From the NCBI RefSeq assembly GCF_035645195.1, contig NZ_DASQNA010000039.1, positions 186,001 through 250,000 on the forward strand: a stretch of 64,000 bases of DNA, written 5' to 3'. This DNA comes from Paenibacillus sp. (GTDB lineage Bacteria; Bacillota; Bacilli; Paenibacillales; YIM-B00363). The notes beneath the pieces are model-generated. The model saw only the letters and a list, made by a program, of their open reading frames with translations, made no database searches and was not told where the DNA came from. The translations under genes and the position numbers were made by a program. This document shows, piece after piece, positions 1-64,000 of this stretch; position 1 is the first letter of the stretch; every line of letters starts with the position of its first letter.

Positions 1-59
1 TCTTGGGGGATTGGCTGCGCGATGTATTCGACCCGCGGGCGCAAAGCCGCCGGTCATAA
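1..59 (+). CDS. ABC transporter permease, C-terminal end only (DppC/OppC type)
   Basis: The third frame is open from base 3 and reads LGDWLRDVFDPRAQSRRS before a TAA at 57-59. The GDWLRD-x-DPR ending is typical of DppC/OppC-type inner-membrane permeases of the peptide/nickel ABC family. The gene sits 34 bases upstream of the matching ATPase gene, in the usual permease-ATPase-ATPase order. Only the last 18 residues are in the window, so the family call rests on this tail and the neighbours. Confidence 0.7.
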   Translation, partial: LGDWLRDVFDPRAQSRRS

Positions 60-93
60 GTTCGCTGACGAGGCAAGCGAGGAGGGATGCGGG

Positions 94-1122
94 ATGTCGG
101 TGCAGGAAACGCTGCTCGATGTGCGCGAGTTAAAAACGTATTTTTACACGGGGAACGGGGTCGTTCGTTCCGTCGACGGTGTGTCCTTCAAGATCAATCA
201 CGGCGAAGTGCTCGGCGTCGTCGGCGAATCCGGATGCGGCAAAAGTGTCACATCGTTTTCCGTCATGGGGCTGGTAGATGCTCCGGGAAAAATCGCGGGG
301 GGCGAAATTTGGTTCGAGGGCAAAGATTTAACGAAGCTGTCCAAGCGGGAGCTCCAGAGCATCCAAGGCGACGCGATTTCAATGATTTTCCAGGAGCCTC
401 TCACTTCGCTGAATCCGCTGCTTACGGTCGGGTACCAAATTTACGAAAATGTGTCTTTGCACCAAGCGGTCGACAAAAAAACGGCGAAACAGCGAAGCAT
501 CGAAATGCTAAGCAAAGTAGGCATCGCCCGTCCGGAGGAAGTGTACAACGCTTATCCGCACGAATTGAGCGGAGGCATGAGGCAGCGCGTCATGATCGCC
601 ATCGCGCTGTCCTGCAACCCGAAGCTGCTGATCGCGGACGAACCGACGACGGCTTTGGACGTCACGATCCAGGCGCAGATTCTCCGGCTGATGCTCGAGT
701 TAAAGCAGGATCTGAACACCTCGATCATGATCATTACTCACGATTTGGGCGTCATCGCCGAAATGGCGGATCGGGTGCTCGTCATGTACGCGGGGCAAGT
801 CGTCGAGGAAGGGGACGTGTTCGATTTGTTTCGCTCGCCCAGCCATCCGTATACGCTCGGCTTGATGAACAGCACGCCGAAAATTCACGAAACGAAGGAT
901 TCGCTGACCTCGATTCCCGGCGCGGTGCCCGCTCCTTCCAACATGCCGCCCGGCTGCCGGTTTCATCCGCGGTGCCCATACGCTTTGGGGAAATGCGAGT
1001 CGCAGGAGCCCCCGATTTTCGAGCTGCCGTCGGGCTCGAGGGTGCGGTGCTGGCTGCATGAACACGGGGAGGTGACGTTAGATGAGCGTTTTGCCGAGAA
1101 GCGAGCCGCTGTTGGAGGTTAA
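94..1122 (+). CDS. peptide-type ABC transporter ATP-binding protein (DppD/OppD)
   Basis: 342-residue ATPase that would energise import of a peptide or other small solute with the upstream permease. Walker A is GESGCGKS (residues 44-51), the signature is LSGGMRQR (about 159-166), Walker B is LLIADEPT (about 179-186) and the switch histidine is in ITHDLG. The C-terminal oligo_HPY extension holds the [15 protein letters not shown] cysteine pattern. ATG 94 is preferred to the in-frame ATG at 22 because it follows GGAGGGATGCGGG and begins the conserved domain; the upstream codons overlap the permease end. The 3' end overlaps the next ATPase by 41 bases, implying translational coupling. The substrate cannot be read from this protein. 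Confidence 0.93.
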
Positions 1123-2077
1123 AGGCCTCAAAAAGCATTTCGATGTTACCAAGGGCTGGGTCGCCAAGAAGCGAAAAATCTTGAGGGCCGTGGACGACGT
1201 CAGCTTCCAAGTGTTCAGAGGGGAAACGTTCGGCATCGTCGGCGAATCCGGCTGCGGGAAATCGACCACGGGCAACGTCGTGCTGCGGCTGATCGAAGCG
1301 ACGGACGGCGAAATTCGGTTCGAGGGCGAAGATATACGCAAGCTTCCCCCGGCCCGGCTGCGCGAGAAGCGGAGAGATTTTCAAATGATTTTCCAAGATC
1401 CCTTCTCCTCCTTAAACCCGCGGTTGCGGGTGGGAGAAATTATTGCCGAACCGCTGCGGTCCCACGACTTGATGGAGGGCGGTCGCCTGAACGCCCGCGT
1501 CGCAGAATTGATGGAGATCGTCGGCTTGAGCCGTACGTTCGTCGGCCGGTATCCGCATGAATTCAGCGGAGGGCAGCGCCAGCGGATCGGCATCGCCCGC
1601 GCGCTCGCCTTGCAGCCGAAGCTGATCGTTTGCGACGAGGCCGTATCCGCCTTGGATGTGTCGATTCAATCCCAAATCTTGAACCTGCTGTCCGACCTGC
1701 AGAAGGAATTCGATCTTACGTACATCTTTATCGGACACGGCCTGCCGGCGGTGAAACATATCAGCGACCGCATCGCGGTCATGTACCTAGGGAAGATCGT
1801 GGAGATCGGGGCCAAAGAAACATTGTTTCGGTCCCCGCGGCATCCGTACACGGCAGGGCTTCTGTCCTCCATCCCGATTCCGGATCCTTCGCTGCGGCAA
1901 GAACGGCGGCGGATCATCCTGGAAGGGGACATCCCCAGTCCCACCAACCCGCCCGCGGGCTGCAAATTCCATACGCGTTGTCCTTTCGCGCAGGAGCGCT
2001 GCAAAGTCGAGGAACCTCCCCTGCAGGGGGAGCAAATGTCGGGGCATCTGGCGGCGTGCCATTATCCGCTGCCTTAA
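1082..2077 (+). CDS. peptide-type ABC transporter ATP-binding protein (DppF/OppF)
   Basis: 331-residue second ATPase of the importer. It shows Walker A GESGCGKS, signature FSGGQRQR, Walker B LIVCDEAVSALD and the oligo_HPY C-terminus (GCKFHTRCPFAQERC). The start ATG lies inside the end of the previous gene behind GGGGAGGTGACGTTAG. An oddity is the switch region, which reads FIGHGL where family members usually have FISHDL; the histidine is kept, so activity is still expected. It pairs with the upstream DppD-like subunit as a heterodimer and is followed after 27 bases by the binding-protein gene. Confidence 0.93.
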   Translation: MSVLPRSEPLLEVKGLKKHFDVTKGWVAKKRKILRAVDDVSFQVFRGETFGIVGESGCGKSTTGNVVLRLIEATDGEIRFEGEDIRKLPPARLREKRRDFQMIFQDPFSSLNPRLRVGEIIAEPLRSHDLMEGGRLNARVAELMEIVGLSRTFVGRYPHEFSGGQRQRIGIARALALQPKLIVCDEAVSALDVSIQSQILNLLSDLQKEFDLTYIFIGHGLPAVKHISDRIAVMYLGKIVEIGAKETLFRSPRHPYTAGLLSSIPIPDPSLRQERRRIILEGDIPSPTNPPAGCKFHTRCPFAQERCKVEEPPLQGEQMSGHLAACHYPLP

Positions 2078-2104
2078 TATGACTAAGCCAAACGAGAAGA
2101 GGAG

Positions 2105-3721
2105 ATGGGGAAAGTGCTGAAGACAAAGAGACGAAAGCTCAGGTTAGGTTCTTGGTTGCTGTCGCTCGTCATCGTCGTGTTGTCCGCATGCGGCACGGAT
2201 GGCGGTTCTACCGCCGAAACGGTGCCGGAGGGAGGTGCGTCCGGCACGGGAAGTCCCGCGGCGTCCGAAACGGCGGAGAAGGTGCTGACGATCGGCCTCA
2301 CGTTCGACATGAACACCCCGGATACGCACAATTCAACGTCGGTCTCGACGGAGACGATCATGGTCAACGTCCAGGATTATTTGCTCCGAAGAGACAACGA
2401 AGCGAAGCTGCAGCCGCACCTCGCGGAATCGTACGAGAACGTCGACGACGTTACGTGGGCGTTCACCTTGAAGTCGAACGTGACGTTCCACAACGGCGAC
2501 CCGATGACGGCGGAGGACGTTAAGTTTTCCTTGGAGCGGGTAGCGAAGGACAACACGCTTCAGCAGCATTCGCATTACAAAACGATTAAAGAAGTGAAAG
2601 TGATCGACGATTACCGCTTCGAAGTCATTACCCATCAGCCAGACCCCGTGCTTCCTTATAGGCTTGCTCGGGAAGGCGCCGGCATTTATCCGAAAAAGTA
2701 CATCGAAGAGAACGGCTGGGAAGCGTACCTTCAGCAGCCGATCGGCAGCGGACCGTACGAATTCGTCGAATGGGTGAAAGACGATCGCGTCATTCTGAAA
2801 AAGTACGACAACTACTTTGCGGGAGACGTGACCGAGTGGGATTCCGTCATCTTCCGGACGATTCCGGAGCATTCGACGCGCATTGCGGAGCTTCTGACGG
2901 GCGGCATCGATATCGCCTCCTCCGTTCCGGTCGTCGATTGGGACCGTATCGAGAATAAGGAGGGCACGTCCGTCGTCGAAGCGGCAACGACCGTGATGTC
3001 GATGATTATGGTCAATCAAAATCCCGAATTCAAAACGTCCGATCCGCGGGTGCGGGAAGCGATCGACTATGCAATCGATAAGCAGGCGCTAATCGATAAG
3101 TTCACGGGCGGCATCGGCGTACAATCCCGAACGCGCGTCATTCCAGGCGTGCTCGGATTCGAAGAGGCGCTGTATAACACGTCCCGCTATGACCCGGAGC
3201 GCGCGAAGCAGTTGCTGCAGGAAGCGGGATACAACAACGACTTGGAAATTACGTTCGGCTCCTCCGCGGGAACGAGCATTTATTCGAACAACGAGATGGC
3301 TCAGATGATTACCGGCATGCTGGAAGCCGTCGGCATCAAGGTCAAACTTGAGCTGCACGAAGGCACGTCGTACGCGGATGTGCGCAACAGCGGGAAAAAC
3401 AAAGAGCTGCTGTTGGTCGGTTGGAACAACTTGATGTTCGACGCATCGCTCGCGATGGAGCACTTCCACTCGACCTATAACCCCAAAGGATTCGGTTACA
3501 GCAACCCGCGCGTCGACGAGCTGATGGAGAAGGCGTTGGTCAACATGAATCCGGAGGAGCGTGCGGAACAGTACAAGGAAATCCAGCGGATCGTCGCGGA
3601 GGAATTACCCTATATTTACAACTACCGTCACACGGATATGTACGGCGTGAACGATCGTCTCGATTATACGCCTCGGGTGGACCAAATGTTCTACGCGGAA
3701 GAAATAAAGCTCAAGCAGTAA
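2105..3721 (+). CDS. solute-binding lipoprotein of a peptide-type ABC transporter (family 5)
   Basis: 538 residues. A basic N-terminus and hydrophobic stretch end in a lipobox (LSAC, Cys about 29), followed by an acidic/small-residue linker and an SBP_bac_5 fold: an early PHLAESYENVDDVTWAFTLK segment, the FHNGDPMTAEDVKFSLER signature, and the late DELMEKAL...EEQYKEIQRIV region. It would be a membrane-tethered receptor delivering ligand to the importer encoded just upstream. ATG 2105 follows AGAAGAGGAG; GTG 2114 is a less likely alternative. Family 5 proteins bind peptides, nickel chelates, opines and other small molecules. The adjacent flavin monooxygenase suggests a non-peptide N- or S-containing ligand, but that is inference. 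Confidence 0.92.
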   Translation: MGKVLKTKRRKLRLGSWLLSLVIVVLSACGTDGGSTAETVPEGGASGTGSPAASETAEKVLTIGLTFDMNTPDTHNSTSVSTETIMVNVQDYLLRRDNEAKLQPHLAESYENVDDVTWAFTLKSNVTFHNGDPMTAEDVKFSLERVAKDNTLQQHSHYKTIKEVKVIDDYRFEVITHQPDPVLPYRLAREGAGIYPKKYIEENGWEAYLQQPIGSGPYEFVEWVKDDRVILKKYDNYFAGDVTEWDSVIFRTIPEHSTRIAELLTGGIDIASSVPVVDWDRIENKEGTSVVEAATTVMSMIMVNQNPEFKTSDPRVREAIDYAIDKQALIDKFTGGIGVQSRTRVIPGVLGFEEALYNTSRYDPERAKQLLQEAGYNNDLEITFGSSAGTSIYSNNEMAQMITGMLEAVGIKVKLELHEGTSYADVRNSGKNKELLLVGWNNLMFDASLAMEHFHSTYNPKGFGYSNPRVDELMEKALVNMNPEERAEQYKEIQRIVAEELPYIYNYRHTDMYGVNDRLDYTPRVDQMFYAEEIKLKQ

Positions 3722-3797
3722 GTAGGCAGAACGGCTTTCCGCTCCAAAGCACTCGGGCAAGAGCGAACATTCAATCATAAAGAAGGGTGTGAAAACG

Positions 3798-5123
3798 ATG
3801 GCGGAACCGATGAGACAAATGCATCTCAATTGCTTCATGTTCGGTTTAGGCCACCATGAGGCCGCATGGCGGTACAAAGGCGTCGACCCGACGCAGTTGT
3901 CCGATATTAGATACTATCATCGATTGGCCCAAATGGCGGAGCGTGCGAAATTCGATTCCATCTTCTTTGCGGACGGATTGGCGGGCGGCAAAGGGTACGT
4001 CAACTTTTTCGAACCCCTGACGCTCATGTCCTCGTTGGCCGGCGTCACCAAGCATATCGGGCTCATCGGCACCGTGTCGACGACGTATACGGAGCCGTAC
4101 AATTTGGCCAGGTATTTCGCTTCGCTCGATCATATCAGCAAAGGCAGAGTCGGCTGGAACATCGTCACGACGGGGCATGCCGCGGCGGCGCTTAATTTCA
4201 ATCGAGACGCGCATATGGAGCATACGGAGCGGTACGAGCGGGCGGGCGAATTTTTGGATGTGACGACGGCGCTGTGGGACAGCTGGGAGGACGGAGCGTT
4301 AGTGTACGACAAAGCGGCCGGCGTCATGACGGACGCTGCGAGAATTCGCGAAATTAACCACGTCGGCAAATGGTTCAAAGTCAAGGGTCCTTTGACGATT
4401 CCGAGAGTGCCTCAAGGACATCCCGTGCTCGTACAGGCGGGGTCGTCCGAGGACGGCAGGGCGTTCGCCGCGAAATATGCGGAGGTCATTTATACGATGC
4501 AAACGGAGATCGGCGAGGCGCGGCAATTTTATCAGGATATGCAAACGAGGCTCGTCGCCGCGGGAAGGTCGCCGGGACAATTGAAAATATTGCCCGGGAT
4601 CGCCGTCATCATCGGGGAAACGGAGGAAGAAGCCAAAGAGAAGGAGTGGCGGTTAAACGAGTTGTCCAGCTTGCAAAACGGATTGCGGCGGCTGTCGACG
4701 CTGCTCGGACGAGATATGTCCCAGTATCCGCTGGACGGCCCGCTGCCGGAGCTCCCGGACGCCAGCGAGGTCAACAATCAGCAAACGATCTACAAAGTGT
4801 ACGTCGATTTGGCGCGGCGCGAAAATTTAACGATTCGGCAGCTGATCCATCGGACGGCCGCTGGGCGCGGGGACCTGACGGTCGTCGGGACCCCGCTGCA
4901 AATCGCTGACCAGTTGGAAAAGTGGTTCGTTACGAGAGCGTGCGATGGGTTCAATATCATGCCGCCTTATTTCCCGGGCGGATTGGAAGACTTCATCCAG
5001 CATGTCATTCCGGAGCTGCAGCGCCGGGGGTTGTTCCGCACCGAATATACGGGAAGTACGCTTCGCGAGCATTTGGGCTTGCCGAGGCCCGTCAATCGGT
5101 TTGCCGCGGTATCGTCGAACTGA
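3798..5123 (+). CDS. FMN-dependent monooxygenase, NtaA/SnaA/DszA (DmoA) family
   Basis: 441 residues, a bacterial-luciferase-like TIM barrel that uses reduced FMN and oxygen to hydroxylate or cleave an organic substrate. Family marks are an N-terminal LNCFMFGLGHHEAAWR, YHRLAQMAERAKFDSIFFAD, TVSTTYTEPYNLARYFASLDHIS and the GRVGWNIVTT segment that lines the flavin site. ATG 3798 is preferred over GTG 3789 because AGAAGGG sits 11 bases upstream. Enzymes of this family need a separate flavin reductase; an SsuE-like one lies at 7256. Characterised relatives oxidise nitrilotriacetate, pristinamycin, dibenzothiophene sulfone or dimethylsulfide, so the substrate here stays open. It probably shares a transcript with the ABC genes. 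Confidence 0.9.
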   Translation: MAEPMRQMHLNCFMFGLGHHEAAWRYKGVDPTQLSDIRYYHRLAQMAERAKFDSIFFADGLAGGKGYVNFFEPLTLMSSLAGVTKHIGLIGTVSTTYTEPYNLARYFASLDHISKGRVGWNIVTTGHAAAALNFNRDAHMEHTERYERAGEFLDVTTALWDSWEDGALVYDKAAGVMTDAARIREINHVGKWFKVKGPLTIPRVPQGHPVLVQAGSSEDGRAFAAKYAEVIYTMQTEIGEARQFYQDMQTRLVAAGRSPGQLKILPGIAVIIGETEEEAKEKEWRLNELSSLQNGLRRLSTLLGRDMSQYPLDGPLPELPDASEVNNQQTIYKVYVDLARRENLTIRQLIHRTAAGRGDLTVVGTPLQIADQLEKWFVTRACDGFNIMPPYFPGGLEDFIQHVIPELQRRGLFRTEYTGSTLREHLGLPRPVNRFAAVSSN

Positions 5124-5249
5124 CGGCGTCGGATTCGGGGCGCGCGGGGCCGGGAAGGCGACCCCTTACCCGCAAATGGTAAATACTGCACGAAATTCAA
5201 ATAATTAATCGATTTATATTCCTTATTCGTCGAGGGCAGGAGAGTCGTA

Positions 5250-5480
5250 TTGAAGTTAACCGACGACATACTGAAATACGCGGGGGAACGACGTCAATTT
5301 ACGACGAACGAGTTGATTCGGGAAGTGTTGGGGTTGGAGGGCGAGGCGTCGTCCTCCCGGTCCGCGGTCGCCAAATGTTTGCGCCGGTTGAAATCGGGCG
5401 GGTATCTGTGGAACAAACGGGATGTATGGTACGTGCGCAAAAAAATCGCTTCGATGCCGGCGCAATCGTCACGGCTGTAA
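5250..5480 (+). CDS. small winged-helix-like protein, unknown function
   Basis: 76 residues with a TTG start behind GGCAGGAGAG at good spacing. The sequence reads like a compact winged helix: a helix ending in AGERRQFTTNELIREVLG, a Ser/Arg-rich turn, a recognition-type helix RSAVAKCLRRLKSGGYLWN, then a strand DVWYVRKK. It is basic. It lies downstream of the monooxygenase and its 3' end overlaps the 3' end of the convergent PucR-type gene by 12 bases. I do not recognise a named family. DNA binding is inferred only from the predicted fold and charge; the gene call rests on the Shine-Dalgarno site and the protein-like composition. Confidence 0.6.
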   Translation: MKLTDDILKYAGERRQFTTNELIREVLGLEGEASSSRSAVAKCLRRLKSGGYLWNKRDVWYVRKKIASMPAQSSRL

Positions 5481-7091
5481 GAGCGGTTCGATTAAGAATG
5501 CGATACGGAACCGCAAAATTTCGTCGGCGGCATGAAGGTCGCGTCCGAGCAGCTGAGCGCATTTCTCCAGCCGGTAAATGACGGTGTTGCGATGGACGTA
5601 CAGGCGGGCGGCCGTGTTGCCGATATGGCAGTTTTGGCTGTAGTACGCCTTGAGCGTCTGCAGCAGGTCGCCGCGCTCCTTTTCTTCCAAATGGGCGAAC
5701 GGCTGCAACGTGTCTCTGTAATAGGCGTGAAGGTCTTTCATTCGAATTAACCGGAACAGATCGATCAGCTCGCGCTTGTTGTACGATTGTACGAACCGCC
5801 CTTTATTGCAGCTGTAGCCGAATTCGAGCGCCTCCATCGCTTCGCTGTAGGTCAACGGAATGTCGGTCAGCTGGTCCACCGGTTTGCCGACGCCGAACGA
5901 CAACGCGATCTGGTGCCGCTCGAACACCGTTTCGCCGATGTGCTTCAGCTGCTCTTCGAGCGAGGCGTCGTTATCGGATACGAATAAGACGATTGCGTCG
6001 TTTTTGACGAACCGGATGCTCATGAGCTCCTTCTTCTGGAGCTCTTGCTTTATGATTTCATACAGCTGCTCGACATGGGTGTAGCTCGTGTCTTGGTCGG
6101 GCGGAAGTCGCTTGGGGCGGTGCGGTGGGTCGAGTTTGGCGACGACGCAGAGGTACATCTTCCCTTCGGCAAGACCGTAACGCCCTCCGCGGTACAGCAG
6201 TTCTTGTTCCGAGGTGACCCGGCCTTCGACGACGTCGGCGAAAAACTCGTTTTTATATCGCCGGGACCGTTCCTTTACCGCCTGCATTTTCAGCATTTCG
6301 AAGCGGATGACATTGACTGCCTGTTCGACGGCTAAATGGCTCAAGTTTTTCTCGGGTTCCGTCTGCCCGAAGACGACCAGGAAACCGCCGGATTGATACG
6401 ACTGGATGGGGTAGGCTGTCGCCCCTTCGGGATGCAGCTCCTGCGGGGAGGGCAGGCTGAGGCGGGTCGGCGGGGACGTGAAGGCGAGCGCGTGGAGCGC
6501 GTTTTGGAGCTGGGTGACAACCTCCCCGTAGGGGGGCGAACGGAAATCCGCGCTGACCGCGATCGGCTCTCTGATATGATTGAACAGGATGACGGGGCGG
6601 TGCAGCACGACGGCGAGGGCGTCGACGATTTCCGGTAAACTCTTCCCCTGCAAAATCAAGTCGGAAAAATATTGATGGCTCTCGAGCGTGTATTTCATCT
6701 CTTCCGTCTTTTTCTCCAGGATAAAGCCGACGATTTGGTTGGATATTTCGCCGAGCGTAATGCCGAGGGGAGGCTCGATTACCGGAAACTGCAGCCGATT
6801 GGCCTCCGACAGCACTTTCTCGGGCTTCTTGGGCATGAAGCGGCGAGAGTTGATCATAAGTCCGGCGCAGCCTTTCTCGTGCATGTCGCGAACGAGCATA
6901 ACGAGCAGGTCGGGGTCGTCCTTCAAGACGTAGGCGTTGGTGAGCAGCAGTTCGTCCTTTTTTAGATAACGGATCATATCCGGAACGTCCATAATATTGA
7001 CGTATTGAACCGGGCGGTGAATCCCCGAGTGTCCCGCAAGAATTGTAGAGGGAGCGAAAAATGGCTTTTGGAGCAATTCCGATAAGAGCAT
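5469..7091 (-). CDS. PucR-family transcriptional regulator
   Basis: 540 residues. An N-terminal PucR sensory domain is seen in MLLSELLQKPFFAPSTILAG and the VQYVNIMDVPDMIRYLKKDELLLTN stretch. A middle CdaR GGDEF-like region follows, and the C-terminal PucR helix-turn-helix reads AYYSQNCHIGNTAARLYVHRNTVIYRLEK. Relatives control purine, amino-acid or other nitrogen-source genes in response to small ligands. The reading frame is open to ATG 7127, but ATG 7091 matches the usual family start; GAGGACGG lies about 15 bases upstream, so the start is not certain. It is divergent from the flavin reductase gene and convergent with the small wHTH gene, so it is the natural candidate regulator of the whole monooxygenase region. 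Confidence 0.9.
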   Translation of the reverse strand: MLLSELLQKPFFAPSTILAGHSGIHRPVQYVNIMDVPDMIRYLKKDELLLTNAYVLKDDPDLLVMLVRDMHEKGCAGLMINSRRFMPKKPEKVLSEANRLQFPVIEPPLGITLGEISNQIVGFILEKKTEEMKYTLESHQYFSDLILQGKSLPEIVDALAVVLHRPVILFNHIREPIAVSADFRSPPYGEVVTQLQNALHALAFTSPPTRLSLPSPQELHPEGATAYPIQSYQSGGFLVVFGQTEPEKNLSHLAVEQAVNVIRFEMLKMQAVKERSRRYKNEFFADVVEGRVTSEQELLYRGGRYGLAEGKMYLCVVAKLDPPHRPKRLPPDQDTSYTHVEQLYEIIKQELQKKELMSIRFVKNDAIVLFVSDNDASLEEQLKHIGETVFERHQIALSFGVGKPVDQLTDIPLTYSEAMEALEFGYSCNKGRFVQSYNKRELIDLFRLIRMKDLHAYYRDTLQPFAHLEEKERGDLLQTLKAYYSQNCHIGNTAARLYVHRNTVIYRLEKCAQLLGRDLHAADEILRFRIAFLIEPLLQP

Positions 7092-7115
7092 CCGTGGAAA
7101 CACCGTCCTCGTAAG

Positions 7116-7140
7116 AGTATATAACATACTAAAAGTATAT
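7116..7140. promoter_or_regulatory. inverted and direct AGTATA half-sites in divergent intergenic region
   Basis: AGTATATAACATACT is an imperfect dyad, followed three bases later by another AGTATAT. The cluster lies just upstream of the PucR-type gene in the region shared with the divergent flavin reductase. It could be an autoregulatory operator or overlap a promoter. No good -35/-10 pair can be assigned, so this is only a candidate. Confidence 0.3.
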
Positions 7141-7255
7141 CACGATTAGAATTGACGTGTAACTATCGCACGCAGGGTGTTGGCACAATTTTTGAGAAGA
7201 TTGTGGAATGTAAAATGACATGCTTTTTACTACCTCTTATAAGGAGTTGACGCCC

Positions 7256-7828
7256 ATGCCTTCGATCGTCATCGTTTCCGGCAGTTCATCGCCGACCTCC
7301 CGACTGAACGCGCTCGTCGAAGCGAGCGAATCGTATTTTTCCGGAGAAGGCTTTGCCGTTCATACAATCATCGTTTCGGAACTGCCCGCGGACGATTTGA
7401 TACGCGCCAATTTCCAGAGCGAGGCGATCCGGGAGAAAACGGAGCTCGTCCGGAAGGCCGACGCGTTGATCGTCGCAAGTCCCGTCTATAAAGCCGCGTA
7501 TACAGGTGTATTAAAAACGTTCCTCGACATGATTCCCGAGAAGGGACTGGAAGGCAAAATCGTCCTGCCCCTGTTTATCGGCGGAAGCATCGCGCACCTG
7601 CTGGCCATCGATTATGCGCTAAAGCCGGTCCTGTCGGCGCTGTCCGCTAGACATATTTTAGGCGGGGTGTACGCGGTCGACCAATGGATCCAACGAGCCG
7701 AAGGCGGCGGGTTCTCGATGCAAGAGGAGCTGGCATCTCGGTTGAACCAATCGCTCGTCGAGTTGAAAGAGGAAGTCGTTCGAAAGGCCGGGTTGCCGCT
7801 CGCGGATTCGGCGCGGCATGGAAACTAA
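7256..7828 (+). CDS. NADPH-dependent FMN reductase (SsuE/flavodoxin-like)
   Basis: 190 residues, flavodoxin-like. The N-terminal strand and phosphate loop are IVIVSGSSSPTSRLNAL, the central flavin region is VASPVYKAAYTGVLKTFLDMIP, and LVLPLFIGGS-type residues follow. It reduces FMN with NAD(P)H; the free FMNH2 is used by partner monooxygenases. ATG 7256 follows a textbook AAGGAG; an in-frame ATG at 7220 has no such site. In bacteria, SsuE-type reductases accompany sulfonate or sulfone monooxygenases, and here the monooxygenase at 3798 is the obvious partner although a regulator lies between. The next gene overlaps its end by 11 bases. Confidence 0.88.
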   Translation: MPSIVIVSGSSSPTSRLNALVEASESYFSGEGFAVHTIIVSELPADDLIRANFQSEAIREKTELVRKADALIVASPVYKAAYTGVLKTFLDMIPEKGLEGKIVLPLFIGGSIAHLLAIDYALKPVLSALSARHILGGVYAVDQWIQRAEGGGFSMQEELASRLNQSLVELKEEVVRKAGLPLADSARHGN

Positions 7829-9038
7829 GCGGGGGCGAATGCGAAGCGAACGGATTGTGCTGTATATGCTGTGCTCGGTCGGCATGATCGCGACGCTGTC
7901 GCAGCTCGTATTCTTGCCGAGCATCGCGACGATTCGGGAGGAGCTGTCCGCGACGACCCTGCAGGTGTCGTTGACCGTGGCGCTGTATTCTTTGTCGCTG
8001 GCGGTGGCGCAGCTCGTGTACGGACCGCTAGTGGACCGCTGGCCGCCGAAGACCATTTTGATGACGGGGCTATCGATCTTTACGATTTCCAGCTTCGGCA
8101 TCTTCCTGTCCGAGAGCATTCATTGGATTATCGCGTTCCGCGTCCTGCAGGCGCTTGGCGTCGGGGCGGTCGGCGTATGCGGTAACGCCATCATTTCGGA
8201 TTTGTTCAGCGGCCTGGAGCGGGATCAATCCATCTCCGTGTTTCAGATGTTCCACAGCGTCGGCGCCGCCGTCGGACCGGCCTTCGGAGCGACGGTGGGC
8301 TTATTCCTCAACTGGCGCTTTTCGTTTCTGTTTTTGACCCTGATGGTCGCCGGGGTGATGGCGGTGCTGCTGTGGAAGATGCCGGAAGGGCGTAAGGTCA
8401 GTTCGTTCTCCTTCCGTTCCGCGCTCCGGCTGCTTCGCGCCCCGCATCTGGTTTACTTATGCTTGTCCGCCGCCGGGACGTCGTTCGTCATCCAAAGCTT
8501 CCACACGAGCCTCGGCTTCCTGTTTACGGACCATTTCCATATTCACGCCGCGTGGACGGGATATGCTTTCATGACAATTCCGCTCGGTGTGTTCACCGGA
8601 AGCAACATCAGCCGGAACTTGTTAAGCCGAATCGAGCGGGAAAAGATCGTGTACATTGGCCTTGTCGCGCTGTGCGCCAGCTCCGGCGCCTTCGCGGCCC
8701 TCGTCTATCTCTTCCGAGATCCCGCGGCCGTATTGGCGATCATCCCGAACCTGTATTTGGTCGGCGTGTCGCTGGGCATCGTGTTTTCCGTCGTCACGTC
8801 GATGATGGTGAACTGGTTTCCGGAACTCCGGGGGACGGCGCTGTCCTTGCTGTTCTTTTCGCGGCATCTGTTCGCGACCGCCGGTCCGATGCTGACCGGG
8901 TTCGTTATCGGCTTGGGCCATGTGCCGCTGGCGTATGCGTTTATCTCCGCGGCCGCCTTCTTGGCGCTTCCGACGTTCGTCGCCGGCGTACGGTTCAGCC
9001 GGACCCAGGCACAAGTCGCCGCGGCGGCCTCGAAATAG
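7818..9038 (+). CDS. MFS transporter
   Basis: 406 residues with about 12 hydrophobic segments and the cytoplasmic loop motif PLVDRWPPKTILMTG between segments 2 and 3, as in the drug:H+ antiporter branch of the major facilitator superfamily (compare YceI/YbcL/NepI-type exporters). The start overlaps the flavin reductase by 11 bases, so the two are co-translated; ATG 7839 after GGGGGC is an alternative start. In this setting it could export a product of the monooxygenase reaction or import a substrate. Nothing in the sequence fixes the direction or the ligand. Confidence 0.88.
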   Translation: METKRGRMRSERIVLYMLCSVGMIATLSQLVFLPSIATIREELSATTLQVSLTVALYSLSLAVAQLVYGPLVDRWPPKTILMTGLSIFTISSFGIFLSESIHWIIAFRVLQALGVGAVGVCGNAIISDLFSGLERDQSISVFQMFHSVGAAVGPAFGATVGLFLNWRFSFLFLTLMVAGVMAVLLWKMPEGRKVSSFSFRSALRLLRAPHLVYLCLSAAGTSFVIQSFHTSLGFLFTDHFHIHAAWTGYAFMTIPLGVFTGSNISRNLLSRIEREKIVYIGLVALCASSGAFAALVYLFRDPAAVLAIIPNLYLVGVSLGIVFSVVTSMMVNWFPELRGTALSLLFFSRHLFATAGPMLTGFVIGLGHVPLAYAFISAAAFLALPTFVAGVRFSRTQAQVAAAASK

Positions 9039-9068
9039 AGGAACGTACCGAACGCCCTCACCGCACAG

Positions 9069-9257
9069 TGAAGTGCACCCCTTAGAATGGTCATTGGAGC
9101 AAACCTCTGGTGTATCCGATGAATTTTAAGGGGTGTTTTTTCATGCAAGGAAAGGACAAATGTTCAAGGGTTGGACGTACCGCCAACCGCCGTTGAATAC
9201 CGACGTCAGCTGGCAGCCTACGGCTTTTTTTCACTGTCCGCTAAATGGGTCTTGACC
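9069..9257 (+). mobile_element. probable relic of an IS3-family element (IS150-like ends, no transposase left)
   Basis: The stretch opens with TGAAGTGCACCCCTTAGAAT and is followed by TTTTAAGGGGTGTTTTTTCATG, a layout resembling the left end and leader of IS150-group elements. It ends with TTTTTTTCACTGTCCGCTAAA followed by TGGGT, resembling their right end; CTAAATGGGT is an approximate inverse of the left-end ACCCCTTAG. No orfA or orfB remains, so about 190 bases look like an internally deleted relic. The identification is from memory of such ends, not a search. The rest of the 9039-9387 gap holds only the RBS of the next gene. Confidence 0.4.
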
Positions 9258-9387
9258 GTGATGTCCGGAGGTTTTGTCTTTTTACACCTACATATTGACG
9301 GGATCGACCTATCTTTCCGTTCGATTTCACCCTTACAATAGAGCTAAATCTATCTGTATGGAGCAGCAATAAGGAGGGGGATTCTGC

Positions 9388-10872
9388 TTGCACAACGCCT
9401 CGCCGCATCCACGCGTCGAATGCTGGAACCGGTACGAAATCAAGCTGGCGGGACCGGCCGAGGGCAATCCGTTCACGGACGTCGACGTATTCGCGACATT
9501 CCGCCATGATGGAACGGAAGTGAAGGTCCGGGGCTTCTACGCCGGGGACGGCATCTATGTCATCCGATTTATGCCCGATGCGCTCGGGGAATGGACGTAC
9601 GTGACGTCGAGCGAACGGGAGGCGTTGAACGGGCATAGCGGCGCTTTCGTCTGCACGTCTCCGGCAGCGGGCAACCGCGGTCCCGTGCGGACGGCGGAAG
9701 GCTCCCGGTTCATCTACGCGGACGGCACGCCGTACTATCCGTTCGGGACGACGGCCTACGCTTGGATCCATCAGCCCGAGCCGCTCCGGGAGGCCACCCT
9801 GCGCACGCTTGCGGAGGCGCCGTTCAATAAAATCCGCATGTGCGTCTTCCCGAAGCATTATCCGTTCAACGCCGACGAGCCGCAGCTGTACCCGTTCGAA
9901 GGCTCGCCGGAGGACGGGTTTGACGTCACCCGGTTTCATCAGCCGTTCTGGAACCATCTGGAGCGCTGCATCGAAGCGCTGCTGGCGCTCGGCGTCGAGG
10001 CGGATCTGATCTTGTTCCATCCGTACGACAAAGGGCGCTGGGGCTTCGATCGGATGGAGCCCGAAGCCGACGACCGGTATTTGCGCTATGCGATCGCGCG
10101 GCTCGGCGCGTACCGCAACGTCTGGTGGTCGATGGCGAATGAGTACGATTTCATGAAGGAGAAGCGCCTGGAGGATTGGGACCGATTGATCCGGCTTGCC
10201 GCTGAGGAGGACCCATACGGGCGATTGCTGTCGATTCATAACGGGACGACGATGTACGTACCGGAGAGCGTCGTGATGTACGACCACGCTAAGCCGCAGA
10301 TTACCCACTGCAGTATTCAGCATTGGGACGTCACGATGGTATCGTTCTGGCTGCGCGAATACGGCAAGCCCGTCATCGTGGACGAATGCGGCTACGAGGG
10401 CAACCTTCCGCAGCGTTGGGGCAATCTGACGGCGGAGGAGCTGGCGCACCGCTGCTGGGAGAGCTTCGCGCGTGGCGGGTACGCGGCTCACGGGGAGACA
10501 TATGTGCATCCCCAAGACGAGATTTGGTGGGCGAAGGGCGGAAGCTTGTACGGTACGAGTCAGGAGTATATCCGCTTCCTTCGCGCCGTAGCGGAGGACG
10601 CTCCGCCCGGCCTGCGGCCGATTCCGGTGCGCGACGTGCCCGTCATCGGCGTGGAGGGTTCGTATTACCTCCATTACTACGGGCAGCATCGACCGGCGTA
10701 TCGCCAAGTCGAGCTTCCGGATGGAACCGATTTCACGGCGGAATGGATCGATACCCGCGGGATGACCATCGTTCGCCTGGAGGGAACGTTCCGGGGCTCG
10801 AGCCGCATTCCACTGCCGGGCAAGCCGTACTATGCGCTGCGCCTTCGCGCCAAGACGGCCCCAGCGCAATGA
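9388..10872 (+). CDS. DUF5060/DUF4038-type intracellular glycoside hydrolase
   Basis: 494 residues, no signal peptide. An N-terminal DUF5060 beta-sandwich (VECWNRYEIKLAGPAEGNPF to about residue 95) is followed by a DUF4038-like TIM barrel starting at SRFIYADGTPYYPFGTTAYA and a C-terminal DUF5605-like beta domain. Candidate catalytic acids are the Glu in WWSMANEYD and the Glu in VIVDECGYEG, spaced as in clan GH-A enzymes. The TTG start lies 7 bases behind AAGGAGGGGG. Relatives occur in plant-polysaccharide loci but their substrates are mostly unassigned. It is followed after 53 bases by a second glycosidase and presumably shares its transcript. Confidence 0.85.
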   Translation: MHNASPHPRVECWNRYEIKLAGPAEGNPFTDVDVFATFRHDGTEVKVRGFYAGDGIYVIRFMPDALGEWTYVTSSEREALNGHSGAFVCTSPAAGNRGPVRTAEGSRFIYADGTPYYPFGTTAYAWIHQPEPLREATLRTLAEAPFNKIRMCVFPKHYPFNADEPQLYPFEGSPEDGFDVTRFHQPFWNHLERCIEALLALGVEADLILFHPYDKGRWGFDRMEPEADDRYLRYAIARLGAYRNVWWSMANEYDFMKEKRLEDWDRLIRLAAEEDPYGRLLSIHNGTTMYVPESVVMYDHAKPQITHCSIQHWDVTMVSFWLREYGKPVIVDECGYEGNLPQRWGNLTAEELAHRCWESFARGGYAAHGETYVHPQDEIWWAKGGSLYGTSQEYIRFLRAVAEDAPPGLRPIPVRDVPVIGVEGSYYLHYYGQHRPAYRQVELPDGTDFTAEWIDTRGMTIVRLEGTFRGSSRIPLPGKPYYALRLRAKTAPAQ

Positions 10873-10925
10873 CATTCGGGGCACGCCCCGAGCAAAAGGT
10901 ATTTATCATAACGGGAGGTGAGCGC

Positions 10926-12293
10926 ATGAGCGTTCAGAAGCCTTGGAGCCGAGGGAGATTGACTGTCTCGCCGAACGGGAGATTTTTACGCCACGCAGAC
11001 GGCACGCCCTTCTTCTGGCTGGGGGACACGGCTTGGCTTCTTCTAACGAGGACCAAGCGGGAGGAGGCGCGCGCGTATTTCCAAGACCGCCGCGCCAAAG
11101 GGTATAATGTCGTTCAAGTGATGGTCATTCACAGGATGCCGACGGAGAACGAATATGGCAGGTCGCCCTTTCACGGCGCGGATTTCGCGTCGCCGGATCT
11201 GGAGCGCAAGGGCGGCGAAGGAAGCTACTGGGATTATACCGACGAGGTCGTCGCCATGGCGGAAGAGGAAGGCTTGTACATCGCGCTGGTTCCGGTTTGG
11301 GGGGACGTCGTCAAGCATGGGGCGCTGGACGAGAAGCATGCCGCGCTGTATGGGAGATGGCTTGCCGAGCGTTACGGGAATCGACCGAATGTCATTTGGC
11401 TGATCGGAGGCGACATTCACGGCAGCACGAAGACCGAGGTGTGGCGAAGTCTCGCGAAATCGATCCGGGATGCCGCGCCGAGGCAGCTCATGACGTTCCA
11501 CCCGTTCGGAAGGACGCAATCGTCGACCTGGTTCCACCATGAGGACTGGCTCGATTTCAACATGTTCCAATCCGGCCATCGGAGGTACGACCAGCTGGGC
11601 GACGAAAGTCCGGCGACCTGGAAGGGCGAGGACAATTGGCGGTACGTGCAAGAAGATTATGCGAGGGAGCCGGCGAAGCCGACCTTGGACGGGGAGCCGT
11701 CCTACGAAGGAATCCCGCAAGGCTTGCACGATCCGAACGAACCGCTGTGGGGCGCGGCCGATAGCCGAAGATACGCGTATTGGTCGGTGTTCGCCGGAGC
11801 TTGCGGGCACACGTACGGCCACAATGCGATCATGCAGCTGCACAAACCGGAGCACGGCGTCGGCGCTTACGGCTGTACAAAGCCGTGGACGGAGGCGCTC
11901 GACGACCCGGGCGGCAGGCAGATGGCGTACCTCAAGCGGTTGATGCTGTCGAGGCCGTACGAAGAACGGATTCCCGACCAAACCGTCATTCACGGCGATC
12001 CCGGATACCGTTACGATCGGCTGCTCGTCACAAGGGGCCATAGCTGCCTTATGGCTTACATGTATACGGGACGTCCGTTCGAGCTTCGGATGGGCGCGAT
12101 TTCCGGAACTCGGGTGGCGGGCTGGTGGTACAACCCGCGCGACGGGGAGAGTTTGGCGATCGGGGAATTCGATAACGAGGGGATCGTCGGCTTTACCCCG
12201 CCCGGAGGGAGAGAAGAAGGGAACGATTGGGTGCTTGTGCTCGACGACGCTTCGAAGCGTTACGGAAAGCCAGGCGTCGCGAATGAGGCTTGA
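10926..12293 (+). CDS. GH140-like (apiosidase-like, DUF4038) glycoside hydrolase
   Basis: 455 residues, no signal peptide. The start region (RLTVSPNGRFLRHADGTPFF) and barrel segments WLGDTAWLLLTR, VIWLIGGDIHG, PTLDGEPSYEG and the C-terminal collagen-binding-like beta domain match the DUF4038/GH140 group, whose founding member BT1012 releases D-apiose from rhamnogalacturonan II. The Asp of GGDIHG and the Glu of DGEPSYEG are the likely catalytic pair. ATG 10926 follows GGGAGGTGAGCGC; the open frame continues upstream to 10323 but that part lies in the previous gene and is not protein-like. An RG-II or other pectin side-chain oligosaccharide is the likely intracellular substrate; the exact sugar is inferred. 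Confidence 0.88.
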   Translation: MSVQKPWSRGRLTVSPNGRFLRHADGTPFFWLGDTAWLLLTRTKREEARAYFQDRRAKGYNVVQVMVIHRMPTENEYGRSPFHGADFASPDLERKGGEGSYWDYTDEVVAMAEEEGLYIALVPVWGDVVKHGALDEKHAALYGRWLAERYGNRPNVIWLIGGDIHGSTKTEVWRSLAKSIRDAAPRQLMTFHPFGRTQSSTWFHHEDWLDFNMFQSGHRRYDQLGDESPATWKGEDNWRYVQEDYAREPAKPTLDGEPSYEGIPQGLHDPNEPLWGAADSRRYAYWSVFAGACGHTYGHNAIMQLHKPEHGVGAYGCTKPWTEALDDPGGRQMAYLKRLMLSRPYEERIPDQTVIHGDPGYRYDRLLVTRGHSCLMAYMYTGRPFELRMGAISGTRVAGWWYNPRDGESLAIGEFDNEGIVGFTPPGGREEGNDWVLVLDDASKRYGKPGVANEA

Positions 12294-12317
12294 TCGCAAC
12301 ACGAGGGATAAAGGGGG

Positions 12318-12349
12318 CATGCAGGGAGGGGGAACCCTCCCCCGCATGT
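12318..12349. terminator. G/C-rich hairpin between convergent genes
   Basis: CATGCAGGGAGGG and CCCTCCCCCGCATG can pair around a short GGAA loop with one bulge. It lies between the convergent hydrolase operon and AraC-type gene. There is no T-run on either side, so it is a weak, perhaps bidirectional, terminator candidate. Confidence 0.45.
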
Positions 12350-12388
12350 CTCGTAAATCCACCAAAGGTAACTTTTATCCACCTACTG

Positions 12389-13279
12389 TCAATGATTGTT
12401 TAAATGAATTTTATAGAACGCCTTCCGATATTCCGTCGGCGTCATGCTTTCGTATTTTTTAAACATCCGCATAAAGTATTTCTCGTCCGCAACCCCGACG
12501 CGCTCCGAAATCTCCTTTACGCTTTTAGACGTCCTCGTGAGCATATCTTTCGCTTTGGAAATCTTCATCAGATTGATATATTCTTGCAGATGCAATCCCG
12601 TTTTCTTTTTGAAAAACCGGGACAAATAGTGTTTGTTGTATTTGAAATGCTCCGCCACGTCGGACAGCGAAATGTCTCTCAGCGCGTGAATGCGCACCCA
12701 TTCGATAATTTCCGCGATGCTCCGATCCCCTTGGGACGTCTCGGGAGAAGACTTGTACAGATTAATCATCTGGTCGGACAGCTCGATCAGCAGCAGCGTC
12801 GCCGTGTAGTGAGCGGCCTGCAGGGTATAGTAATTGGACATGCCGATATGCTGCAGCTGCTGGAACAAAATATTCGCCCGCTCGATGCTGTTCGGCGCGA
12901 AAAACAAAGGCAAATAGACGCTGCTGCACCGTTTTTGCGACTCCGGCTGGAGCAGCGTGGCGAGCTCTTTTTGCATTTCCGCCTCGTCCAAGAGGGAGTA
13001 CGAATCGTTCGCGAGGAAGTGGAACCAGAAGAAGGACACGCCTTCCTCGCACGCTTGATACCCTTCGTGCACGACGCCGGGCAGCAGCACGAGCACGTCC
13101 CCCGGATGAACCTCGTATTTGACGTCCCCCTGCGAAATATACAAACATTTCTCGCAGCCGATGATCACCTCGAACGAATCCAAGCATCGCCGATCGTGCG
13201 TCCACGGCACGTCCGAGTAAAATTGTCCGCAAGACAAAAACTCGACCGGCTTTTCGACACCCGTACGCAAAACCTTCAT
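12389..13279 (-). CDS. AraC-family transcriptional regulator
   Basis: 296 residues. The N-terminal cupin-like ligand domain includes VHPGDVLVLLPGVVHEG, and two helix-turn-helix motifs fill the last 100 residues (ISLSDVAEHFKYNKHYLSRF and VKEISERVGVADEKYFMRMF). ATG 13279 follows GGAGGAGGGCG. It is transcribed divergently from the sugar ABC/GH127 operon, with 180 bases between the starts. It most likely activates that operon when an arabinose-containing oligosaccharide or the free sugar binds. It is convergent with the apiosidase-like gene. The effector is inferred from the neighbours only. Confidence 0.92.
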   Translation of the reverse strand: MKVLRTGVEKPVEFLSCGQFYSDVPWTHDRRCLDSFEVIIGCEKCLYISQGDVKYEVHPGDVLVLLPGVVHEGYQACEEGVSFFWFHFLANDSYSLLDEAEMQKELATLLQPESQKRCSSVYLPLFFAPNSIERANILFQQLQHIGMSNYYTLQAAHYTATLLLIELSDQMINLYKSSPETSQGDRSIAEIIEWVRIHALRDISLSDVAEHFKYNKHYLSRFFKKKTGLHLQEYINLMKISKAKDMLTRTSKSVKEISERVGVADEKYFMRMFKKYESMTPTEYRKAFYKIHLNNH

Positions 13280-13341
13280 GCGCCCTCCTCCGTTTTCTGC
13301 GATTGGTCATTTTTGTCCACCTAATGTAATTGGGAGACTAC

Positions 13342-13369
13342 TTACATTCCCTGAGGACCATGGTATATT
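13342..13369 (+). promoter_or_regulatory. sigma-A-type promoter of the sugar ABC/GH127 operon
   Basis: TTACAT (13342-13347) and TATATT (13364-13369) are separated by 16 bases. The -35 box is weak, as expected for a promoter that needs the divergently encoded AraC activator. Transcription would start near 13376, inside the cre site. Confidence 0.6.
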
Positions 13370-13374
13370 CTACC

Positions 13375-13388
13375 TGCAAACGTTTACA
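13375..13388 (+). promoter_or_regulatory. CcpA cre site, perfect consensus match
   Basis: TGCAAACGTTTACA fits the catabolite-responsive element TGNAARCGNWWWCA at every position. It begins 6 bases after the -10 box and so covers the predicted transcription start, a position where CcpA represses. This predicts glucose repression of the arabinan operon. Confidence 0.8.
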
Positions 13389-13459
13389 AGGAGGCAAAAG
13401 TCACCCGGTCAGGCAGGAAATCCGACTACGAATTTCATTTTAGAGGAGGGGTTCGTATT

Positions 13460-14785
13460 GTGAAGCGAATGAAAGTATTGCTTGTGCTGCTGGCTGCCGC
13501 CGTATGGCTCGCCGGTTGCGGCGGAGGCGCAACGGGAACGGGCGGGAGCGCCGGAGGCTCGAACGGTTCCGGCGAAGAGGTCGTGACGCTGAAGTTCATG
13601 GGCTGGGAGGCTAGTCCGCTGGAAACGGCGGCGGTTAAGAAAGGTTTAGAGATGTTCATGCAGCAAAACCCGAACATCAAAGTCGAGTATCAGCCGACGC
13701 CCGGAGGAGCGCAATACGCGCAGAAGCTGCTGACGATGCTGGCAGGCAACGCGGCTCCCGACGTATTTTTCCTCGGCGCGGCTGAATACCGCTCGTTCCA
13801 ACAGCGGAACGTGCTCCTCGACTTGACCTCCATGTTCGAGAAGGAGATGTCGCTGGACGACTTCATTCCTTCGGCGGCGCAGATCATGGAGATCGACGGC
13901 AAAATCTACGGCGTCAGCAGCTGTACCGTATCTCCTGTACTGTATTACAACAAAGACTTGTTTGACAAGGCTCAACTTGCGTATCCGCCGAGCGATCCGA
14001 GCGAGGCGTGGACGTGGGAGCAGTTCCGGGACGCCGCGGTCAAGCTGACGGTGAAAAACGGGGACAAGGTCGAGCAGTACGGCGCGTTCGGCCTCGAAAA
14101 CTTTTACATGACGTCGGCGGTCATCTTGTCGAACGGCGGCTCGATCTTCGCGGACGACTTCAAGTCGTTGACCGTCAACACCCCGGAGGCGAAGGAGGTC
14201 ATGCAGAGCATCCTCGACCTGCGGGTGAAGCACGGCGCGGCCCCGACGGCGAAGACGCTCGAAAGCATCGGCATGAAGGCGAATCAAATGCTGCAGACGG
14301 GCAAGGTCGCGATGATCGTCGACGGTTCTTGGGCGCTGCAGGAGCTGGCGACGATGGGCTTCCCGGTCGGCGTCGCGCCGCTGCCGGTGTTCGCGGAGCC
14401 GATGACGCACGGTCAAGCGCACGTGCATGCCGCCGCCCACAATACGAAGCATCCGGAAGAGGCGTGGAAGCTGATCCAATTCCTCTCCTCCGAGGAATAC
14501 CAAACGCAGCTCATCAGCGAAGGCCTCTGGATGCCGAACCGCAAATCGCTGTACACGGAAGAAGGCATGGCGAAGTGGCACAACGAGAAGGTGCATCCGG
14601 AGGGCTTTAAAGAAATGGCGCCGTTCTTCGCCGATGCGAAGCCGTACCCGTTCACGCTGATCACGCAGGCGATCGTCAACGACATCATCGCCGAGGAGAC
14701 GGATAAGTTGTGGTATTCCGGACAATCGGTCGACGAGACGATGGCGAATATTGAGAAGAAGGCGAACGCGGAGCTGGCGAAATAA
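13460..14785 (+). CDS. sugar ABC transporter substrate-binding lipoprotein (family 1)
   Basis: 441 residues with a GTG start behind GAGGAGGGG. Lipobox LAGC at about residues 18-21 after a hydrophobic core, then a Gly/Ser linker and an SBP_bac_1 fold (EQNPNIKVEYQPTPGGAQYAQK-like start, DVFFLGAAEYRSFQQRNVLLDLT, GKIYGVSSCTVSPVLYYNKDLFD, and the late HPEEAWKLIQFLSSEEYQ). It captures an oligosaccharide outside the membrane for the two permeases that follow. The operon lacks its own ATPase, so a shared MsmX-type ATPase encoded elsewhere is expected. With GH127 at the operon end, the ligand is probably an arabino-oligosaccharide. Confidence 0.93.
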   Translation: MKRMKVLLVLLAAAVWLAGCGGGATGTGGSAGGSNGSGEEVVTLKFMGWEASPLETAAVKKGLEMFMQQNPNIKVEYQPTPGGAQYAQKLLTMLAGNAAPDVFFLGAAEYRSFQQRNVLLDLTSMFEKEMSLDDFIPSAAQIMEIDGKIYGVSSCTVSPVLYYNKDLFDKAQLAYPPSDPSEAWTWEQFRDAAVKLTVKNGDKVEQYGAFGLENFYMTSAVILSNGGSIFADDFKSLTVNTPEAKEVMQSILDLRVKHGAAPTAKTLESIGMKANQMLQTGKVAMIVDGSWALQELATMGFPVGVAPLPVFAEPMTHGQAHVHAAAHNTKHPEEAWKLIQFLSSEEYQTQLISEGLWMPNRKSLYTEEGMAKWHNEKVHPEGFKEMAPFFADAKPYPFTLITQAIVNDIIAEETDKLWYSGQSVDETMANIEKKANAELAK

Positions 14786-14795
14786 CGTCGGGATC

Positions 14796-14817
14796 GGCGC
14801 CTCGCCCGCGGGGCGCC
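14796..14817 (+). promoter_or_regulatory. intercistronic stem-loop after the binding-protein gene
   Basis: GGCGCC is repeated as an inverted self-complementary arm 10 bases apart (14796-14801 and 14812-14817), giving a stable GC stem without a clear T-run. Such hairpins between a binding-protein gene and its permeases often protect or partly terminate the mRNA so that more binding protein is made. Confidence 0.5.
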
Positions 14818-14820
14818 CTT

Positions 14821-14847
14821 CCAAGGCTTCCAAGGCTTCCAAGGAGG
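14821..14847 (+). repeat. short tandem repeat CCAAGGCTT next to a ribosome binding site
   Basis: Two copies of CCAAGGCTT are followed by CCAAGGAGG, which forms the Shine-Dalgarno site of the permease gene. The repeat gives several partial ribosome sites and may be a product of replication slippage. Confidence 0.6.
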
Positions 14848-14854
14848 GAGTGCA

Positions 14855-15805
14855 ATGAATGTGCAAAAAAGCGTCCCGGACTCCGGAATCCGCGTTCATG
14901 CAGACTTCGGCTCCGCGAGGCCGGGCTTCCTGAAACGGATGTTCCGCAAGGACGGCGCTTGGGCGGTCGTTCTGCTGCTGCCGAATGTGCTCGGATTTCT
15001 GGCGTTCACGCTCATTCCGGTGTTCGCGTCCTTCGTTCTCAGCTTCACGTCCTGGGATATGCTGACGCCGGTCCGGTGGGTCGGGCTCCAAAACTACATC
15101 GACCTGTGGAAAGACGAAACGTTCGTGAAAGTGTTCTGGAACACGATCTATTTCGCCGGCGTGTCGGTGCCGCTCGGCATCGCGCTGTCGCTGTTACTCG
15201 CCGTGGCGCTCGACCGCATCGAGTTTAAGAAGTTCTACCGAGCCGCGTACTTTTTGCCCGTCGTCTCCTCGATGGTCGCGATCGCCGTCGTGTGGCAGTT
15301 TATTTACAACCCGGAGTACGGCTTGCTCAACTACATCTTGAGCTGGTTCGGCATCCGGGGGCCGAATTGGCTGACGAGCACCGTCTGGGCGATGCCGGCC
15401 GTCATCATCACGAGCGTTTGGAAAAATCTCGGGTTCAACATGTTGATTTTTCTGGCGGGGCTGCAGGGCATCTCCGACGATTATTACGAGGCCGCTTCGC
15501 TCGACGGAGCGCGGTGGCATCAGAAGTTTTTCCACATCACGATTCCGCTGCTCGCGCCGACGACGTTCTTCGTCACCGTCATGTCGTTCATCGCGTCGTT
15601 CCAAGTGTTCGACACCATCTTCTTGATGACGCAGGGCGGTCCGGCGCGCTCGACCTCGGTCATCGTTCATTATCTGTACGAGCACGGCTTTAAATATTTC
15701 AACATGGGCTACGCGAGCGCGATGGCGTACGTGCTGTTTTTCCTCATGTTCGTGATCACCGTCGTCCAATTTTGGCGCGGCCGCAAGTGGGGGACGTTTT
15801 ACTAA
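14855..15805 (+). CDS. sugar ABC transporter permease (MalF/UgpA type)
   Basis: 316 residues. A short cytoplasmic N-terminus is followed by six hydrophobic segments and the EAA loop DDYYEAASLDGARWHQKFFHITIP, here reading YEAASLDGA, the contact site for the ATPase. The RBS is AAGGAGGGAG with ATG 14855. It forms the heterodimeric membrane channel with the next gene product. Confidence 0.93.
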   Translation: MNVQKSVPDSGIRVHADFGSARPGFLKRMFRKDGAWAVVLLLPNVLGFLAFTLIPVFASFVLSFTSWDMLTPVRWVGLQNYIDLWKDETFVKVFWNTIYFAGVSVPLGIALSLLLAVALDRIEFKKFYRAAYFLPVVSSMVAIAVVWQFIYNPEYGLLNYILSWFGIRGPNWLTSTVWAMPAVIITSVWKNLGFNMLIFLAGLQGISDDYYEAASLDGARWHQKFFHITIPLLAPTTFFVTVMSFIASFQVFDTIFLMTQGGPARSTSVIVHYLYEHGFKYFNMGYASAMAYVLFFLMFVITVVQFWRGRKWGTFY

Positions 15806-15819
15806 GGAGGGGATTTGAC

Positions 15820-16644
15820 GTGAAAACGAGCCTGCCGCTCAAACTGACTTCGCATCTCTTTCTGATGCTCGGGGCGCTGACGATGATTACTCCCTTCTTG
15901 TGGACGATCGGCACCTCGCTCAAGCAGCTTCAAGAAGTGTTCGTCTTCCCCCCGACGCTCTTCGGGGAGAGGCTCGTGTGGGACAATTATTTGCGCATCG
16001 CGGATCGGTTTCCGTTCGACGTCTATGTGCTGAACAGCTTCAAAATTACGGTGATCGTCGTCGCCGCCCAGCTCGTCACGAGCTCGATGGCCGGCTTCGC
16101 CTTCGCCCGTCTCCGGTTCCCGTTCCGGGACGCCTTGTTCGCTGCGTACCTGGCGACGATGATGATTCCGATCCAAGTGACGCTCATTCCGAACTTTATC
16201 ATCATGCGGCACTATAATTTGATCGACACGCACTGGTCGCTGATTTTGCCTGCGCTCGTGTCGGCGTTCGGCACGTTTTTGCTCCGTCAGTTTTTCCTGA
16301 CGATCCCGGCGGAGCTGGAGGAGGCGGCGAAGATGGACGGCTGTACGCCTTTCGGCATTTACTGGCGCATCTTCGTGCCGCTCTCGAAGCCGGCCATGGC
16401 GACGCTCGGCGTATTCGTGTTCATGGGCATGTGGAACGAATTTATGGCACCGCTCATTTACATCAACAGCCAAAGCAAGATGACGCTGCCGCTCGGCCTC
16501 GCGTCCATGCAGGGGCTGTACGGCACCGATTGGCCCGTGCTGATGGCGAGCACCGTCCTGTCGATTGCGCCGCTCATCGTCATCTTTTTGTTGGCGCAGG
16601 ACTTTTTCATCAAAGGCGTGACGCTGTCCGGATTGAAAGGCTAA
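15820..16644 (+). CDS. sugar ABC transporter permease (MalG/UgpE type)
   Basis: 274 residues with six hydrophobic segments and the EAA loop ELEEAAKMDGCTPFGIYWRI. The GTG at 15820 is 7 bases behind AAGGAGGGG; the frame stays open upstream to 15772 but that overlaps the first permease and is not conserved-looking. It is 14 bases after the first permease stop and partners with it for carbohydrate uptake. Confidence 0.93.
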   Translation: MKTSLPLKLTSHLFLMLGALTMITPFLWTIGTSLKQLQEVFVFPPTLFGERLVWDNYLRIADRFPFDVYVLNSFKITVIVVAAQLVTSSMAGFAFARLRFPFRDALFAAYLATMMIPIQVTLIPNFIIMRHYNLIDTHWSLILPALVSAFGTFLLRQFFLTIPAELEEAAKMDGCTPFGIYWRIFVPLSKPAMATLGVFVFMGMWNEFMAPLIYINSQSKMTLPLGLASMQGLYGTDWPVLMASTVLSIAPLIVIFLLAQDFFIKGVTLSGLKG

Positions 16645-16671
16645 TTACGGAAAACAGAAAGGAACGTGGCT

Positions 16672-18648
16672 ATGAGCAAATTGGAACATGCGACGAATCG
16701 TCCTTTGGAGGCGGCGAATTTGAAGCAAGTGTCGATCGAAGATCCGTTCTGGACGCCGCGGGTGCGCAACGTGACCGACACCGTCGTCCCGTACCAATGG
16801 CAGGCGCTCAACGACGAAATTCCGGGAGCGGAACCGAGCCACACGGTCGAAAATTTCCGCATCGCGGCGGGCGAAGCGGAGGGCGAATACTACGGCATGG
16901 TATTTCAGGACAGCGACCTGGGCAAATGGCTCGAGACGGTCGGCTTCGTCCTCGCGGGCGGCCGCGACCCGGAGCTCGAGCGGATCGCCGACGAGGTGAT
17001 CGACCTGCTGGAGCGCGCGCAGCAGCCGGACGGTTATTTGAACACGTACTATCAAGTGAAAGAGCCGGGTCAGCGGTGGACGAATTTGCGCGACAACCAT
17101 GAGTTATACTGCGCGGGCCATTTGATGGAGGCGGCCGTCGCGTACTATGAAGCTACCGGCAAACGGAAGTTTCTAGATGTGATGTGCCGCTATGCAGACT
17201 ACATCGGCGAGGTGTTCGGCGCGGAGCCGGGGAAGAAGCGCGGCTACGACGGGCATCCCGAAATCGAGCTGGCGCTTGTGAAGCTGGCGCGGGCGACCGG
17301 CGAGCAAAAGTATATGGAGCTCAGCAAATTTTTCGTCGACGAGCGGGGGCAGAGGCCGCATTTCTTCGAGATCGAAGCGCAGGAGCGGAACGAGCAGCCG
17401 CTGCCCGGACGGAGACAGAAGCGCATGGGCCACGATTACTTCCAGGCGCATCTGCCGGTGCGCGAGCAGAAGACGGCGGAAGGACATTCCGTCCGTGCGG
17501 TGTATTTGTACAGCGCCATGGCGGATCTCGCCGCCGCTTACAAGGACGAAACGTTGATGGAAGCTTGCAAGACGCTGTGGAAGGATGTCGTCGCCCGGAA
17601 AATGTATGTGACCGGCGGCATCGGCTCGCAGGAATACGGCGAGCGGTTCACCGTTCCGTTCGATCTGCCGAACGACCGGGCGTACGCCGAAACGTGCGCA
17701 TCGATCGGGCTCGTCTTCTGGGCGCAGCGGATGCTGCAAATCGAGAAGAACCGGGAGTACGCCGACGTCATGGAGCTGGCGCTGTACAACGGCGTATTGA
17801 GCGGCATTTCGCTCGACGGCAAGAGCTACTTCTACGTCAATCCGCTGGAGGTGTGGCCGGATACCGCCGATTTCCGCCACGACATGTCGACGGTGAAGGT
17901 GACGCGGCAGCCGTGGTTCGGCTGCGCCTGCTGCCCGCCGAACATCGCCCGTTTGATCGCGTCGCTAGGTTCCTATATTTACTCGGTCGATGCGTCCCGG
18001 TCGTCGCTGTACGTCCACTTGTTCATCGGGGGGACGATGGAGACGCAGTTGAACGGCGCGACCGTGAAGTGGACGCAACGGTCCAACTATCCGTGGGACG
18101 GCCGCATTACGATGAGCGTCGCGTTGGAGCAGCCGTCGGCATTCGACGCGTCGATCCGGATCCCGGGCTGGTGCCGCAAGGCGACCGTGAAGGTGAACGG
18201 CGAAAGCGTCGACGCGTCGCGGCTCGCGAACGGCTACTTGGTCCTCTCCCGCACGTGGACGGACGGCGACACGGTCGAGCTCGAGCTCGACATGCCGGTC
18301 GACGTCGTCCGCGCTCACCCGAACGTGCGCGAGAATGCAGGCAAGGCTGCGCTGCAGCGCGGTCCGATCGTGTACTGCTTCGAGGAAGCCGACAACGGGC
18401 CGAATTTGCGGGACCTCGTCCTGCCGGCCAACGCGCAATTCGAGGTGACGTACGACGAGGCGCTGCTCGGCGGCGTATGCACGATTTCGACGACGGGAAC
18501 TCGAACCGAGCTGCCGGACGGCGAGAATATGTCTCTGTACACGACGCGCCGGTACGAACGGGTGCCCGCGCCTGTCACCGCGATTCCGTATTACGCTTGG
18601 AGCAACCGAACGCCAGGCGAGATGACGGTCTGGATTCGAGTGGAGTAA
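16672..18648 (+). CDS. GH127 beta-L-arabinofuranosidase (DUF1680)
   Basis: 658 residues, the same length I recall for Bifidobacterium HypBA1. It has an (alpha/alpha)6 barrel with EDPFWTPR near the start, GGRDPELERIADEVIDLLERAQQPDGYLNTYY, and C-terminal beta domains. The zinc-thiolate site is intact: Glu340 and Cys342 in YAETCASIG, Cys420 and Cys421 in GCACCPPN, corresponding to Glu338, Cys340, Cys417 and Cys418 of HypBA1, where Cys417 is the nucleophile. There is no signal peptide, so it trims imported beta-arabinofuranosides in the cytoplasm. ATG 16672 is chosen over GTG 16666 because of AGAAAGGAA spacing. It is the last gene of the operon. Confidence 0.93.
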   Translation: MSKLEHATNRPLEAANLKQVSIEDPFWTPRVRNVTDTVVPYQWQALNDEIPGAEPSHTVENFRIAAGEAEGEYYGMVFQDSDLGKWLETVGFVLAGGRDPELERIADEVIDLLERAQQPDGYLNTYYQVKEPGQRWTNLRDNHELYCAGHLMEAAVAYYEATGKRKFLDVMCRYADYIGEVFGAEPGKKRGYDGHPEIELALVKLARATGEQKYMELSKFFVDERGQRPHFFEIEAQERNEQPLPGRRQKRMGHDYFQAHLPVREQKTAEGHSVRAVYLYSAMADLAAAYKDETLMEACKTLWKDVVARKMYVTGGIGSQEYGERFTVPFDLPNDRAYAETCASIGLVFWAQRMLQIEKNREYADVMELALYNGVLSGISLDGKSYFYVNPLEVWPDTADFRHDMSTVKVTRQPWFGCACCPPNIARLIASLGSYIYSVDASRSSLYVHLFIGGTMETQLNGATVKWTQRSNYPWDGRITMSVALEQPSAFDASIRIPGWCRKATVKVNGESVDASRLANGYLVLSRTWTDGDTVELELDMPVDVVRAHPNVRENAGKAALQRGPIVYCFEEADNGPNLRDLVLPANAQFEVTYDEALLGGVCTISTTGTRTELPDGENMSLYTTRRYERVPAPVTAIPYYAWSNRTPGEMTVWIRVE

Positions 18649-18674
18649 GGGAAATCTGCCATCGTTAAACGAGG

Positions 18675-18712
18675 CGCCTGACGCACGACCCGCGTCGGGC
18701 GTCTTTGGTTTG
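18675..18712 (+). terminator. intrinsic terminator of the sugar ABC/GH127 operon
   Basis: CGCCTGACGC and GCGTCGGGCG form a 10-bp stem (one G-T pair) around a 7-base loop, followed by TCTTTGGTTTG. Confidence 0.75.
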
Positions 18713-18754
18713 CTCGTTCTCCATCCTATGGATCTATTCCCTATAAAAACAACC

Positions 18755-18784
18755 TTGTCTCTTGAAATCTATCCCAATTATACT
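18755..18784 (+). promoter_or_regulatory. sigma-A-type promoter of the subtilase gene
   Basis: TTGTCT (18755-18760) and TATACT (18779-18784) are 18 bases apart, 33 bases upstream of the start codon, and lie in an AT-rich pocket. Confidence 0.55.
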
Positions 18785-18817
18785 AGTAAGTAGGTTTTGA
18801 GGGAGAGGAGAGCGATC

Positions 18818-21800
18818 ATGAACATTCGATGGCGTTCCAGCATCGCCGCATTGGCTTCGGCCGCGTTGTTGGCATCGTCCTTCGGCTTGTCCGGGCCTGC
18901 GCTGCCGGTCCGTGCGGAGGGCGTGGCGGCGGGCGCGGAGGAAGCCGCGGCGGTTTCCGACGAGCTTCGGGCTCCATACGTTGAAGGCGAGCTGCTAGTT
19001 TCGTATAAACCCGAGGTAAAGCCGGCCGACGCTTCGCGGGTGCGGCAGTCGCATTTGCTAGCGCCGAAGGAGCGGTTCGAGAAGCTCCGCGCCGAGCTCG
19101 TCGAGCTGCCGGAGGGAACCGACGTGGAGGAGGCGATCCGGGATCTGAAGGCGAATCCGCTCGTCGCCCACGTTCAGCCGAACTACGTCTATTATCCGGC
19201 GAATGGAAACGTGTCCCCGACCTCGTACGATTATGAGCAAAATTGGGGACTGGAAAACCGCGGTCAGCTCATTCGCAACGAGGCGAATTCCGGCATCACC
19301 GGCGAATACGGCGTCGATATCGGAGCGGCCGATGTTTGGTCGCGGAGCGACATTCGGCTAAATAAAGTGATCGTCGCCGTCATCGATACCGGGGTGGACA
19401 TCAACCATCCGGAATTGAACGGCCGCATTTGGGTGAACGAGGACGAGGTGCCGAACAACGGCATCGACGACGACCGGAACGGCTATGTGGACGACGTGAA
19501 CGGATGGGACTTCTACAACGAGGACAACACGGTGTACGACGATCCGGAAGAGGATCAGCACGGCACCCACGTCGCGGCGACGATCGCGGGCATTCGCGGC
19601 AACGGCGGCGCGGCCGGCGTCGCCGACAACGCGGTCATCATGCCGGTGAAGTTTATGGGACCGAACGGCGGCACGACGATGGACGCGGTGCGGGCGATCG
19701 AGTACGCCGCGGCGAACGGCGCGCGCATTTCCAACAACAGCTGGAACAACGACTCCCCGATCGTCGACGCCTTGCTGAAGCAGGCGATCGATTCGGCGGA
19801 TACGCTGTTTATCGGCGCGGCCGGCAACGGGGATGAGTACGGCGACGGCGTCAACACCGATCTAGCCGCGATTTCGCCGAGCAACGTCCGCAGCGAAAAG
19901 CAAATTACGGTAGCGGCGATCGATCCGTCGGGAAATCTAGCCGCCTTCTCCAACTACGGTCCGGAAACGGTGCATCTCGCCGCGCCGGGCGTCGCCATTT
20001 ACAACGCTGTGCCCGGGGGCAAGTACGCGTATCTCAACGGCACGTCGATGGCCGCGCCGCACGTAGCGGGCATCGCGGCCGTCGCGATGGGGCAGAAGCA
20101 GCTGACGGTCGCCCAGACGAGACGGCTGCTGCTGGAATCGGGCGTCGCGCTCACGTCGCTCGCCGGGAAAGTGTCGACCGGGAAGATGGCGAGCCTCGCG
20201 AGCGTCGTCCATACGTCGCCGAGCCGCATCGACATCGAGCGGAGCAGCGACGTCGAATTCGAGCCGGCCGAGCTGACGGTGTCGCTGTGGACGAGCGAAT
20301 ACGGGGGGGTGAAGGCGAACGAGGATTGGATCGAGCTCGAGCTGCGCGGCGTCGATCCGGGGGGGCTTACGGCCGGCTCGATTACCGTCAACGGCGCCCC
20401 GTTAGGTACTTCATCGGGGTTCGAGCGGACGCTGCGCGGCGTTCGATTCCTTACGCCCGTAGACGTCGCCGGCGGATCGGCCGCGGCGATCCGGTTCGCT
20501 TCTCCGGTGCGGAACGGACAGACCGGCACGTATACGATCCGGGCGGCGACCAGCAACGATCCGGGCGGCATCGCATCCGGCGCGTTCGCCGTCGCGCCCG
20601 ACGCGGCGGGACCCGTGCTGCGGCTCGATACGGAGGAGATCGCGCTCCGGTCGGAAGGCGGCGCGACGGTCACGCAGACGGTCTATGCGCAGCTGACGAA
20701 CGAGACGTTCACGGGCAGCGCAGGGGACGTCTTCGGTCCGGATCGGGTCGTCGTGAGCGATTTGCTCGAAGGGCTGGACGTCACCGTGAGGAAACAGGGC
20801 GAATCGACGGTTTCCATCGAGGTGTACGGGGATTCGCTGGCCGAATATGCCGAGTTGAATTGGAAGTTTTCGCTCGCGTTCCAAGACGCGGCCTTCGCGG
20901 GCGGAGACGCCGACGCCGTGGGCGGTGCGTCTCGCACCTTATATTTGTCCTACTATAATGACAGCGCTCGGACGCCGACCCTAGAGTACTATAATTATAA
21001 ATTTATCGAGAGCAACAAGAACGACGGCACGATCGATACGGCCGTTACGGCGCGATTGTTCGATGCTTCGTTCGCAGGCAGTCCGGGGCAGCCGTTGACG
21101 CCGGATCACATTGCGTTCGACGGCGTTCCGGCCGGGCTGACGCCGCAGGCGACGTTCGGTCCCGACAATACCGTGAACATTCGGCTGACAGGGCGCGCTT
21201 CTTCCCATGCGGCCGCGAATTCGACCGCCGGTATGGCGGTACGTTTCCTGGACGGCGCGTTCGCCGGCGTCGACGCGGACGTGGTCGCTCGCGCGCATGC
21301 GGGCGTCGATGTCATCTTCAAAGACGGGGCCGGGCAGCCGGGGAACGTCGAGGCCCGGCAGAGCGGCGGCTCCGTCAACATTACGTGGAACGCCGCGGCC
21401 GGTGCGGATCGGTACGTCGTGCTCCGGTCGGAAACCGGGCAGCGGTATGCCCCGATCGCGGAGCTGGCGCCGACTCGGACGTCGTTCACCGACGAGCTGT
21501 ACGGGCGAATCGCGTCGTCGTATTATTACCGGGTCGACGCATACAAGGGCGGCGTCGCCACCCGATCCCAGCCGAGCCGCGTCCAATTCGCGACAGACCA
21601 GTCGTACTTCTACGGGGTCATTCAATTGAACGGATCGCCCGAGCATGGCACGACGTTCACCGTTCGCAGGCAGAACGGCGCGACGCTGTATACGGCGACG
21701 TACGACGCGAATCGGCCGACCGCTTCTCGATTCGAGCGGTATGGCGTGATGTATAAATCGGCCGGCTACTTGGACGTGTATTTCTACGCGCCGGACGGGA

Positions 21801-23269
21801 CGTACGAGATTACGGCCGAGAACGGGGCGCGGAAGGCGTCGGGAACCGTATCGACGGGTACCGCGTTCCTGAGCGACGGCAAGCAAATTTATCATCTGAA
21901 GGCGATGGATACGCTGCTGCTCGTCGACCCGGCCTCCGGCGGAGGCAACAACGGCGGGGGCGGCGGAGGGGCTCCGCCCGGAGGCGGCGGCGGCGGCTTC
22001 GTGCCGATCGTCGTCCCGCCGCCGGCGGACGGGGAACCTAACTTTGCGGAAGACGGGGACGATTTGGTGTATAAGCCTTCTGCGGTTTCCGAGACGCGGA
22101 ACGGCGTCGAGGTTGCCGTCGTCGAGCTGACGGGCAAGGAGCTGGAGGATGCACTGAAGCGGAGCGACGGGCCGGCCGGCAAGCTCGTCATCGAGGTGGC
22201 GACGGCGGGGGCGGCCGAAGTGCGGCTTCCGATCGACGCATGGGTTTCAGCGGACAGGTTCCCGGTTATGGAAATTCGCACGAGCCGGGCTTCGTACCGA
22301 TTGCCGAAGGCGCTGCTGCGTCCGGATGCGTTAGCCGAGCGGTTCGGGACGGCCGGAGGCGCGTCGTGGAGCGCCGTCGTCGCGGTGACCCCCGTCGCCG
22401 GCGGCGACGCTTCGACGGTCCGAGCGGCGGCGTCCCGCGCGGGGGCATCGACGATCGGCGACCCGGTCGATTTCGCGCTTCGCGTGACGTCCGGCGATCG
22501 GGAGTTCGCGTACGACGACTTCGGCGACACGTACGTCGAACGCACGATGACGGTGGACGGGACGCTGAACGCGCGGAACGCGACGGCGGCGCGGTTCGAC
22601 TCGGCGACGGGCGCGCTGTCGTTCGTGCCGGCGACGTTCCGGACGAGCGGCGGCAAGACGAAGGCGACGCTGAAGCGGAACGGGAACAGCGTGTACGTCC
22701 TGCTGCAGTCGAAGCGCGAGTTCGCCGACATGGCGGGCCATTGGGCGGAAGCGGACGTCGAGCTGCTCGCCGGGAAGCTGGTGCTGAACGGCACCGGAGC
22801 GGATGCGTTCTCGCCGGAGAGCGCGGTGACGCGGGCGGAATTCGCGGCGATGCTGACGCGCGCGCTCGGCCTCTCGCCGGAGCCGTCCGCGGCCGCGGCG
22901 TTCGCGGATGTGCCGGCCGACGCCTGGTACGCGGGTGCGGTCGGCGCGGCGGCGGACGCGGGCCTCGTCACCGGGTTCGACGGCGGCGCGTTCCGGCCGA
23001 ACGAGCGCATCACGCGCGAGCAAATGGCCGTTATGTTCGGCAGGGCGCTCGACTTCGCCGGGGCGACGGCCGCCACCGGCGCGGGCGCGGCGTTCGCCGA
23101 TCGGGCGTCGATCAGCCCGTGGGCGGTCGACGCGGTCGCGAAGGCGAGCGCGGCGGGCATCGTCGGGGGCAACCCCGACGGCACGTTCGCGCCGGCGGCC
23201 GCGGCGGATCGCGCGCAGGCGGCGGTCATGCTGCGGCGCTTGCTGCAGCGGGTCGACTTTATCGATTAA
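18818..23269 (+). CDS. cell-surface subtilisin-like protease with SLH anchor
   Basis: 1483 residues. Domains in order: signal peptide to about residue 35; I9-like propeptide (VEGELLVSYKPEVK to HVQPNYVYYP); peptidase S8 domain with Asp in VAVIDTGVD (about 189), His in DQHGTHVA (about 248) and Ser in NGTSMAAPH (about 410); several beta-sandwich modules; a fibronectin type III-like domain near residues 840-930; a Gly/Pro-rich linker (about 1045-1075); a further beta module; and three SLH repeats (ADMAGHWAE, FADVPADAWYAG, DRASISPWAVDAV) that bind pyruvylated cell-wall polymer. ATG 18818 follows GAGAGGAGAG. A monocistronic unit between a promoter and a strong terminator. Substrate unknown. Confidence 0.93.
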   Translation: MNIRWRSSIAALASAALLASSFGLSGPALPVRAEGVAAGAEEAAAVSDELRAPYVEGELLVSYKPEVKPADASRVRQSHLLAPKERFEKLRAELVELPEGTDVEEAIRDLKANPLVAHVQPNYVYYPANGNVSPTSYDYEQNWGLENRGQLIRNEANSGITGEYGVDIGAADVWSRSDIRLNKVIVAVIDTGVDINHPELNGRIWVNEDEVPNNGIDDDRNGYVDDVNGWDFYNEDNTVYDDPEEDQHGTHVAATIAGIRGNGGAAGVADNAVIMPVKFMGPNGGTTMDAVRAIEYAAANGARISNNSWNNDSPIVDALLKQAIDSADTLFIGAAGNGDEYGDGVNTDLAAISPSNVRSEKQITVAAIDPSGNLAAFSNYGPETVHLAAPGVAIYNAVPGGKYAYLNGTSMAAPHVAGIAAVAMGQKQLTVAQTRRLLLESGVALTSLAGKVSTGKMASLASVVHTSPSRIDIERSSDVEFEPAELTVSLWTSEYGGVKANEDWIELELRGVDPGGLTAGSITVNGAPLGTSSGFERTLRGVRFLTPVDVAGGSAAAIRFASPVRNGQTGTYTIRAATSNDPGGIASGAFAVAPDAAGPVLRLDTEEIALRSEGGATVTQTVYAQLTNETFTGSAGDVFGPDRVVVSDLLEGLDVTVRKQGESTVSIEVYGDSLAEYAELNWKFSLAFQDAAFAGGDADAVGGASRTLYLSYYNDSARTPTLEYYNYKFIESNKNDGTIDTAVTARLFDASFAGSPGQPLTPDHIAFDGVPAGLTPQATFGPDNTVNIRLTGRASSHAAANSTAGMAVRFLDGAFAGVDADVVARAHAGVDVIFKDGAGQPGNVEARQSGGSVNITWNAAAGADRYVVLRSETGQRYAPIAELAPTRTSFTDELYGRIASSYYYRVDAYKGGVATRSQPSRVQFATDQSYFYGVIQLNGSPEHGTTFTVRRQNGATLYTATYDANRPTASRFERYGVMYKSAGYLDVYFYAPDGTYEITAENGARKASGTVSTGTAFLSDGKQIYHLKAMDTLLLVDPASGGGNNGGGGGGAPPGGGGGGFVPIVVPPPADGEPNFAEDGDDLVYKPSAVSETRNGVEVAVVELTGKELEDALKRSDGPAGKLVIEVATAGAAEVRLPIDAWVSADRFPVMEIRTSRASYRLPKALLRPDALAERFGTAGGASWSAVVAVTPVAGGDASTVRAAASRAGASTIGDPVDFALRVTSGDREFAYDDFGDTYVERTMTVDGTLNARNATAARFDSATGALSFVPATFRTSGGKTKATLKRNGNSVYVLLQSKREFADMAGHWAEADVELLAGKLVLNGTGADAFSPESAVTRAEFAAMLTRALGLSPEPSAAAAFADVPADAWYAGAVGAAADAGLVTGFDGGAFRPNERITREQMAVMFGRALDFAGATAATGAGAAFADRASISPWAVDAVAKASAAGIVGGNPDGTFAPAAAADRAQAAVMLRRLLQRVDFID

Positions 23270-23278
23270 GTTGCTGCG

Positions 23279-23311
23279 AACCGCAGCCCTTCGGGGCTGC
23301 GGTTTTCGTTT
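23279..23311 (+). terminator. intrinsic terminator of the subtilase gene
   Basis: AACCGCAGCCC and GGGCTGCGGTT form a perfect 11-bp stem with a TTCG loop, followed by TTCGTTTG. Confidence 0.9.
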
Positions 23312-23393
23312 GCTTCCGGGAGGGGATGTATAAATTTCCTTGCGGTGCCGCACCCTACAGGGGATGGGTATTTTTTGGAAGGGGGACGTCATC

Positions 23394-23648
23394 ATGGCGA
23401 CGAACGACGCTTCGCGGTCCGCGCTGACGGGGGCGGAGCTGGTGCGGCTGTCGCAGGCGCTGCAGCTCGAAGAGCGGCTCGCGCATTGGTTCGCGCTCGG
23501 CGCGGCGGAATGCGGGCAGGCGCAGCTGCGCGGCTATTTCGCGCACCAAGCCGAACGGGGCGGCGAGCGGCTGGACGAGCTGGCGCGCACGCTGCAGGCT
23601 TACGCCGGCGCCGGCCGAGCATATCCGAATACGGGGGTCTACATGTGA
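23394..23648 (+). CDS. small CotF-like spore coat protein candidate
   Basis: 84 residues, mostly helical: AELVRLSQALQLEERLAHWF and LRGYFAHQAERGGERLDELARTLQAY resemble the paired helices of small CotF/ferritin-like coat proteins in Paenibacillus. ATG 23394 follows GGAAGGGGGACGTC. Its stop codon overlaps the start of the next gene (ATGA), and that gene has a clearer CotF-type domain, so both are probably made together in the mother cell during sporulation. The family call is by pattern only. Confidence 0.6.
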   Translation: MATNDASRSALTGAELVRLSQALQLEERLAHWFALGAAECGQAQLRGYFAHQAERGGERLDELARTLQAYAGAGRAYPNTGVYM

Positions 23649-24646
23649 TGATTCCGGGCATGATGGAACGGACGGCGCCGTCGCGCCGCGGAGGGCTGCC
23701 GGACGCCGTGCTGGCGGGCGCGATCCTCGGCGAGCTGCGGCAGGCCGTGTTGATGTATATGGAAGCGGCGCTGGAGGCGACGACGCCGGACGTGCGCCGG
23801 TTGTTCGAGCGGCTCGGCTACGACGCCGCGAGACAGCACGAGCTGCTCTCGTCGATGATGCGGCAGCACGCTCTGCTGGAGCCGGGCTTCCCGGCGCCGG
23901 CGCAAGAGGTGCAGCGGGCGGCGTCGCGCGCGGCGGAGGCGGCGCGGGCGGTGACGCAGCGGGCGCGGGAGCCGCAGGCCCCGCATCAAGCGGCGCCTCA
24001 GGCGATGCATCAGGCCGGGCGCCAAGCGATGCCGCAGGCGATGGCGCCGCAGTTCGCGGGCGCGCCGACGATGCGGCCGGCGCACGTGTACGCGCCGCCG
24101 GAGCCGCCGCGCTTCGCGGGCTACGCCCCGCCCCAAATGGGGGCGCAGCCGCGGCTAGGCGCGCAACCGGGGCCAGGCCCGCAGCCGGCGCCGCGGCCGC
24201 CGGAGTTCGCGCAGCCGCACGCGATGCCGTTCGGCGGCGCGCCGACGGCCGCGTACGTGCCGCCGCAGCCGCAGCAGCAAGCTCGGTCGCAGGCGCAGCA
24301 GGCGATGCCGCGTTACGCGGAGCCGCCGCGCGCAGCCGCGCAGCCGCCGTTGACGGCGCAGCACGCGCAGCCGATGCAGCCGCGCTACGCGGAGCCGCCG
24401 GCCGAAGGCGCGAAGAGCGCGTCGGAGGCGCCGCCGCCGATGCGGGACGCGGAGCCGGCGGAATCGTCCGCGCTCCGCGAGGAGGCGTCGCTGCAGGCGC
24501 AGGCGGACGCCGCCGAAGCCGCGCCGCCGGCGTCCGTGCCCGCGGCGCCGGCGACGAAGCGGCCCCGCCGCACGAAAGCGGCCGCCGCCGCCGACACGCA
24601 AGCCGCCGACGCCCATGGCGGCGAATCGGAGCAGCTGACCACATAG
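23648..24646 (+). CDS. CotF-type spore coat protein with long Ala/Pro/Gln-rich tail
   Basis: 332 residues. The first 85 form a ferritin-like helical domain typical of CotF coat proteins (LAGAILGELRQAVLMYMEAA, LFERLGYDAARQHELLSSMM). The remaining 245 residues are low-complexity: Gln/Ala/Pro-rich with recurring RYAEPP, PQAM and AQP motifs, ending in a basic KRPRRTK patch. The start at 23648 overlaps the previous stop. The open frame upstream to 23345 is a shadow of the small coat gene. The tail resembles the disordered regions of coat and exosporium proteins that pack or cross-link; function there is inferred. No transmembrane or signal segment. Confidence 0.7.
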   Translation: MIPGMMERTAPSRRGGLPDAVLAGAILGELRQAVLMYMEAALEATTPDVRRLFERLGYDAARQHELLSSMMRQHALLEPGFPAPAQEVQRAASRAAEAARAVTQRAREPQAPHQAAPQAMHQAGRQAMPQAMAPQFAGAPTMRPAHVYAPPEPPRFAGYAPPQMGAQPRLGAQPGPGPQPAPRPPEFAQPHAMPFGGAPTAAYVPPQPQQQARSQAQQAMPRYAEPPRAAAQPPLTAQHAQPMQPRYAEPPAEGAKSASEAPPPMRDAEPAESSALREEASLQAQADAAEAAPPASVPAAPATKRPRRTKAAAAADTQAADAHGGESEQLTT

Positions 24647-24656
24647 CCGCCGCAAG

Positions 24657-24700
24657 CAAGCCCTGCGCAGCGACAAGCCGCGCAGGGCTTGTTTTGATAT
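24657..24700 (+). terminator. intrinsic terminator of the coat gene pair
   Basis: CAAGCCCTGCGC and GCGCAGGGCTTG form a perfect 12-bp stem with an 11-base loop, followed by TTTTGATATTTG. Confidence 0.9.
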
Positions 24701-25235
24701 TTGCTTGTAACCGCTTCCGCACGTTCTGGTACGATACTCCGCATTCTGTACAACAAGCTAACGATCTTGATTTGGAAGGCGATCGAAAATCGACGGGATG
24801 GAAATCAGCCGCATCGTGACGTCGAACTCCAAGTTTTATTTTCATCAAGGAGCGAAGGTGCAGTACGACCGTTCTTCGCGGCAGCAAGCTGTAACGCCGC
24901 TGTAAGCTTGACTTCGCGGGACGAGGGCCGATGAATTCGGCTCTTGTCCGCATTCTTCCGCTCCCTGTTTCCAAGAGACCGCGGCATAGTATAAACTAAT
25001 GGGAAAACGGTTTCATTCAGACGAAGGAACTCGGTACTCTTAAAGCGAAGCCGGTATCCGATCATCGCCGTGTCGGCTGCGCCGTCTTGTTGATCACCGG
25101 CCAGGCAAGCCCAAATTATTGTTCACGCACGGCATCGAAGGCGTGCATTAACGCAGAACCGGGAATTCCGAGGCTGGAAGCGCGGAAGCGGCGGAGGGAC
25201 CAGAATGAACGAACGAAGAATAGGAGGAGAACGGG
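24701..25235 (+). other. 535-base leader region without a convincing gene
   Basis: The stretch holds a possible promoter and cre-like site (listed separately) and the RBS of the esterase gene. A 35-codon frame from ATG 24798 to TAA 24905 (MEISRIVTSNSKFYFHQG...) reads protein-like but has no good Shine-Dalgarno site and no recognised family; it may be a gene fragment. Nothing else is supported. Confidence 0.5.
24968..25015 (+). promoter_or_regulatory. candidate promoter with cre-like site for the esterase/pectinesterase pair
   Basis: TTTCCA (24968-24973) and TATAAA (24990-24995) are 16 bases apart. GGAAAACGGTTTCA (25002-25015) matches the CcpA cre consensus at 13 of 14 positions and starts 6 bases past the -10 box, the same geometry as the perfect cre site at 13375. 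The leader to the first gene would be about 230 bases. Confidence 0.45.
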
Positions 25236-26279
25236 ATGGAACAGAGTCAGGGGGAACAGCTTGAAACGTATTTTCGCCGATTGACGGAGGAGGGCGTCGC
25301 GAGGCGCGGCTTCGTCCCGGGCGGCAATTGGCGGGCCTGGAGGGAGACGGCTGCCGCGCGGCAGAAGGTGCTGCTGGGAACGCTGCCGGATGACGCGGTC
25401 GATCCGGCGCCCGTCGTCAAGGAGCGGGTGCAGCTGGACGGTTACGTTCGCGAACGCGTAGAGATCACGACGTTCGACGGACTGCGGATGCCGATGTACG
25501 TGCTGATCCCGGACGGCGCGGAAGGGCCGTCGCCTGCCGTCGTCGCCTGCCACGGGCACGGCTACGGGGTGCGGGAGATCGTCGGTCTCGAGCCGGACGG
25601 CGGAGAGCGCAAGGGAGACCCGGGACTGCATAAAGATTTCGCCGTCGCTCTCGTTCGGCGGGGCTTCGTCGTAGCGGCCCCCGAGCTGCTCGGCTTCGGC
25701 GATCGCCGCTACGCCGAGGATGCGGCGGGCGGGCCGAAGGCGAATTCGTGCTTCCGCATCGCCGTTCATCTGTTGATGACGGGGCGGACGATCGCGGGCT
25801 ACCGCGTATTCGAGACGCTGCGCGCGGTCGACTACCTGCAGCGCCGCTCCGAAGCCCGCTCGGACCGGATCGGCATCATGGGCATCTCCGGCGGCGGCTT
25901 GGTCGCGGCGTTCGCCGCGGCGCTCGACGAGCGGCTGCGCGCCGCCGTCGTGAGCGGGTACGCGAATACGTTCCGCGGCAGCGTCTTGGATCGGAATCAT
26001 TGCATCGATAATTACGTTCCGGGCATGCTGACGGATTTCGACATGCCGGACGTCATCGGGCTGATCGCGCCGCGGCCGCTTTTGATCGAGAGCGGCGACC
26101 GCGACGCGGTGTTCCCGCGCGGACCGGCGGTGGAGGCGTATGCGTCGCTGCGCGACATTTATCAGGCCGCCGGAGCGGAGGATCGGCTGCGCGCCGACTT
26201 CTTCCAAGGCGGGCACGAAATCAGCGGCGCGGTCGCCTACGATTGGCTCGCGGCGGAGCTCGGAGGCGAAGGCGCATGA
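25236..26279 (+). CDS. alpha/beta-hydrolase, acetyl-esterase-like (abhydrolase_7 group)
   Basis: 347 residues, no signal peptide. The nucleophile elbow is GISGGG (about residue 212), preceded by the oxyanion-type segment CHGHGYG; the acid is likely Asp in ESGDRDAVFP and the base His in QGGHEISG. The sequence order fits dienelactone-hydrolase-like and acetyl-xylan-esterase-like enzymes. ATG 25236 follows AGGAGGAGAACGGG. The 3' end overlaps the pectinesterase start (ATGA), which strongly couples them; a role in removing acetyl or other ester groups from imported pectin oligomers fits, but the substrate is inferred. Confidence 0.85.
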   Translation: MEQSQGEQLETYFRRLTEEGVARRGFVPGGNWRAWRETAAARQKVLLGTLPDDAVDPAPVVKERVQLDGYVRERVEITTFDGLRMPMYVLIPDGAEGPSPAVVACHGHGYGVREIVGLEPDGGERKGDPGLHKDFAVALVRRGFVVAAPELLGFGDRRYAEDAAGGPKANSCFRIAVHLLMTGRTIAGYRVFETLRAVDYLQRRSEARSDRIGIMGISGGGLVAAFAAALDERLRAAVVSGYANTFRGSVLDRNHCIDNYVPGMLTDFDMPDVIGLIAPRPLLIESGDRDAVFPRGPAVEAYASLRDIYQAAGAEDRLRADFFQGGHEISGAVAYDWLAAELGGEGA

Positions 26280-27319
26280 GCGGCGGGCGGAGAGAGAAAC
26301 TGTGGGAGGAGACGGTCTTCGAGACGTTCGAGGTCGTCGTGGCGGCGGACGGGAGCGGCGATTTCGCAACGATTCAGGCCGCGATCGACGCCGTTCCCGC
26401 CGGGAACCGCGCGCCGGCAACGATTGCCGTGAAGCCGGGCGTATACCGAGAGAAGCTGTTCGTCGACAAGCCGGGCGTCCACTTGATCGGCTCGGGGGCG
26501 GACCGGACGGTCGTCGAGTACGACGATTACGCGTTAAAGAAGTATCCGAACGGAGAGATGTATAACACGTTCAATTCGTATACCGCCTATTTCGGCGGGG
26601 ACGATTTGTTCGCGGCGGACATGACGTTCGCGAATACGGCGGGGCCCGGCGCGAAGGTCGGGCAGGCGGTCGCCGTCTACGCGGACGGGGATCGCGCGCA
26701 GTTCCGGCGCTGCCGGTTCGTCGGCGCGCAGGATACGCTGTTCACCGGGCCGCTGCCGCCGGCGCCGGTCGAGCGCGCCGCGTTCGGCGGTCCGGGCGAC
26801 GTATTCCCTCGGCGGCAGGTGCGGCAATACTACCGCGATTGCTACATCGAGGGCGACGTCGACTTTATTTTCGGCTCGGCGACGGCGGTGTTCCGGGGCT
26901 GCGAGTTGTTCTCGCGCCGGCGGCCGGACGCGCCTCCCGGCGAAGCGAACGGGTGGATCACGGCGGCGTCGACCCCGCGGGAGGCGGCGTACGGATACGT
27001 GTTCTGGGACTGCCTGATCACGGGCGACGCCGCGCCGGGCTCGGTCTACCTCGGCCGGCCATGGCGGGAGCATGCGAGCGTGGCGTTCCTGCGCTGCCGG
27101 ATGGACGCCTGCGTCGCGCCGGCCGGCTGGAGCAACTGGGGCAAGCCGGAGCGGGAGGCGACGGTCCGGTTCCGCGAGTACGGCAGCGCCGGCCCCGGGG
27201 CCGACCCGTCGCGCCGCGTCCCGTGGGCGAAGCCGCTCGACGCGGGGGAGGCGGCGCGGTTCGAGCCCGCGCGCGTTCTCGCCGGCGGCGACGGCTGGAA
27301 CCCGGAAGAGGGAGACTAG
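26276..27319 (+). CDS. pectinesterase (CE8), intracellular form
   Basis: 347 residues forming a right-handed beta-helix. CE8 motifs appear in order: GSGDFATIQAAIDAVP, GVYREKLFVDKPGV, the QDTLF loop, the active-site DVDFIFGSA segment, and LGRPWRE near the end. Both catalytic Asp regions (AQDTL and DFIFG) and the Arg of LGRPW are present. It hydrolyses methyl esters of galacturonan. There is no signal peptide, unlike secreted pectinesterases, so it should act on imported oligogalacturonides. ATG 26276 overlaps the esterase stop. An insertion (PLPPAPVERAAFGGPGDVF) follows the QDTLF loop. Confidence 0.92.
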   Translation: MSGGRREKLWEETVFETFEVVVAADGSGDFATIQAAIDAVPAGNRAPATIAVKPGVYREKLFVDKPGVHLIGSGADRTVVEYDDYALKKYPNGEMYNTFNSYTAYFGGDDLFAADMTFANTAGPGAKVGQAVAVYADGDRAQFRRCRFVGAQDTLFTGPLPPAPVERAAFGGPGDVFPRRQVRQYYRDCYIEGDVDFIFGSATAVFRGCELFSRRRPDAPPGEANGWITAASTPREAAYGYVFWDCLITGDAAPGSVYLGRPWREHASVAFLRCRMDACVAPAGWSNWGKPEREATVRFREYGSAGPGADPSRRVPWAKPLDAGEAARFEPARVLAGGDGWNPEEGD

Positions 27320-27367
27320 GGGCGCCGCGGTCGAGGCGGGTGAGCGCTGTGATCCCCGACCGGCGAA

Positions 27368-27523
27368 GAATGGAAACAGTTTGTAAGCCATTTGTTAGGC
27401 CAGGGGAACAAAAGGTTAGGTATGCCGAACAAACGGGGCTTCGGGGCCAGAATGGAAAGAGTTTGTAAGCACTTTTGTAAGGCTAGGTGAATTAAAAGTT
27501 AGATATGCCGAACAAACGGGGCT
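27368..27523 (+). repeat. two imperfect 73-74-base tandem copies of an unknown element
   Basis: Copy 1 (27368-27440) and copy 2 (27450-27523) both start GAATGGAAA-AGTTTGTAAGC and end TATGCCGAACAAACGGGGCT; they differ at scattered positions in between. They lie between the pectinesterase stop and a terminator and contain no open frame. Origin and role are not recognised. Confidence 0.85.
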
Positions 27524-27539
27524 CGAATGGGCGCGGCAG

Positions 27540-27562
27540 GGGGCGGAGACGCCCCTTTTTTC
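27540..27562 (+). terminator. intrinsic terminator after the pectinesterase gene
   Basis: GGGGCG and CGCCCC pair around a GAGA tetraloop, followed directly by TTTTTT. Confidence 0.85.
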
Positions 27563-27642
27563 GTGCCGCCGCAGCGCTGCGCCTTTGCTTGTTTTTCCCT
27601 CGTTTGGGCATCCTAACAGGGACTACCATACCGTAGGAAGGA

Positions 27643-27888
27643 ATGGATGCACCGATGGAAGAGACGAAAAAGGATGAACTGGAACGCGTGCTGGAAGAAG
27701 CGCTCGACGTAACGAAGGAGCGGGACGAGAAGCGCTTCGATACGAACGAGCTGGCGCGGGAGCGCATCAGCGCGCCGTACGAGTACCGCGTTCGGGCCGA
27801 ACGCGACCCGATCGCGGAGGAGACGAAAATCATCCGGAGCATGGCGAAGGAGCCGGACGACAAATACGACGAATATGCCAAAACCTAG
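27643..27888 (+). CDS. small acidic protein of unknown function
   Basis: 81 residues, highly charged and helix-rich: KDELERVLEEALDVTKERDEK then a Arg/Glu-rich half ending DDKYDEYAKT. No signal peptide, cysteine or membrane segment. ATG 27643 lies behind TAGGAAGGA; ATG 27655 is an alternative. It is monocistronic-looking, between a terminator and the strong pcrB promoter that begins 3 bases after its stop. I do not recognise the family. Confidence 0.6.
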   Translation: MDAPMEETKKDELERVLEEALDVTKERDEKRFDTNELARERISAPYEYRVRAERDPIAEETKIIRSMAKEPDDKYDEYAKT

Positions 27889-27890
27889 GT

Positions 27891-27919
27891 TTGACATGGT
27901 TTTCCGCCTCGTTTAGACT
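27891..27919 (+). promoter_or_regulatory. strong sigma-A promoter of pcrB-pcrA-ligA
   Basis: TTGACA (27891-27896) and TAGACT (27914-27919) are exactly 17 bases apart, 47 bases upstream of the pcrB start. Confidence 0.85.
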
Positions 27920-27966
27920 GGAAAAAGAAGAACAAATGTTTTCGTGCGATGCGTGCAGGGGGCGTC

Positions 27967-28659
27967 ATGGTCGATCGTTGGATGGAAGAATGGAAGCATG
28001 TATTTAAGCTGGATCCGGACAAGGAGCTGGACGACGAGGCGCTCGATGCCTTGTGCCTCTCCGGAACGGACGCCGTGCTGGTCGGAGGGTCGAGCGGGGT
28101 CACGTATGACAACACGGTCGACCTTTTGGCGCGCCTCAGGCGGTACGAATTGCCCTGCGCGCTCGAGGTGACGACGCTGGAAGGCGTCGTGCCGGGGTTC
28201 GACGCGTACTTGGTGCCGATCGCGCTGAACAGCGCCGACGCCGATTTCGTCGTCGGGCGGCACGCCGAGGCGCTCAAGCGGTACGGGCATTTGCTGCCGC
28301 GCGAGGGCGTCGTCGCCGCCGAAGGGTACGTCATCGCGAACCCGGACTGCGAGGCGGCGCGCGTGGCGAAGGCGAAGCCGGTCGACGAAGCGGACATCGT
28401 CGCGTACGCGAGGTTCGCCGACCGGCTGCTGAGACTGCCGATCGTGTATATCGAATACTCCGGCGCGTTCGGCGATCTCGCGGCCGTCGCGAAGGCGAAG
28501 GCCGCGATGACGAACGCGCGCCTCTTCTACGGCGGCGGCATCGACGGCGCGGAGAAGGCCGCTGCGGCGGCGCAGGTGGCGGACACGATCGTAGTCGGCA
28601 ATATCGTTTATCAATCTTTACCCCTTGCGCTGGAGACGGTGCGGGCTGTAAAGTCGTAG
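27967..28659 (+). CDS. pcrB: heptaprenylglyceryl phosphate synthase PcrB
   Basis: 230 residues, a TIM barrel that joins a heptaprenyl group to sn-glycerol-1-phosphate, giving an archaeal-type ether lipid precursor found in Bacillales. Marks are WKHVFKLDPDKELDDEAL, GTDAVLVGGSSGVT, the PIVYIEYSGAFG segment and the phosphate-binding LFYGGGIDGAEKA and TIVVGNIVY near the end. B. subtilis PcrB is 228 residues. ATG 27967 (after GCAGGGGGCGTC) is preferred to ATG 27949. It heads the conserved pcrB-pcrA-ligA operon. Confidence 0.95.
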   Translation: MVDRWMEEWKHVFKLDPDKELDDEALDALCLSGTDAVLVGGSSGVTYDNTVDLLARLRRYELPCALEVTTLEGVVPGFDAYLVPIALNSADADFVVGRHAEALKRYGHLLPREGVVAAEGYVIANPDCEAARVAKAKPVDEADIVAYARFADRLLRLPIVYIEYSGAFGDLAAVAKAKAAMTNARLFYGGGIDGAEKAAAAAQVADTIVVGNIVYQSLPLALETVRAVKS

Positions 28660-28741
28660 GGGCGGATTCGCGGGAACATTTTCATCATATTATCGGTTTT
28701 ATCATTTATAGCATTTCGGGAATAGAAAGGTTTGAGCACGC

Positions 28742-31057
28742 ATGGGACATCCGGTTGACATTCGAGAAGCGGTGACGAAGCTGAATCCGCGGCAGCGGGA
28801 GGCGGTGGAGGCGACGGACGGCCCTTTGCTCGTGCTCGCGGGCGCGGGGAGCGGCAAGACGCGGGTGCTGACGCACCGAATCGCGTATTTGATCGGCGCG
28901 AAGAAGGTGGCGCCTTGGGCGATTCTCGCGATTACGTTCACGAACAAAGCGGCGCGGGAGATGCAGGAGCGGGTGGCGAAGCTGGTCGGCCCGCAGGGGC
29001 AGGACATTTGGGTATCGACGTTCCACTCGATGTGCGTGCGCATCCTGCGCCGCGACATCGGGCGGATCGGGTTTTCGCAGAGCTTCTCGATTCTAGACTC
29101 GGGGGACCAGCTGTCGGTCATTCGGAACTGCATGAAGGATCTGAACATCGACAGCAAAAAGTTCGAACCGCGCGCCGTGCAGGCGGCGATCAGCAACGCG
29201 AAGAACGAGCTGATTACGCCGGAGCAATTCGAACAGAAAATCGGCGATTATTTCGACGGCATCGTCGCGAAGGTGTACAAGAAATATCAGGAGCGGCTGA
29301 AGGCGAACAACTCGCTCGACTTCGACGACCTGATCATGACGACGATCCGTCTCTTCCAGGAAGAGCCGCAGGTGCTGGAGTTTTACCAAAACAAGTTCCA
29401 GTATATTCACGTCGACGAGTACCAGGATACGAACCGCGCGCAATACATGCTGTGTAAGATGCTGGCGGACAAGCATCACCGCATCTGCGTCGTGGGCGAC
29501 TCCGACCAGTCGATCTATAAGTGGCGCGGCGCGGATATTTCGAACATTCTCAACTTCGAAGAGGATTATCCGGAGGCGCGGTCGATTTTGCTCGAGCAAA
29601 ATTACCGGTCGACGGCCAACATCCTGAACGCCGCGAACGAGGTCATCAAGAACAACGCCGGCCGCAAGGCGAAAAACTTGTGGACGGACCAAGGCGAAGG
29701 CAATAAGATCCAGCTGTATATGGCGGATTCGGAGCATGAGGAAGCGTATTTCATCGCGGGAACGATCCGGAAAAACCGCTCCGCGGGACGCCGGTTCGGC
29801 GAGCACGCGATTTTGTACCGGACGAACGCGCAGTCCCGCGTGATCGAGGAAGTGCTGATCAAGTCGGACATCCCGTACCAAATCGTCGGCGGCGTAAAGT
29901 TCTACGATCGGAAAGAGATCAAAGATTTGCTCGCGTATTTGCGGCTCATTTCGAACCCGGACGACGATATTTCGTTCGCGCGGATCGTCAACGTGCCGAA
30001 GCGGGGCATCGGCGATACGACGATCGACAAGCTCGGCGCGGCGGCTGCGGCGCGGGGCGTGTCGATGTACGCGATGATCGACGGCATCACCTCGGTGGAC
30101 GTAACGGGCCGGGCGGCGACGGCATTGCGAGAGTTCAAAGAAATCATCGATAATTTATCCCGCATGGTCGAATATTTGTCCGTTACGGAACTGACCGAGA
30201 AGATGCTTGAGATGACGCAGTACCGCATGGAGCTGCAACGCGAAAATACGCTGGAGTCGAAGGCGCGCCTTGAGAACATCGAGGAATTCCTGTCGGTGAC
30301 GATGGATTTCGAGAAGCGGAACGAAGACAAGTCGCTCGTGTCGTTCCTCACCGATCTCGCGCTGATCGCCGACATCGATTCTATGAACGACGATCCGGAG
30401 GAAGGCGGCGACGCGGTCATCCTGATGACGATGCACAGCGCGAAGGGTCTCGAGTTCCCGGTCGTGTTCATCGCCGGCATGGAGGAGAACGTCTTCCCGC
30501 ACAGCCGGTCGGCGAACGACGTCGAGGAGCTCGAGGAAGAGCGGCGCCTCGCCTACGTCGGCATCACGCGCGCGGAGAAGGAATTGTTCCTGACGTGCGC
30601 GCGGATGCGGACGCTGTTCGGGCGGACGCAGGCGAACGCGCCGTCGCGGTTCTTGGACGAAATTCCGGACCAGTACAAGGAGATCGTCTCCCCGGGCCGG
30701 CCGACGTTCGGCTCGCGGCCTGCGGGCGGGTTCGGCGGCGGCGGACTCGGCGGCTCGTCGTTCGGCAGCGGACCGTCGAGCTTCGGCAACGCGGCGAAGA
30801 GCGCCTTCACGGCGGCTTCCGGCGGCGCGGGCGCGGGCGTGCCTCGCGTGACGAAGATGCAGCCGACGTTCGCCGGCGGCGGCGCCGCGGGCGCCGACTT
30901 CGCGCCGGGCGACAAGGTGCAGCACGGCAAGTGGGGCACGGGCACGGTCGTGTCGGTGCGCGGCGACGGCGACGACAAGGAGCTGCAGATCGCGTTCCCG
31001 GCGCCGGTCGGGGTGAAGAAGCTGCTCGCCCGGTTCGCGCCGATCACGAAGGTGTAA
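28742..31057 (+). CDS. pcrA: ATP-dependent DNA helicase PcrA (UvrD/Rep family)
   Basis: 771 residues, superfamily 1A 3'-5' helicase for repair and for clearing RecA or plasmid replication intermediates. Motifs: Q motif [11 protein letters not shown], Walker A GAGSGKT (about 37-43), motif Ia [13 protein letters not shown], motif [10 protein letters not shown], motif [18 protein letters not shown], motif IV QNYRST, motif [16 protein letters not shown], motif [11 protein letters not shown] Gly/Ser-rich linker (about residues 665-720) leads to the conserved C-terminal [15 protein letters not shown] module that binds RNA polymerase in B. subtilis. Start ATG 28742 with AGAAAGG upstream. Confidence 0.97.
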
Positions 31058-31147
31058 CTGCTTATTCTAATCGGGCAAGAGGGCCGTTCGGCCGAAACCG
31101 CGGACATGGCGTTCCGTTGTTTCGCGCGCGGCGGCCGTTTTACATAA

Positions 31148-33205
<2,058 letters not shown>

Positions 33206-33211
33206 CAGAAG

Positions 33212-33249
33212 CGAGGCTTTCGGATCTTCATCCGAAAGCCTCGTTTTTG
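33212..33249 (+). terminator. intrinsic terminator of pcrB-pcrA-ligA
   Basis: CGAGGCTTTCGGAT and ATCCGAAAGCCTCG form a perfect 14-bp stem with a CTTC loop, followed by TTTTTG. Confidence 0.95.
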
Positions 33250-33366
33250 TTGGCGGCGGCGGTACCGTTCCGGAACGCAAACAGCCCTCATTCTCTCCCG
33301 GCCGGAGGAACCAAGGGCTGTCGAGCGGCATTGCTCGTGAAGGAGAACGGCACGTGTGTGTGAAGA

Positions 33367-33386
33367 GGGGGCGAGCCGCCGCCCCC
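33367..33386 (-). terminator. GC hairpin after the small minus-strand gene
   Basis: GGGGGCG and CGCCCCC pair around a 6-base loop just past the stop of the minus-strand gene. Read on the minus strand it is followed by TCTTCAC, so it is a weak terminator. Confidence 0.5.
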
Positions 33387-33398
33387 TTCTTCCGCAAA

Positions 33399-33560
33399 TC
33401 AATCCTTCTGCTCGCAAGCGTCGCTTTCGATCGCCTGCTGCTGCTCCGGCGTGAAATCCTGCCAATCGTTGTCGTTCGCCATCGTCTCGCCGTACTGGTC
33501 TAGGCGGGAAGGCTGGGCTTGGCCCCCGTCCCGTTTCGGATGCGAATTGCGTCCAGTCAT
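33399..33560 (-). CDS. small hydrophilic protein of unknown function
   Basis: 53 residues: a basic, Gly/Gln-rich start (MTGRNSHPKRDGGQAQPSRL) and an acidic end (DNDWQDFTPEQQQAIESDAC). ATG 33560 follows GGGGGTGATACGT, a good ribosome site, which is the main support; the frame stays open to 33605. There is no signal peptide. It lies alone on the minus strand between ligA and the acid-sugar cluster. No family recognised. Confidence 0.55.
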   Translation of the reverse strand: MTGRNSHPKRDGGQAQPSRLDQYGETMANDNDWQDFTPEQQQAIESDACEQKD

Positions 33561-33705
33561 ACGTATCACCCCCAGAGTAGTTTGCGCAAATTTAGCCATT
33601 TGCACGCGGGCGTAAGCTAGCCAAAGGGAAGACAGATAACCTGCGGAAGGGTGGGGGAAACGTGAACTTCACCATCGGCATGGAGAAAGCGCTTCAAAAA
33701 AAGCA

Positions 33706-33735
33706 TTGACTGGTATACTAGTCCTCAAGTATTCT
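33706..33735 (+). promoter_or_regulatory. promoter of the acid-sugar cluster
   Basis: TTGACT (33706-33711) and TATTCT (33730-33735) are 18 bases apart. The first GntR-type palindrome overlaps the -35 box and spacer. A weak cre-like sequence AGAAAGCGCTTCAA lies at 33684-33697, just upstream. Confidence 0.55.
33708..33723. promoter_or_regulatory. GntR/FCD (UxuR-like) operator 1
   Basis: GACTGGTATACTAGTC is a 16-base palindrome with 14 matching positions and a GGTATACT core close to the UxuR-type TTGGTATACCAA operators of FCD-subfamily GntR proteins. It overlaps the -35 element, so binding should repress. Confidence 0.65.
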
Positions 33736-33784
33736 TGTATTGAGAAATCGATCTACATAGAAGGCGGATCCGTATACCCTCACA

Positions 33785-33798
33785 ACTTGTATACTAGT
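33785..33798. promoter_or_regulatory. GntR/FCD (UxuR-like) operator 2
   Basis: ACTTGTATACTAGT is a 14-base palindrome (12 matching positions) sharing TATACTAGT with operator 1. The centres are 76 bases apart, about seven helical turns, which would allow looping by a GntR dimer pair. It sits between the promoter and the first gene. Confidence 0.65.
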
Positions 33799-33841
33799 GG
33801 CCAAGGATACGGTAATAAAAGGACAAGGGGGATACCAACGA

Positions 33842-34516
33842 GTGCAAACCCAAGCGGAATGGAGCAGCGACGAACAATTATTCGCGCTGATCAAGAAGGA
33901 GCTGTACACGCCGGTCGTAGGGGACATTCTTGACGCGAAAGGCTTTTACCACCAGTTCCTGCCTCAGCCGATTCAGCCGATGAAGGAAGACATGGTCGTT
34001 GTCGGCAGGGCCATGCCGGCGCTTATGATCGACGTATTCGGCGAGCAAGAGAAGCCGTTCGGCGAATTAACGGCGGCGCTCGACCAACTGCAGCCCGGAG
34101 AAGTGTACATTGCCGCCGGCGGTACGATGCGATGCGCGTATTGGGGCGAAATTTTAACCGCAACGGCGCGCAAACGCGGGGCGGTCGGGGCGATCATCGA
34201 CGGCTTCCACCGGGATACGAAGATGGTGCTGGAGCAAAACTGGCCTGTGTTCTCGCGCGGCCGCTATGCGCAAGACTCCGGCGTACGCACCCAGGTTGTC
34301 AACTACCGGTGCCCGATTGAAATCGGCGGGGTATGGATTCATCCGGGAGATTTAGTGTTTGCCGATCTGGACGGCGTGCTGATCGTTCCGAAGAAGGTCG
34401 AGCACGAGGTCATTCAACGGGCGCTGGAAAAGGTTCGCGGCGAGAAGCTTGTCCGGAAGGAAATCGAGAACGGCATGTCCAGCACGGAAGCATTTAAGAA
34501 ATACGGCATCCTGTAG
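33842..34516 (+). CDS. RraA-family protein (aldolase/decarboxylase-like)
   Basis: 224 residues. The RraA fold shows in [21 protein letters not shown], the [15 protein letters not shown] loop and [15 protein letters not shown], whose Arg-Asp pair binds metal-substrate in HMG/CHA aldolases. Family members are 4-hydroxy-4-methyl-2-oxoglutarate aldolases, oxaloacetate decarboxylases or RNase E regulators; the last role does not apply in Firmicutes. A GTG start at 33842 behind AAGGGGGAT is chosen; the frame runs up to GTG 33797, which lies in operator 2 and lacks an RBS. As first gene of a sugar-acid cluster it probably splits or decarboxylates a keto acid. Substrate unknown. Confidence 0.82.
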
Positions 34517-34524
34517 GAGGCGCT

Positions 34525-35643
34525 ATGATCATCACGAAATTCGAGACTTGGCTGGTCAAGCGGGAGAAGAGCTTCTTCGACCAAAAGCGCCAAGGGAAAA
34601 GCGGCATGCCGTGGGATGTTGTCGTCCTTAAAATTACAACGGATACGGGCATCGAAGGAATCGCGACCGCGCTGGCGGCGCGTTCCGGAACGATAACGGA
34701 AGCCTACTTGCAGGAAAATATCGCGCCGGTGCTGATCGGCAGGGACCCTTATGATCGGGAAGCGATCTGGCACGAGCTGTGGAATATCGACCGGCACTTG
34801 GCGTTCTTCCCAGTCTACATATGCGGCCCGGTAGATGTGGCGCTATGGGATATAGCCGCCAAAGCGGCAAACCTGCCGCTCTATAAGTATATGGGAGCGT
34901 ACCGGACGAAGCTGCCCGTCTATGCAAGCGGTTTATTTCACGAAACGGTGGAAGACTACGTCCAGGAAGCGCTGTACTATCAATCGAAGGGAATTAAGGC
35001 TTATAAAGCCCATCCGCCGGGACCGGTTCAGAAAGACATGGAAATTCACGAAGCGCTTCGCGGCGCGGTAGGGGACCATTTCACACTATTGACGGACCCG
35101 GTCGCCGAATACAGCCTGGACGAAGCCATACGTGTCGGAAGGCAGCTGGAGCGGTTGAATTACTTATGGTTCGAGGAACCGTTCCGCGACTTCGAACTTT
35201 ATAAATATCGCGAGCTGTGCCGAAGTCTCGACATTCCGATTGCGGCTACGGAAACGACCCGAGGCTGTCATTGGGGAGTCGCGCAAGCGATCGCGATGAA
35301 CGCTGCGGACATCGTAAGAGCGGATGTATCGTGGAAAAACGGCATTACGGGAACGATGAAAATTGCCCATCTCGCCGAATCGTTCGGCTTGCGCTGCGAG
35401 ATTCATACGACAACGATGAACTATATGGATATCGTGAACCTGCATGTTTCGTGCGCGATCCGGAACTGCGAGTATTATGAATATTTCGTGCCCGAGGACA
35501 ACTTCAAATTTCTGATGAAAGAAGATTTGCCGATCGATGAGGAAGGCTTCATTCACGTGCCTACTGCGCCAGGCATCGGCGTCGAGCTCGACTGGGAACT
35601 GATCCGCTCGCAATGCTCATCCTATAAAGTTATTGCTAAATAA
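34525..35643 (+). CDS. enolase-superfamily enzyme (mandelate racemase/muconate-lactonizing type) 1
   Basis: 372 residues. N-terminal capping domain (IEGIATALAARSG), barrel start GPVDVALWDIAAKAANLPLY, then metal ligands Asp in LLTDPVAEY, Glu in WFEEPFRD and Glu in AATETTRG; a basic residue in KAYKAHPPG and His in CEIHTTTMNY are the likely acid/base groups. The KxxH-like arrangement and EIHTT differ from the mandelate racemase KxK/His-Asp pattern, so it could be a distinct acid-sugar dehydratase or racemase subgroup. ATG 34525 follows TAGGAGGCGC, 8 bases after the RraA-like gene. Confidence 0.87.
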   Translation: MIITKFETWLVKREKSFFDQKRQGKSGMPWDVVVLKITTDTGIEGIATALAARSGTITEAYLQENIAPVLIGRDPYDREAIWHELWNIDRHLAFFPVYICGPVDVALWDIAAKAANLPLYKYMGAYRTKLPVYASGLFHETVEDYVQEALYYQSKGIKAYKAHPPGPVQKDMEIHEALRGAVGDHFTLLTDPVAEYSLDEAIRVGRQLERLNYLWFEEPFRDFELYKYRELCRSLDIPIAATETTRGCHWGVAQAIAMNAADIVRADVSWKNGITGTMKIAHLAESFGLRCEIHTTTMNYMDIVNLHVSCAIRNCEYYEYFVPEDNFKFLMKEDLPIDEEGFIHVPTAPGIGVELDWELIRSQCSSYKVIAK

Positions 35644-35683
35644 TTGGAGGGGGGGAATAATGGAGGGAGAGGAGGAGTAAGCT

Positions 35684-36382
35684 ATGAATTTTCATCCATT
35701 AAAAGCTTCTCGCAAAACATTAGGCGATGACGTATATAAGGCTCTTAAGGAACAAATCGTGACTTTGCAGTTAAAGCCGGGGGAAATGATCTATGAAAGC
35801 TCGCTGGCCTCCGCGTTCGGGATCAGCCGAACTCCCGTGAGGGAAGCTATCAACCGGCTGCAGCAGGAAGAGCTGATTCAAATCTATCCGCAGCGCGGCG
35901 CCATTATCGCGCATCTGTCCGAAAAGAAGGTCAGGGAAGCGCAATTCGTCCGGGAAACCTTGGAGATCGGCGCCTTCAAGACGATTGCGGGCCTATGGGA
36001 TCGCGAGGACGAAACGTATCAGAAGGCCGAGAAAGACATACTGTCGATCATCGTCCAGCAGAAAGAAGCCGTCAGACAAGGCAACTATATCGATTTTATT
36101 CAGTTGGATGCAAGCTATCATACGAGAATTCTGCAATTAGTGAACAACCAAACGCTAATGCAAGTTCTTCAAGTCATGAGAGCGCATTTGAACCGAATGA
36201 GATATTTGGAGCTGAGGGAAGGCAGGCACGAGCAGGAATCCATCAAGCATCACGAAATGCTCTTGGAGCATCTGAAGCGCAACGAAGTGGAGAAGACGGA
36301 GCAGCTGTTGATCACGCATCTGAGATACATTGTGAACGATTGGCAAAAAATCATGGATAAATACGCCGACTTTTTCGAGTAA
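35684..36382 (+). CDS. GntR-family regulator, FCD subfamily
   Basis: 232 residues. The N-terminal winged helix includes DDVYKALKEQIVTLQLKPGEMIYE and FGISRTPVREAINRLQQEELIQ; the C-terminal FCD effector domain has the metal/ligand residues in QLDASYHTRIL and EHLKRNE...LLITHLR. ATG 35684 follows GGAGAGGAGGAG. It lies inside the acid-sugar cluster and is the natural ligand of the two palindromes upstream of the first gene, releasing them when a pathway intermediate binds. Confidence 0.93.
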   Translation: MNFHPLKASRKTLGDDVYKALKEQIVTLQLKPGEMIYESSLASAFGISRTPVREAINRLQQEELIQIYPQRGAIIAHLSEKKVREAQFVRETLEIGAFKTIAGLWDREDETYQKAEKDILSIIVQQKEAVRQGNYIDFIQLDASYHTRILQLVNNQTLMQVLQVMRAHLNRMRYLELREGRHEQESIKHHEMLLEHLKRNEVEKTEQLLITHLRYIVNDWQKIMDKYADFFE

Positions 36383-36416
36383 ATATATTGTATATATGGA
36401 GAAAGAAGGGTTTGCG

Positions 36417-37433
36417 ATGAACGCAATCGTCCTGCGGCAGCCTGGCGAACTCGCATTCGCGGCAAAGAACGAACCTGACTGTATGGAAGGGGAAGCGATC
36501 ATCCGATTGCATCGGATCGGCGTGTGCGGAACCGATTACCATGCTTATCACGGCAACCAGCCTTTTTTTGAGTATCCTAGAATACTAGGACACGAACTTG
36601 CCGGCGAAATCGTCCGATTGGGCGGGGCTAACGAACAAGGGCTGCGAGTCGGGGACAAAGTGTGCGTCATCCCGTATCTGGAATGCGGCATGTGTGTCGC
36701 ATGCCGCAGCGGCAAGGCGAACGCCTGCGTACGCCTGCAGGTGCTCGGCGTCCATCTCGATGGAGGGATGCGGGAGTACATGGCTGTTCCGCAGCACAAG
36801 CTCGTACCCGTCAACGGGCTCGATTGGGACGAGAGCGTGATCGTCGAACCGCTGGCGATCGGCGCGCATGCGGTCAATCGCGGGAAAGTAGGGAGAGACG
36901 ATGTTGCGCTCGTCGTCGGCGCGGGTCCGATCGGCTTGGCGGCGATGAAATTTTGCAAGCTCAAGGGCGCGAAGGTGGCTGCGTTGGATATCAGCGATGC
37001 GAGACTGCATTTCGCAAAGCAGTGGGCGCAAGTGGATCATACGCTCTCGGCCAGGACCGACGTGATCGCACAGCTATCCGAACTCACGGGGGGCGAATTC
37101 CCCAATATCGTGTTCGACGCGACCGGCAATGCGCAATCGATGGCGAACACCATACATTATGCGTCTCACGCCGGCAGAGTGGTCTACATCAGTCTCGTAA
37201 AAGGGGATATTCCGATTACGGACGCCGTTTTCCATAAGAAGGAGCTGGATTTGTTGGCCAGCCGGGCGGCATCCAAGGAAGAGTTTCAGGAAGTCATCCA
37301 AGCGATCCAATCGGGGCATGTAGACGCATCCTCTTTCATCTCGCACCGCGCTCCATTCCTTTCGGGAACGGAAGCGTTTCGCAGCTGGACGCAGCCCGGC
37401 GGCAATATGATCAAAGCGGTACTTGAGTTATAA
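36417..37433 (+). CDS. zinc-dependent medium-chain dehydrogenase (sugar-acid or polyol type)
   Basis: 338 residues. Catalytic zinc site: Cys in GVCGTDYHAY, His-Glu in ILGHELAGE; structural zinc from the four-Cys lobe LECGMCVACRSGKANAC; NAD site VVGAGPIGLAAMKF. The group includes L-threonine, sorbitol, L-gulonate and galactonate dehydrogenases. ATG 36417 follows AAAGAAGGG; ATG 36396 is less likely. In this cluster it probably oxidises an aldonate such as L-gulonate or L-galactonate to a keto acid that a reductase or dehydratase then handles. Confidence 0.9.
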   Translation: MNAIVLRQPGELAFAAKNEPDCMEGEAIIRLHRIGVCGTDYHAYHGNQPFFEYPRILGHELAGEIVRLGGANEQGLRVGDKVCVIPYLECGMCVACRSGKANACVRLQVLGVHLDGGMREYMAVPQHKLVPVNGLDWDESVIVEPLAIGAHAVNRGKVGRDDVALVVGAGPIGLAAMKFCKLKGAKVAALDISDARLHFAKQWAQVDHTLSARTDVIAQLSELTGGEFPNIVFDATGNAQSMANTIHYASHAGRVVYISLVKGDIPITDAVFHKKELDLLASRAASKEEFQEVIQAIQSGHVDASSFISHRAPFLSGTEAFRSWTQPGGNMIKAVLEL

Positions 37434-37462
37434 TCGCCAGCTTGTAGGAAAGGAAGTCAACG

Positions 37463-38596
37463 ATGAAAATCGAACACGTATCGTGCAAAGGGTACCGGAT
37501 CCCCCCGAGCATCCCGTGGGAGGATGCAACGAACAAGGTGCAATGGCTGGAAATCATCGTCGTTGAATTGAAAACGGATACAGGGCTGACGGGGACGGGG
37601 ATCAGCTATACCGTAGACGTTGGCGGCAAGGCGATCGTAGCTTTGTTGGAGGAGTATTTGGCCCATCTCGTGATCGGCATGAATCCGCTGCATTACGAGG
37701 AAATTTGGTATAAGCTTCAAAGACAATCGCGCAGACTTGGACTCGGCGTCAATTCCATGGCGATCGCGGCGATCGATATCGCGGTTTGGGACGTCATGGG
37801 GAAGCATTACGGCCAGCCGCTGTATAAACTGCTCGGCGGCGCGAGAGAACAAATCCCCGCTTATATTAGCGAAATCAATCTTCGGTCGGACGACACGATC
37901 GAGAAGCTGCTCGAGCGGGTAGACAGCTATATGGAACAAGGCTACCGCACAGTCAAAATCAAAATCGGCAAGCCGGACATCGAGGAGGACGTCGAGCGCA
38001 TTACGAAGGTTCAGGAACGTCTCGGCAAAGACGGACGCGTGCTCGTAGACCTGAATCAAAAGCTCAGCTCCGTCGATTCGATCGCGCTGCTTAGCAAACT
38101 GGACGACCTGAATCTGGGATGGATCGAGGAGCCGCTGCTCTTCCATGACGTCCATGCTCACAAGCTCTTAAAGAGCCGGCTCAAGACGCCGATCGCGCTC
38201 GGGGAAAGCCTGCACAGCAAACATCAAGTGCTGGAATATTTGAAAGCGGATGCAGTGGACTATGTGCAAGCGGACGTCGCCTTCGTCGGAGGAATTACGG
38301 AGTGGCTGAAAATCGCCCATATGTCGAACGCGTTCGGCAAATTGGTCGCGCCGCATTTTATGATGGAGCTTTCGCTGCATCTGCTGTGCGGCGTGCAGAA
38401 CAGCTACATGCTTGAAAACGTGACAGGCGGTTCGTTCTCCGAGCTGGGCATTCTCGATATACCGATCACAGTCGAGAATGCGACAGGCGTTCCGAGTCAG
38501 CTGCCCGGGCACGGGATCGTGCTGAACCGGCAGCAGCTTTCGCAATATGAAATTCGGGAACATGCGGCTTCGACGTTCGTGGGCGGAAGCAAATAA
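37463..38596 (+). CDS. enolase-superfamily enzyme (mandelate racemase subgroup) 2
   Basis: 377 residues. It has the mandelate racemase KxK motif (TVKIKIGKP), metal ligands Asp in LVDLNQ, Glu in WIEEPLL and Glu in ALGESLHS, Asp in YVQADVAFVGG and His in VAPHFMME, giving the His-Asp dyad. This complete set supports acid-sugar dehydratase or racemase activity. ATG 37463 follows AGGAAAGGAAG. It is clearly a different subgroup from the enzyme at 34525, so the cluster may process two epimers or two steps. Confidence 0.9.
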   Translation: MKIEHVSCKGYRIPPSIPWEDATNKVQWLEIIVVELKTDTGLTGTGISYTVDVGGKAIVALLEEYLAHLVIGMNPLHYEEIWYKLQRQSRRLGLGVNSMAIAAIDIAVWDVMGKHYGQPLYKLLGGAREQIPAYISEINLRSDDTIEKLLERVDSYMEQGYRTVKIKIGKPDIEEDVERITKVQERLGKDGRVLVDLNQKLSSVDSIALLSKLDDLNLGWIEEPLLFHDVHAHKLLKSRLKTPIALGESLHSKHQVLEYLKADAVDYVQADVAFVGGITEWLKIAHMSNAFGKLVAPHFMMELSLHLLCGVQNSYMLENVTGGSFSELGILDIPITVENATGVPSQLPGHGIVLNRQQLSQYEIREHAASTFVGGSK

Positions 38597-38692
38597 ACAA
38601 GTTGATTCCGCTTAGAGGAGGTGAGGAGAGGCAGTACGTTCAGTCAATGAACCATTGCGGTGTACATTCAATTACGGAGGGGTACAAAAAAC

Positions 38693-39766
38693 ATGAAACG
38701 AAACACGAAATGGGTATTCACGGCGGCGTTGGCTCTTGTGATGTTATTGACGGCATGCGCTCAAACAACGACACCGAACAATTCCGGCTCAAATACAAAC
38801 TCCAATACGAATACCGGCTCCGACAGCAAGCCTGAGGCGAATCCGCCGGCGGATGACAAAACATATACGCTGAAAATCGGTTACGAAAACAATCCGGGAG
38901 AGCCGATCGACCTGGCCGCGAACCGTTGGAAGGAACTCGCCGAAGAAAAAAGCAACGGCCGTCTGGTCCTCGAGCTGTACCCGAGCTCCCAGCTCGGAAC
39001 GAAGGTTGACTTGACGGAGCAAATGCGCAGCGGCGCGAATGTCATTACGCTGTCCGACGGTTCGTTCCTGAGCGATTTCGTGCCGGATATGGGAATCATG
39101 ATGGGGCCTTATTTAGCGGACGATGTCGACTCCATGTTCAAGCTTTACCAATCCGATTGGTTCCAAGGCATCGATCAACAGTTGAGAGATCAAGGCATTC
39201 ATATCGTGACGACGAACTGGCTCTATGGCATTCGCCATGTCATCGCTAACAAGCCGGCGCAGACACCGGAAGAATTCAAAGGCATGAAGCTTCGCGCACC
39301 GAACGCGGACATTTTCATCAAGACCGTCGAAGCCATGGGCGCTACCGCTACGCCGATGCCGCTTGGCGACGTATACCCCTCCTTGTCTCAAGGCGTGATC
39401 GACGGCATGGAAAATCCGCTGACGGTAATTTACGGCTCCAAAGCCTATGAACAAGCGAAGCACATCATCTTGACGGGCCACATCGTGAACATCACGACAT
39501 GGATCGCCGGGCAGAAATATATGGAATCGCTGCCGGAAGATCTCGTTCAGATCTTGAAAGAGACAGGCGACGAAGCAGGCAACTTCATGACGGAAACGGT
39601 CATAGCAAGCGACGAAGAAACGATCGAGAAGCTGAAAGCGGAAGGCGTTACATTCCATGAAATCGATCGTTCCGTGTTCAAGAAGGCGGTTGAGCCGGTT
39701 TATGCGACGTTCACGAATTGGACGCCAGGCCTCTACGATACCGTTCAAAACATTTTGAAAGAATAG
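38693..39766 (+). CDS. TRAP transporter solute-binding lipoprotein (DctP family)
   Basis: 357 residues. Signal peptide with lipobox LTAC (Cys about 20), a Thr/Asn/Ser-rich linker, then the DctP fold: LAANRWKELAEEKSNGRLVLELYPSSQLG, the substrate-carboxylate Arg in FKGMKLRAPNADIF, and GVIDGMENPLTVIYGSK. Relatives bind uronates and aldonates, with the Arg clamping the carboxylate. ATG 38693 follows ACGGAGGGGT. The transporter couples import to a Na+ or H+ gradient through the next two proteins. Confidence 0.94.
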   Translation: MKRNTKWVFTAALALVMLLTACAQTTTPNNSGSNTNSNTNTGSDSKPEANPPADDKTYTLKIGYENNPGEPIDLAANRWKELAEEKSNGRLVLELYPSSQLGTKVDLTEQMRSGANVITLSDGSFLSDFVPDMGIMMGPYLADDVDSMFKLYQSDWFQGIDQQLRDQGIHIVTTNWLYGIRHVIANKPAQTPEEFKGMKLRAPNADIFIKTVEAMGATATPMPLGDVYPSLSQGVIDGMENPLTVIYGSKAYEQAKHIILTGHIVNITTWIAGQKYMESLPEDLVQILKETGDEAGNFMTETVIASDEETIEKLKAEGVTFHEIDRSVFKKAVEPVYATFTNWTPGLYDTVQNILKE

Positions 39767-39776
39767 GATACGGATG

Positions 39777-39801
39777 AAGGGGAGCAGACGATGTTCCCCT
39801 T
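39777..39801 (+). promoter_or_regulatory. stem-loop between TRAP binding-protein and membrane genes
   Basis: AAGGGGA and TCCCCTT form a 7-bp stem with an 11-base loop, followed by TCCCCTTTCTC. It could partly terminate or protect the upstream mRNA and so raise the ratio of binding protein to membrane subunits. Confidence 0.5.
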
Positions 39802-39822
39802 TCCCCTTTCTCAAATTCGACC

Positions 39823-40311
39823 GTGGGGGTGTCTCATCTGCTTACCAGAATGACTAAAATCATGGGACGTCTTGATGAAATGTTGGCTTCATTGGCCCTC
39901 ATTATGATCGTGGGGATTACGGTAGCGGGCGTATTCATGCGGTACGTCATGGGCGAGCCGTTAAAATGGACGGAGGAAGCGACGCTCGCTTTGATCGTTT
40001 GGTTCACCTTCTTAGGTTCGAGCGCGGCATTCCGGGGAGACGGCCACGTAAGCATCGGTTTTTTTGTAGATCGATTAAACAAGAAGCTGCAACGATGGGT
40101 CATGATCGTTTGGCATCTCGTTCTGATCGTTATTTTGCTGTATGTCTTCATTTGGTTAGGGTTCGAATTGGCGATGCAAGCCGGAGACAAGTTGACTCCC
40201 ATTCTGAGAATTTCTTATACGTTCATCGACCTATCCGTTGTATTATGCGGCGTGTTTGCCGTCGCTCGCCTTGCGATCGGATTAAGGAACGTCCTGAAGG
40301 GAGGAGAGTAG
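39823..40311 (+). CDS. TRAP transporter small membrane subunit (DctQ)
   Basis: 162 residues with four hydrophobic segments and the DctQ motifs FMRYVMGEPLKWTEEATLAL and FRGDGHVSIGFF. It bridges the binding protein and the large subunit. The start is unsure: GTG 39823 begins the open frame, but GGGGGTG at 39825-39831 looks like a ribosome site for a start further on, such as CTG 39838 or ATG 39850. The stop is one base before the next gene. Confidence 0.88.
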   Translation: MGVSHLLTRMTKIMGRLDEMLASLALIMIVGITVAGVFMRYVMGEPLKWTEEATLALIVWFTFLGSSAAFRGDGHVSIGFFVDRLNKKLQRWVMIVWHLVLIVILLYVFIWLGFELAMQAGDKLTPILRISYTFIDLSVVLCGVFAVARLAIGLRNVLKGGE

Positions 40312-40312
40312 C

Positions 40313-41599
40313 TTGGAAGTCCTCATCCCCGTCATCCTCATTTTCGTACTCATTCTCTTGAAGGTTCCGGTTTCTTTTTCGCTCATCGCGGGAACGCTGA
40401 CCTATTTTCTGCTCTCCGATTCTCAAATCAGCAGCATTTTTATGGTGCAAAGAATGGTCGCGGGCGTCGAGTCGATTCCGCTCATGGCGATTTTGTTCTT
40501 CGTGGCCGTCGGCGTCCTGATGAATTACTCCGGCATATCCAAGCGGCTCATTAACTTTTCCGAGGTCGTGACAGGACGGCTGCCGGGCGGATTGGCGCAG
40601 GTGAACGTGCTGCTCAGCACGCTGATGGGGGGACTGTCCGGCTCCGGACTGGCCGATGCGGCGATGCAGTCGAAAATTTTAGTGCCGGAAATGGAGAAGA
40701 AAGGGTATGATCGGGCGTTTTCTACAGCGGTCACCGCAGCGTCTTCCATTATTACGCCGATCATTCCGCCTGGTATAGCCCTTATTTTATACGGATATAT
40801 TGCGAACGTTTCGATCGGCAAACTTTTTGTCGCCGGTATCGTCCCTGGCATCATGCTGTGTATCATCCTGATGGTTACGGTGCATATCATTTCGAAAAAA
40901 AGGGGCTACCAGCCGATTCGCGAGACATGGGCCACGCCGGTAGAAATCATTAAAGAATCGCGCCATGCGCTTGTAGCGTTCATTCTTCCGGTTCTTATTA
41001 TCGGAGGCATCCGGATCGGCGCTTTCACGCCGACGGAAGCCGGAGCCATGGCGGTCGTCTTTACGCTGCTGCTTGGTTTGGTGATTTACCGGGAAATGAA
41101 GCTGGAGCATCTCAAGATAGCGATCGTCGAATCGGTGAGTACGACCGCATCAATTTTGCTTCTTATTGCGTCCTCGTCGGCTTTCGCGTGGGTGCTAACG
41201 ATGGAGCGAATCCCTCATAAAGCTACTGATTTTGTGTTGGGCTTCGTTGACAACCCTTTGTTGTTCTTAGTTATTGTTAACATTTTCTTGCTATTTATCG
41301 GGTTGTTTATCGAGGGCAACGTCGCAATGATCATTCTCGTTCCGCTGCTGATGCCGATGGTCGGTGCGTACGGCATCGATCCGGTTCATTTCGGCATTAT
41401 GCTGATAATGAATCTCTCGATAGGAACGCTGACGCCGCCGATGGGAACGGTCATGCTTACCACATGTTCAATTACGAAAACGAGAATCGAGGACTTTATT
41501 CGGGCCGTGCTGCCGTTCTGGCTTGCGCTGCTTGTCGCCTTGCTGTTGATCACGTTCGTTCCGCAAATTTCGCTCTTGCTCGTAGATTTGCTCTATTAA
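40313..41599 (+). CDS. TRAP transporter large membrane subunit (DctM)
   Basis: 428 residues with about 12 hydrophobic segments and DctM signatures SGSGLADAAMQSKILVPEM, ITPIIPPGIALILYGYIANV and GTLTPPMGTVMLTTCSI. It is the channel and ion-coupling subunit. The TTG start at 40313 follows GGAGGAGAG, one base after the DctQ stop. Confidence 0.94.
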   Translation: MEVLIPVILIFVLILLKVPVSFSLIAGTLTYFLLSDSQISSIFMVQRMVAGVESIPLMAILFFVAVGVLMNYSGISKRLINFSEVVTGRLPGGLAQVNVLLSTLMGGLSGSGLADAAMQSKILVPEMEKKGYDRAFSTAVTAASSIITPIIPPGIALILYGYIANVSIGKLFVAGIVPGIMLCIILMVTVHIISKKRGYQPIRETWATPVEIIKESRHALVAFILPVLIIGGIRIGAFTPTEAGAMAVVFTLLLGLVIYREMKLEHLKIAIVESVSTTASILLLIASSSAFAWVLTMERIPHKATDFVLGFVDNPLLFLVIVNIFLLFIGLFIEGNVAMIILVPLLMPMVGAYGIDPVHFGIMLIMNLSIGTLTPPMGTVMLTTCSITKTRIEDFIRAVLPFWLALLVALLLITFVPQISLLLVDLLY

Positions 41600-41613
41600 G
41601 GAAGTGACAAATT

Positions 41614-41946
41614 TTGAACTCTTCCATCGCTTTCCAAATCGACCGAAACGACAATGTATGTACCTCCCTGCAGGCGTTGGAGCCCGGAGTCGTGCGCATC
41701 ACGGGACAGTCCGAGCTGGAACAGATTACGATCGCTGCGGACATTCCGAAAGGGCATAAAATCGCCGTAAAGCCCATCGAGGCCGGAGAGCCTGTCGTGA
41801 AATACGGAGTTAGCATCGGGATTGCGACCAAACCCATAGCGCCGGGGGAGTGGGTGCACCTGCATAACTGCAGGAGCGCGTTCGACGAGCGATCGTCGAC
41901 GCTGGATCCGGAAACTGGCGCTCCGACCGATACGCCTTATGAATAG
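41614..41946 (+). CDS. UxaA-type dehydratase small subunit (SAF domain)
   Basis: 110 residues with a TTG start behind AAGGAAGTGAC. The SAF domain is clear: IPKGHKIAVKPIEAGEPVVK then YGVSIGIATKPIAPGEWVHLH. In one-chain altronate and galactarate dehydratases this domain is the N-terminus; here it is a separate gene directly before the catalytic subunit. Together they would dehydrate altronate or a related aldonate to a 2-keto-3-deoxy acid. Confidence 0.88.
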   Translation: MNSSIAFQIDRNDNVCTSLQALEPGVVRITGQSELEQITIAADIPKGHKIAVKPIEAGEPVVKYGVSIGIATKPIAPGEWVHLHNCRSAFDERSSTLDPETGAPTDTPYE

Positions 41947-41959
41947 CGAGGTGGAAGCG

Positions 41960-43171
41960 TTGTACAAACCGCAAAGCTGGAAAGGGTACTTGCGCAAGGA
42001 CGGCTCGAAGGGTATTCGCAATAAAATTCTAGTCATCTATACGGTGGAGTGCGCCTCGTTCGTGGCGAAGGAGGTTGGGCAGCATTACCGGTATCGCGAA
42101 CCGGATGTCGATGTGATCGGATTTCCCGGCTGTACGGATAACGACTATGCGGTTCGCATGCTGCTCGCCATGATCCGGCATCCGAATGTGGGGGCGGTTC
42201 TGACCATCGGGCTGGGCTGCGAGTACATCCAAGCGAAGCTGCTTGCGGAGAAAGCGGAGGAAGCGGGCAAGCCGGCATGTTCGATTCTTATCCAGCAAAC
42301 CGGCGGCACCCGCTCGTCGATCGAAGCAGGCATTAAACATGTGGAGGACCTGGCGGAACGGCTGAAGCAGGATACCGTCGAAGTTCCGATGGATGTTTCG
42401 GATCTGATCATCGGCGCGGAATGCGGCGGTTCGGACTTTACGTCGGGGCTTGCAGGCAATGTGGTGGTGGGACGATTTTTCGACCGTCTTGTAGACGATG
42501 GCGGCAGCGCGATTTTCGAAGAAATCGTCGAGGCGATCGGGCTGCGGGACGTTCTCGTCGGGCGGGGAAGGACCGATGCGGCGAAACGGCAGCTTGCTTT
42601 CGCCTATGACAAAATGATGGACTATTGCAGAAGCGTCAAGCAATATTCCGTCTCGCCAGGCAATTTCGCCGGCGGCTTGACGACGATCGAGGAAAAGAGC
42701 ATGGGGGCCGTGATCAAAAGCGGAAGCAGGCCGATCGAAGGCGTGATCAAGGTGTCGCAAAGGCCTCCGCACAACGGGCTGTGGCTGCTCGACAGTACGC
42801 CGGATCCGCACTGGATGCAATATGGGTACACGAATCCGAACGATAACGAAGGCTTGACCGCGCTGGCGTCGACCGGTGCGCATTTGTTGTTCATGGTGAC
42901 CGGTCGAGGGACGGTCGTAGGCAGCGCGGTGGCGCCGGTCATCAAAATCACCGGGAACCAGCAGACGCACCGAATGATGCAGGAAGATATCGACTTCGGC
43001 GCTTGGCCTGCGCTCACCGGGGACAAAACGATGGATGAATTGACCTTGGAATTGGAGCAACTGGTCGTCGACGTTTGCGGCGGAACGCTTACGAAGTCCG
43101 AGCAGCTGGGCCACAAGGAATATTACATACCGTACAAGTATCAACAATCGAATGCCGCGTGCGAAAGGTGA
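41960..43171 (+). CDS. UxaA/GarD-type dehydratase large subunit
   Basis: 403 residues. Family marks: WKGYLRKDGSKGIRNKILV at the start, VIGFPGCTDNDYAVRML, TIGLGCEYIQ, GAECGGSDFTSGLAGN and the late GDKTMDELTLELEQLVVDVC. The conserved cysteines in GCTDN, GLGCE and AECGGSD are the probable iron ligands. TTG 41960 has AGGTGG 5 bases upstream and leaves a 13-base gap to the SAF subunit; ATG 41939, overlapping that gene by 8 bases, has no ribosome site. It forms a split altronate-dehydratase-like enzyme with the SAF subunit. Confidence 0.88.
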   Translation: MYKPQSWKGYLRKDGSKGIRNKILVIYTVECASFVAKEVGQHYRYREPDVDVIGFPGCTDNDYAVRMLLAMIRHPNVGAVLTIGLGCEYIQAKLLAEKAEEAGKPACSILIQQTGGTRSSIEAGIKHVEDLAERLKQDTVEVPMDVSDLIIGAECGGSDFTSGLAGNVVVGRFFDRLVDDGGSAIFEEIVEAIGLRDVLVGRGRTDAAKRQLAFAYDKMMDYCRSVKQYSVSPGNFAGGLTTIEEKSMGAVIKSGSRPIEGVIKVSQRPPHNGLWLLDSTPDPHWMQYGYTNPNDNEGLTALASTGAHLLFMVTGRGTVVGSAVAPVIKITGNQQTHRMMQEDIDFGAWPALTGDKTMDELTLELEQLVVDVCGGTLTKSEQLGHKEYYIPYKYQQSNAACER

Positions 43172-43177
43172 GGGACG

Positions 43178-43939
43178 ATGATGAATCCATTTACATTGGC
43201 AGGGGAGCGTGCGCTCATTTCGGGCGGCGCTACAGGGATCGGCTTGGCTATGTCCGCTTGCTTCGTGGAAGCGGGCGCAGAGGTGATCGCAATCGGAAGG
43301 AAGCCTGCGCAAGAGGTGCAATTGATCGCGGAAGAACTGGGACCGAACTTCCGGTACGAGTCGTTCGATATTACCGATACGAGTCGAAGCGCGCAATTCG
43401 TGCGGGAGCTCGAAGAGCGAACGGGCCCGATCAGCGTGCTCGTCAACAACGCGGGCAATCATTTGAAGAAGCCGGTCGAAGAGACGTCCGACGAGGAGTT
43501 CATGAATATTTTTCAGGTGCACGTAATGGGCGCGCTCGCTTTAACAAGGGCAGTCGTACCAGGGATGAAAGTTCGGAAAAAAGGCAGCATCATTTTTCAG
43601 GCATCGATGTCGTCCTTCATCGGCATGCCGAACATTATTGCCTATTCGGCGGCCAAATCGGCGTACCTCGGCATGGTGCGGTCGTTGGCGAGCGAGGTTT
43701 CCCCTCACGGCATTCGCGTAAACGCCATCGCGCCGGGCTGGATCGAAACGCCGATGCTGCATAAAGCGCTGGCCGGCGATGAAGAACGCGCATCGAGAAT
43801 TTTGAAACGCACGCCGATGGGGACGTTCGGCAAGCCGGAGGATATCGGCTGGGCAGGCGTTTACCTTGCTTCGCCCGCCGCGAAATTCGTTAACGGCGTC
43901 GTACTGCCGGTCGACGGCGGCGCGCTGATCGGATTTTGA
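43178..43939 (+). CDS. short-chain dehydrogenase/reductase (SDR)
   Basis: 253 residues, classical SDR: cofactor loop GGATGIGLAM, NNAGN, catalytic Ser in FQASMSS and YxxxK in YSAAKSAYLGM, and the C-terminal PVDGGALIGF. Start ATG 43178 follows AGGTGAGGGACG, 6 bases after the dehydratase stop. Relatives in uronate clusters include KduD-like and gluconate 5-dehydrogenase-like enzymes; an oxidoreductase step on a keto acid or aldonate is likely, exact substrate unknown. It closes the cluster before a strong terminator. Confidence 0.91.
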   Translation: MMNPFTLAGERALISGGATGIGLAMSACFVEAGAEVIAIGRKPAQEVQLIAEELGPNFRYESFDITDTSRSAQFVRELEERTGPISVLVNNAGNHLKKPVEETSDEEFMNIFQVHVMGALALTRAVVPGMKVRKKGSIIFQASMSSFIGMPNIIAYSAAKSAYLGMVRSLASEVSPHGIRVNAIAPGWIETPMLHKALAGDEERASRILKRTPMGTFGKPEDIGWAGVYLASPAAKFVNGVVLPVDGGALIGF

Positions 43940-43952
43940 TGACTGCGAAAAG

Positions 43953-44003
43953 CTGGTCGTCCATGTCTTCGTTTCGGGAGACAGGGATTCGACCAGTTTT
44001 TTT
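43953..44003 (+). terminator. intrinsic terminator of the acid-sugar cluster
   Basis: CTGGTCG and CGACCAG close a long hairpin whose inner part pairs GTCT with AGAC, followed by seven T residues. Confidence 0.85.
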
Positions 44004-44184
44004 GTCGTTTCGCAGGCGCGGCGGCCTTCGCGCAACGAAAAATATTTTCGATTTAGGATCTCCAAACAATGTTATAGAGGGCTTTTTTGTACATACTGTT
44101 GGATAGAGCTTTTTTTGTCAAAACCGAAGGCGGGGTTCAACTAGGGGCAAATTTACTCCTGACGCGCCGGCAGCTTCGAGGCAC

Positions 44185-44212
44185 TTGCAATCGTAAAAAT
44201 ATTGGCTATAAT
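44185..44212 (+). promoter_or_regulatory. sigma-A promoter of the ctsR operon
   Basis: TTGCAA (44185-44190) and TATAAT (44207-44212) are 16 bases apart, with the CtsR box starting 8 bases after the -10 element. The rest of the 43940-44296 gap shows nothing else apart from the terminator. Confidence 0.8.
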
Positions 44213-44220
44213 GTAATTAA

Positions 44221-44242
44221 AGTCAAAGAAAGTCAAAGTCAA
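44221..44242 (+). promoter_or_regulatory. CtsR operator (heptad direct repeat plus a third half-site)
   Basis: AGTCAAAGAAAGTCAAA matches the tandem heptad CtsR box (RGTCAAANANRGTCAAA); a further GTCAA follows. It covers the predicted transcription start, so CtsR binding represses the operon until heat or other protein stress. Confidence 0.92.
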
Positions 44243-44296
44243 CGCAAGGGAGAGCGCCGTGTTGACTTCGGCGCACTCGAAGATGGAGGCCACATC

Positions 44297-44758
44297 ATGC
44301 GGAATACGTCCGACATGATCGAACAATATTTGAAGCAGCTGCTGCAGGAAAGCCCCGACGGCATCATCGAGCTGCAGCGGAACGAGCTGGCCGAGCAGTT
44401 CCAGTGCGTGCCTTCGCAGATCAACTACGTCATCAGCACGCGCTTCACGCTCGACAAGGGCTACCTCGTCGAGAGCAAACGCGGCGGCGGCGGCTATATT
44501 CGCATCCAGAAGGTCGATCTTCCCGTGCACGAGGAAATTCACGTGCACGTGTCCCGAACGATCGGCGCGCAGATCGACCAGCAGGCCGCGGAAGGGTTAA
44601 TTTACCGGCTGGAAGAGGCGAAGCTGGTGTCGTGCCGGGAAGCGAATATGCTGCGGGCGGCGGTGCATCGGGATACGATCGCGCTGAAGCTGCCGCAGCG
44701 GGACGAAGCGCGGGCGCGGCTGCTGAAGGCGATGCTTGTGGCCCTTCTCACGAAGTAA
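44297..44758 (+). CDS. ctsR: heat-shock repressor CtsR
   Basis: 153 residues. Winged helix-turn-helix with FQCVPSQINYVISTRFTLDKGY and the glycine-rich wing RGGGGYIRI that both contacts DNA and senses heat; the Arg there is the McsB target in B. subtilis. The C-terminal dimer/ClpC-contact region is EEAKLVSCREANMLRAAV. ATG 44297 follows GGAGG. It autorepresses this operon and other class III heat-shock genes. Confidence 0.97.
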   Translation: MRNTSDMIEQYLKQLLQESPDGIIELQRNELAEQFQCVPSQINYVISTRFTLDKGYLVESKRGGGGYIRIQKVDLPVHEEIHVHVSRTIGAQIDQQAAEGLIYRLEEAKLVSCREANMLRAAVHRDTIALKLPQRDEARARLLKAMLVALLTK

Positions 44759-44789
44759 CCACCCTCGACCACGAAAGGGGACGACCGGA

Positions 44790-45305
44790 ATGCTCTGTCA
44801 AGAATGCGGGAAGCGTCCCGCTACGTTGCATTTTACGAAAATTGTGAACGGCGACAAGACGGAGTTTCATTTCTGCGAAACGTGCGCGCGGGAAAAAGGC
44901 GAACTCATCCCCGGCACGGCGGGCGGATTTTCGATCCATAACCTGCTCTCCGGCCTCATGGAGCTGGACCCGAGCGGCAAAGCCGGCGCGGCCCAGAAGG
45001 CGGCGCAGCCGCGATGCGATTTCTGCGGCATGACGTACGCGCAGTTCGGCAAAATCGGCCGCTTCGGCTGCGGGGAGTGCTATAAGCATTTCCAGGACCG
45101 CTTGACGCCGCTGCTCAAGCGAGTGCACGGCAATACGGTGCACGTCGGCAAAGTGCCGAAGCGGGTCGGCAAGCAGGTGCAGCTGCGCCGGCAGATCGAT
45201 CAGCTGAAGCGGGAGCTGGCGCAGAAGGTGGAGCAGGAGGAGTTCGAAGCGGCCGCGAAGCTGCGCGATCAAATCCGCGAGCTCGAGAAGCAGGCGGCCA
45301 ACTAG
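44790..45305 (+). CDS. mcsA: McsA, zinc-finger activator of McsB
   Basis: 171 residues. Four CxxC motifs (CQECG, CETC, CDFCG, CGEC) bind zinc, and the C-terminus is a UVR-type coiled-coil (EQEEFEAAAKLRDQIRELEK). It activates the McsB arginine kinase and senses thiol or metal stress. ATG 44790 follows AAAGGGG. It sits between ctsR and mcsB as in other Bacillales. Confidence 0.95.
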   Translation: MLCQECGKRPATLHFTKIVNGDKTEFHFCETCAREKGELIPGTAGGFSIHNLLSGLMELDPSGKAGAAQKAAQPRCDFCGMTYAQFGKIGRFGCGECYKHFQDRLTPLLKRVHGNTVHVGKVPKRVGKQVQLRRQIDQLKRELAQKVEQEEFEAAAKLRDQIRELEKQAAN

Positions 45306-45322
45306 CGGGAAGGAGCCACGGC

Positions 45323-46381
45323 ATGAGCAGATATACGGAACACGCGTTGAGCGGTTGGATGCAGGCGGACGGACCCGATTCGGATATCGTAATCTCCAGC
45401 CGCATTCGCATCGCTCGGAACGTCAGCAACGAACCGTTCCCGATGCTGGCGACGAACCAGCAGTCGGCCGAGGTGCTGAACCGGGTGTCGCAGGTGCTGA
45501 CCGGGGAGCGGCTGAACAACGTCGGGAGCTTTGATCTGCTGACGCTCACCGGGATGAACGAGCTCGAGAAGCGGGTGCTCGTCGAGAAGCATCTCATCTC
45601 GCCGAACCTCGCGAACGAGGCGCGCAACGGCGCCGTCATCCTGAGCGACAACGAAGCGATCAGCATCATGGTGAACGAGGAAGACCATTTGCGCATCCAA
45701 GTGCTGTACCCGGGCTTTCAACTGAAAGAAGCTTGGGAGGTCGCCGAGAAGATCGACGATATTTTCGAAGCGACGGTCGACTACGCGTACGACGAGAAAT
45801 ACGGCTACTTGACGAGCTGCCCGACGAACGTCGGCACCGGCATTCGCGCCTCGGTCATGATGCATCTCCCCGCGCTCGTCATGACGCAGCAGATGAACCG
45901 CATTTTGCAGGCGATCCAGCAGGTCGGTCTCGCGGTTCGGGGGCTGTACGGGGAAGGCAGCGAGGTCATGGGGAATATTTTTCAAATCTCCAACCAAATT
46001 ACGCTCGGGCAGACCGAAGAGGAAATCATCGACAATCTGCACGGCGTCGCGCGGCAAATCATCGAGCACGAGAAGGCGTCCCGCCAGAAGCTCATGAACG
46101 AATCGCGCGTGAAATTAACGGATCGAATCCGTCGCTCTTTTGGCATTTTGTGTTATGCTGAAGTTATCGATTCGAAGGAGGCGGCGCAGCGGTTATCCGA
46201 CGTACGCCTCGGGGTCGACCTCGGCATCATCGAGGGGCTCAAGCCGAACGTGATGAACGAGCTGCTCGTCATGACGCAGCCCGGGTACTTGCAGCAGCAT
46301 TACGGGCGGGCGCTCAGTCCCGAAGAGAGGGACTTGCACCGCGCGCGGCTGTTCCGGGAGCGGCTTGCGCATCGATCCTGA
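45323..46381 (+). CDS. mcsB: McsB protein-arginine kinase
   Basis: 352 residues, phosphagen-kinase fold. Nucleotide-binding residues lie in [30 protein letters not shown] and [22 protein letters not shown]. It phosphorylates arginines on CtsR and on damaged proteins, marking them for ClpCP. The C-terminal pArg-binding region includes [20 protein letters not shown] 45323 follows GGGAAGGAGCC, 17 bases after mcsA. Confidence 0.96.
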
Positions 46382-46427
46382 TCGAAACCATCCCTTGGAT
46401 TTTCATCCTTCTTGGAGGTGTATATTT

Positions 46428-48875
<2,448 letters not shown>

Positions 48876-48887
48876 AGAAGGATATGA

Positions 48888-48925
48888 AGGGCCTTGAAGC
48901 CGCTCCGGCTTCGGGGCTTTTTTGT
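48888..48925 (+). terminator. intrinsic terminator of the ctsR operon
   Basis: GAAGCC and GGCTTC pair around GCTCC with the stem extended by CCTT/GGGG, followed by CTTTTTTGTTTG. Confidence 0.85.
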
Positions 48926-49010
48926 TTGCAGATGGCGTCCACCGATGCTCCCGAGGACATTGGTTGCATGACCGAAGGAGCAAAAATCGCCAAAATTATG
49001 AAATTTTTAA

Positions 49011-49039
49011 TTGATTACGGCAAAGTTTTCCACTATTCT
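49011..49039 (+). promoter_or_regulatory. promoter upstream of the c-di-GMP riboswitch
   Basis: TTGATT (49011-49016) and TATTCT (49034-49039) are 17 bases apart in an AT-rich stretch, placing the start about 20 bases before the riboswitch. Confidence 0.65.
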
Positions 49040-49064
49040 ATTGCCGAAAGCTACAATTTTCGTA

Positions 49065-49168
49065 GTTCTTTTGGAACAAAGGCAAAATCGTCGAAAGACG
49101 ATGACGCAAAGCCATGGGTCTTCCTCCCTGCCCGAGCAGGGAAAAGATCGCCAGGTTGCTCAAGGAAC
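49065..49168 (+). promoter_or_regulatory. cyclic-di-GMP-I (GEMM) riboswitch
   Basis: All core parts are present. The closing stem pairs GTTCTTTTG (49065-49073) with CAAGGAAC (49161-49168). GGCAAA is followed by a perfect ATCGTC-GAAA-GACGAT hairpin with the GAAA tetraloop (49087-49102), then the invariant GACGCAAAGCC (49103-49113). The second arm holds CCCTGC-CCGA-GCAGGG and a purine-rich receptor strand, then GCCAGGTTGC. It senses c-di-GMP and, with the terminator at 49198, should control the SLH and RHS genes. Whether ligand turns expression on or off is not clear from the sequence. Confidence 0.92.
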
Positions 49169-49197
49169 AATGTCGTAGCCGCTTTCTGCTTATCTAC

Positions 49198-49240
49198 GCT
49201 CCTGAGCGCCTGACCATGGCCTCGGGAGCTTTTTATTTTT
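49198..49240 (+). terminator. riboswitch-associated intrinsic terminator
   Basis: GCTCCTGAG and CTCGGGAGC form a 9-bp stem with a 14-base loop, followed by TTTTTATTTTT. It lies 29 bases after the aptamer and 24 bases before the next start codon, as expected for an expression platform. Confidence 0.9.
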
Positions 49241-49264
49241 GCAAGGCAGGGGAGAGAGGAAGAC

Positions 49265-51319
49265 ATGGGTAGAAGGTTGTTGCCGAAGTTCGCACGAAGG
49301 TTCGCGATTGGCTTGTGTTTAACGGCAGTGTGTGGGGGCGCCGCTTTCGTCGCGTACGCGGACACTTCGTTCGCGGTTACGGACGAGCCGGTCGCGAGCA
49401 AGGCGGGGGAAGGCACGTACATCTCGGGCGAGCACATGGTGTGGTACGAGGAGGACGGAAAGGGACGCCAAAATATTTTCTATCGGAATTTATCCACCGG
49501 GGTGGAGAAACAAGTTACAAACTACCCGTCCATGAAGGATTTGCCGCGCGTGACGGTCACCTCGTCGGGCGAGGTCGTCGTCGTATGGATCGACAAGAAG
49601 TATCTGGGTTCCGGTTCGGGGATGTGGGATGTGCTCGCGTATTATATGAATTCGCAAGAGGAAGTAAAGTTGTCTTCGGTCATTGCGCCGCACGTCGGCC
49701 TCAGCGTGTCGGGGGATCATGTCGCATGGTATCAGACGTGGAAGGGCGAGATGTACGCTTACGATTTATCGGCAAGGAAGGAAACGCCGCTCGGTCTTGG
49801 TACCAAGCCTACGGTCGTGAACGGAAATATCGCTTTTATTACCGGCGACGGAGATATCGCCTTGCATCACTTGATAACCGGGGAAACGAAGAGTTTAGTA
49901 GATCTTCCATATCACTTGTATCCTGCCGAGTTGACTTATAACGGAAAGCAGGTGCTATGGAAGGAAAGCGATCTCGACAACCGCACCAAGTATGTCCTCC
50001 TGGATCCAAGCGATGCGGGCGCCGCGCCGGTCGACTTGACGACAAAGTCGAAAAAGGAAGTGGAGTACCCGAATCTGTACCTCGGCGACGGACATGCGGC
50101 TTGGGTGGAGTGGAATGCCGGAACGCCCCGACTAACGGGCGTCGATCTGACGGCGAAACAAACCTATGAAGTTGCGCGCGGGGATCATGTCATTCATACG
50201 GTGTCTTTCGCGGGAGACCGTCTGATTATGAAGGCGGCCGATGGGCGGCTGGTGGCGCGTTCGCTGGAAATGTCGGCACCCGCTCCTGCCGAGAGGACCG
50301 AAGGCGAGAGCAGGGACCGCGATTCGCTGTCCGCGACAACGGAACGGAAGGCGGAGGCGTCGCCGGTGCGGGCGGGACCGATGGGGGCTGTGCTTACGTC
50401 GAAGGACGGAACGGCCCGGCTGGTTATTCCGGCCGGTGCTCTGGAATCGGAGGTCGAGGCTCGCTTCGAAATGGATGCCGTTATACAAGCGCCGAACGAA
50501 GCGAAGACCGAGCTCGGGGTGAAACGCGGGGCGACCCTCGCGTGGCGTGTCGATTTGGACGGGCGAACGCTGCCGAAGGACAAGCCTGCGGAGTTGGCGC
50601 TCAAGTTCGACGGGCTGCGCTGGTCGGAGGAAGAGCGGGAAAAGATGTCGATTTATAGATGGGAAGCGGAGGCCAAAGAGTGGAAGCGGATCGGCGGAAC
50701 GGCGGATGCCGAAACATTCGAAATTCGAGCATCGCTCACGAGGTCCGGCACATACGCGGCATTCGTCTACGACGTCGCCTTCTCCGATACGGTCGGACAC
50801 TGGGCGGAACGTCCCGTCGAAATATTGGCTGCGTTAGAAATCGTGAACGGTATGGAAGCGACTCGGTTCGCGCCGGACGCGACGCTGACGCGAGCGCAGT
50901 TTACGAAAATGCTGCTTGGCGCAATGGGCATTGAGCCGGAGACGGACGGGGGCCAGTCGTTCACCGACGTCGCCGCCTCGCACTGGGCGGCTCCTTGGGT
51001 CAATGCCGCCGCTCGCGCCGGAATCGTGCAAGGGTCGAACGGCACATTTGATCCGGAAAGCGCCTTGACGCGGGAGCAGATGGTGGCGATGCTCGTGCGG
51101 GCGCTGGAACGGCAGCGGCCGATATCGGAGCGCGAATCGCATTTGCCTTTCGACGACGCGTCGGCGATCAGCGACTGGGCGAGAACTTCCGCTGCGACGG
51201 CTGCAGCGCTCGGGTTGATCCAAGGCAGGGACGGCAAGTTCTTGCCGCATGCGTCGTCTACCCGCGCCGAGGCGGCGACGGTCATGTACCGCCTGCTCCG
51301 GGTGGCGGGCGACTTGTAG
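49265..51319 (+). CDS. SLH-domain surface protein with beta-propeller-like region
   Basis: 684 residues. Signal peptide to about residue 32 (FAIGLCLTAVCGGAAFVAYA); residues about 45-345 carry repeating beta strands of the TolB/YncE kind (SGEHMVWYEEDGKGRQNIFY, SGDHVAWYQTWKGEMYAYDL); residues about 370-500 look like a ZU5-like beta module (LVIPAGALE, TRSGTYAAFVYD); three SLH repeats follow (SDTVGHWAERPVEIL, TDVAASHWAAPWVN, ISDWARTSAATAAAL). It should be anchored to cell-wall polymer. ATG 49265 follows GGGGAGAGAGGAAG. It is the first gene after the c-di-GMP riboswitch and is 15 bases before the RHS gene, so both probably form one operon. Confidence 0.9.
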   Translation: MGRRLLPKFARRFAIGLCLTAVCGGAAFVAYADTSFAVTDEPVASKAGEGTYISGEHMVWYEEDGKGRQNIFYRNLSTGVEKQVTNYPSMKDLPRVTVTSSGEVVVVWIDKKYLGSGSGMWDVLAYYMNSQEEVKLSSVIAPHVGLSVSGDHVAWYQTWKGEMYAYDLSARKETPLGLGTKPTVVNGNIAFITGDGDIALHHLITGETKSLVDLPYHLYPAELTYNGKQVLWKESDLDNRTKYVLLDPSDAGAAPVDLTTKSKKEVEYPNLYLGDGHAAWVEWNAGTPRLTGVDLTAKQTYEVARGDHVIHTVSFAGDRLIMKAADGRLVARSLEMSAPAPAERTEGESRDRDSLSATTERKAEASPVRAGPMGAVLTSKDGTARLVIPAGALESEVEARFEMDAVIQAPNEAKTELGVKRGATLAWRVDLDGRTLPKDKPAELALKFDGLRWSEEEREKMSIYRWEAEAKEWKRIGGTADAETFEIRASLTRSGTYAAFVYDVAFSDTVGHWAERPVEILAALEIVNGMEATRFAPDATLTRAQFTKMLLGAMGIEPETDGGQSFTDVAASHWAAPWVNAAARAGIVQGSNGTFDPESALTREQMVAMLVRALERQRPISERESHLPFDDASAISDWARTSAATAAALGLIQGRDGKFLPHASSTRAEAATVMYRLLRVAGDL

Positions 51320-51334
51320 AAGGGGTGTGAAAGA

Positions 51335-54300
51335 ATGAGGACATTCTTTGCCATGCATCGAACGGGCCGCCTCATGTGGCGCCAAGCGATCAGTATTTTG
51401 CTCATTGCGTCGCTCGTACTTCCCGGCGTGCCGATCTTCCCCGGGTTGGGGCCCGGCAAAGCGCTGGCGGCAACGACGGTCGGCGTAGCGCCGGCGAAGC
51501 TGGTTACCGTTTATGGCGGGAACGCCAACATTACGTGGAACTACGGCGTCAAACCGCACACATCGTCGATCGAGGCATGCGAAGTAGAAGAAATCCCTCC
51601 GGAACAACGGGGAGAGCCGTACGAGGACGAAGAGGGCAATATGGTATACCCTCCGACGCATACGATGGTGTCGCGCGGTTCCGTCGGGTCGAAAGCACCC
51701 GGGTTCCCCGGCGAGACGGAGTTGTTCGTATGGAACGGCAACGTCGACGGGAAGCCCTTGCTGGACGGAAGCTATACCGTATGCGTTGTGCCGAGCGGAG
51801 CGCCGGAATATTTCGGCTTCACCGAGGTAAGCGTGGATAACCCGAAGCCTCCGGCGCCGGCCTTCGTGCACGTCGTGCCGAGCCTTGACGCGAACGGCAG
51901 CGGGGTGCACAGGATCCGCGGCATAGCGGAGCATGGGACGAAAGTGACGGTTCGCATCGATTACATGATGCGGGACGGATACGAACAGGTGCCGAGTCCA
52001 GGACCGTCGCCCACATACACGGTGGAAATTCCATACGGCAAAATGCCGGACGACAAACATTTACAATGGGCGCTCAAGCCGGAATGGCGCGACGAGCCCG
52101 TGTCGATCGACAACTATTTCACGAACTTTCCGCTCCGCGACGACAATCGTCCGGAGCAGTATATCCGAGAATGGGAAATCGCCGTCCCGCTCAGATCTTA
52201 CGAGACCGCCTCGATTACGGCGACGGCGGAACGGGCTGCGACGAACCCTTTCTTTCATCCGCAGCAACCCGATAAAAACATATCCGGCGTTTCTATTCCC
52301 GTGAAGGTGCTGCGGTACGTTGCCCCGGCTTGGGACGTGAACTGGGAGGCGCTGGCAGGATACTACTACAAAGCGGAAAACGTGCCTGCGATGATCGCGG
52401 GCGCGGAGCGGATCGCGACCGATAACGGCATCGAGGTCAACGTATGCACCGGAGATCAGCGCTGCGCGGGGCCGATCGACAAAGGTTGGAATTTGATTAT
52501 TCAAGATCCGGCATTGGCGGGCAACATCACGGAAGAAGATTTAGAGGATTTGACATACGAAAAAATTGCGAATCGGGCCGATTACCCAAAACCGCTTTTC
52601 TGGGACCCAATTAATTTGGCGACCGGGGACTTTATTTTTTCCCATACTAACTTATCTCTTGCGGCGATCATGCCGCTGGAGTGGAAACTGACGTACCACA
52701 GCCGAGACAAGTATGATGGAGCGGTCGGCGTCGGCTGGCATCATTCCTTCGAATGGCGGATCGTGCGGCAAGGCGCGAACGCGATGACGGTATTGACTCC
52801 CGATGGGGCTAACTTTGTGTATGAAAGAACAAGCAGCGGCGAGTACCGAACGCCGGCAGGCACCTACAATACGCTGAAACAGCTAACCGACGGCACGTAT
52901 GAAATGAAGACGCCGCAGCTGTGGACGTACGCATTCCGGGAGGACGGCGCACTGTATCGCATCACGGACAACAACGGCAACGTCGCAAACTTGTCGTACG
53001 AAGGCTCCGTGCTAAAGCGGGTCGATACGGTCGGGGCGAGCCTGTCATTCGCATACGGAAGCGCAGGTAAGATCGCGTCGGTCACCGACCACGCGGGGCG
53101 CACGGTGTCGTACGAGTATGATGCGCTGACGCACGATTTGCTTGCGATGAAGCTGCCCGACGGCGCAACGATCCGCTATACCTACGACAGTTTGCATCAG
53201 ATGACGAGTATTACGAACCCGAACGAGAGCGGCACGCTGGTCAACGAATACGATGCGAACGGCCGCGTGGTGTATCAGAAGGACTTCTCGGGCGGGGAAG
53301 CGCGCATGACGTATTTGCCGGAAGAGGGCAAGACGGAAGCCTTCGACCCGCTAGGGCGAAAGAAGGTTTACGAGTTCGACGATCGCTTTCGTCAGACTGC
53401 CGTCCATTATCCCGATGGCACCGTAGAGCGGTTCGAGTACGATGCGAACGACAATTTGATCGCGAAGACGGATCGCAACGGCAACGCCTGGACGTTCGGA
53501 TACGACGCGTTCGGCAATTTGACGTATGCCGCAGATCCCCTGGGCCATGCCACGACGCTGCAGTATAACGCTTGGAGCCAACCGACGGAAATCGTCGATG
53601 CGCTCGGGAACAGAACCGCTTTGGGCTATGACGAGCGAGGAAACCTTGTGTCGATAACGGATCCGCTCGGCCGCGTCTCGACGATCGAACGGGACGCGCG
53701 AGGTCTTCCGGTCGCGATGATTAACGGCGAAGGCGAACGAACGGAAATGACCAACGACGACGAAGGATTCGTTCGTTTCGTGAAGGATCCGGAAGGCTAT
53801 ACCCGGGAATTCATCCGCGATGCGTTCCACCGCGTGACGGCAGTCGTTGATCCGCTCGGAAGTCGAGACGAGGTCGTGTATGATCCGCGGGATCGGGTCG
53901 TTGAGCGAATCAATGCGCTAGGCTACAAGGATATGTTCGGTTACGATAAGAACAGTAATTTGACAACGGTCGTCAACCGCGAACAGGAAGGCTACGGGTA
54001 TCGGTACGACGCGTTCGACCGGCTCGTGTCGGTAACCGATCCGTACGGCAATGTCACGACGTACGAGTACGATGCGGCAGGCAATCGGACCAAGATTGTC
54101 GAGCCGAACGGCGCGGTGACGGAATTCATCTACGACAACGCCGATCGGGTGGATTGGCTGCGCGACGCGGAAGGCAACGTGACGGATTACGAGTACGACG
54201 GCAACGGCAATGTAACCGCGATCATCGATCCGCGTCAAGGACGTACCGAGATTGCCTATGATGCTCGCAATCTGCCGGTGAAGGTTACCGACCCGGAGGG

Positions 54301-57300
54301 CGGCGTCACCGAGTTCGGATATGACTCTCTCGGGCGGTTGATCAGCGAGAAGGATCATTACGGCGGCGTGACTTCCTATTCCTACGATGCAGCCGGCCAA
54401 TTAACGAAGCTGACCGACGCGCTCGAACAGACGACCGAATACGGCTACGACAAGGCGGGACGCTTGACGAGCGTGAAGCGTCCGACCGGCGCCGTATGGA
54501 CGATGGAATACGACGACCGCGGCTTGCTCGTCGCGACTGTCGATCCGCTCGGACATCGGGCGACGATGGAACGCGACGCGCTCGGCCGCGTTACCGTCGC
54601 ACGCGATGAAAGCGGCGCGGCAACATCTTACACGTACGATGCGGCGGGGCGCGTGACATCGATAATTGATGCCCTGGGCGCGATGACGGAGTTCAGTTAC
54701 GACGCAATGGACCAGATTACGTCGGTGAAAGACGCGAAGGGCGGCGTAACCCAATATCGATACGACGCGCTCGGTCGCTTAACGGCGGTCGTCAACGCGA
54801 AGGGCGATGCGACGCTGTATACCTACGATGCCGCGGGCAACTTGAAAACCAAGACGGACGCCGAAGGACGAGCTACCGTATATGAGTATGATCTACTCAG
54901 CCGGCTGAAATCCCAAATCGATCCGCTCGGCAAAGTCACGTCGTTGCTGTACGACGGCATGGGCAACGTCACGTCGGTGACGCATCCGGATGCAACGACG
55001 ACAAGGTACAGCTACGACCTCGCCAACCGGCTGACCGGCATTGCGTATCCGGACGGGGAAACCGTATCGTATGCGTACGATAAGGTCGGTCGCAGAACGT
55101 CGATGGCCGATGCGTCGGGAACGACGACATATACGTATGACGCGTTGTCCCGATTGACGGGCGTGACGGACGGACGCGGACAGACGATTCAGTACGGCTG
55201 GACGCCGAACGGCCAACGCGCGAGCATGACGTATCCGGACGGCAGCGTCGTTACGTACGAGGTCGACCTGCTTGATCGGATTGTAGGGGTCGTCGACACG
55301 CAAGGACGCCGCACCTCGTATACCTACGACGCGCGCGGGCTGCTGACAACGAAGTCGCTGCCTTCCGGCGCCGTAACCGCCTACGCTTACGATGCGCTGG
55401 GACAACTGCTGGAACTGACGCATCGGAATCAATACGGCCAGGCCGTCGAGCGATTGATTTACGAGTATGATCCGGTCGGCAACCGGACGAAGATGGAGCG
55501 GATCGAGGATTCGGACGATGAAGACGATGCCGGATCCACCCGCGTCGTGTCCGAATACGCGTACGATGCGCTGAATCAGCTCACCGCTGTGAATAAGTAC
55601 AATGATGGCGCCCCCGGGTCGCTCATCGCGACGTCGTATACGTACGATAAAGTCGGCAATCGATTGTCCAAATCGACGGCGTGGGGCGATCTGTTCGACC
55701 TGGAGGAATACGTGTATAACGCGGGCGATCAGCTCGTCCGTTGGCAAAACGGTCCCGACTATAAAGAATATACGTATGACTTGCGCGGCAATCTGCTGCA
55801 GACCGTCGGTGTTGTCGGGCAGACCGTACCGACATGGTCCGTGACGGCTTCCGTTTACGGGGATGCGGTCGTGACGAACGTATACGGGGAGCCCGACCCG
55901 TTCGCCTCCTTGTCTTCCCTTGAGGCGGCTGTGCCGGAAGTGCTTGACCAGTATGTGTGGAACGGGGCGAATCGCCTCGTGAAACATACGAACGAGCGCG
56001 GCGATATTTCCCGCTACGGGTACGATGGCGACGGCAACCGCGTGTCGATGATACTGGATTTGAACCACGGTCCGAATGGCAACGGGAATGGACCTGGCAA
56101 CGGCAACGGTAACGGTAACGGCAATGGCAATGGCAATGGCAACGGTAATGGGAACGAAACCGGAAAGAGCGACAAGTGCGGCCGCGTCGTGCCGCCGGGC
56201 TTTGTCCCGCCGGGGCTTTCGAAAAAATGCGATCCGGTCGACGGCGAATACCCGACGGAACATCCTTTCGGACCGCGCGACGGCTGGGAAATGCAGTATA
56301 AGAAAAAGCATTGGGAGTTCCACTATACGAACGATGTCAGCCTAGCGCTTCCGGAACCGATCCAAATTACCGAGGCCGATCCGGCCAAATGGAAGGAAAC
56401 GTTCGTGTACGGCGCCGGCGGAGAACGTGTGTCATACACCTACCTCCCTGCGTACGACGCGACCAATGGTTGGGAACCGACTCCGGGATCCGGAGGAGCC
56501 GAACCAGGGGTTACGCCAAAGACGCTGTGGTATTTGTCCGATGCGCTCGGCAGCGCGATCGGTTTGATCGAGCAAGACGGCCGCGTATCGGCACGGTACC
56601 ATTACGATGAGTTCGGCATCCCGCTCGACGCGAAGAAGTTCGACGCGAACTGGCCTGGACCGGATAATCTGTTCGGATACACAGGATTGGGTTACGATTT
56701 CCACAGCGGACTGACCTACGCGCGCGCTCGGTATTATCAGCCGGAAATCGCGCGATTCATAAGCGAGGATTTGTATAAGGGGGATATGTGGAATCCGCAA
56801 AGTCAGAACCCTTATGCGTACGTGGAGAATAACCCGCTGATCTATACAGACCCAAGCGGACTGACTAGAAGCGGTGACATTGCAAGAGCAAACATAGAGT
56901 ATGCGAGAAAGGTCGGCAGCGGCAGCGAAGCGTTTTGGGCGATAAGGTCCAAACTCGGTACTGAAGCGAGACAGTTTTTCCCCGAAGCCGAGAACGATGC
57001 CAATAATACGTTCAAATGGCTATTCAGCCTAGCGACGAAAACGAATGGGAACCCGGACTACAACACCGACGGGAACGCAGCATGGGCTACGGAAAAACTT
57101 GTGGCGATATTCCAAGGGCAGTATGAATTGGAACAAGAAGCTGTTCCGGGCATGCTTGTTGAAGCGGCGGTAGACTTGGTTGGAAGCAGATTTAAACTAA
57201 CACGAAATGTCCATCTGAAAAAGCCGATACAGCTCCACCATTATGTAACCAATAAAAGTAAAAAGTTCACCGCACAAATGGAAAAGATAGTAACAAAATA

Positions 57301-57520
57301 CGGATTAAAGCTTGATGAAAAGTGGAATAAAGAGTATCTCCCTCATCAGGGCAGACATCCCGATGCATACCATCAATATATTTTAGACAATCTACAAAGA
57401 TTTGATGAGGTTGCCGCAGGGGACAAGGACGTCTTTTTGCAACTATTCGAAGGGTTAAAAGGAGAAATTAGAAGCAATCCAGAAATGATGTATAAGGCTT
57501 ACTGGGAAGCTAAGAAGTAA
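51335..57520 (+). CDS. RHS-repeat polymorphic toxin with C-terminal AHH-type nuclease-like domain
   Basis: 2061 residues. Signal peptide at about 1-45, a unique N-terminal region to about 420, a DUF6531-like start (FWDPINLATGDFIFSHTNL), then about 1100 residues of YD/RHS repeats (YDAxGR units) forming a beta-cage. A Gly-Asn repeat lies at about 1580-1608, and the RHS core ends at RARYYQPEIARFISED and NPLIYTDPSG (about 1840). The last 215 residues are unrelated: an LHH motif near 1967 and HQGRHPDAYHQY near 2005-2015 fit the AHH branch of HNH-like nucleases. ATG 51335 follows AAGGGGTG. The tip and the next gene are visibly richer in A+T than the core. It probably delivers a nuclease-like tip to neighbours. 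Confidence 0.92.
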   Translation: MRTFFAMHRTGRLMWRQAISILLIASLVLPGVPIFPGLGPGKALAATTVGVAPAKLVTVYGGNANITWNYGVKPHTSSIEACEVEEIPPEQRGEPYEDEEGNMVYPPTHTMVSRGSVGSKAPGFPGETELFVWNGNVDGKPLLDGSYTVCVVPSGAPEYFGFTEVSVDNPKPPAPAFVHVVPSLDANGSGVHRIRGIAEHGTKVTVRIDYMMRDGYEQVPSPGPSPTYTVEIPYGKMPDDKHLQWALKPEWRDEPVSIDNYFTNFPLRDDNRPEQYIREWEIAVPLRSYETASITATAERAATNPFFHPQQPDKNISGVSIPVKVLRYVAPAWDVNWEALAGYYYKAENVPAMIAGAERIATDNGIEVNVCTGDQRCAGPIDKGWNLIIQDPALAGNITEEDLEDLTYEKIANRADYPKPLFWDPINLATGDFIFSHTNLSLAAIMPLEWKLTYHSRDKYDGAVGVGWHHSFEWRIVRQGANAMTVLTPDGANFVYERTSSGEYRTPAGTYNTLKQLTDGTYEMKTPQLWTYAFREDGALYRITDNNGNVANLSYEGSVLKRVDTVGASLSFAYGSAGKIASVTDHAGRTVSYEYDALTHDLLAMKLPDGATIRYTYDSLHQMTSITNPNESGTLVNEYDANGRVVYQKDFSGGEARMTYLPEEGKTEAFDPLGRKKVYEFDDRFRQTAVHYPDGTVERFEYDANDNLIAKTDRNGNAWTFGYDAFGNLTYAADPLGHATTLQYNAWSQPTEIVDALGNRTALGYDERGNLVSITDPLGRVSTIERDARGLPVAMINGEGERTEMTNDDEGFVRFVKDPEGYTREFIRDAFHRVTAVVDPLGSRDEVVYDPRDRVVERINALGYKDMFGYDKNSNLTTVVNREQEGYGYRYDAFDRLVSVTDPYGNVTTYEYDAAGNRTKIVEPNGAVTEFIYDNADRVDWLRDAEGNVTDYEYDGNGNVTAIIDPRQGRTEIAYDARNLPVKVTDPEGGVTEFGYDSLGRLISEKDHYGGVTSYSYDAAGQLTKLTDALEQTTEYGYDKAGRLTSVKRPTGAVWTMEYDDRGLLVATVDPLGHRATMERDALGRVTVARDESGAATSYTYDAAGRVTSIIDALGAMTEFSYDAMDQITSVKDAKGGVTQYRYDALGRLTAVVNAKGDATLYTYDAAGNLKTKTDAEGRATVYEYDLLSRLKSQIDPLGKVTSLLYDGMGNVTSVTHPDATTTRYSYDLANRLTGIAYPDGETVSYAYDKVGRRTSMADASGTTTYTYDALSRLTGVTDGRGQTIQYGWTPNGQRASMTYPDGSVVTYEVDLLDRIVGVVDTQGRRTSYTYDARGLLTTKSLPSGAVTAYAYDALGQLLELTHRNQYGQAVERLIYEYDPVGNRTKMERIEDSDDEDDAGSTRVVSEYAYDALNQLTAVNKYNDGAPGSLIATSYTYDKVGNRLSKSTAWGDLFDLEEYVYNAGDQLVRWQNGPDYKEYTYDLRGNLLQTVGVVGQTVPTWSVTASVYGDAVVTNVYGEPDPFASLSSLEAAVPEVLDQYVWNGANRLVKHTNERGDISRYGYDGDGNRVSMILDLNHGPNGNGNGPGNGNGNGNGNGNGNGNGNGNETGKSDKCGRVVPPGFVPPGLSKKCDPVDGEYPTEHPFGPRDGWEMQYKKKHWEFHYTNDVSLALPEPIQITEADPAKWKETFVYGAGGERVSYTYLPAYDATNGWEPTPGSGGAEPGVTPKTLWYLSDALGSAIGLIEQDGRVSARYHYDEFGIPLDAKKFDANWPGPDNLFGYTGLGYDFHSGLTYARARYYQPEIARFISEDLYKGDMWNPQSQNPYAYVENNPLIYTDPSGLTRSGDIARANIEYARKVGSGSEAFWAIRSKLGTEARQFFPEAENDANNTFKWLFSLATKTNGNPDYNTDGNAAWATEKLVAIFQGQYELEQEAVPGMLVEAAVDLVGSRFKLTRNVHLKKPIQLHHYVTNKSKKFTAQMEKIVTKYGLKLDEKWNKEYLPHQGRHPDAYHQYILDNLQRFDEVAAGDKDVFLQLFEGLKGEIRSNPEMMYKAYWEAKK
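56077..56157 (+). repeat. GGCAAY-type hexamer repeats encoding a Gly-Asn tract
   Basis: About thirteen units related to GGCAACGGTAAC run through this stretch, encoding alternating Gly and Asn in the RHS protein just before the final core segment. Third-position variation suggests age or selection for the protein rather than very recent slippage. Confidence 0.85.
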
Positions 57521-57577
57521 TAGTATGAACGTGCCGCTTTACTGCAGAGGAACCGAATCTTCGTGGGAGGCTGAAGG

Positions 57578-58141
57578 GTGAAGTATTATAAATTAATGAC
57601 GGACTTTTCATCGAACGAGGATGTCGTTTGTACCATTGCCGATTTACAAGGCATTCAAAAGTTTGACGTGCTTAAAGGGAAGCCCGCGGTTCATTGGAAC
57701 GAGAATGTGACCTTTGAGTACAATGCAGCGGATGGGTCGGTATTGACGGATTACCTCGCCAACGATATGGGATGGTTTCTCGTTTCCGAGGCATTTAAGA
57801 CGGCCATCCAACAGACGGCTGAAGGACAGGTCGAATTTTTGCCCGTAAAACTTGTGGAAACTCAGACCCGGCAAACCGTGATCTATTATGTCGTTAATGT
57901 AACGAAAGTAGTAGATGCGCTGGACTTGGACCATTCTGATCATACCTTCTTCGAAGCCAATAATATCAGAGTGTTGTCTGTGAAAAAGTATACGCTGCTT
58001 GAGGGAGCCATCGGGGATGCGAACATATTCAAATTATTAGGAGATGAAATTCCGGTCTTCGTATCCGAATCGGTCAGGAACAGAATAGAAGAATCCAAAT
58101 TAACGGGATGCAAGTTTTTGGAAGTGGGAATCCACAGATAG
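57578..58141 (+). CDS. Imm11-type (DUF1629) immunity protein
   Basis: 187 residues, soluble, no signal peptide. The layout matches the Imm11/DUF1629 family: N-terminal YYKLMTDFSSNEDVVC, HWNENVTFEYN, VLTDYLANDMGWFLVSE, FLPVKLVE and VVDALDLDHS. Members neutralise polymorphic toxins encoded just upstream. The GTG start at 57578 has GGGAGG 7 bases before it. It is 57 bases after the RHS toxin stop and shares the lower GC of the toxin tip, which supports a cognate pair that moved together. Followed by a strong terminator. Confidence 0.82.
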   Translation: MKYYKLMTDFSSNEDVVCTIADLQGIQKFDVLKGKPAVHWNENVTFEYNAADGSVLTDYLANDMGWFLVSEAFKTAIQQTAEGQVEFLPVKLVETQTRQTVIYYVVNVTKVVDALDLDHSDHTFFEANNIRVLSVKKYTLLEGAIGDANIFKLLGDEIPVFVSESVRNRIEESKLTGCKFLEVGIHR

Positions 58142-58159
58142 CTTTCGTCAGTAGTAATG

Positions 58160-58197
58160 ACCGCAATGCGAGTAACTTACGCATTGCGGTTTTTCTT
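58160..58197 (+). terminator. intrinsic terminator of the RHS/immunity unit
   Basis: CCGCAATGCG and CGCATTGCGG form a perfect 10-bp stem with a 9-base loop, extended by an A-T pair and followed by TTTTTCTTT. Confidence 0.92.
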
Positions 58198-58338
58198 TAC
58201 AAAAGGGTCGGACCGGCAAGTGAAGTCCTCGATTTACCAGACGGCGAGCGCCCGTGCGCTTTTACCCTTGACACCCTGAAATCGCCCCCCGTTCTCGAAC
58301 GTTATGGGAACGAAAGCAAGCGAGAGAGGGTTAACGGA

Positions 58339-60420
58339 ATGAAAAAGAACACGAGGCGCTTGATTACATGGGGGCTGGGGGCGGCTGCGCTTTCGGCCGC
58401 TTTGTTGTTTTTGACGGCGGCGTCCTATGTCACGTCGCTCGACGTGTCGAAGCTGGGGGAGCCTTTGGCGCAGCCGACCGTCATTTTGGATCGGGACGGG
58501 GAAGAGATCTACCGGTTGTCCGTGCGCAAATTCGAGCCGGCGTCGATCGAGCGGATGCCGGACGTGCTGCTCCAGGCGATCGTGGCGGTCGAGGACCGGC
58601 GATATTATGAACATCCCGGCGTGGACGTCCGGTCGATCGCGAGGGCGCTGTACGTGGACTTGCGGCAGGGGGAATACGCGGAAGGCGCGAGCACGATTAC
58701 GCAGCAGCTCGCGAAGACGGCGTTCTTGACGCCGGACAAAAGCATCGAGCGGAAGCTGAAGGAAGCGGCGTACGCGCTCAAAATCGACATGTCGTACGAT
58801 AAGCAGGAAGTGCTGGAGCGGTACCTCAACTCCATTTATTTCGGCGAGGGCGCTTGGGGCGTGCAGGCGGCGAGCCGGACGTACTTCGGGAAGGACGTGT
58901 CCGAGCTGACGCTCCCGGAAGCGGCGCTGCTCGCCGGACTGCCGAAGGCGCCGTCGCGCTATTCGCCGGTCGACAACCCCGAGGGGGCGCTGGAGAGGCG
59001 GAACATTACGCTGCGGCTGATGGCGGAGCAGGGCATGATCACGAGCGAGGAGCTGGAAGCGGCGCTGGCGGCGCCGCTCGCGCTGCACGGCGTCAGCGTG
59101 GAGGCGGCGGAGCGGGAGCGGCAGGCGGCGTTCGCGTCCTATATCGACGCCGTCCTTCGGGAGGCCGAGGAGCGGTACGGCATGACGGAGCGGGAGCTGA
59201 TGGCGGGGGGCTACGTGATCGCGACGGAGATGGACCGCGGCGTGCAGGAAGCGGCCGCCGCTGTGTATGCGGATCCGGCGATGTTCCCGGACGCGCCGAA
59301 CGGCGCGAAGGCGGAGAGCGGCGCCGCGTTCGTCGACCAGAGCACCGGCGGCATTCGGGCGCTGATCGGCTCGCGCGAGCGGTCCGACGCGTACCGAGCG
59401 TTCAACCGCGCTACCCAGCTGAAGCGGCAGCCGGGCTCCGCGTTCAAGCCGATCGCGGTGTACGGCCCCGCGCTGGAGGCGGGCTACACGCCGAATTCGT
59501 TCTTGTACGACGGACCGGTCGACTTCGGCGGCTACCGCCCGGCGAACTGGGACGGCGGGTATCGCGGCGTCGTGACGCTGGCGGAGGCGGTTCGGCAGTC
59601 GTGGAACGTGCCGGCCGTATGGCTGCTCGACCAGATCGGCGTCGAGCGCGGGCGCGCCTTCGCCGAGAAGCTCGGCATCGCGCTGCCGGACGGCGACCGT
59701 AACTTAAGCATCGCGCTCGGCGGCTTGTCCGAGGGCGTGTCGCCGCTGCAGATGGCGCAGGCGTTCTCGGCGTTCGCGGCGAACGGCGAGCTGCGCCGCT
59801 CCCACGCGATCCGGGAGATCGCGACGCATGACGGCGAGGTCGTCGCGCGGCACGACGGCGAAGCGGAACGCGTCATGGACGCGAACCACGCGTACACGCT
59901 GACGCTGCTGCTTCAGCATGCCGTCGCCGAAGGGACGGGGCGGCAGGGCGCCGTGCCGGGCTGGCCGACGGCGGGCAAGACGGGCACGACGCAGCTGCCC
60001 GATACGGCGGAGTTCGCCGGCGTCGACGGCGTGAAAGATTTGTGGTTCGCCGGGTACACGCCCGCGCTGACCGGAGCGGTCTGGATCGGCTTCGATCGAA
60101 CGGACCGGGAGCATTATTTGACGGCGTCGAGCGCTGCCGCTGCTGCAGTCTTCCGCGAAATCATGCAGCGCTCTCTCGCGGACGAGACGCCGACGGCGTT
60201 CGTTCCGCCGCCGGGGTATCGGGAGGAAGAGAAGCGCGAGGAGAAGGAGGAAAAGAAAGAGGGGCGGAAGGAAGAGAAGCGAGGGAAAAAAGAGTGGGGA
60301 TCCCGCGGCGGGGACGACGACGAGCGAGAAGACGAAGAGAAGGACGATGAATGGGAAGAAGAGAAAGAAGAGCGGAAGGAGCGGGGCAAAGGAAAGGGAA
60401 AAGACCGGGAGGACGATTGA
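58339..60420 (+). CDS. class A penicillin-binding protein (PBP1A type) with charged tail
   Basis: 693 residues. One N-terminal membrane anchor (about 8-30); GT51 transglycosylase with catalytic Glu in AIVAVEDRRYYEHPG and EGASTITQQLAKTAF; transpeptidase with SAFK (Ser about 367), SWN in RQSWNVPA and KTG in AGKTGTT (about 543). It polymerises and cross-links peptidoglycan outside the membrane. The last 70 residues are almost only Glu, Lys, Arg, Asp and Gly, an extracellular low-complexity tail. ATG 58339 follows GAGAGAGGG; the open frame runs upstream to 58108 across the terminator and is not coding. It appears monocistronic. Confidence 0.94.
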   Translation: MKKNTRRLITWGLGAAALSAALLFLTAASYVTSLDVSKLGEPLAQPTVILDRDGEEIYRLSVRKFEPASIERMPDVLLQAIVAVEDRRYYEHPGVDVRSIARALYVDLRQGEYAEGASTITQQLAKTAFLTPDKSIERKLKEAAYALKIDMSYDKQEVLERYLNSIYFGEGAWGVQAASRTYFGKDVSELTLPEAALLAGLPKAPSRYSPVDNPEGALERRNITLRLMAEQGMITSEELEAALAAPLALHGVSVEAAERERQAAFASYIDAVLREAEERYGMTERELMAGGYVIATEMDRGVQEAAAAVYADPAMFPDAPNGAKAESGAAFVDQSTGGIRALIGSRERSDAYRAFNRATQLKRQPGSAFKPIAVYGPALEAGYTPNSFLYDGPVDFGGYRPANWDGGYRGVVTLAEAVRQSWNVPAVWLLDQIGVERGRAFAEKLGIALPDGDRNLSIALGGLSEGVSPLQMAQAFSAFAANGELRRSHAIREIATHDGEVVARHDGEAERVMDANHAYTLTLLLQHAVAEGTGRQGAVPGWPTAGKTGTTQLPDTAEFAGVDGVKDLWFAGYTPALTGAVWIGFDRTDREHYLTASSAAAAAVFREIMQRSLADETPTAFVPPPGYREEEKREEKEEKKEGRKEEKRGKKEWGSRGGDDDEREDEEKDDEWEEEKEERKERGKGKGKDREDD

Positions 60421-60479
60421 GCGCCTTGTCGTTGGCAATACTGAGATAACAAGACGACATGGCGGAGCGTGGAGCAACG

Positions 60480-60959
60480 ATGGATTTCGAACTGGACCGA
60501 GCCGAGAGCGGGCCGAACAGGGAAACCTATTACGTATACGCGACGGTTTCCGGCAAAAAACGGTGCATCGGGCAGCTCGCGCGGAACGTCCGAGCCGGGA
60601 CATGGACGGCGTACGCCGCCGGCGATCCGCTGGCCGTCGCGCGGACGGCGGAGGAAGCCGCCGGCAAGCTGCTCGCGTTCGAGGAGGCGAGGCGGCCGAG
60701 CCGAGCCCCTGGCGGGCGGCAGGCGACGGCGTCCCGCACGGTCGAGGAGCGGTTCGCGCGCATGCGGCGCGCCGTGCCGAAGCGGTCGCATTGGACCGAT
60801 CAGGCGGTGAGGGAGGCGCGGACGCTTCCGGTCGAGCGGCGCGAGCGCCTTCGCGAGGAGGTAGACGAGCTGATCGACGACTTGGAGGAGCAGCTGCTGT
60901 GGTGGCGCAAAGTAAAGCGCGAGCTCGGGCTGCCGCCGCGGCTGATGAGGCTGAAATGA
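60480..60959 (+). CDS. hypothetical cytoplasmic protein
   Basis: 159 residues. The N-terminal half (NRETYYVYATVSGKKRCIGQ to about 60) looks like a small beta-rich domain with an AEEAAGKLLAFEE helix; the C-terminal half is an Arg/Glu-rich helix ending in ELIDDLEEQLLWWRKVKREL. No signal peptide. ATG 60480 has GTGGAG 6 bases upstream; the frame is open to ATG 60459, which has none. It lies after the PBP gene and before the ArsR regulator. I do not recognise the family. Confidence 0.6.
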   Translation: MDFELDRAESGPNRETYYVYATVSGKKRCIGQLARNVRAGTWTAYAAGDPLAVARTAEEAAGKLLAFEEARRPSRAPGGRQATASRTVEERFARMRRAVPKRSHWTDQAVREARTLPVERRERLREEVDELIDDLEEQLLWWRKVKRELGLPPRLMRLK

Positions 60960-60985
60960 GCGGCGCCTCCTCGCTTCGGACATTT

Positions 60986-61003
60986 AATCAAAAATATTTG
61001 ATT
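60986..61003. promoter_or_regulatory. ArsR-family operator 1
   Basis: AATCAAAAATATTTGATT is a palindrome with ATCAA-N6-TTGAT spacing typical of ArsR/SmtB operators, just upstream of the arsR promoter. Confidence 0.75.
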
Positions 61004-61009
61004 TACCTA

Positions 61010-61038
61010 TTGCAAGTTTTGGAAATTCGCAGTATGAT
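61010..61038 (+). promoter_or_regulatory. promoter of the arsR-like gene
   Basis: TTGCAA (61010-61015) and TATGAT (61033-61038) are 17 bases apart. It is flanked by operator 1 upstream and operator 2 downstream. Confidence 0.7.
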
Positions 61039-61043
61039 GTGTT

Positions 61044-61061
61044 CATCAAGAAAATTTGATG
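61044..61061. promoter_or_regulatory. ArsR-family operator 2
   Basis: CATCAAGAAAATTTGATG repeats the ATCAA-N6-TTGAT pattern and covers the predicted transcription start, 16 bases before the arsR start codon. Confidence 0.75.
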
Positions 61062-61077
61062 GAGAGGGCGCTCAGCC

Positions 61078-61425
61078 ATGAAATTCGAAATCCCGGTTTT
61101 GCCACAATCGAACGGCGCCGACCTGCCGGACGAATCGTTCTTCGAAACGTACGAACAAAAGTTCAAAGCGCTCGCGGATAAGAAGCGGCTGCAAATCATG
61201 CACGTGCTGACGACGCGCGGCAAGGTGTGCGTCTGCGATCTCAGCGAGCTGGTGGGGATGGCGCAATCGAAGCTGTCGTATCACTTGAAAATTTTGCACG
61301 ATGCCGGTCTCATTCGCAGGGAAACGCAGGGCACGTGGAGCTATTACGAGCTCGATTCGGCCGAAATCAACGGCTTGCTGTCCGAGCAGCTGTGCTGCGT
61401 GTTCCGGCCGAACGGCTGCTGCTGA
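61078..61425 (+). CDS. ArsR-family metalloregulator with Cys-rich tail
   Basis: 115 residues, winged helix. The alpha-3 sensor motif is KVCVCDLSEL, the CxC arrangement of the ELCVCDL site of arsenic-sensing ArsR proteins, followed by the recognition helix MAQSKLSYHLKILHDAGLI. The C-terminus adds two more Cys pairs (QLCCVF and NGCC), a possible third ligand or a second site. ATG 61078 follows GGAGAGGG. It should repress this operon until As(III), Sb(III) or a similar thiophilic species binds. Confidence 0.93.
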   Translation: MKFEIPVLPQSNGADLPDESFFETYEQKFKALADKKRLQIMHVLTTRGKVCVCDLSELVGMAQSKLSYHLKILHDAGLIRRETQGTWSYYELDSAEINGLLSEQLCCVFRPNGCC

Positions 61426-61469
61426 CGGCGTGCCGGGCGCGGCCCCGGACGCCTTTCTACATACAAAAC

Positions 61470-61496
61470 ATCAATTTTTTTTGATTAATAAATCAA
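61470..61496. promoter_or_regulatory. two overlapping ArsR-type palindromes before the permease gene
   Basis: ATCAA-TTTTTT-TTGAT (61470-61485) overlaps TTGATTAATAAATCAA (61481-61496). They lie between the regulator and permease genes, suggesting that ArsR also controls an internal promoter here. Confidence 0.65.
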
Positions 61497-61526
61497 ATTA
61501 TTTTGTTTTAGTGGAGGGGTAACAAC

Positions 61527-62402
61527 ATGGAGGTATGGCAGCAAATCGGCTTAAGTTTCCTCGAGATCGCGCTGGAGCTGACGGCACTGTTTCTCGCCAT
61601 TTCGTTCGTCATGAATTTGCTGCAGGGGGTCCTGCCGTACGAACGAATGGAACGCGCCATCGGCCGTTCCCATCCGGCGGTCGGCGCGCTGACGGCGCTG
61701 GCGCTTGCGTTCGTGACGCCGTTCTGCTCGTGCTCTACGATTCCAATGGTCGTCGGCATGCTGAACAAAAAGTTTCGTTTCGGCATCGTCATGACGTTCC
61801 TATTCGCATCTCCCGTGCTCGACCCGACGATCCTGACGGTGATGACGGCGATGCTCGGCTGGAAGGCCGCGGCGCTGTACACGGCGGCGACGGCGGTTCT
61901 GTCGGCGGCGATCGGATTCGCGCTCGAAGCGCTCGGCTTCGAGTCGGCGGTCAAGCGCGTCATCGTCAAAGGCGGCGCGGCGCCGGGCGTGCGGGGGCTC
62001 GACGTTCGCGGCGCCTGGGCCGAAACGATGCAGCTGATGAAGACGGTGTACCCGTATTTGCTGCTCGGCGCGGCGATCGGGGCGGTCATTCACGGCGCCG
62101 TCCCGAGCGAGTGGGTCGCGGCGCATTTGTCCGGCGAGCAGTGGTGGCTCGTGCCGCTCGCGGCGGCCGTCGGCATCCCGCTGTACATCCGGCTGTCGTC
62201 GATGATCCCGATCTCCCACATGCTGGTAGCCAAAGGAATGGCGCTGGCGCCGGTCATGGCGCTCATGATCAGCTCCGCGGGAGCGAGCTTGCCGGAGCTG
62301 GCGATGCTGAACGCCATTTTCCACCGCCGGCTCGTCGTCGCCTTCGTGGCGTCGGTCATGTCGATGGCGACGCTGTCGGGACTGCTGTTTTACTGGATAT
62401 GA
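61527..62402 (+). CDS. ArsP/DUF318-type metal(loid) permease
   Basis: 291 residues with eight hydrophobic segments. The family signature is TPFCSCSTIPM in the third region, and a repeated fold shows in the later PLYIRLSSMIPISHML. Members include ArsP, which exports trivalent methylated or aromatic arsenicals, and SO_0444-like metal exporters. ATG 61527 follows GTGGAGGGGT. The ArsR regulator upstream supports efflux of a thiophilic toxicant, and the CC-repeat peptide downstream may hand it over. Confidence 0.9.
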   Translation: MEVWQQIGLSFLEIALELTALFLAISFVMNLLQGVLPYERMERAIGRSHPAVGALTALALAFVTPFCSCSTIPMVVGMLNKKFRFGIVMTFLFASPVLDPTILTVMTAMLGWKAAALYTAATAVLSAAIGFALEALGFESAVKRVIVKGGAAPGVRGLDVRGAWAETMQLMKTVYPYLLLGAAIGAVIHGAVPSEWVAAHLSGEQWWLVPLAAAVGIPLYIRLSSMIPISHMLVAKGMALAPVMALMISSAGASLPELAMLNAIFHRRLVVAFVASVMSMATLSGLLFYWI

Positions 62403-62462
62403 CCCCGCGGCCGGCCGGCGTGCGGTTCATATATATCAATCTAAACACAAGGAGGAGTTTGT

Positions 62463-62717
62463 ATGTTCGGGAAAAAGAAGGAGAAGGAAAATTGCTGCGG
62501 GATCGTGATCGAAGAGGTGAAGGAAGGCGGGGAGGCGTCCGCGGCGGAAGCATGCTGCGACGAGGCTGCGAACAAAGCGGGCGTCGAGGCGTGCTGCGAC
62601 GAGGCCGCGAACAAAGTGGGCGTTGAGGCGTGCTGCGACGAAGCTGCAAACAAAAACAAAGCTGACGCGGAAGCATGCTGCGAAGAGGAACGCCGCGCGG
62701 CGGCGGGTTGCTGCTAA
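62463..62717 (+). CDS. small cysteine-pair repeat protein, candidate metal(loid)-binding peptide
   Basis: 84 residues, 12 of them Cys in six CC pairs: residues 11-12, 31-32, 44-45, 57-58, 72-73 and 83-84. A 13-residue unit EACCDEAANKxGV is repeated almost perfectly at 29-41 and 42-54 and in part from 55. The rest is acidic and Ala-rich with a basic start (MFGKKKEKENCCG). ATG 62463 follows ACAAGGAGGAG. There is no signal peptide. It ends an ArsR-permease operon, so binding of As(III) or a soft metal by vicinal thiols is a strong guess. The short CCGIVIEEV start recalls small companions of DUF318 permeases, but the repeated version is not one I know. Confidence 0.85.
   Translation: MFGKKKEKENCCGIVIEEVKEGGEASAAEACCDEAANKAGVEACCDEAANKVGVEACCDEAANKNKADAEACCEEERRAAAGCC
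62547..62654 (+). repeat. 39-base in-frame tandem repeat
   Basis: Units at 62547-62585, 62586-62624 and 62625-62654 (partial) differ by a few third-position changes and encode EACCDEAANKxGV. The high similarity suggests recent duplication by slippage or unequal exchange. Confidence 0.85.
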
Positions 62718-62732
62718 TCGGAACGCGCGGGC

Positions 62733-62770
62733 AAGGCCTGTCGGGAATTTTATTCCCGGCAGGCCTTTTC
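62733..62770 (+). terminator. intrinsic terminator of the arsR-permease-CC-peptide operon
   Basis: AAGGCCTGTCGGGAA and TTCCCGGCAGGCCTT form a 15-bp stem (one G-T pair) with a 5-base loop, followed by TTCC. Confidence 0.88.
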
Positions 62771-62880
62771 CTGCGGAAACTCTCACTGTTTCGAGCCGCC
62801 GCGGCGGCCGCCCCTCGTGAATCTATAGTTTTCAAAGGAACCTCTAAGGTGGGCCGGGTGATGCGGGGCCGTTCCTGGAT

Positions 62881-62952
62881 TATAATGGTACAAAGGGGTC
62901 TGTAAGCGTTTGCCAAACGCTAGTAGGCAAGACCTAGAAACTCAAATATAAT
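62881..62952 (+). promoter_or_regulatory. promoter region with cre-like palindrome before the response-regulator gene
   Basis: Two TATAAT boxes occur at 62881-62886 and 62947-62952, each without a good -35 box. Between them AGCGTTT-GCC-AAACGCT (62905-62921) is a perfect dyad, and TGTAAGCGTTTGCC (62901-62914) matches the cre consensus at 13 of 14 positions. The rest of the 62718-63019 gap holds only the terminator and the RBS. Confidence 0.45.
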
Positions 62953-63019
62953 GGAAACCATCCAAAGATTGCATGGCGGAGACGAATTCCCAAAAATCGA
63001 ATGGTTGGGGGGATGGACG

Positions 63020-64000
63020 GTGTGCAAGGTGCTGTTGGTCGACGACGAGGTGTTCGCGAGACAGGGCTTGAGGCAGTTTATCGACTGGCGGGCGTACGGT
63101 TTCGACACGGTCCTCGAAGCGGATAACGGGGAGGAGGCGCTCGAGCGGATCGAGAAGGATCGGCCGGAGCTCGTCGTGACCGACATCCGCATGCCGGTGC
63201 TGGACGGCTTGGATTTGATCCGCGAGGTGAAGGAGCGCGATCTGCAGGAACCCCTGTTCATAATTGTTAGCGGTTACAACGACTTTACATACGCGCAGCA
63301 GGCGGTGCGGTTCGGCGTGCAGGACTTTATTTTGAAGCCGATCGACAAGGAAGAGCTGACGGGCACGCTGGACCGGCTCGTCGATCAGCTGCGGCTGACC
63401 GCCGCCCGCGACATCAGATCGAACGAGACGAAGTTCGAAGAGCTGCTGGCCGGCCGAGCGGATGCGCCGCTGCTGCTCGAGCTGGCGGTGGCGATGGGCA
63501 TCGTCGAAGGCCAGGAGCTGCGCTACTGCATCGTGGAGGTGAACGATGCGCCGTACGATGCCGAAGAAGCGGAGTCGTTCCGGCGCCATCTGGAGACGAA
63601 AGAGACGCTGGCGCGGCGCATCGCCGAATATGCGGGCTATCCCGCCGTGCTGCTGCACGAGCAGCAGCGCGGCGTTTTCGGCTTCGTGGCCGCGGGGCCC
63701 CGGCTCGGGGACAAGGCCGAGTGCGACCGTTTCCTCCGGGGGCTGCAGAGGCGTTTGTCCGCCGCGACGGACGGGGCGGTGACGGTGTACGCCGGCGCGG
63801 CGGCGAATCGACTGGACCAAGTGAAGGAGTCGTTCCGCACGGCGAACGAAGCCCGGCTGCGCAAGTTCGCGCTGCCCGACGGGCGGACGGCGACGTTCGA
63901 TGACGCGGCCGCCGTGCCGATCCGATACGTTGAGCTCGAGGAAACGCTGATCCATCGGCTGCTGGAGGCGGTGGAGGAATTCGACGCCGCCCGCATGGAA
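63020..64000 (+). CDS. YesN-type response regulator, 3' end outside the window
   Basis: 327 residues are visible and the frame is still open. An N-terminal receiver domain starts CKVLLVDDEVFARQGLRQF, has the phospho-acceptor Asp in VVTDIRMPVLDG, Ser/Thr in IIVSGYNDF and Lys in FILKPIDKEEL. A long middle region follows, as in YesN-like regulators that end in an AraC-type DNA-binding domain; that domain would lie past base 64000. The GTG start at 63020 has GGGGGG 7 bases upstream. Such regulators pair with YesM-type sensor kinases and control sugar ABC transporters. Confidence 0.9.
   Translation, partial: MCKVLLVDDEVFARQGLRQFIDWRAYGFDTVLEADNGEEALERIEKDRPELVVTDIRMPVLDGLDLIREVKERDLQEPLFIIVSGYNDFTYAQQAVRFGVQDFILKPIDKEELTGTLDRLVDQLRLTAARDIRSNETKFEELLAGRADAPLLLELAVAMGIVEGQELRYCIVEVNDAPYDAEEAESFRRHLETKETLARRIAEYAGYPAVLLHEQQRGVFGFVAAGPRLGDKAECDRFLRGLQRRLSAATDGAVTVYAGAAANRLDQVKESFRTANEARLRKFALPDGRTATFDDAAAVPIRYVELEETLIHRLLEAVEEFDAARME

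What the first reader, a model, noticed from the sequence alone, without database searches (positions are those of the whole stretch)
49011..58197. A c-di-GMP riboswitch controls an SLH protein, an RHS toxin and its immunity gene
A complete GEMM-I aptamer with its own terminator precedes two closely spaced genes: an SLH-anchored surface protein and a secreted 2061-residue RHS protein with an AHH-like tip. An Imm11-type gene and a terminator complete the unit. c-di-GMP is a surface/biofilm signal, so the layout suggests contact-dependent competition tied to the sessile state, with the SLH protein as a possible wall anchor or dock. I know of no described system with this combination.
Basis: partly seen in the sequence, partly recalled or inferred. 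Interest (0 to 1): 0.88.

Follow-up and report, generated by a model that had tools for sequence, protein, structure and literature searches.

The report
c-di-GMP riboswitch on wall-linked toxin operon
In Paenibacillus and its relatives, an RNA sensor for the signal molecule c-di-GMP sits in front of a conserved pair of genes, a cell-wall-bound protein and a large swappable-tip toxin, and it most likely switches this bacterial weapon off, not on, when c-di-GMP is high.

Summary
A canonical c-di-GMP-I aptamer (window 49072-49164) with its own promoter and terminator precedes an SLH wall protein, a secreted 2061-residue RHS protein with an AHH nuclease tip, an Imm11 immunity gene and a closing terminator.

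It is not a one-off. Of 395 genomes of the order, 34 carry the SLH gene directly followed by the RHS gene. In 27 of these, from at least eight genera and three families, a c-di-GMP-I aptamer heads the operon; four further named genomes have it too. Tips (nucleases, lipase, lysozyme, colicin E5, Hint) and following genes vary freely, as in polymorphic toxins.

In 22 of the 27, the aptamer's P1 helix runs straight into a U-tract, so ligand-stabilised P1 is itself the terminator. In four more, including the window, the aptamer's 3' strand forms an antiterminator that ligand binding would prevent. Both designs predict that c-di-GMP turns the operon OFF: it would be made when c-di-GMP is low (motile or dispersing cells), not in the sessile state.

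Ligand binding, the OFF response and the SLH protein's display role are inferred, not shown. I found no description in open-access papers.

The parts
49011..49039 (+). Promoter (TTGATT, 17 nt, TATTCT) of the unit, separate from the clpC operon
   Evidence: Sequence; clpC terminator upstream. 8 of 12 consensus bases, so inferred
49065..49071 (+). P1 5' strand of the aptamer (extends outside the Rfam model)
49072..49164 (+). c-di-GMP-I aptamer, canonical ligand-contact base
   Evidence: RF03167 68 bits; RF01051 71.5 bits; custom model R1 92 bits (by construction)
49150..49166 (+). Aptamer 3' strand (GCCAGGUUGCUCAAGGA): part of P3/P1 in the ligand-bound form, 5' arm of the antiterminator otherwise
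49162..49168 (+). P1 3' strand
49198..49240 (+). Intrinsic terminator (stem 49198-49229, then U-tract); its 5' arm and loop 49200-49212 pair with 49150-49166 in the antiterminator
49265..51319 (+). Wall protein, 684 aa: signal peptide, beta-propeller (about 36-336), beta-rich linker domain, three SLH domains (506-681)
   Evidence: Pfam, AlphaFold2 mean pLDDT 86, Foldseek matches to TolB, BamB and WD40 propellers
51335..57520 (+). RHS polymorphic toxin, 2061 aa: signal peptide, two Ig-like domains, RHS shell, C-terminal tip
56849..57520 (+). AHH-type HNH/EndoVII nuclease tip after the DPSG core end; GC 0.45 against 0.58 in the RHS core
   Evidence: PF14412 E 7e-14; GC
57578..58141 (+). Imm11 immunity gene (GTG start), GC 0.44
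   Evidence: PF07791 E 2e-30; Imm11 listed with Tox-AHH in PMC3482391
58161..58197 (+). Closing intrinsic terminator

Best explanation
A c-di-GMP-I riboswitch that works as a transcriptional OFF switch controls a conserved operon encoding a wall-bound SLH/beta-propeller protein and a secreted RHS polymorphic toxin with its immunity gene. When c-di-GMP is low, the 3' strand of the aptamer pairs with the 5' arm of the terminator (49150-49166 with 49200-49212) and transcription runs on. When c-di-GMP is high, the ligand locks P1/P3, the terminator forms, and wall protein, toxin and immunity protein are not made. In most relatives the design is shorter: P1 itself is the terminator stem. The wall protein probably holds or displays the RHS shell at the cell surface, and the tip kills neighbours that lack the matching immunity gene. 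Shown here: anatomy, conservation, tip diversity, predicted fold of the wall protein. Inferred: ligand binding, the OFF response, display by the SLH protein, killing.
For: Aptamer over the curated score in the window and in independent loci by Rfam itself. SLH and RHS genes adjacent in 34 of 34 genomes with the full-type SLH gene, overlapping by 4-8 nt in many. Aptamer heads 27 of the 34 and all 4 extra named genomes; about 19 aptamers per 6 Mb make this position far from chance. Fused P1-terminator in 24 of 29 linked leaders against 12 of 44 other c-di-GMP-I leaders, Fisher p 4e-6. In the five leaders with a separate terminator, unliganded folding of growing transcripts shows the antiterminator replacing P1 as soon as the terminator's 5' arm is out (window 0.93 against 0.00), and the pairing beats shuffles, combined p 0.001; about seven of twelve control leaders with a separate terminator do not behave this way. 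29 tips fall into AHH, colicin E5, lipase, lysozyme, Hint, Tox-WTIP and unknown types; next genes are unrelated to each other. Lower GC of tip and immunity gene. CsaB, needed for SLH anchoring, is in the genome.
Against: No binding or expression data. Genomes related by descent are not independent, so the p-values overstate the case. The cross-locus control for the antiterminator does not separate matched from unmatched pairs well, and some of the five leaders are not significant alone. At equilibrium the window terminator always wins, so the switch must be kinetic. Seven loci (six of one genus, and Gorillibacterium) lack the aptamer though their genomes have it elsewhere, so riboswitch control is not essential to the SLH-RHS pair. 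G263 has a close RHS gene with no SLH partner. If immunity is repressed together with the toxin, cells with high c-di-GMP would be open to toxin-making siblings; no internal promoter was seen but that scan is weak.
Confidence: 0.72

Rival explanations
1. ON switch: c-di-GMP promotes read-through, so wall protein and toxin are made in sessile or biofilm cells.
For: c-di-GMP riboswitches of both signs are known (established knowledge); surface proteins are common targets of high c-di-GMP.
Against: In 22 of 27 loci the only terminator before the start codon is P1 itself, which the ligand should stabilise. In the window the antiterminator uses aptamer bases that must be in P1/P3 when ligand is bound.
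Confidence: 0.15
2. Riboswitch control is real but concerns mainly the wall protein; the RHS toxin is driven mostly by its own or read-through transcription, and the SLH protein does not work with it.
For: Riboswitch plus propeller protein without RHS occurs in G005 (L039) and in two degraded loci L151, L152; seven SLH-RHS pairs have no aptamer.
Against: SLH and RHS genes are adjacent in every genome with the full-type SLH gene, with 0-90 nt gaps or overlaps. L152 keeps an immunity-like gene after losing the RHS gene, so it looks like decay of the full unit.
Confidence: 0.2
3. The RHS protein acts as an adhesin or structural surface protein (teneurin-like) and the tips are not weapons.
For: Secreted RHS/YD shells with Ig-like N-terminal domains resemble bacterial teneurin-like proteins (PMC13018210).
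Against: Tips match known toxin families and swap between close relatives; the AHH tip is next to Imm11, a listed partner. The same paper finds teneurin-like tips toxic.
Confidence: 0.08

Closest known systems
WapA/WapI and other Gram-positive Rhs polymorphic toxins
   Same: Sec signal peptide, RHS/YD shell, variable C-terminal tip, immunity gene next to it
   Different: No cell-wall-binding module recognised by Pfam in this RHS protein; a separate SLH protein is always encoded upstream; c-di-GMP-I riboswitch in the leader
Bacterial teneurin-like proteins (PMC13018210)
   Same: YD shell with variable toxic tip and downstream immunity gene; Gram-positive members carry S-layer or wall-binding domains
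   Different: There the anchor is on the same chain; here it is a separate protein. No riboswitch is mentioned in that paper
c-di-GMP-I (GEMM-I) riboswitches, transcription-terminating OFF type
   Same: Canonical aptamer, intrinsic terminator, surface-related target
   Different: Target is a polymorphic toxin operon; in most loci P1 doubles as the terminator stem
TfoY control of type VI secretion in Vibrio (PMC6618264)
   Same: An antagonistic weapon made only at low c-di-GMP, together with motility
   Different: Indirect, through translation of a regulator in Gram-negatives; here the switch would sit on the toxin operon itself
SLH motif RNA (PMC6429828)
   Same: Structured RNA upstream of genes for SLH-domain proteins
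   Different: A different, orphan RNA motif of Clostridia, Negativicutes and Synergistaceae; not c-di-GMP-I

Membership tests
c-di-GMP-I riboswitch (RF01051) | Covariance-model score over the curated cut-off | tested here: met
   71.5 bits against 35; related family RF03167 68 against 59
c-di-GMP-I riboswitch (RF01051) | Canonical ligand-contact bases (G, A, C) | tested here: met
   GGC before the AAA run, GCAAAG, and the 3' C are present (alignment); position names from own knowledge
c-di-GMP-I riboswitch (RF01051) | Binds c-di-GMP | not testable with these tools
   Needs in-line probing or calorimetry
c-di-GMP-I-GGC variant (RF03167) | G at the variant contact position | tested here: not met
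   Consensus GACGCGAAG, window GACGCAAAG; not filed as the GGC variant despite the score. The meaning of the name is my reading of the consensus
Rhs polymorphic toxin | RHS/YD repeats and RHS core end followed by a tip | tested here: met
   PF05593 25 stretches, TIGR03696 E 3e-16
Rhs polymorphic toxin | Tip varies while the shell is conserved | tested here: met
   29 tips, 14 percent mean column identity, many toxin families; RHS N-terminal part 39 percent
Rhs polymorphic toxin | Cognate immunity gene downstream | tested here: met
   Imm11 here; small variable genes downstream elsewhere. Neutralisation not tested
AHH nuclease toxin (PF14412) | Curated score and the HH, N, H motif | tested here: met
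   52 bits against 22; LHH, LPHQGRHP in the tip sequence
SLH wall protein | Three SLH domains and CsaB in the genome | tested here: met
   PF00395 three stretches; TIGR03609 272.9 bits
WapA | Own wall-binding module on the RHS chain | tested here: inconclusive
   No Pfam wall-binding domain at E 1; residues about 335-412 look vaguely LysM-like by eye

The most novel reading that the evidence does not exclude
A widespread Gram-positive weapon system in which c-di-GMP, through an aptamer whose closing helix is the terminator, directly shuts off a polymorphic toxin and its dedicated SLH/beta-propeller display partner, so that antagonism is a trait of motile or dispersing cells.
Probability: 0.5. 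Interest if true: 0.82.

Novelty: new variant of a known kind. Interest (0 to 1): 0.7.

Why it matters
Riboswitches are not known, as far as I could find, to control polymorphic toxins directly. A conserved OFF switch would say that in Paenibacillus and relatives contact weapons are set aside in the biofilm state and deployed by moving cells, parallel to TfoY and type VI secretion in vibrios. The constant SLH partner offers a testable answer to how a Gram-positive Rhs shell without a recognised wall anchor is held at the surface. The P1-as-terminator layout is also a compact riboswitch design worth testing.

Tried and rejected
A close-relative scan of genome contigs with the SLH protein gave nothing; an alignment of the RHS N-terminus worked. 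The idea that Rfam's best hit (GGC variant) means a variant aptamer was rejected: the variant base is absent. The idea that G147 lacks the aptamer was rejected: it lies one gene further upstream, before an extra propeller/MORN gene. Cross-pairing of aptamer and terminator arms between loci as a control was not informative, because sequences are shared. A LysM domain in the RHS N-terminus was suspected but not supported by Pfam, and Foldseek gave only generic Ig-like matches. Seven paper searches for a riboswitch with Rhs, SLH or toxin genes found no description of this unit; two searches on Rhs toxins in Paenibacillus likewise.

Full report
What is there. The window is part of a 5.95 Mb genome in the same genus (by GTDB grouping) as Paenibacillus alkalitolerans. 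Between the ctsR-mcsA-mcsB-clpC operon and a penicillin-binding protein gene lies a self-contained unit: promoter 49011-49039, c-di-GMP-I aptamer 49072-49164, terminator 49198-49240, SLH gene 49265-51319, RHS gene 51335-57520, Imm11 gene 57578-58141, terminator to 58197.

The aptamer. Rfam reports the c-di-GMP-I-GGC model (68 bits), and the classic RF01051 model gives 71.5 bits. The base that marks the GGC variant is absent, so this is an ordinary c-di-GMP-I aptamer. The genome has 19 of them, and only one RHS locus by its DUF6531 domain.

Conservation. The SLH protein has relatives along its whole length in the order. Of 395 genomes, 34 carry it next to an RHS gene whose N-terminus matches ours; three of these RHS genes are broken or cut by a contig end. 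The gap between the two genes is small, and in many genomes the frames overlap by 4 or 8 nt. In 26 of the 34 a custom covariance model finds an aptamer directly upstream of the SLH gene; Rfam alone confirms those sampled. In a 27th, Paenibacillus sp. Soil787 (G147), it lies one gene further up, before an extra propeller/MORN gene. Four more named genomes, among them P. alkaliterrae and Thermobacillus xylanilyticus, have the same layout. Seven loci lack the aptamer: six of one genus and Gorillibacterium timonense; their genomes still have one to six c-di-GMP-I aptamers elsewhere. One genome outside the order (G432) has SLH-RHS at a contig start, so its leader cannot be judged.

Polymorphic toxin character. 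Of 29 tips, Pfam recognises AHH (here), colicin E5, lipase, phage lysozyme, Tox-WTIP, Hint pretoxin and others; many are unknown. The genes behind them are mutually unrelated. In the window, GC falls from 0.58 in the RHS core to 0.45 in the tip and 0.44 in the immunity gene, as expected of an exchanged cassette. Imm11 is a listed partner of Tox-AHH (PMC3482391). Some loci carry extra tip and immunity fragments downstream.

The sign of the switch. In 22 of the 27 aptamer-headed SLH-RHS loci the P1 helix is lengthened and its 3' strand runs straight into a U-tract, with no other terminator seen before the start codon. Over all 29 linked leaders tested (including two decayed loci and G005) 24 pass this test, against 12 of 44 other c-di-GMP-I leaders (Fisher p 4e-6). 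Because ligand binding stabilises P1 (established for this class), high c-di-GMP should end transcription. The window, its relative G001 and two others have a separate terminator; one further locus (L148) falls just short of the fused criterion because its U-tract is interrupted. Where the terminator is separate, the aptamer's 3' strand can pair with the terminator's 5' arm and loop. Folding ever longer unliganded transcripts of the window shows P1 dominant until the RNA 3' end reaches about 49204, then the antiterminator at about 0.9 until 49225, then the terminator. All five leaders of this kind (G005 included) show the antiterminator taking over, and about seven of twelve control leaders with a separate terminator do not. 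The pairing energies beat shuffles with combined p 0.001, though some of the five are weak alone. Both designs give OFF. A precedent exists: TfoY, made only at low c-di-GMP, drives type VI secretion and motility in vibrios (PMC6618264).

The SLH protein. AlphaFold2 gives a confident N-terminal beta-propeller, a beta-rich middle and three SLH domains; the propeller resembles TolB, BamB and WD40 platforms, which bind other proteins. CsaB is encoded on the same contig. The RHS protein has a signal peptide and Ig-like N-terminal domains but no Pfam wall-binding domain. A display role for the SLH protein is the natural reading but is inference.

What remains open. No ligand binding, expression or killing was measured. 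Relatedness among genomes makes the statistics softer than the numbers suggest. Co-repression of the immunity gene with the toxin is a puzzle unless immunity has its own start. Open-access literature searches found no account of this unit; subscription papers were not searchable.

Verdict.

Noticed in passing
window 62463-62714: 84-residue cysteine-rich protein made of repeats of EACCDEAANK, next to an ArsR-family regulator (61078) and an ArsP-type permease (61527); no family match beyond a weak Galaxin repeat. Possibly a metal- or arsenic-binding protein.
   Followed up: partly
L152 and L151: Riboswitch plus propeller-only gene without SLH domains; in L152 followed by a 208-residue gene like the immunity gene of L038 and L148: decayed loci, one with an orphan immunity gene.
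   Followed up: partly
L039:4051-6940: In G005 the aptamer precedes a propeller protein with copper-amine-oxidase N-terminal and MORN domains and no RHS gene; the extra gene in Soil787 (L156) ends in a similar MORN tail.
   Followed up: partly
RHS N-termini, e.g. window 51335-51470: RHS signal peptides share a PxxPG motif (such as GVPIFPG, GIPLLPS) between the hydrophobic stretch and the cleavage site.
   Followed up: no
L210:1978-2099 and 2778-2905: Thermobacillus xylanilyticus has two c-di-GMP-I aptamers about 700 nt apart upstream of the SLH gene.
   Followed up: no
L157:8707-14233: Array of orphan RHS-core/tip and immunity fragments behind the RHS gene of G432, outside the order.
   Followed up: no
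L165, L174, L186, L176 and others: P1 running directly into a U-tract also occurs in about a quarter of other c-di-GMP-I leaders of the order, so P1-as-terminator may be a general compact design.
   Followed up: partly

What the first reader, a model, noticed from the sequence alone, without database searches (positions are those of the whole stretch)
56860..58141. Composition break marks an exchangeable toxin tip plus immunity cassette
After the conserved TDPSG end of the RHS core the DNA turns visibly more A+T-rich, and this continues through the immunity gene up to the terminator. This is the pattern expected when RHS tips and immunity genes are swapped by recombination at the conserved core end.
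Basis: partly seen in the sequence, partly recalled or inferred. Interest (0 to 1): 0.55.

Follow-up and report, generated by a model that had tools for sequence, protein, structure and literature searches.

The report
Swappable toxin tip behind riboswitch
A Paenibacillus-type bacterium carries a large secreted toxin whose DNA-cutting tip and matching antidote gene have been swapped in as a unit, as in its relatives, and the whole operon sits behind an RNA switch predicted to sense the signal molecule cyclic di-GMP.

Summary
The RHS core ends in TDPSG at 56860; GC falls from 0.583 (core) to 0.444 (tip) and 0.442 (immunity gene). In 36 of 36 related loci the tip is more A+T-rich than the core. 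The last 40 core residues average 69% pairwise identity and the first 40 tip residues 8%. DNA similarity to the window stops at 56835-56863 in 45 of 53 comparisons. Main and displaced core ends within one genome are mostly 85-99% identical just before DPxG, a ready substrate for recombination.

Two refinements. (1) The tip is itself mosaic: a helical linker shared by Paenibacillales tips with unlike toxins, then an AHH nuclease that travels with its Imm11 gene into other protein families and onto Campylobacter plasmids. A second GC step near 57190 marks that joint. (2) The operon (SLH beta-propeller protein, then RHS) follows a c-di-GMP-I riboswitch (49072-49164); so do 24 of 32 such operons, window included. 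My paper searches found no report of this coupling.

Tip exchange is a known phenomenon. The conserved riboswitch and SLH partner make this a variant not found described. Toxicity, immunity and the switch's direction are inferred.

The parts
49072..49164 (+). c-di-GMP-I (GGC variant) riboswitch aptamer, leader of the SLH-RHS operon
   Evidence: Rfam RF03167, 68.0 bits against gathering score 59, E 9.6e-14; same place in 24 of 32 such operons, window included
49198..49240 (+). hairpin plus T-tract between aptamer and start codon (terminator-like expression platform)
   Evidence: read from sequence; folds as a hairpin
49265..51319 (+). SLH-domain beta-propeller surface protein, first gene of the operon
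   Evidence: Pfam SLH 1.1e-33; AlphaFold2 mean pLDDT 81.9; Foldseek: TolB and other propellers, and SLH structure 3pyw at TMt 0.87, rmsd 2.4
51335..57520 (+). RHS/YD-repeat protein, 2061 aa, secretion-signal-like N-terminus (read by eye), DUF6531, RHS core, toxin tip
   Evidence: Pfam RHS_repeat 27 stretches, DUF6531, AHH; NCBIfam YD_repeat_2x and Rhs_assc_core
56603..56863 (+). Rhs_assc_core end with the two aspartates of the autoprotease motif (SED... and TDPSG); exchange junction at 56860/56861
   Evidence: TIGR03696 residues 1757-1843; both Asp invariant in 13 aligned core ends; loss of DNA similarity at 56835-56863 in 45 of 53 comparisons
56861..57139 (+). helical linker (pre-toxin) module, tip residues 1-93
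   Evidence: pLDDT 93-98 over most blocks; shared with Paenibacillales tips that end in other toxins
57140..57229 (+). low-confidence spacer holding the second GC step (57190)
   Evidence: pLDDT below 50 at residues 95-123; GC change point 57190, range 57088-57251
57221..57517 (+). AHH-type HNH/EndoVII nuclease module, toxin proper
   Evidence: Pfam AHH PF14412 6.5e-14; 51-63% identical modules elsewhere with Imm11 beside them
57578..58141 (+). Imm11 (DUF1629) immunity gene
   Evidence: Pfam PF07791 1.7e-30; closest solved structure 6a4c, MXAN_0049
58159..58191 (+). intrinsic terminator closing the cassette
   Evidence: 12-bp stem followed by T-tract, z-score -5.9, 0 of 200 shuffles as stable

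Best explanation
This is a Gram-positive, Sec-type RHS polymorphic toxin operon whose tip and immunity gene are an exchangeable cassette. Shown from sequence: the core is conserved; the tip and next gene differ from genome to genome with the junction right at the DPxG end of the core; displaced core ends lie downstream in many relatives and closely match the active core; this tip is an AHH nuclease with an adjacent Imm11 gene, and that pair recurs in unrelated carriers. Inferred: incoming core-end/tip/immunity units recombine with the active gene through the conserved core end and push the old tip downstream; the core folds as a shell, cuts itself at DPxG and releases the tip; the linker helps the nuclease enter a neighbour; the nuclease cuts DNA; Imm11 protects kin; the SLH propeller protein helps display the toxin; a c-di-GMP riboswitch sets when the operon is expressed, whichever tip it carries.
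For: Junction. Displaced core ends, mostly 85-99% identical within a genome. Tips closer to each other than their cores are: G001/G355 tips 73% against core ends 60%. Families. Nuclease-immunity pair in other carriers: G273, G530, G569 and 32 Campylobacter plasmids. Linker shared with unlike toxins. Riboswitch. SLH partner. Autoprotease motif matches published cleaved Rhs proteins (PMC8636562, PMC7170923 passages).
Against: No experiment on this protein. No displaced tip lies in this genome, and no same-species genome was available, so this particular swap is inferred from other species. A GC drop of similar size exists inside another ORF of the window. The nuclease part of the model has low confidence. 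The Asp-Asp spacing of the cleavage motif is 27 residues against 22 in TseI. Eight of 32 SLH-RHS loci lack the riboswitch.
Confidence: 0.92

Rival explanations
1. The composition shift reflects codon or amino-acid bias of a small, fast-evolving nuclease and its inhibitor, not exchange.
For: Tips are A+T-rich in every relative, whatever the core's GC (correlation 0.30), so low GC is typical of these domains; similar drops occur elsewhere in the window.
Against: Relatives have unrelated, not merely diverged, sequences after DPxG (8% identity against 69% before it); related tips sit on different cores.
Confidence: 0.05
2. The nuclease-Imm11 pair alone was swapped, behind a linker that stayed with the core, so the junction is near 57200 and not at 56861.
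For: Linker is shared by other Paenibacillales tips; a second GC step lies at 57190; the pair occurs behind other linkers; G359, G237 and G317 carry paralogous tips with the same linker and different or truncated ends.
Against: The linker is absent from the G001 ortholog and from most relatives, where similarity stops at DPxG; linker GC is already below core GC.
Confidence: 0.3
3. The riboswitch upstream is coincidental, or controls only the SLH gene.
For: The genome has 10 RF03167 copies over cut-off; 8 of 32 SLH-RHS loci lack it; the RHS gene starts 15 bp after the SLH gene, but co-transcription is not shown.
Against: Same strand and place in 24 of 32 loci; aptamer end 34-55 nt before a start codon in 19 of the 24; changes on both sides at 5 of 16 pairs; kept even at two collapsed loci.
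Confidence: 0.12

Closest known systems
Rhs C-terminal displacement and orphan Rhs-CT/immunity modules (PMC3150448, passages read; Jackson 2009 seen only in its reference list)
   Same: Sharp junction at the DPxG motif, variable tip plus immunity gene, displaced core-end/tip units downstream in relatives
   Different: Described in the passages read for Enterobacteriaceae and other Gram-negatives; here Paenibacillales, and this genome has no orphan
WapA/Rhs of Gram-positive bacteria (Streptococcus suis, PMC12704120, passages read)
   Same: Signal-peptide-type Rhs protein without PAAR domain, polymorphic tip, orphans
   Different: There the neighbours are srtB and secF-like genes; here an SLH beta-propeller gene and a c-di-GMP riboswitch; the terms SLH, riboswitch and c-di-GMP occur nowhere in that paper's main text
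MXAN_0050/MXAN_0049 of Myxococcus xanthus (PMC12077131, passages read)
   Same: AHH nuclease toxin paired with an adjacent immunity protein homologous to the window's Imm11 (6a4c, E 2.8e-6)
   Different: Different carrier and bacterial phylum; activity of the window pair untested
TseI and Rhs1 self-cleaving T6SS Rhs effectors (PMC7170923, PMC8636562, passages read)
   Same: Two-aspartate motif just before the released toxin; RHS core homologous to solved Rhs shells (8qja, 7q97, 8cp6)
   Different: T6SS-delivered with other N-terminal regions; motif spacing 22 against 27
c-di-GMP-I riboswitch (RF03167, RF01051)
   Same: Sequence and pairing at or above Rfam gathering score
   Different: Target is an SLH-RHS toxin operon; target genes of other switches in this genome look like chemotaxis, GGDEF/PAS and PilZ-type genes (read by eye)

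Membership tests
RHS/YD-repeat polymorphic toxin | YD repeats and Rhs-associated core ending in DPxG | tested here: met
   RHS_repeat 27 stretches, TIGR03696 E 2.8e-16
RHS/YD-repeat polymorphic toxin | variable C-terminal tip beyond the motif among relatives | tested here: met
   36 genomes, 69% against 8% identity
RHS/YD-repeat polymorphic toxin | autoproteolytic release of the tip | not testable with these tools
   only the two aspartates are seen, invariant in 13 core ends
AHH nuclease (PF14412) | match over the curated cut-off | tested here: met
   52.3 bits against 22.3
AHH nuclease (PF14412) | DNase activity | not testable with these tools
   no assay
Imm11 immunity protein (PF07791) | match over the curated cut-off, directly behind a toxin tip | tested here: met
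   106.2 bits against 22.1; starts 57 bp after the RHS stop
Imm11 immunity protein (PF07791) | neutralises its cognate toxin | not testable with these tools
   no assay
T6SS Rhs effector | PAAR or other T6SS-type N-terminal domain | tested here: not met
   no such Pfam domain in the 2061-aa protein up to E 1; N-terminus looks like a secretion signal (by eye)
c-di-GMP-I riboswitch | aptamer over Rfam gathering score with conserved pairing | tested here: met
   68.0 bits; 5 of 16 pairs with changes on both sides in 24 sequences
c-di-GMP-I riboswitch | binds c-di-GMP and changes expression | not testable with these tools
   direction also unresolved: window and G001 have a terminator, most others an aptamer near the start codon

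The most novel reading that the evidence does not exclude
In Paenibacillus and close relatives the delivery half of an RHS toxin system (c-di-GMP riboswitch, SLH beta-propeller surface protein, RHS core) is a conserved chassis, while tip and immunity gene are plug-in units. Because the switch lies upstream of the chassis, any newly acquired toxin at once comes under the cell's motile/sessile second messenger, tying contact-dependent killing to the biofilm or swarming decision.
Probability: 0.6. Interest if true: 0.65.

Novelty: new variant of a known kind. Interest (0 to 1): 0.5.

Why it matters
It gives direct comparative evidence, in one bacterial order, for how RHS tips are exchanged: near-identical displaced core ends sit beside the active gene, and cassettes can join at two places. 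It also points to a testable and apparently unreported link between c-di-GMP signalling and contact-dependent competition in Gram-positive soil bacteria.

Tried and rejected
Phages: no match to the tip. PADLOC: no match to tip, immunity or SLH protein. Solved structures by sequence for the tip: nothing significant. Fold search for the tip: no Foldseek match at E 0.001 or better; the linker resembles only generic helical bundles (best Z 5.7, rmsd 3.9 over 87 residues, below the level at which helical bundles mean anything). Direction of the riboswitch: a possible antiterminator pairing seen by eye in the window was not evident in G001; dropped as undecided. A simple promoter/terminator scan missed the real terminator because its loop has 9 bases. 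In one search the automatic start-codon rule failed or was ambiguous for 5 of 24 loci (window, G001, G313, G099, G069), so those were left out of the 19.

Rows dropped: of 39 genomes with the core end, G101 was not fetched (hit at a contig end); G225 and G294 had no complete DPxG end and were left out of the 36. In one search I tested 21 loci, chosen mostly because one search had shown extra core ends; two of the 21 (window, G145) had none by that test. Below 85% there were some short pieces (76-84%). In one search, 53 of 56 other core ends gave a DNA match to the window; 7 stopped before 56835 and one ran to 56874. For the count I copied those 53 end positions by hand. In some searches the linker alignment used 18 of the tips, leaving out short or incomplete ones.

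Full report
What is there. The window holds an RHS protein gene (51335-57520, 2061 aa). Its core ends in TDPSG at 56860. Behind it come a 219-aa tip, a 57-bp gap, a 187-aa gene (57578-58141) and a strong terminator (stem 58159-58191). Pfam names the tip an AHH nuclease (E 6.5e-14) and the gene Imm11 (E 1.7e-30). GC falls from 0.583 in the core to 0.444 and 0.442. The drop is real, but by itself not extraordinary: the best 450-bp drop inside the RHS gene (0.116) just leads 26 long ORFs of the window, the next being 0.113.

The junction. A search of 392 genomes of the order found the core end in 39. I studied 38 of them, window and G001 included. Its RHS protein is 62% identical to the window's, 88% in the last 170 core residues, and DNA similarity stops at 56861; its tip is lipase-like and its next gene is a different, membrane-type protein by eye. 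Over 36 genomes with a complete DPxG end, the last 40 core residues average 0.69 pairwise identity and the first 40 tip residues 0.08 (630 pairs; for the 14 closest 0.75 and 0.08, 91 pairs). DNA alignments of the window with 53 other core ends stop at 56835-56863 in 45, earlier in 7 and later in 1. Tips are lower in GC than cores in 36 of 36 (mean drop 0.15), with tip GC nearly constant (sd 0.026) whatever the core. So low GC marks the pool of tips and does not date a swap.

How exchange can happen. In 19 of 21 loci tested (chosen mostly for having extra core ends) core-end pieces lie downstream of the active gene. Most are 85-99% identical to it, typically over 200-1500 bp and often ending 0-38 bp before DPxG, for example three copies at 97.7% in G290; some shorter pieces are 76-84%. 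Between the window and other species the core ends are about 65-82% identical in DNA. Such copies are what recombination at the core end would leave behind and could use again. The window's own genome has one core end only. Tips also pass between cores: those of G001 and G355 are 73% identical although their core ends are 60%.

A second joint inside the tip. AlphaFold2 gives a confident helical domain at residues 1-93, a disordered-looking spacer at 95-123 and a less certain nuclease. The helical linker recurs in other Paenibacillales tips that end in different toxins (31 of 392 genomes match some part of the tip, almost all of them mainly its linker). The nuclease does the opposite: it is found with an adjacent Imm11 gene in G273 (63% and 45%), at the end of another RHS protein in G569 (about 51-56%, Imm11 39%), at the end of a non-RHS toxin-like protein in G530 (57%, Imm11 32%), and on 32 Campylobacter plasmids (best 52%, and 33.7% for Imm11; rows only, not fetched). 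GC changes a second time at 57190 (45 of 2000 codon shuffles as good). The exchangeable unit therefore has two possible left edges, 56861 and about 57200.

Mechanism. Published Rhs proteins cut themselves just behind a two-aspartate motif and release the toxin (PMC8636562 and PMC7170923, passages). Both aspartates are invariant in 13 aligned core ends here, though their spacing is 27 residues, not 22. The exchange junction thus coincides with the predicted cleavage site: what is swapped is what is released. AHH nuclease MXAN_0050 with its immunity protein MXAN_0049 is a studied pair in Myxococcus (PMC12077131, passages), and MXAN_0049 is the closest solved relative of the window's Imm11. Toxicity and immunity of the window pair are inferred.

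Outside the coordinates. A c-di-GMP-I riboswitch (RF03167, 68.0 bits) lies at 49072-49164, before an SLH-domain beta-propeller gene (49265-51319) that precedes the RHS gene by 15 bp. Of the 38 loci, 32 have the SLH gene upstream, and 24 of these 32, window included, have the riboswitch at or above Rfam's threshold. The eight without are G145, G012 and six of genus g23; a model built from the 24 found none in them either. Three further named loci (L125, L126, L144) have both, and two collapsed loci (L132, L140) keep the riboswitch. In 19 of 24 a start codon with a ribosome-binding-like site lies 34-55 nt after the aptamer; window and G001 have about 95-100 nt and a terminator instead. Five of 16 pairs show changes on both sides. 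The genome has 10 such switches over cut-off, and the genes behind others look, by eye, like chemotaxis and c-di-GMP genes. The direction of control is not known.

Known or new. Tip exchange at DPxG with displaced modules is known (PMC3150448, passages), also in Gram-positive WapA proteins (PMC12704120, passages). I found no paper on a c-di-GMP riboswitch or an SLH partner of an RHS toxin in searches (listings; open-licence PMC papers only); subscription journals could hold one. Hence 'new variant of a known kind', interest 0.5: the exchange itself is ordinary, the conserved chassis under a second messenger is not.

Noticed in passing
window 49072-49164: c-di-GMP-I-GGC riboswitch directly before the SLH-RHS operon, conserved in most relatives that have the operon.
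   Followed up: yes
L010:2346-2440 (-), G001: A further c-di-GMP-I riboswitch lies just upstream of a gene that looks like radA (recognised from memory), downstream of the displaced RHS pieces.
   Followed up: no
window 44087-48875: The operon lies directly behind what looks like ctsR-mcsA-mcsB-clpC (recognised from memory); in G001 radA- and disA-like genes follow the RHS array, so the island may sit between clpC and radA.
   Followed up: partly
L066:16633-18550; L010:8430-8613; L132:17875-18018: Group II intron pieces lie within or beside three RHS loci.
   Followed up: no
L140 and L132: Collapsed loci: riboswitch and an RHS core end are kept while most of the SLH and RHS genes between them is gone.
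   Followed up: partly
G359 (L062), G237 (L057), G317 (L067): Tandem core ends share the same linker but differ in, or have lost, the toxin end: exchange at the inner joint.
   Followed up: partly
L040, L041, L042 tips: Several relatives carry a pretoxin HINT domain (PF07591) in the tip.
   Followed up: no
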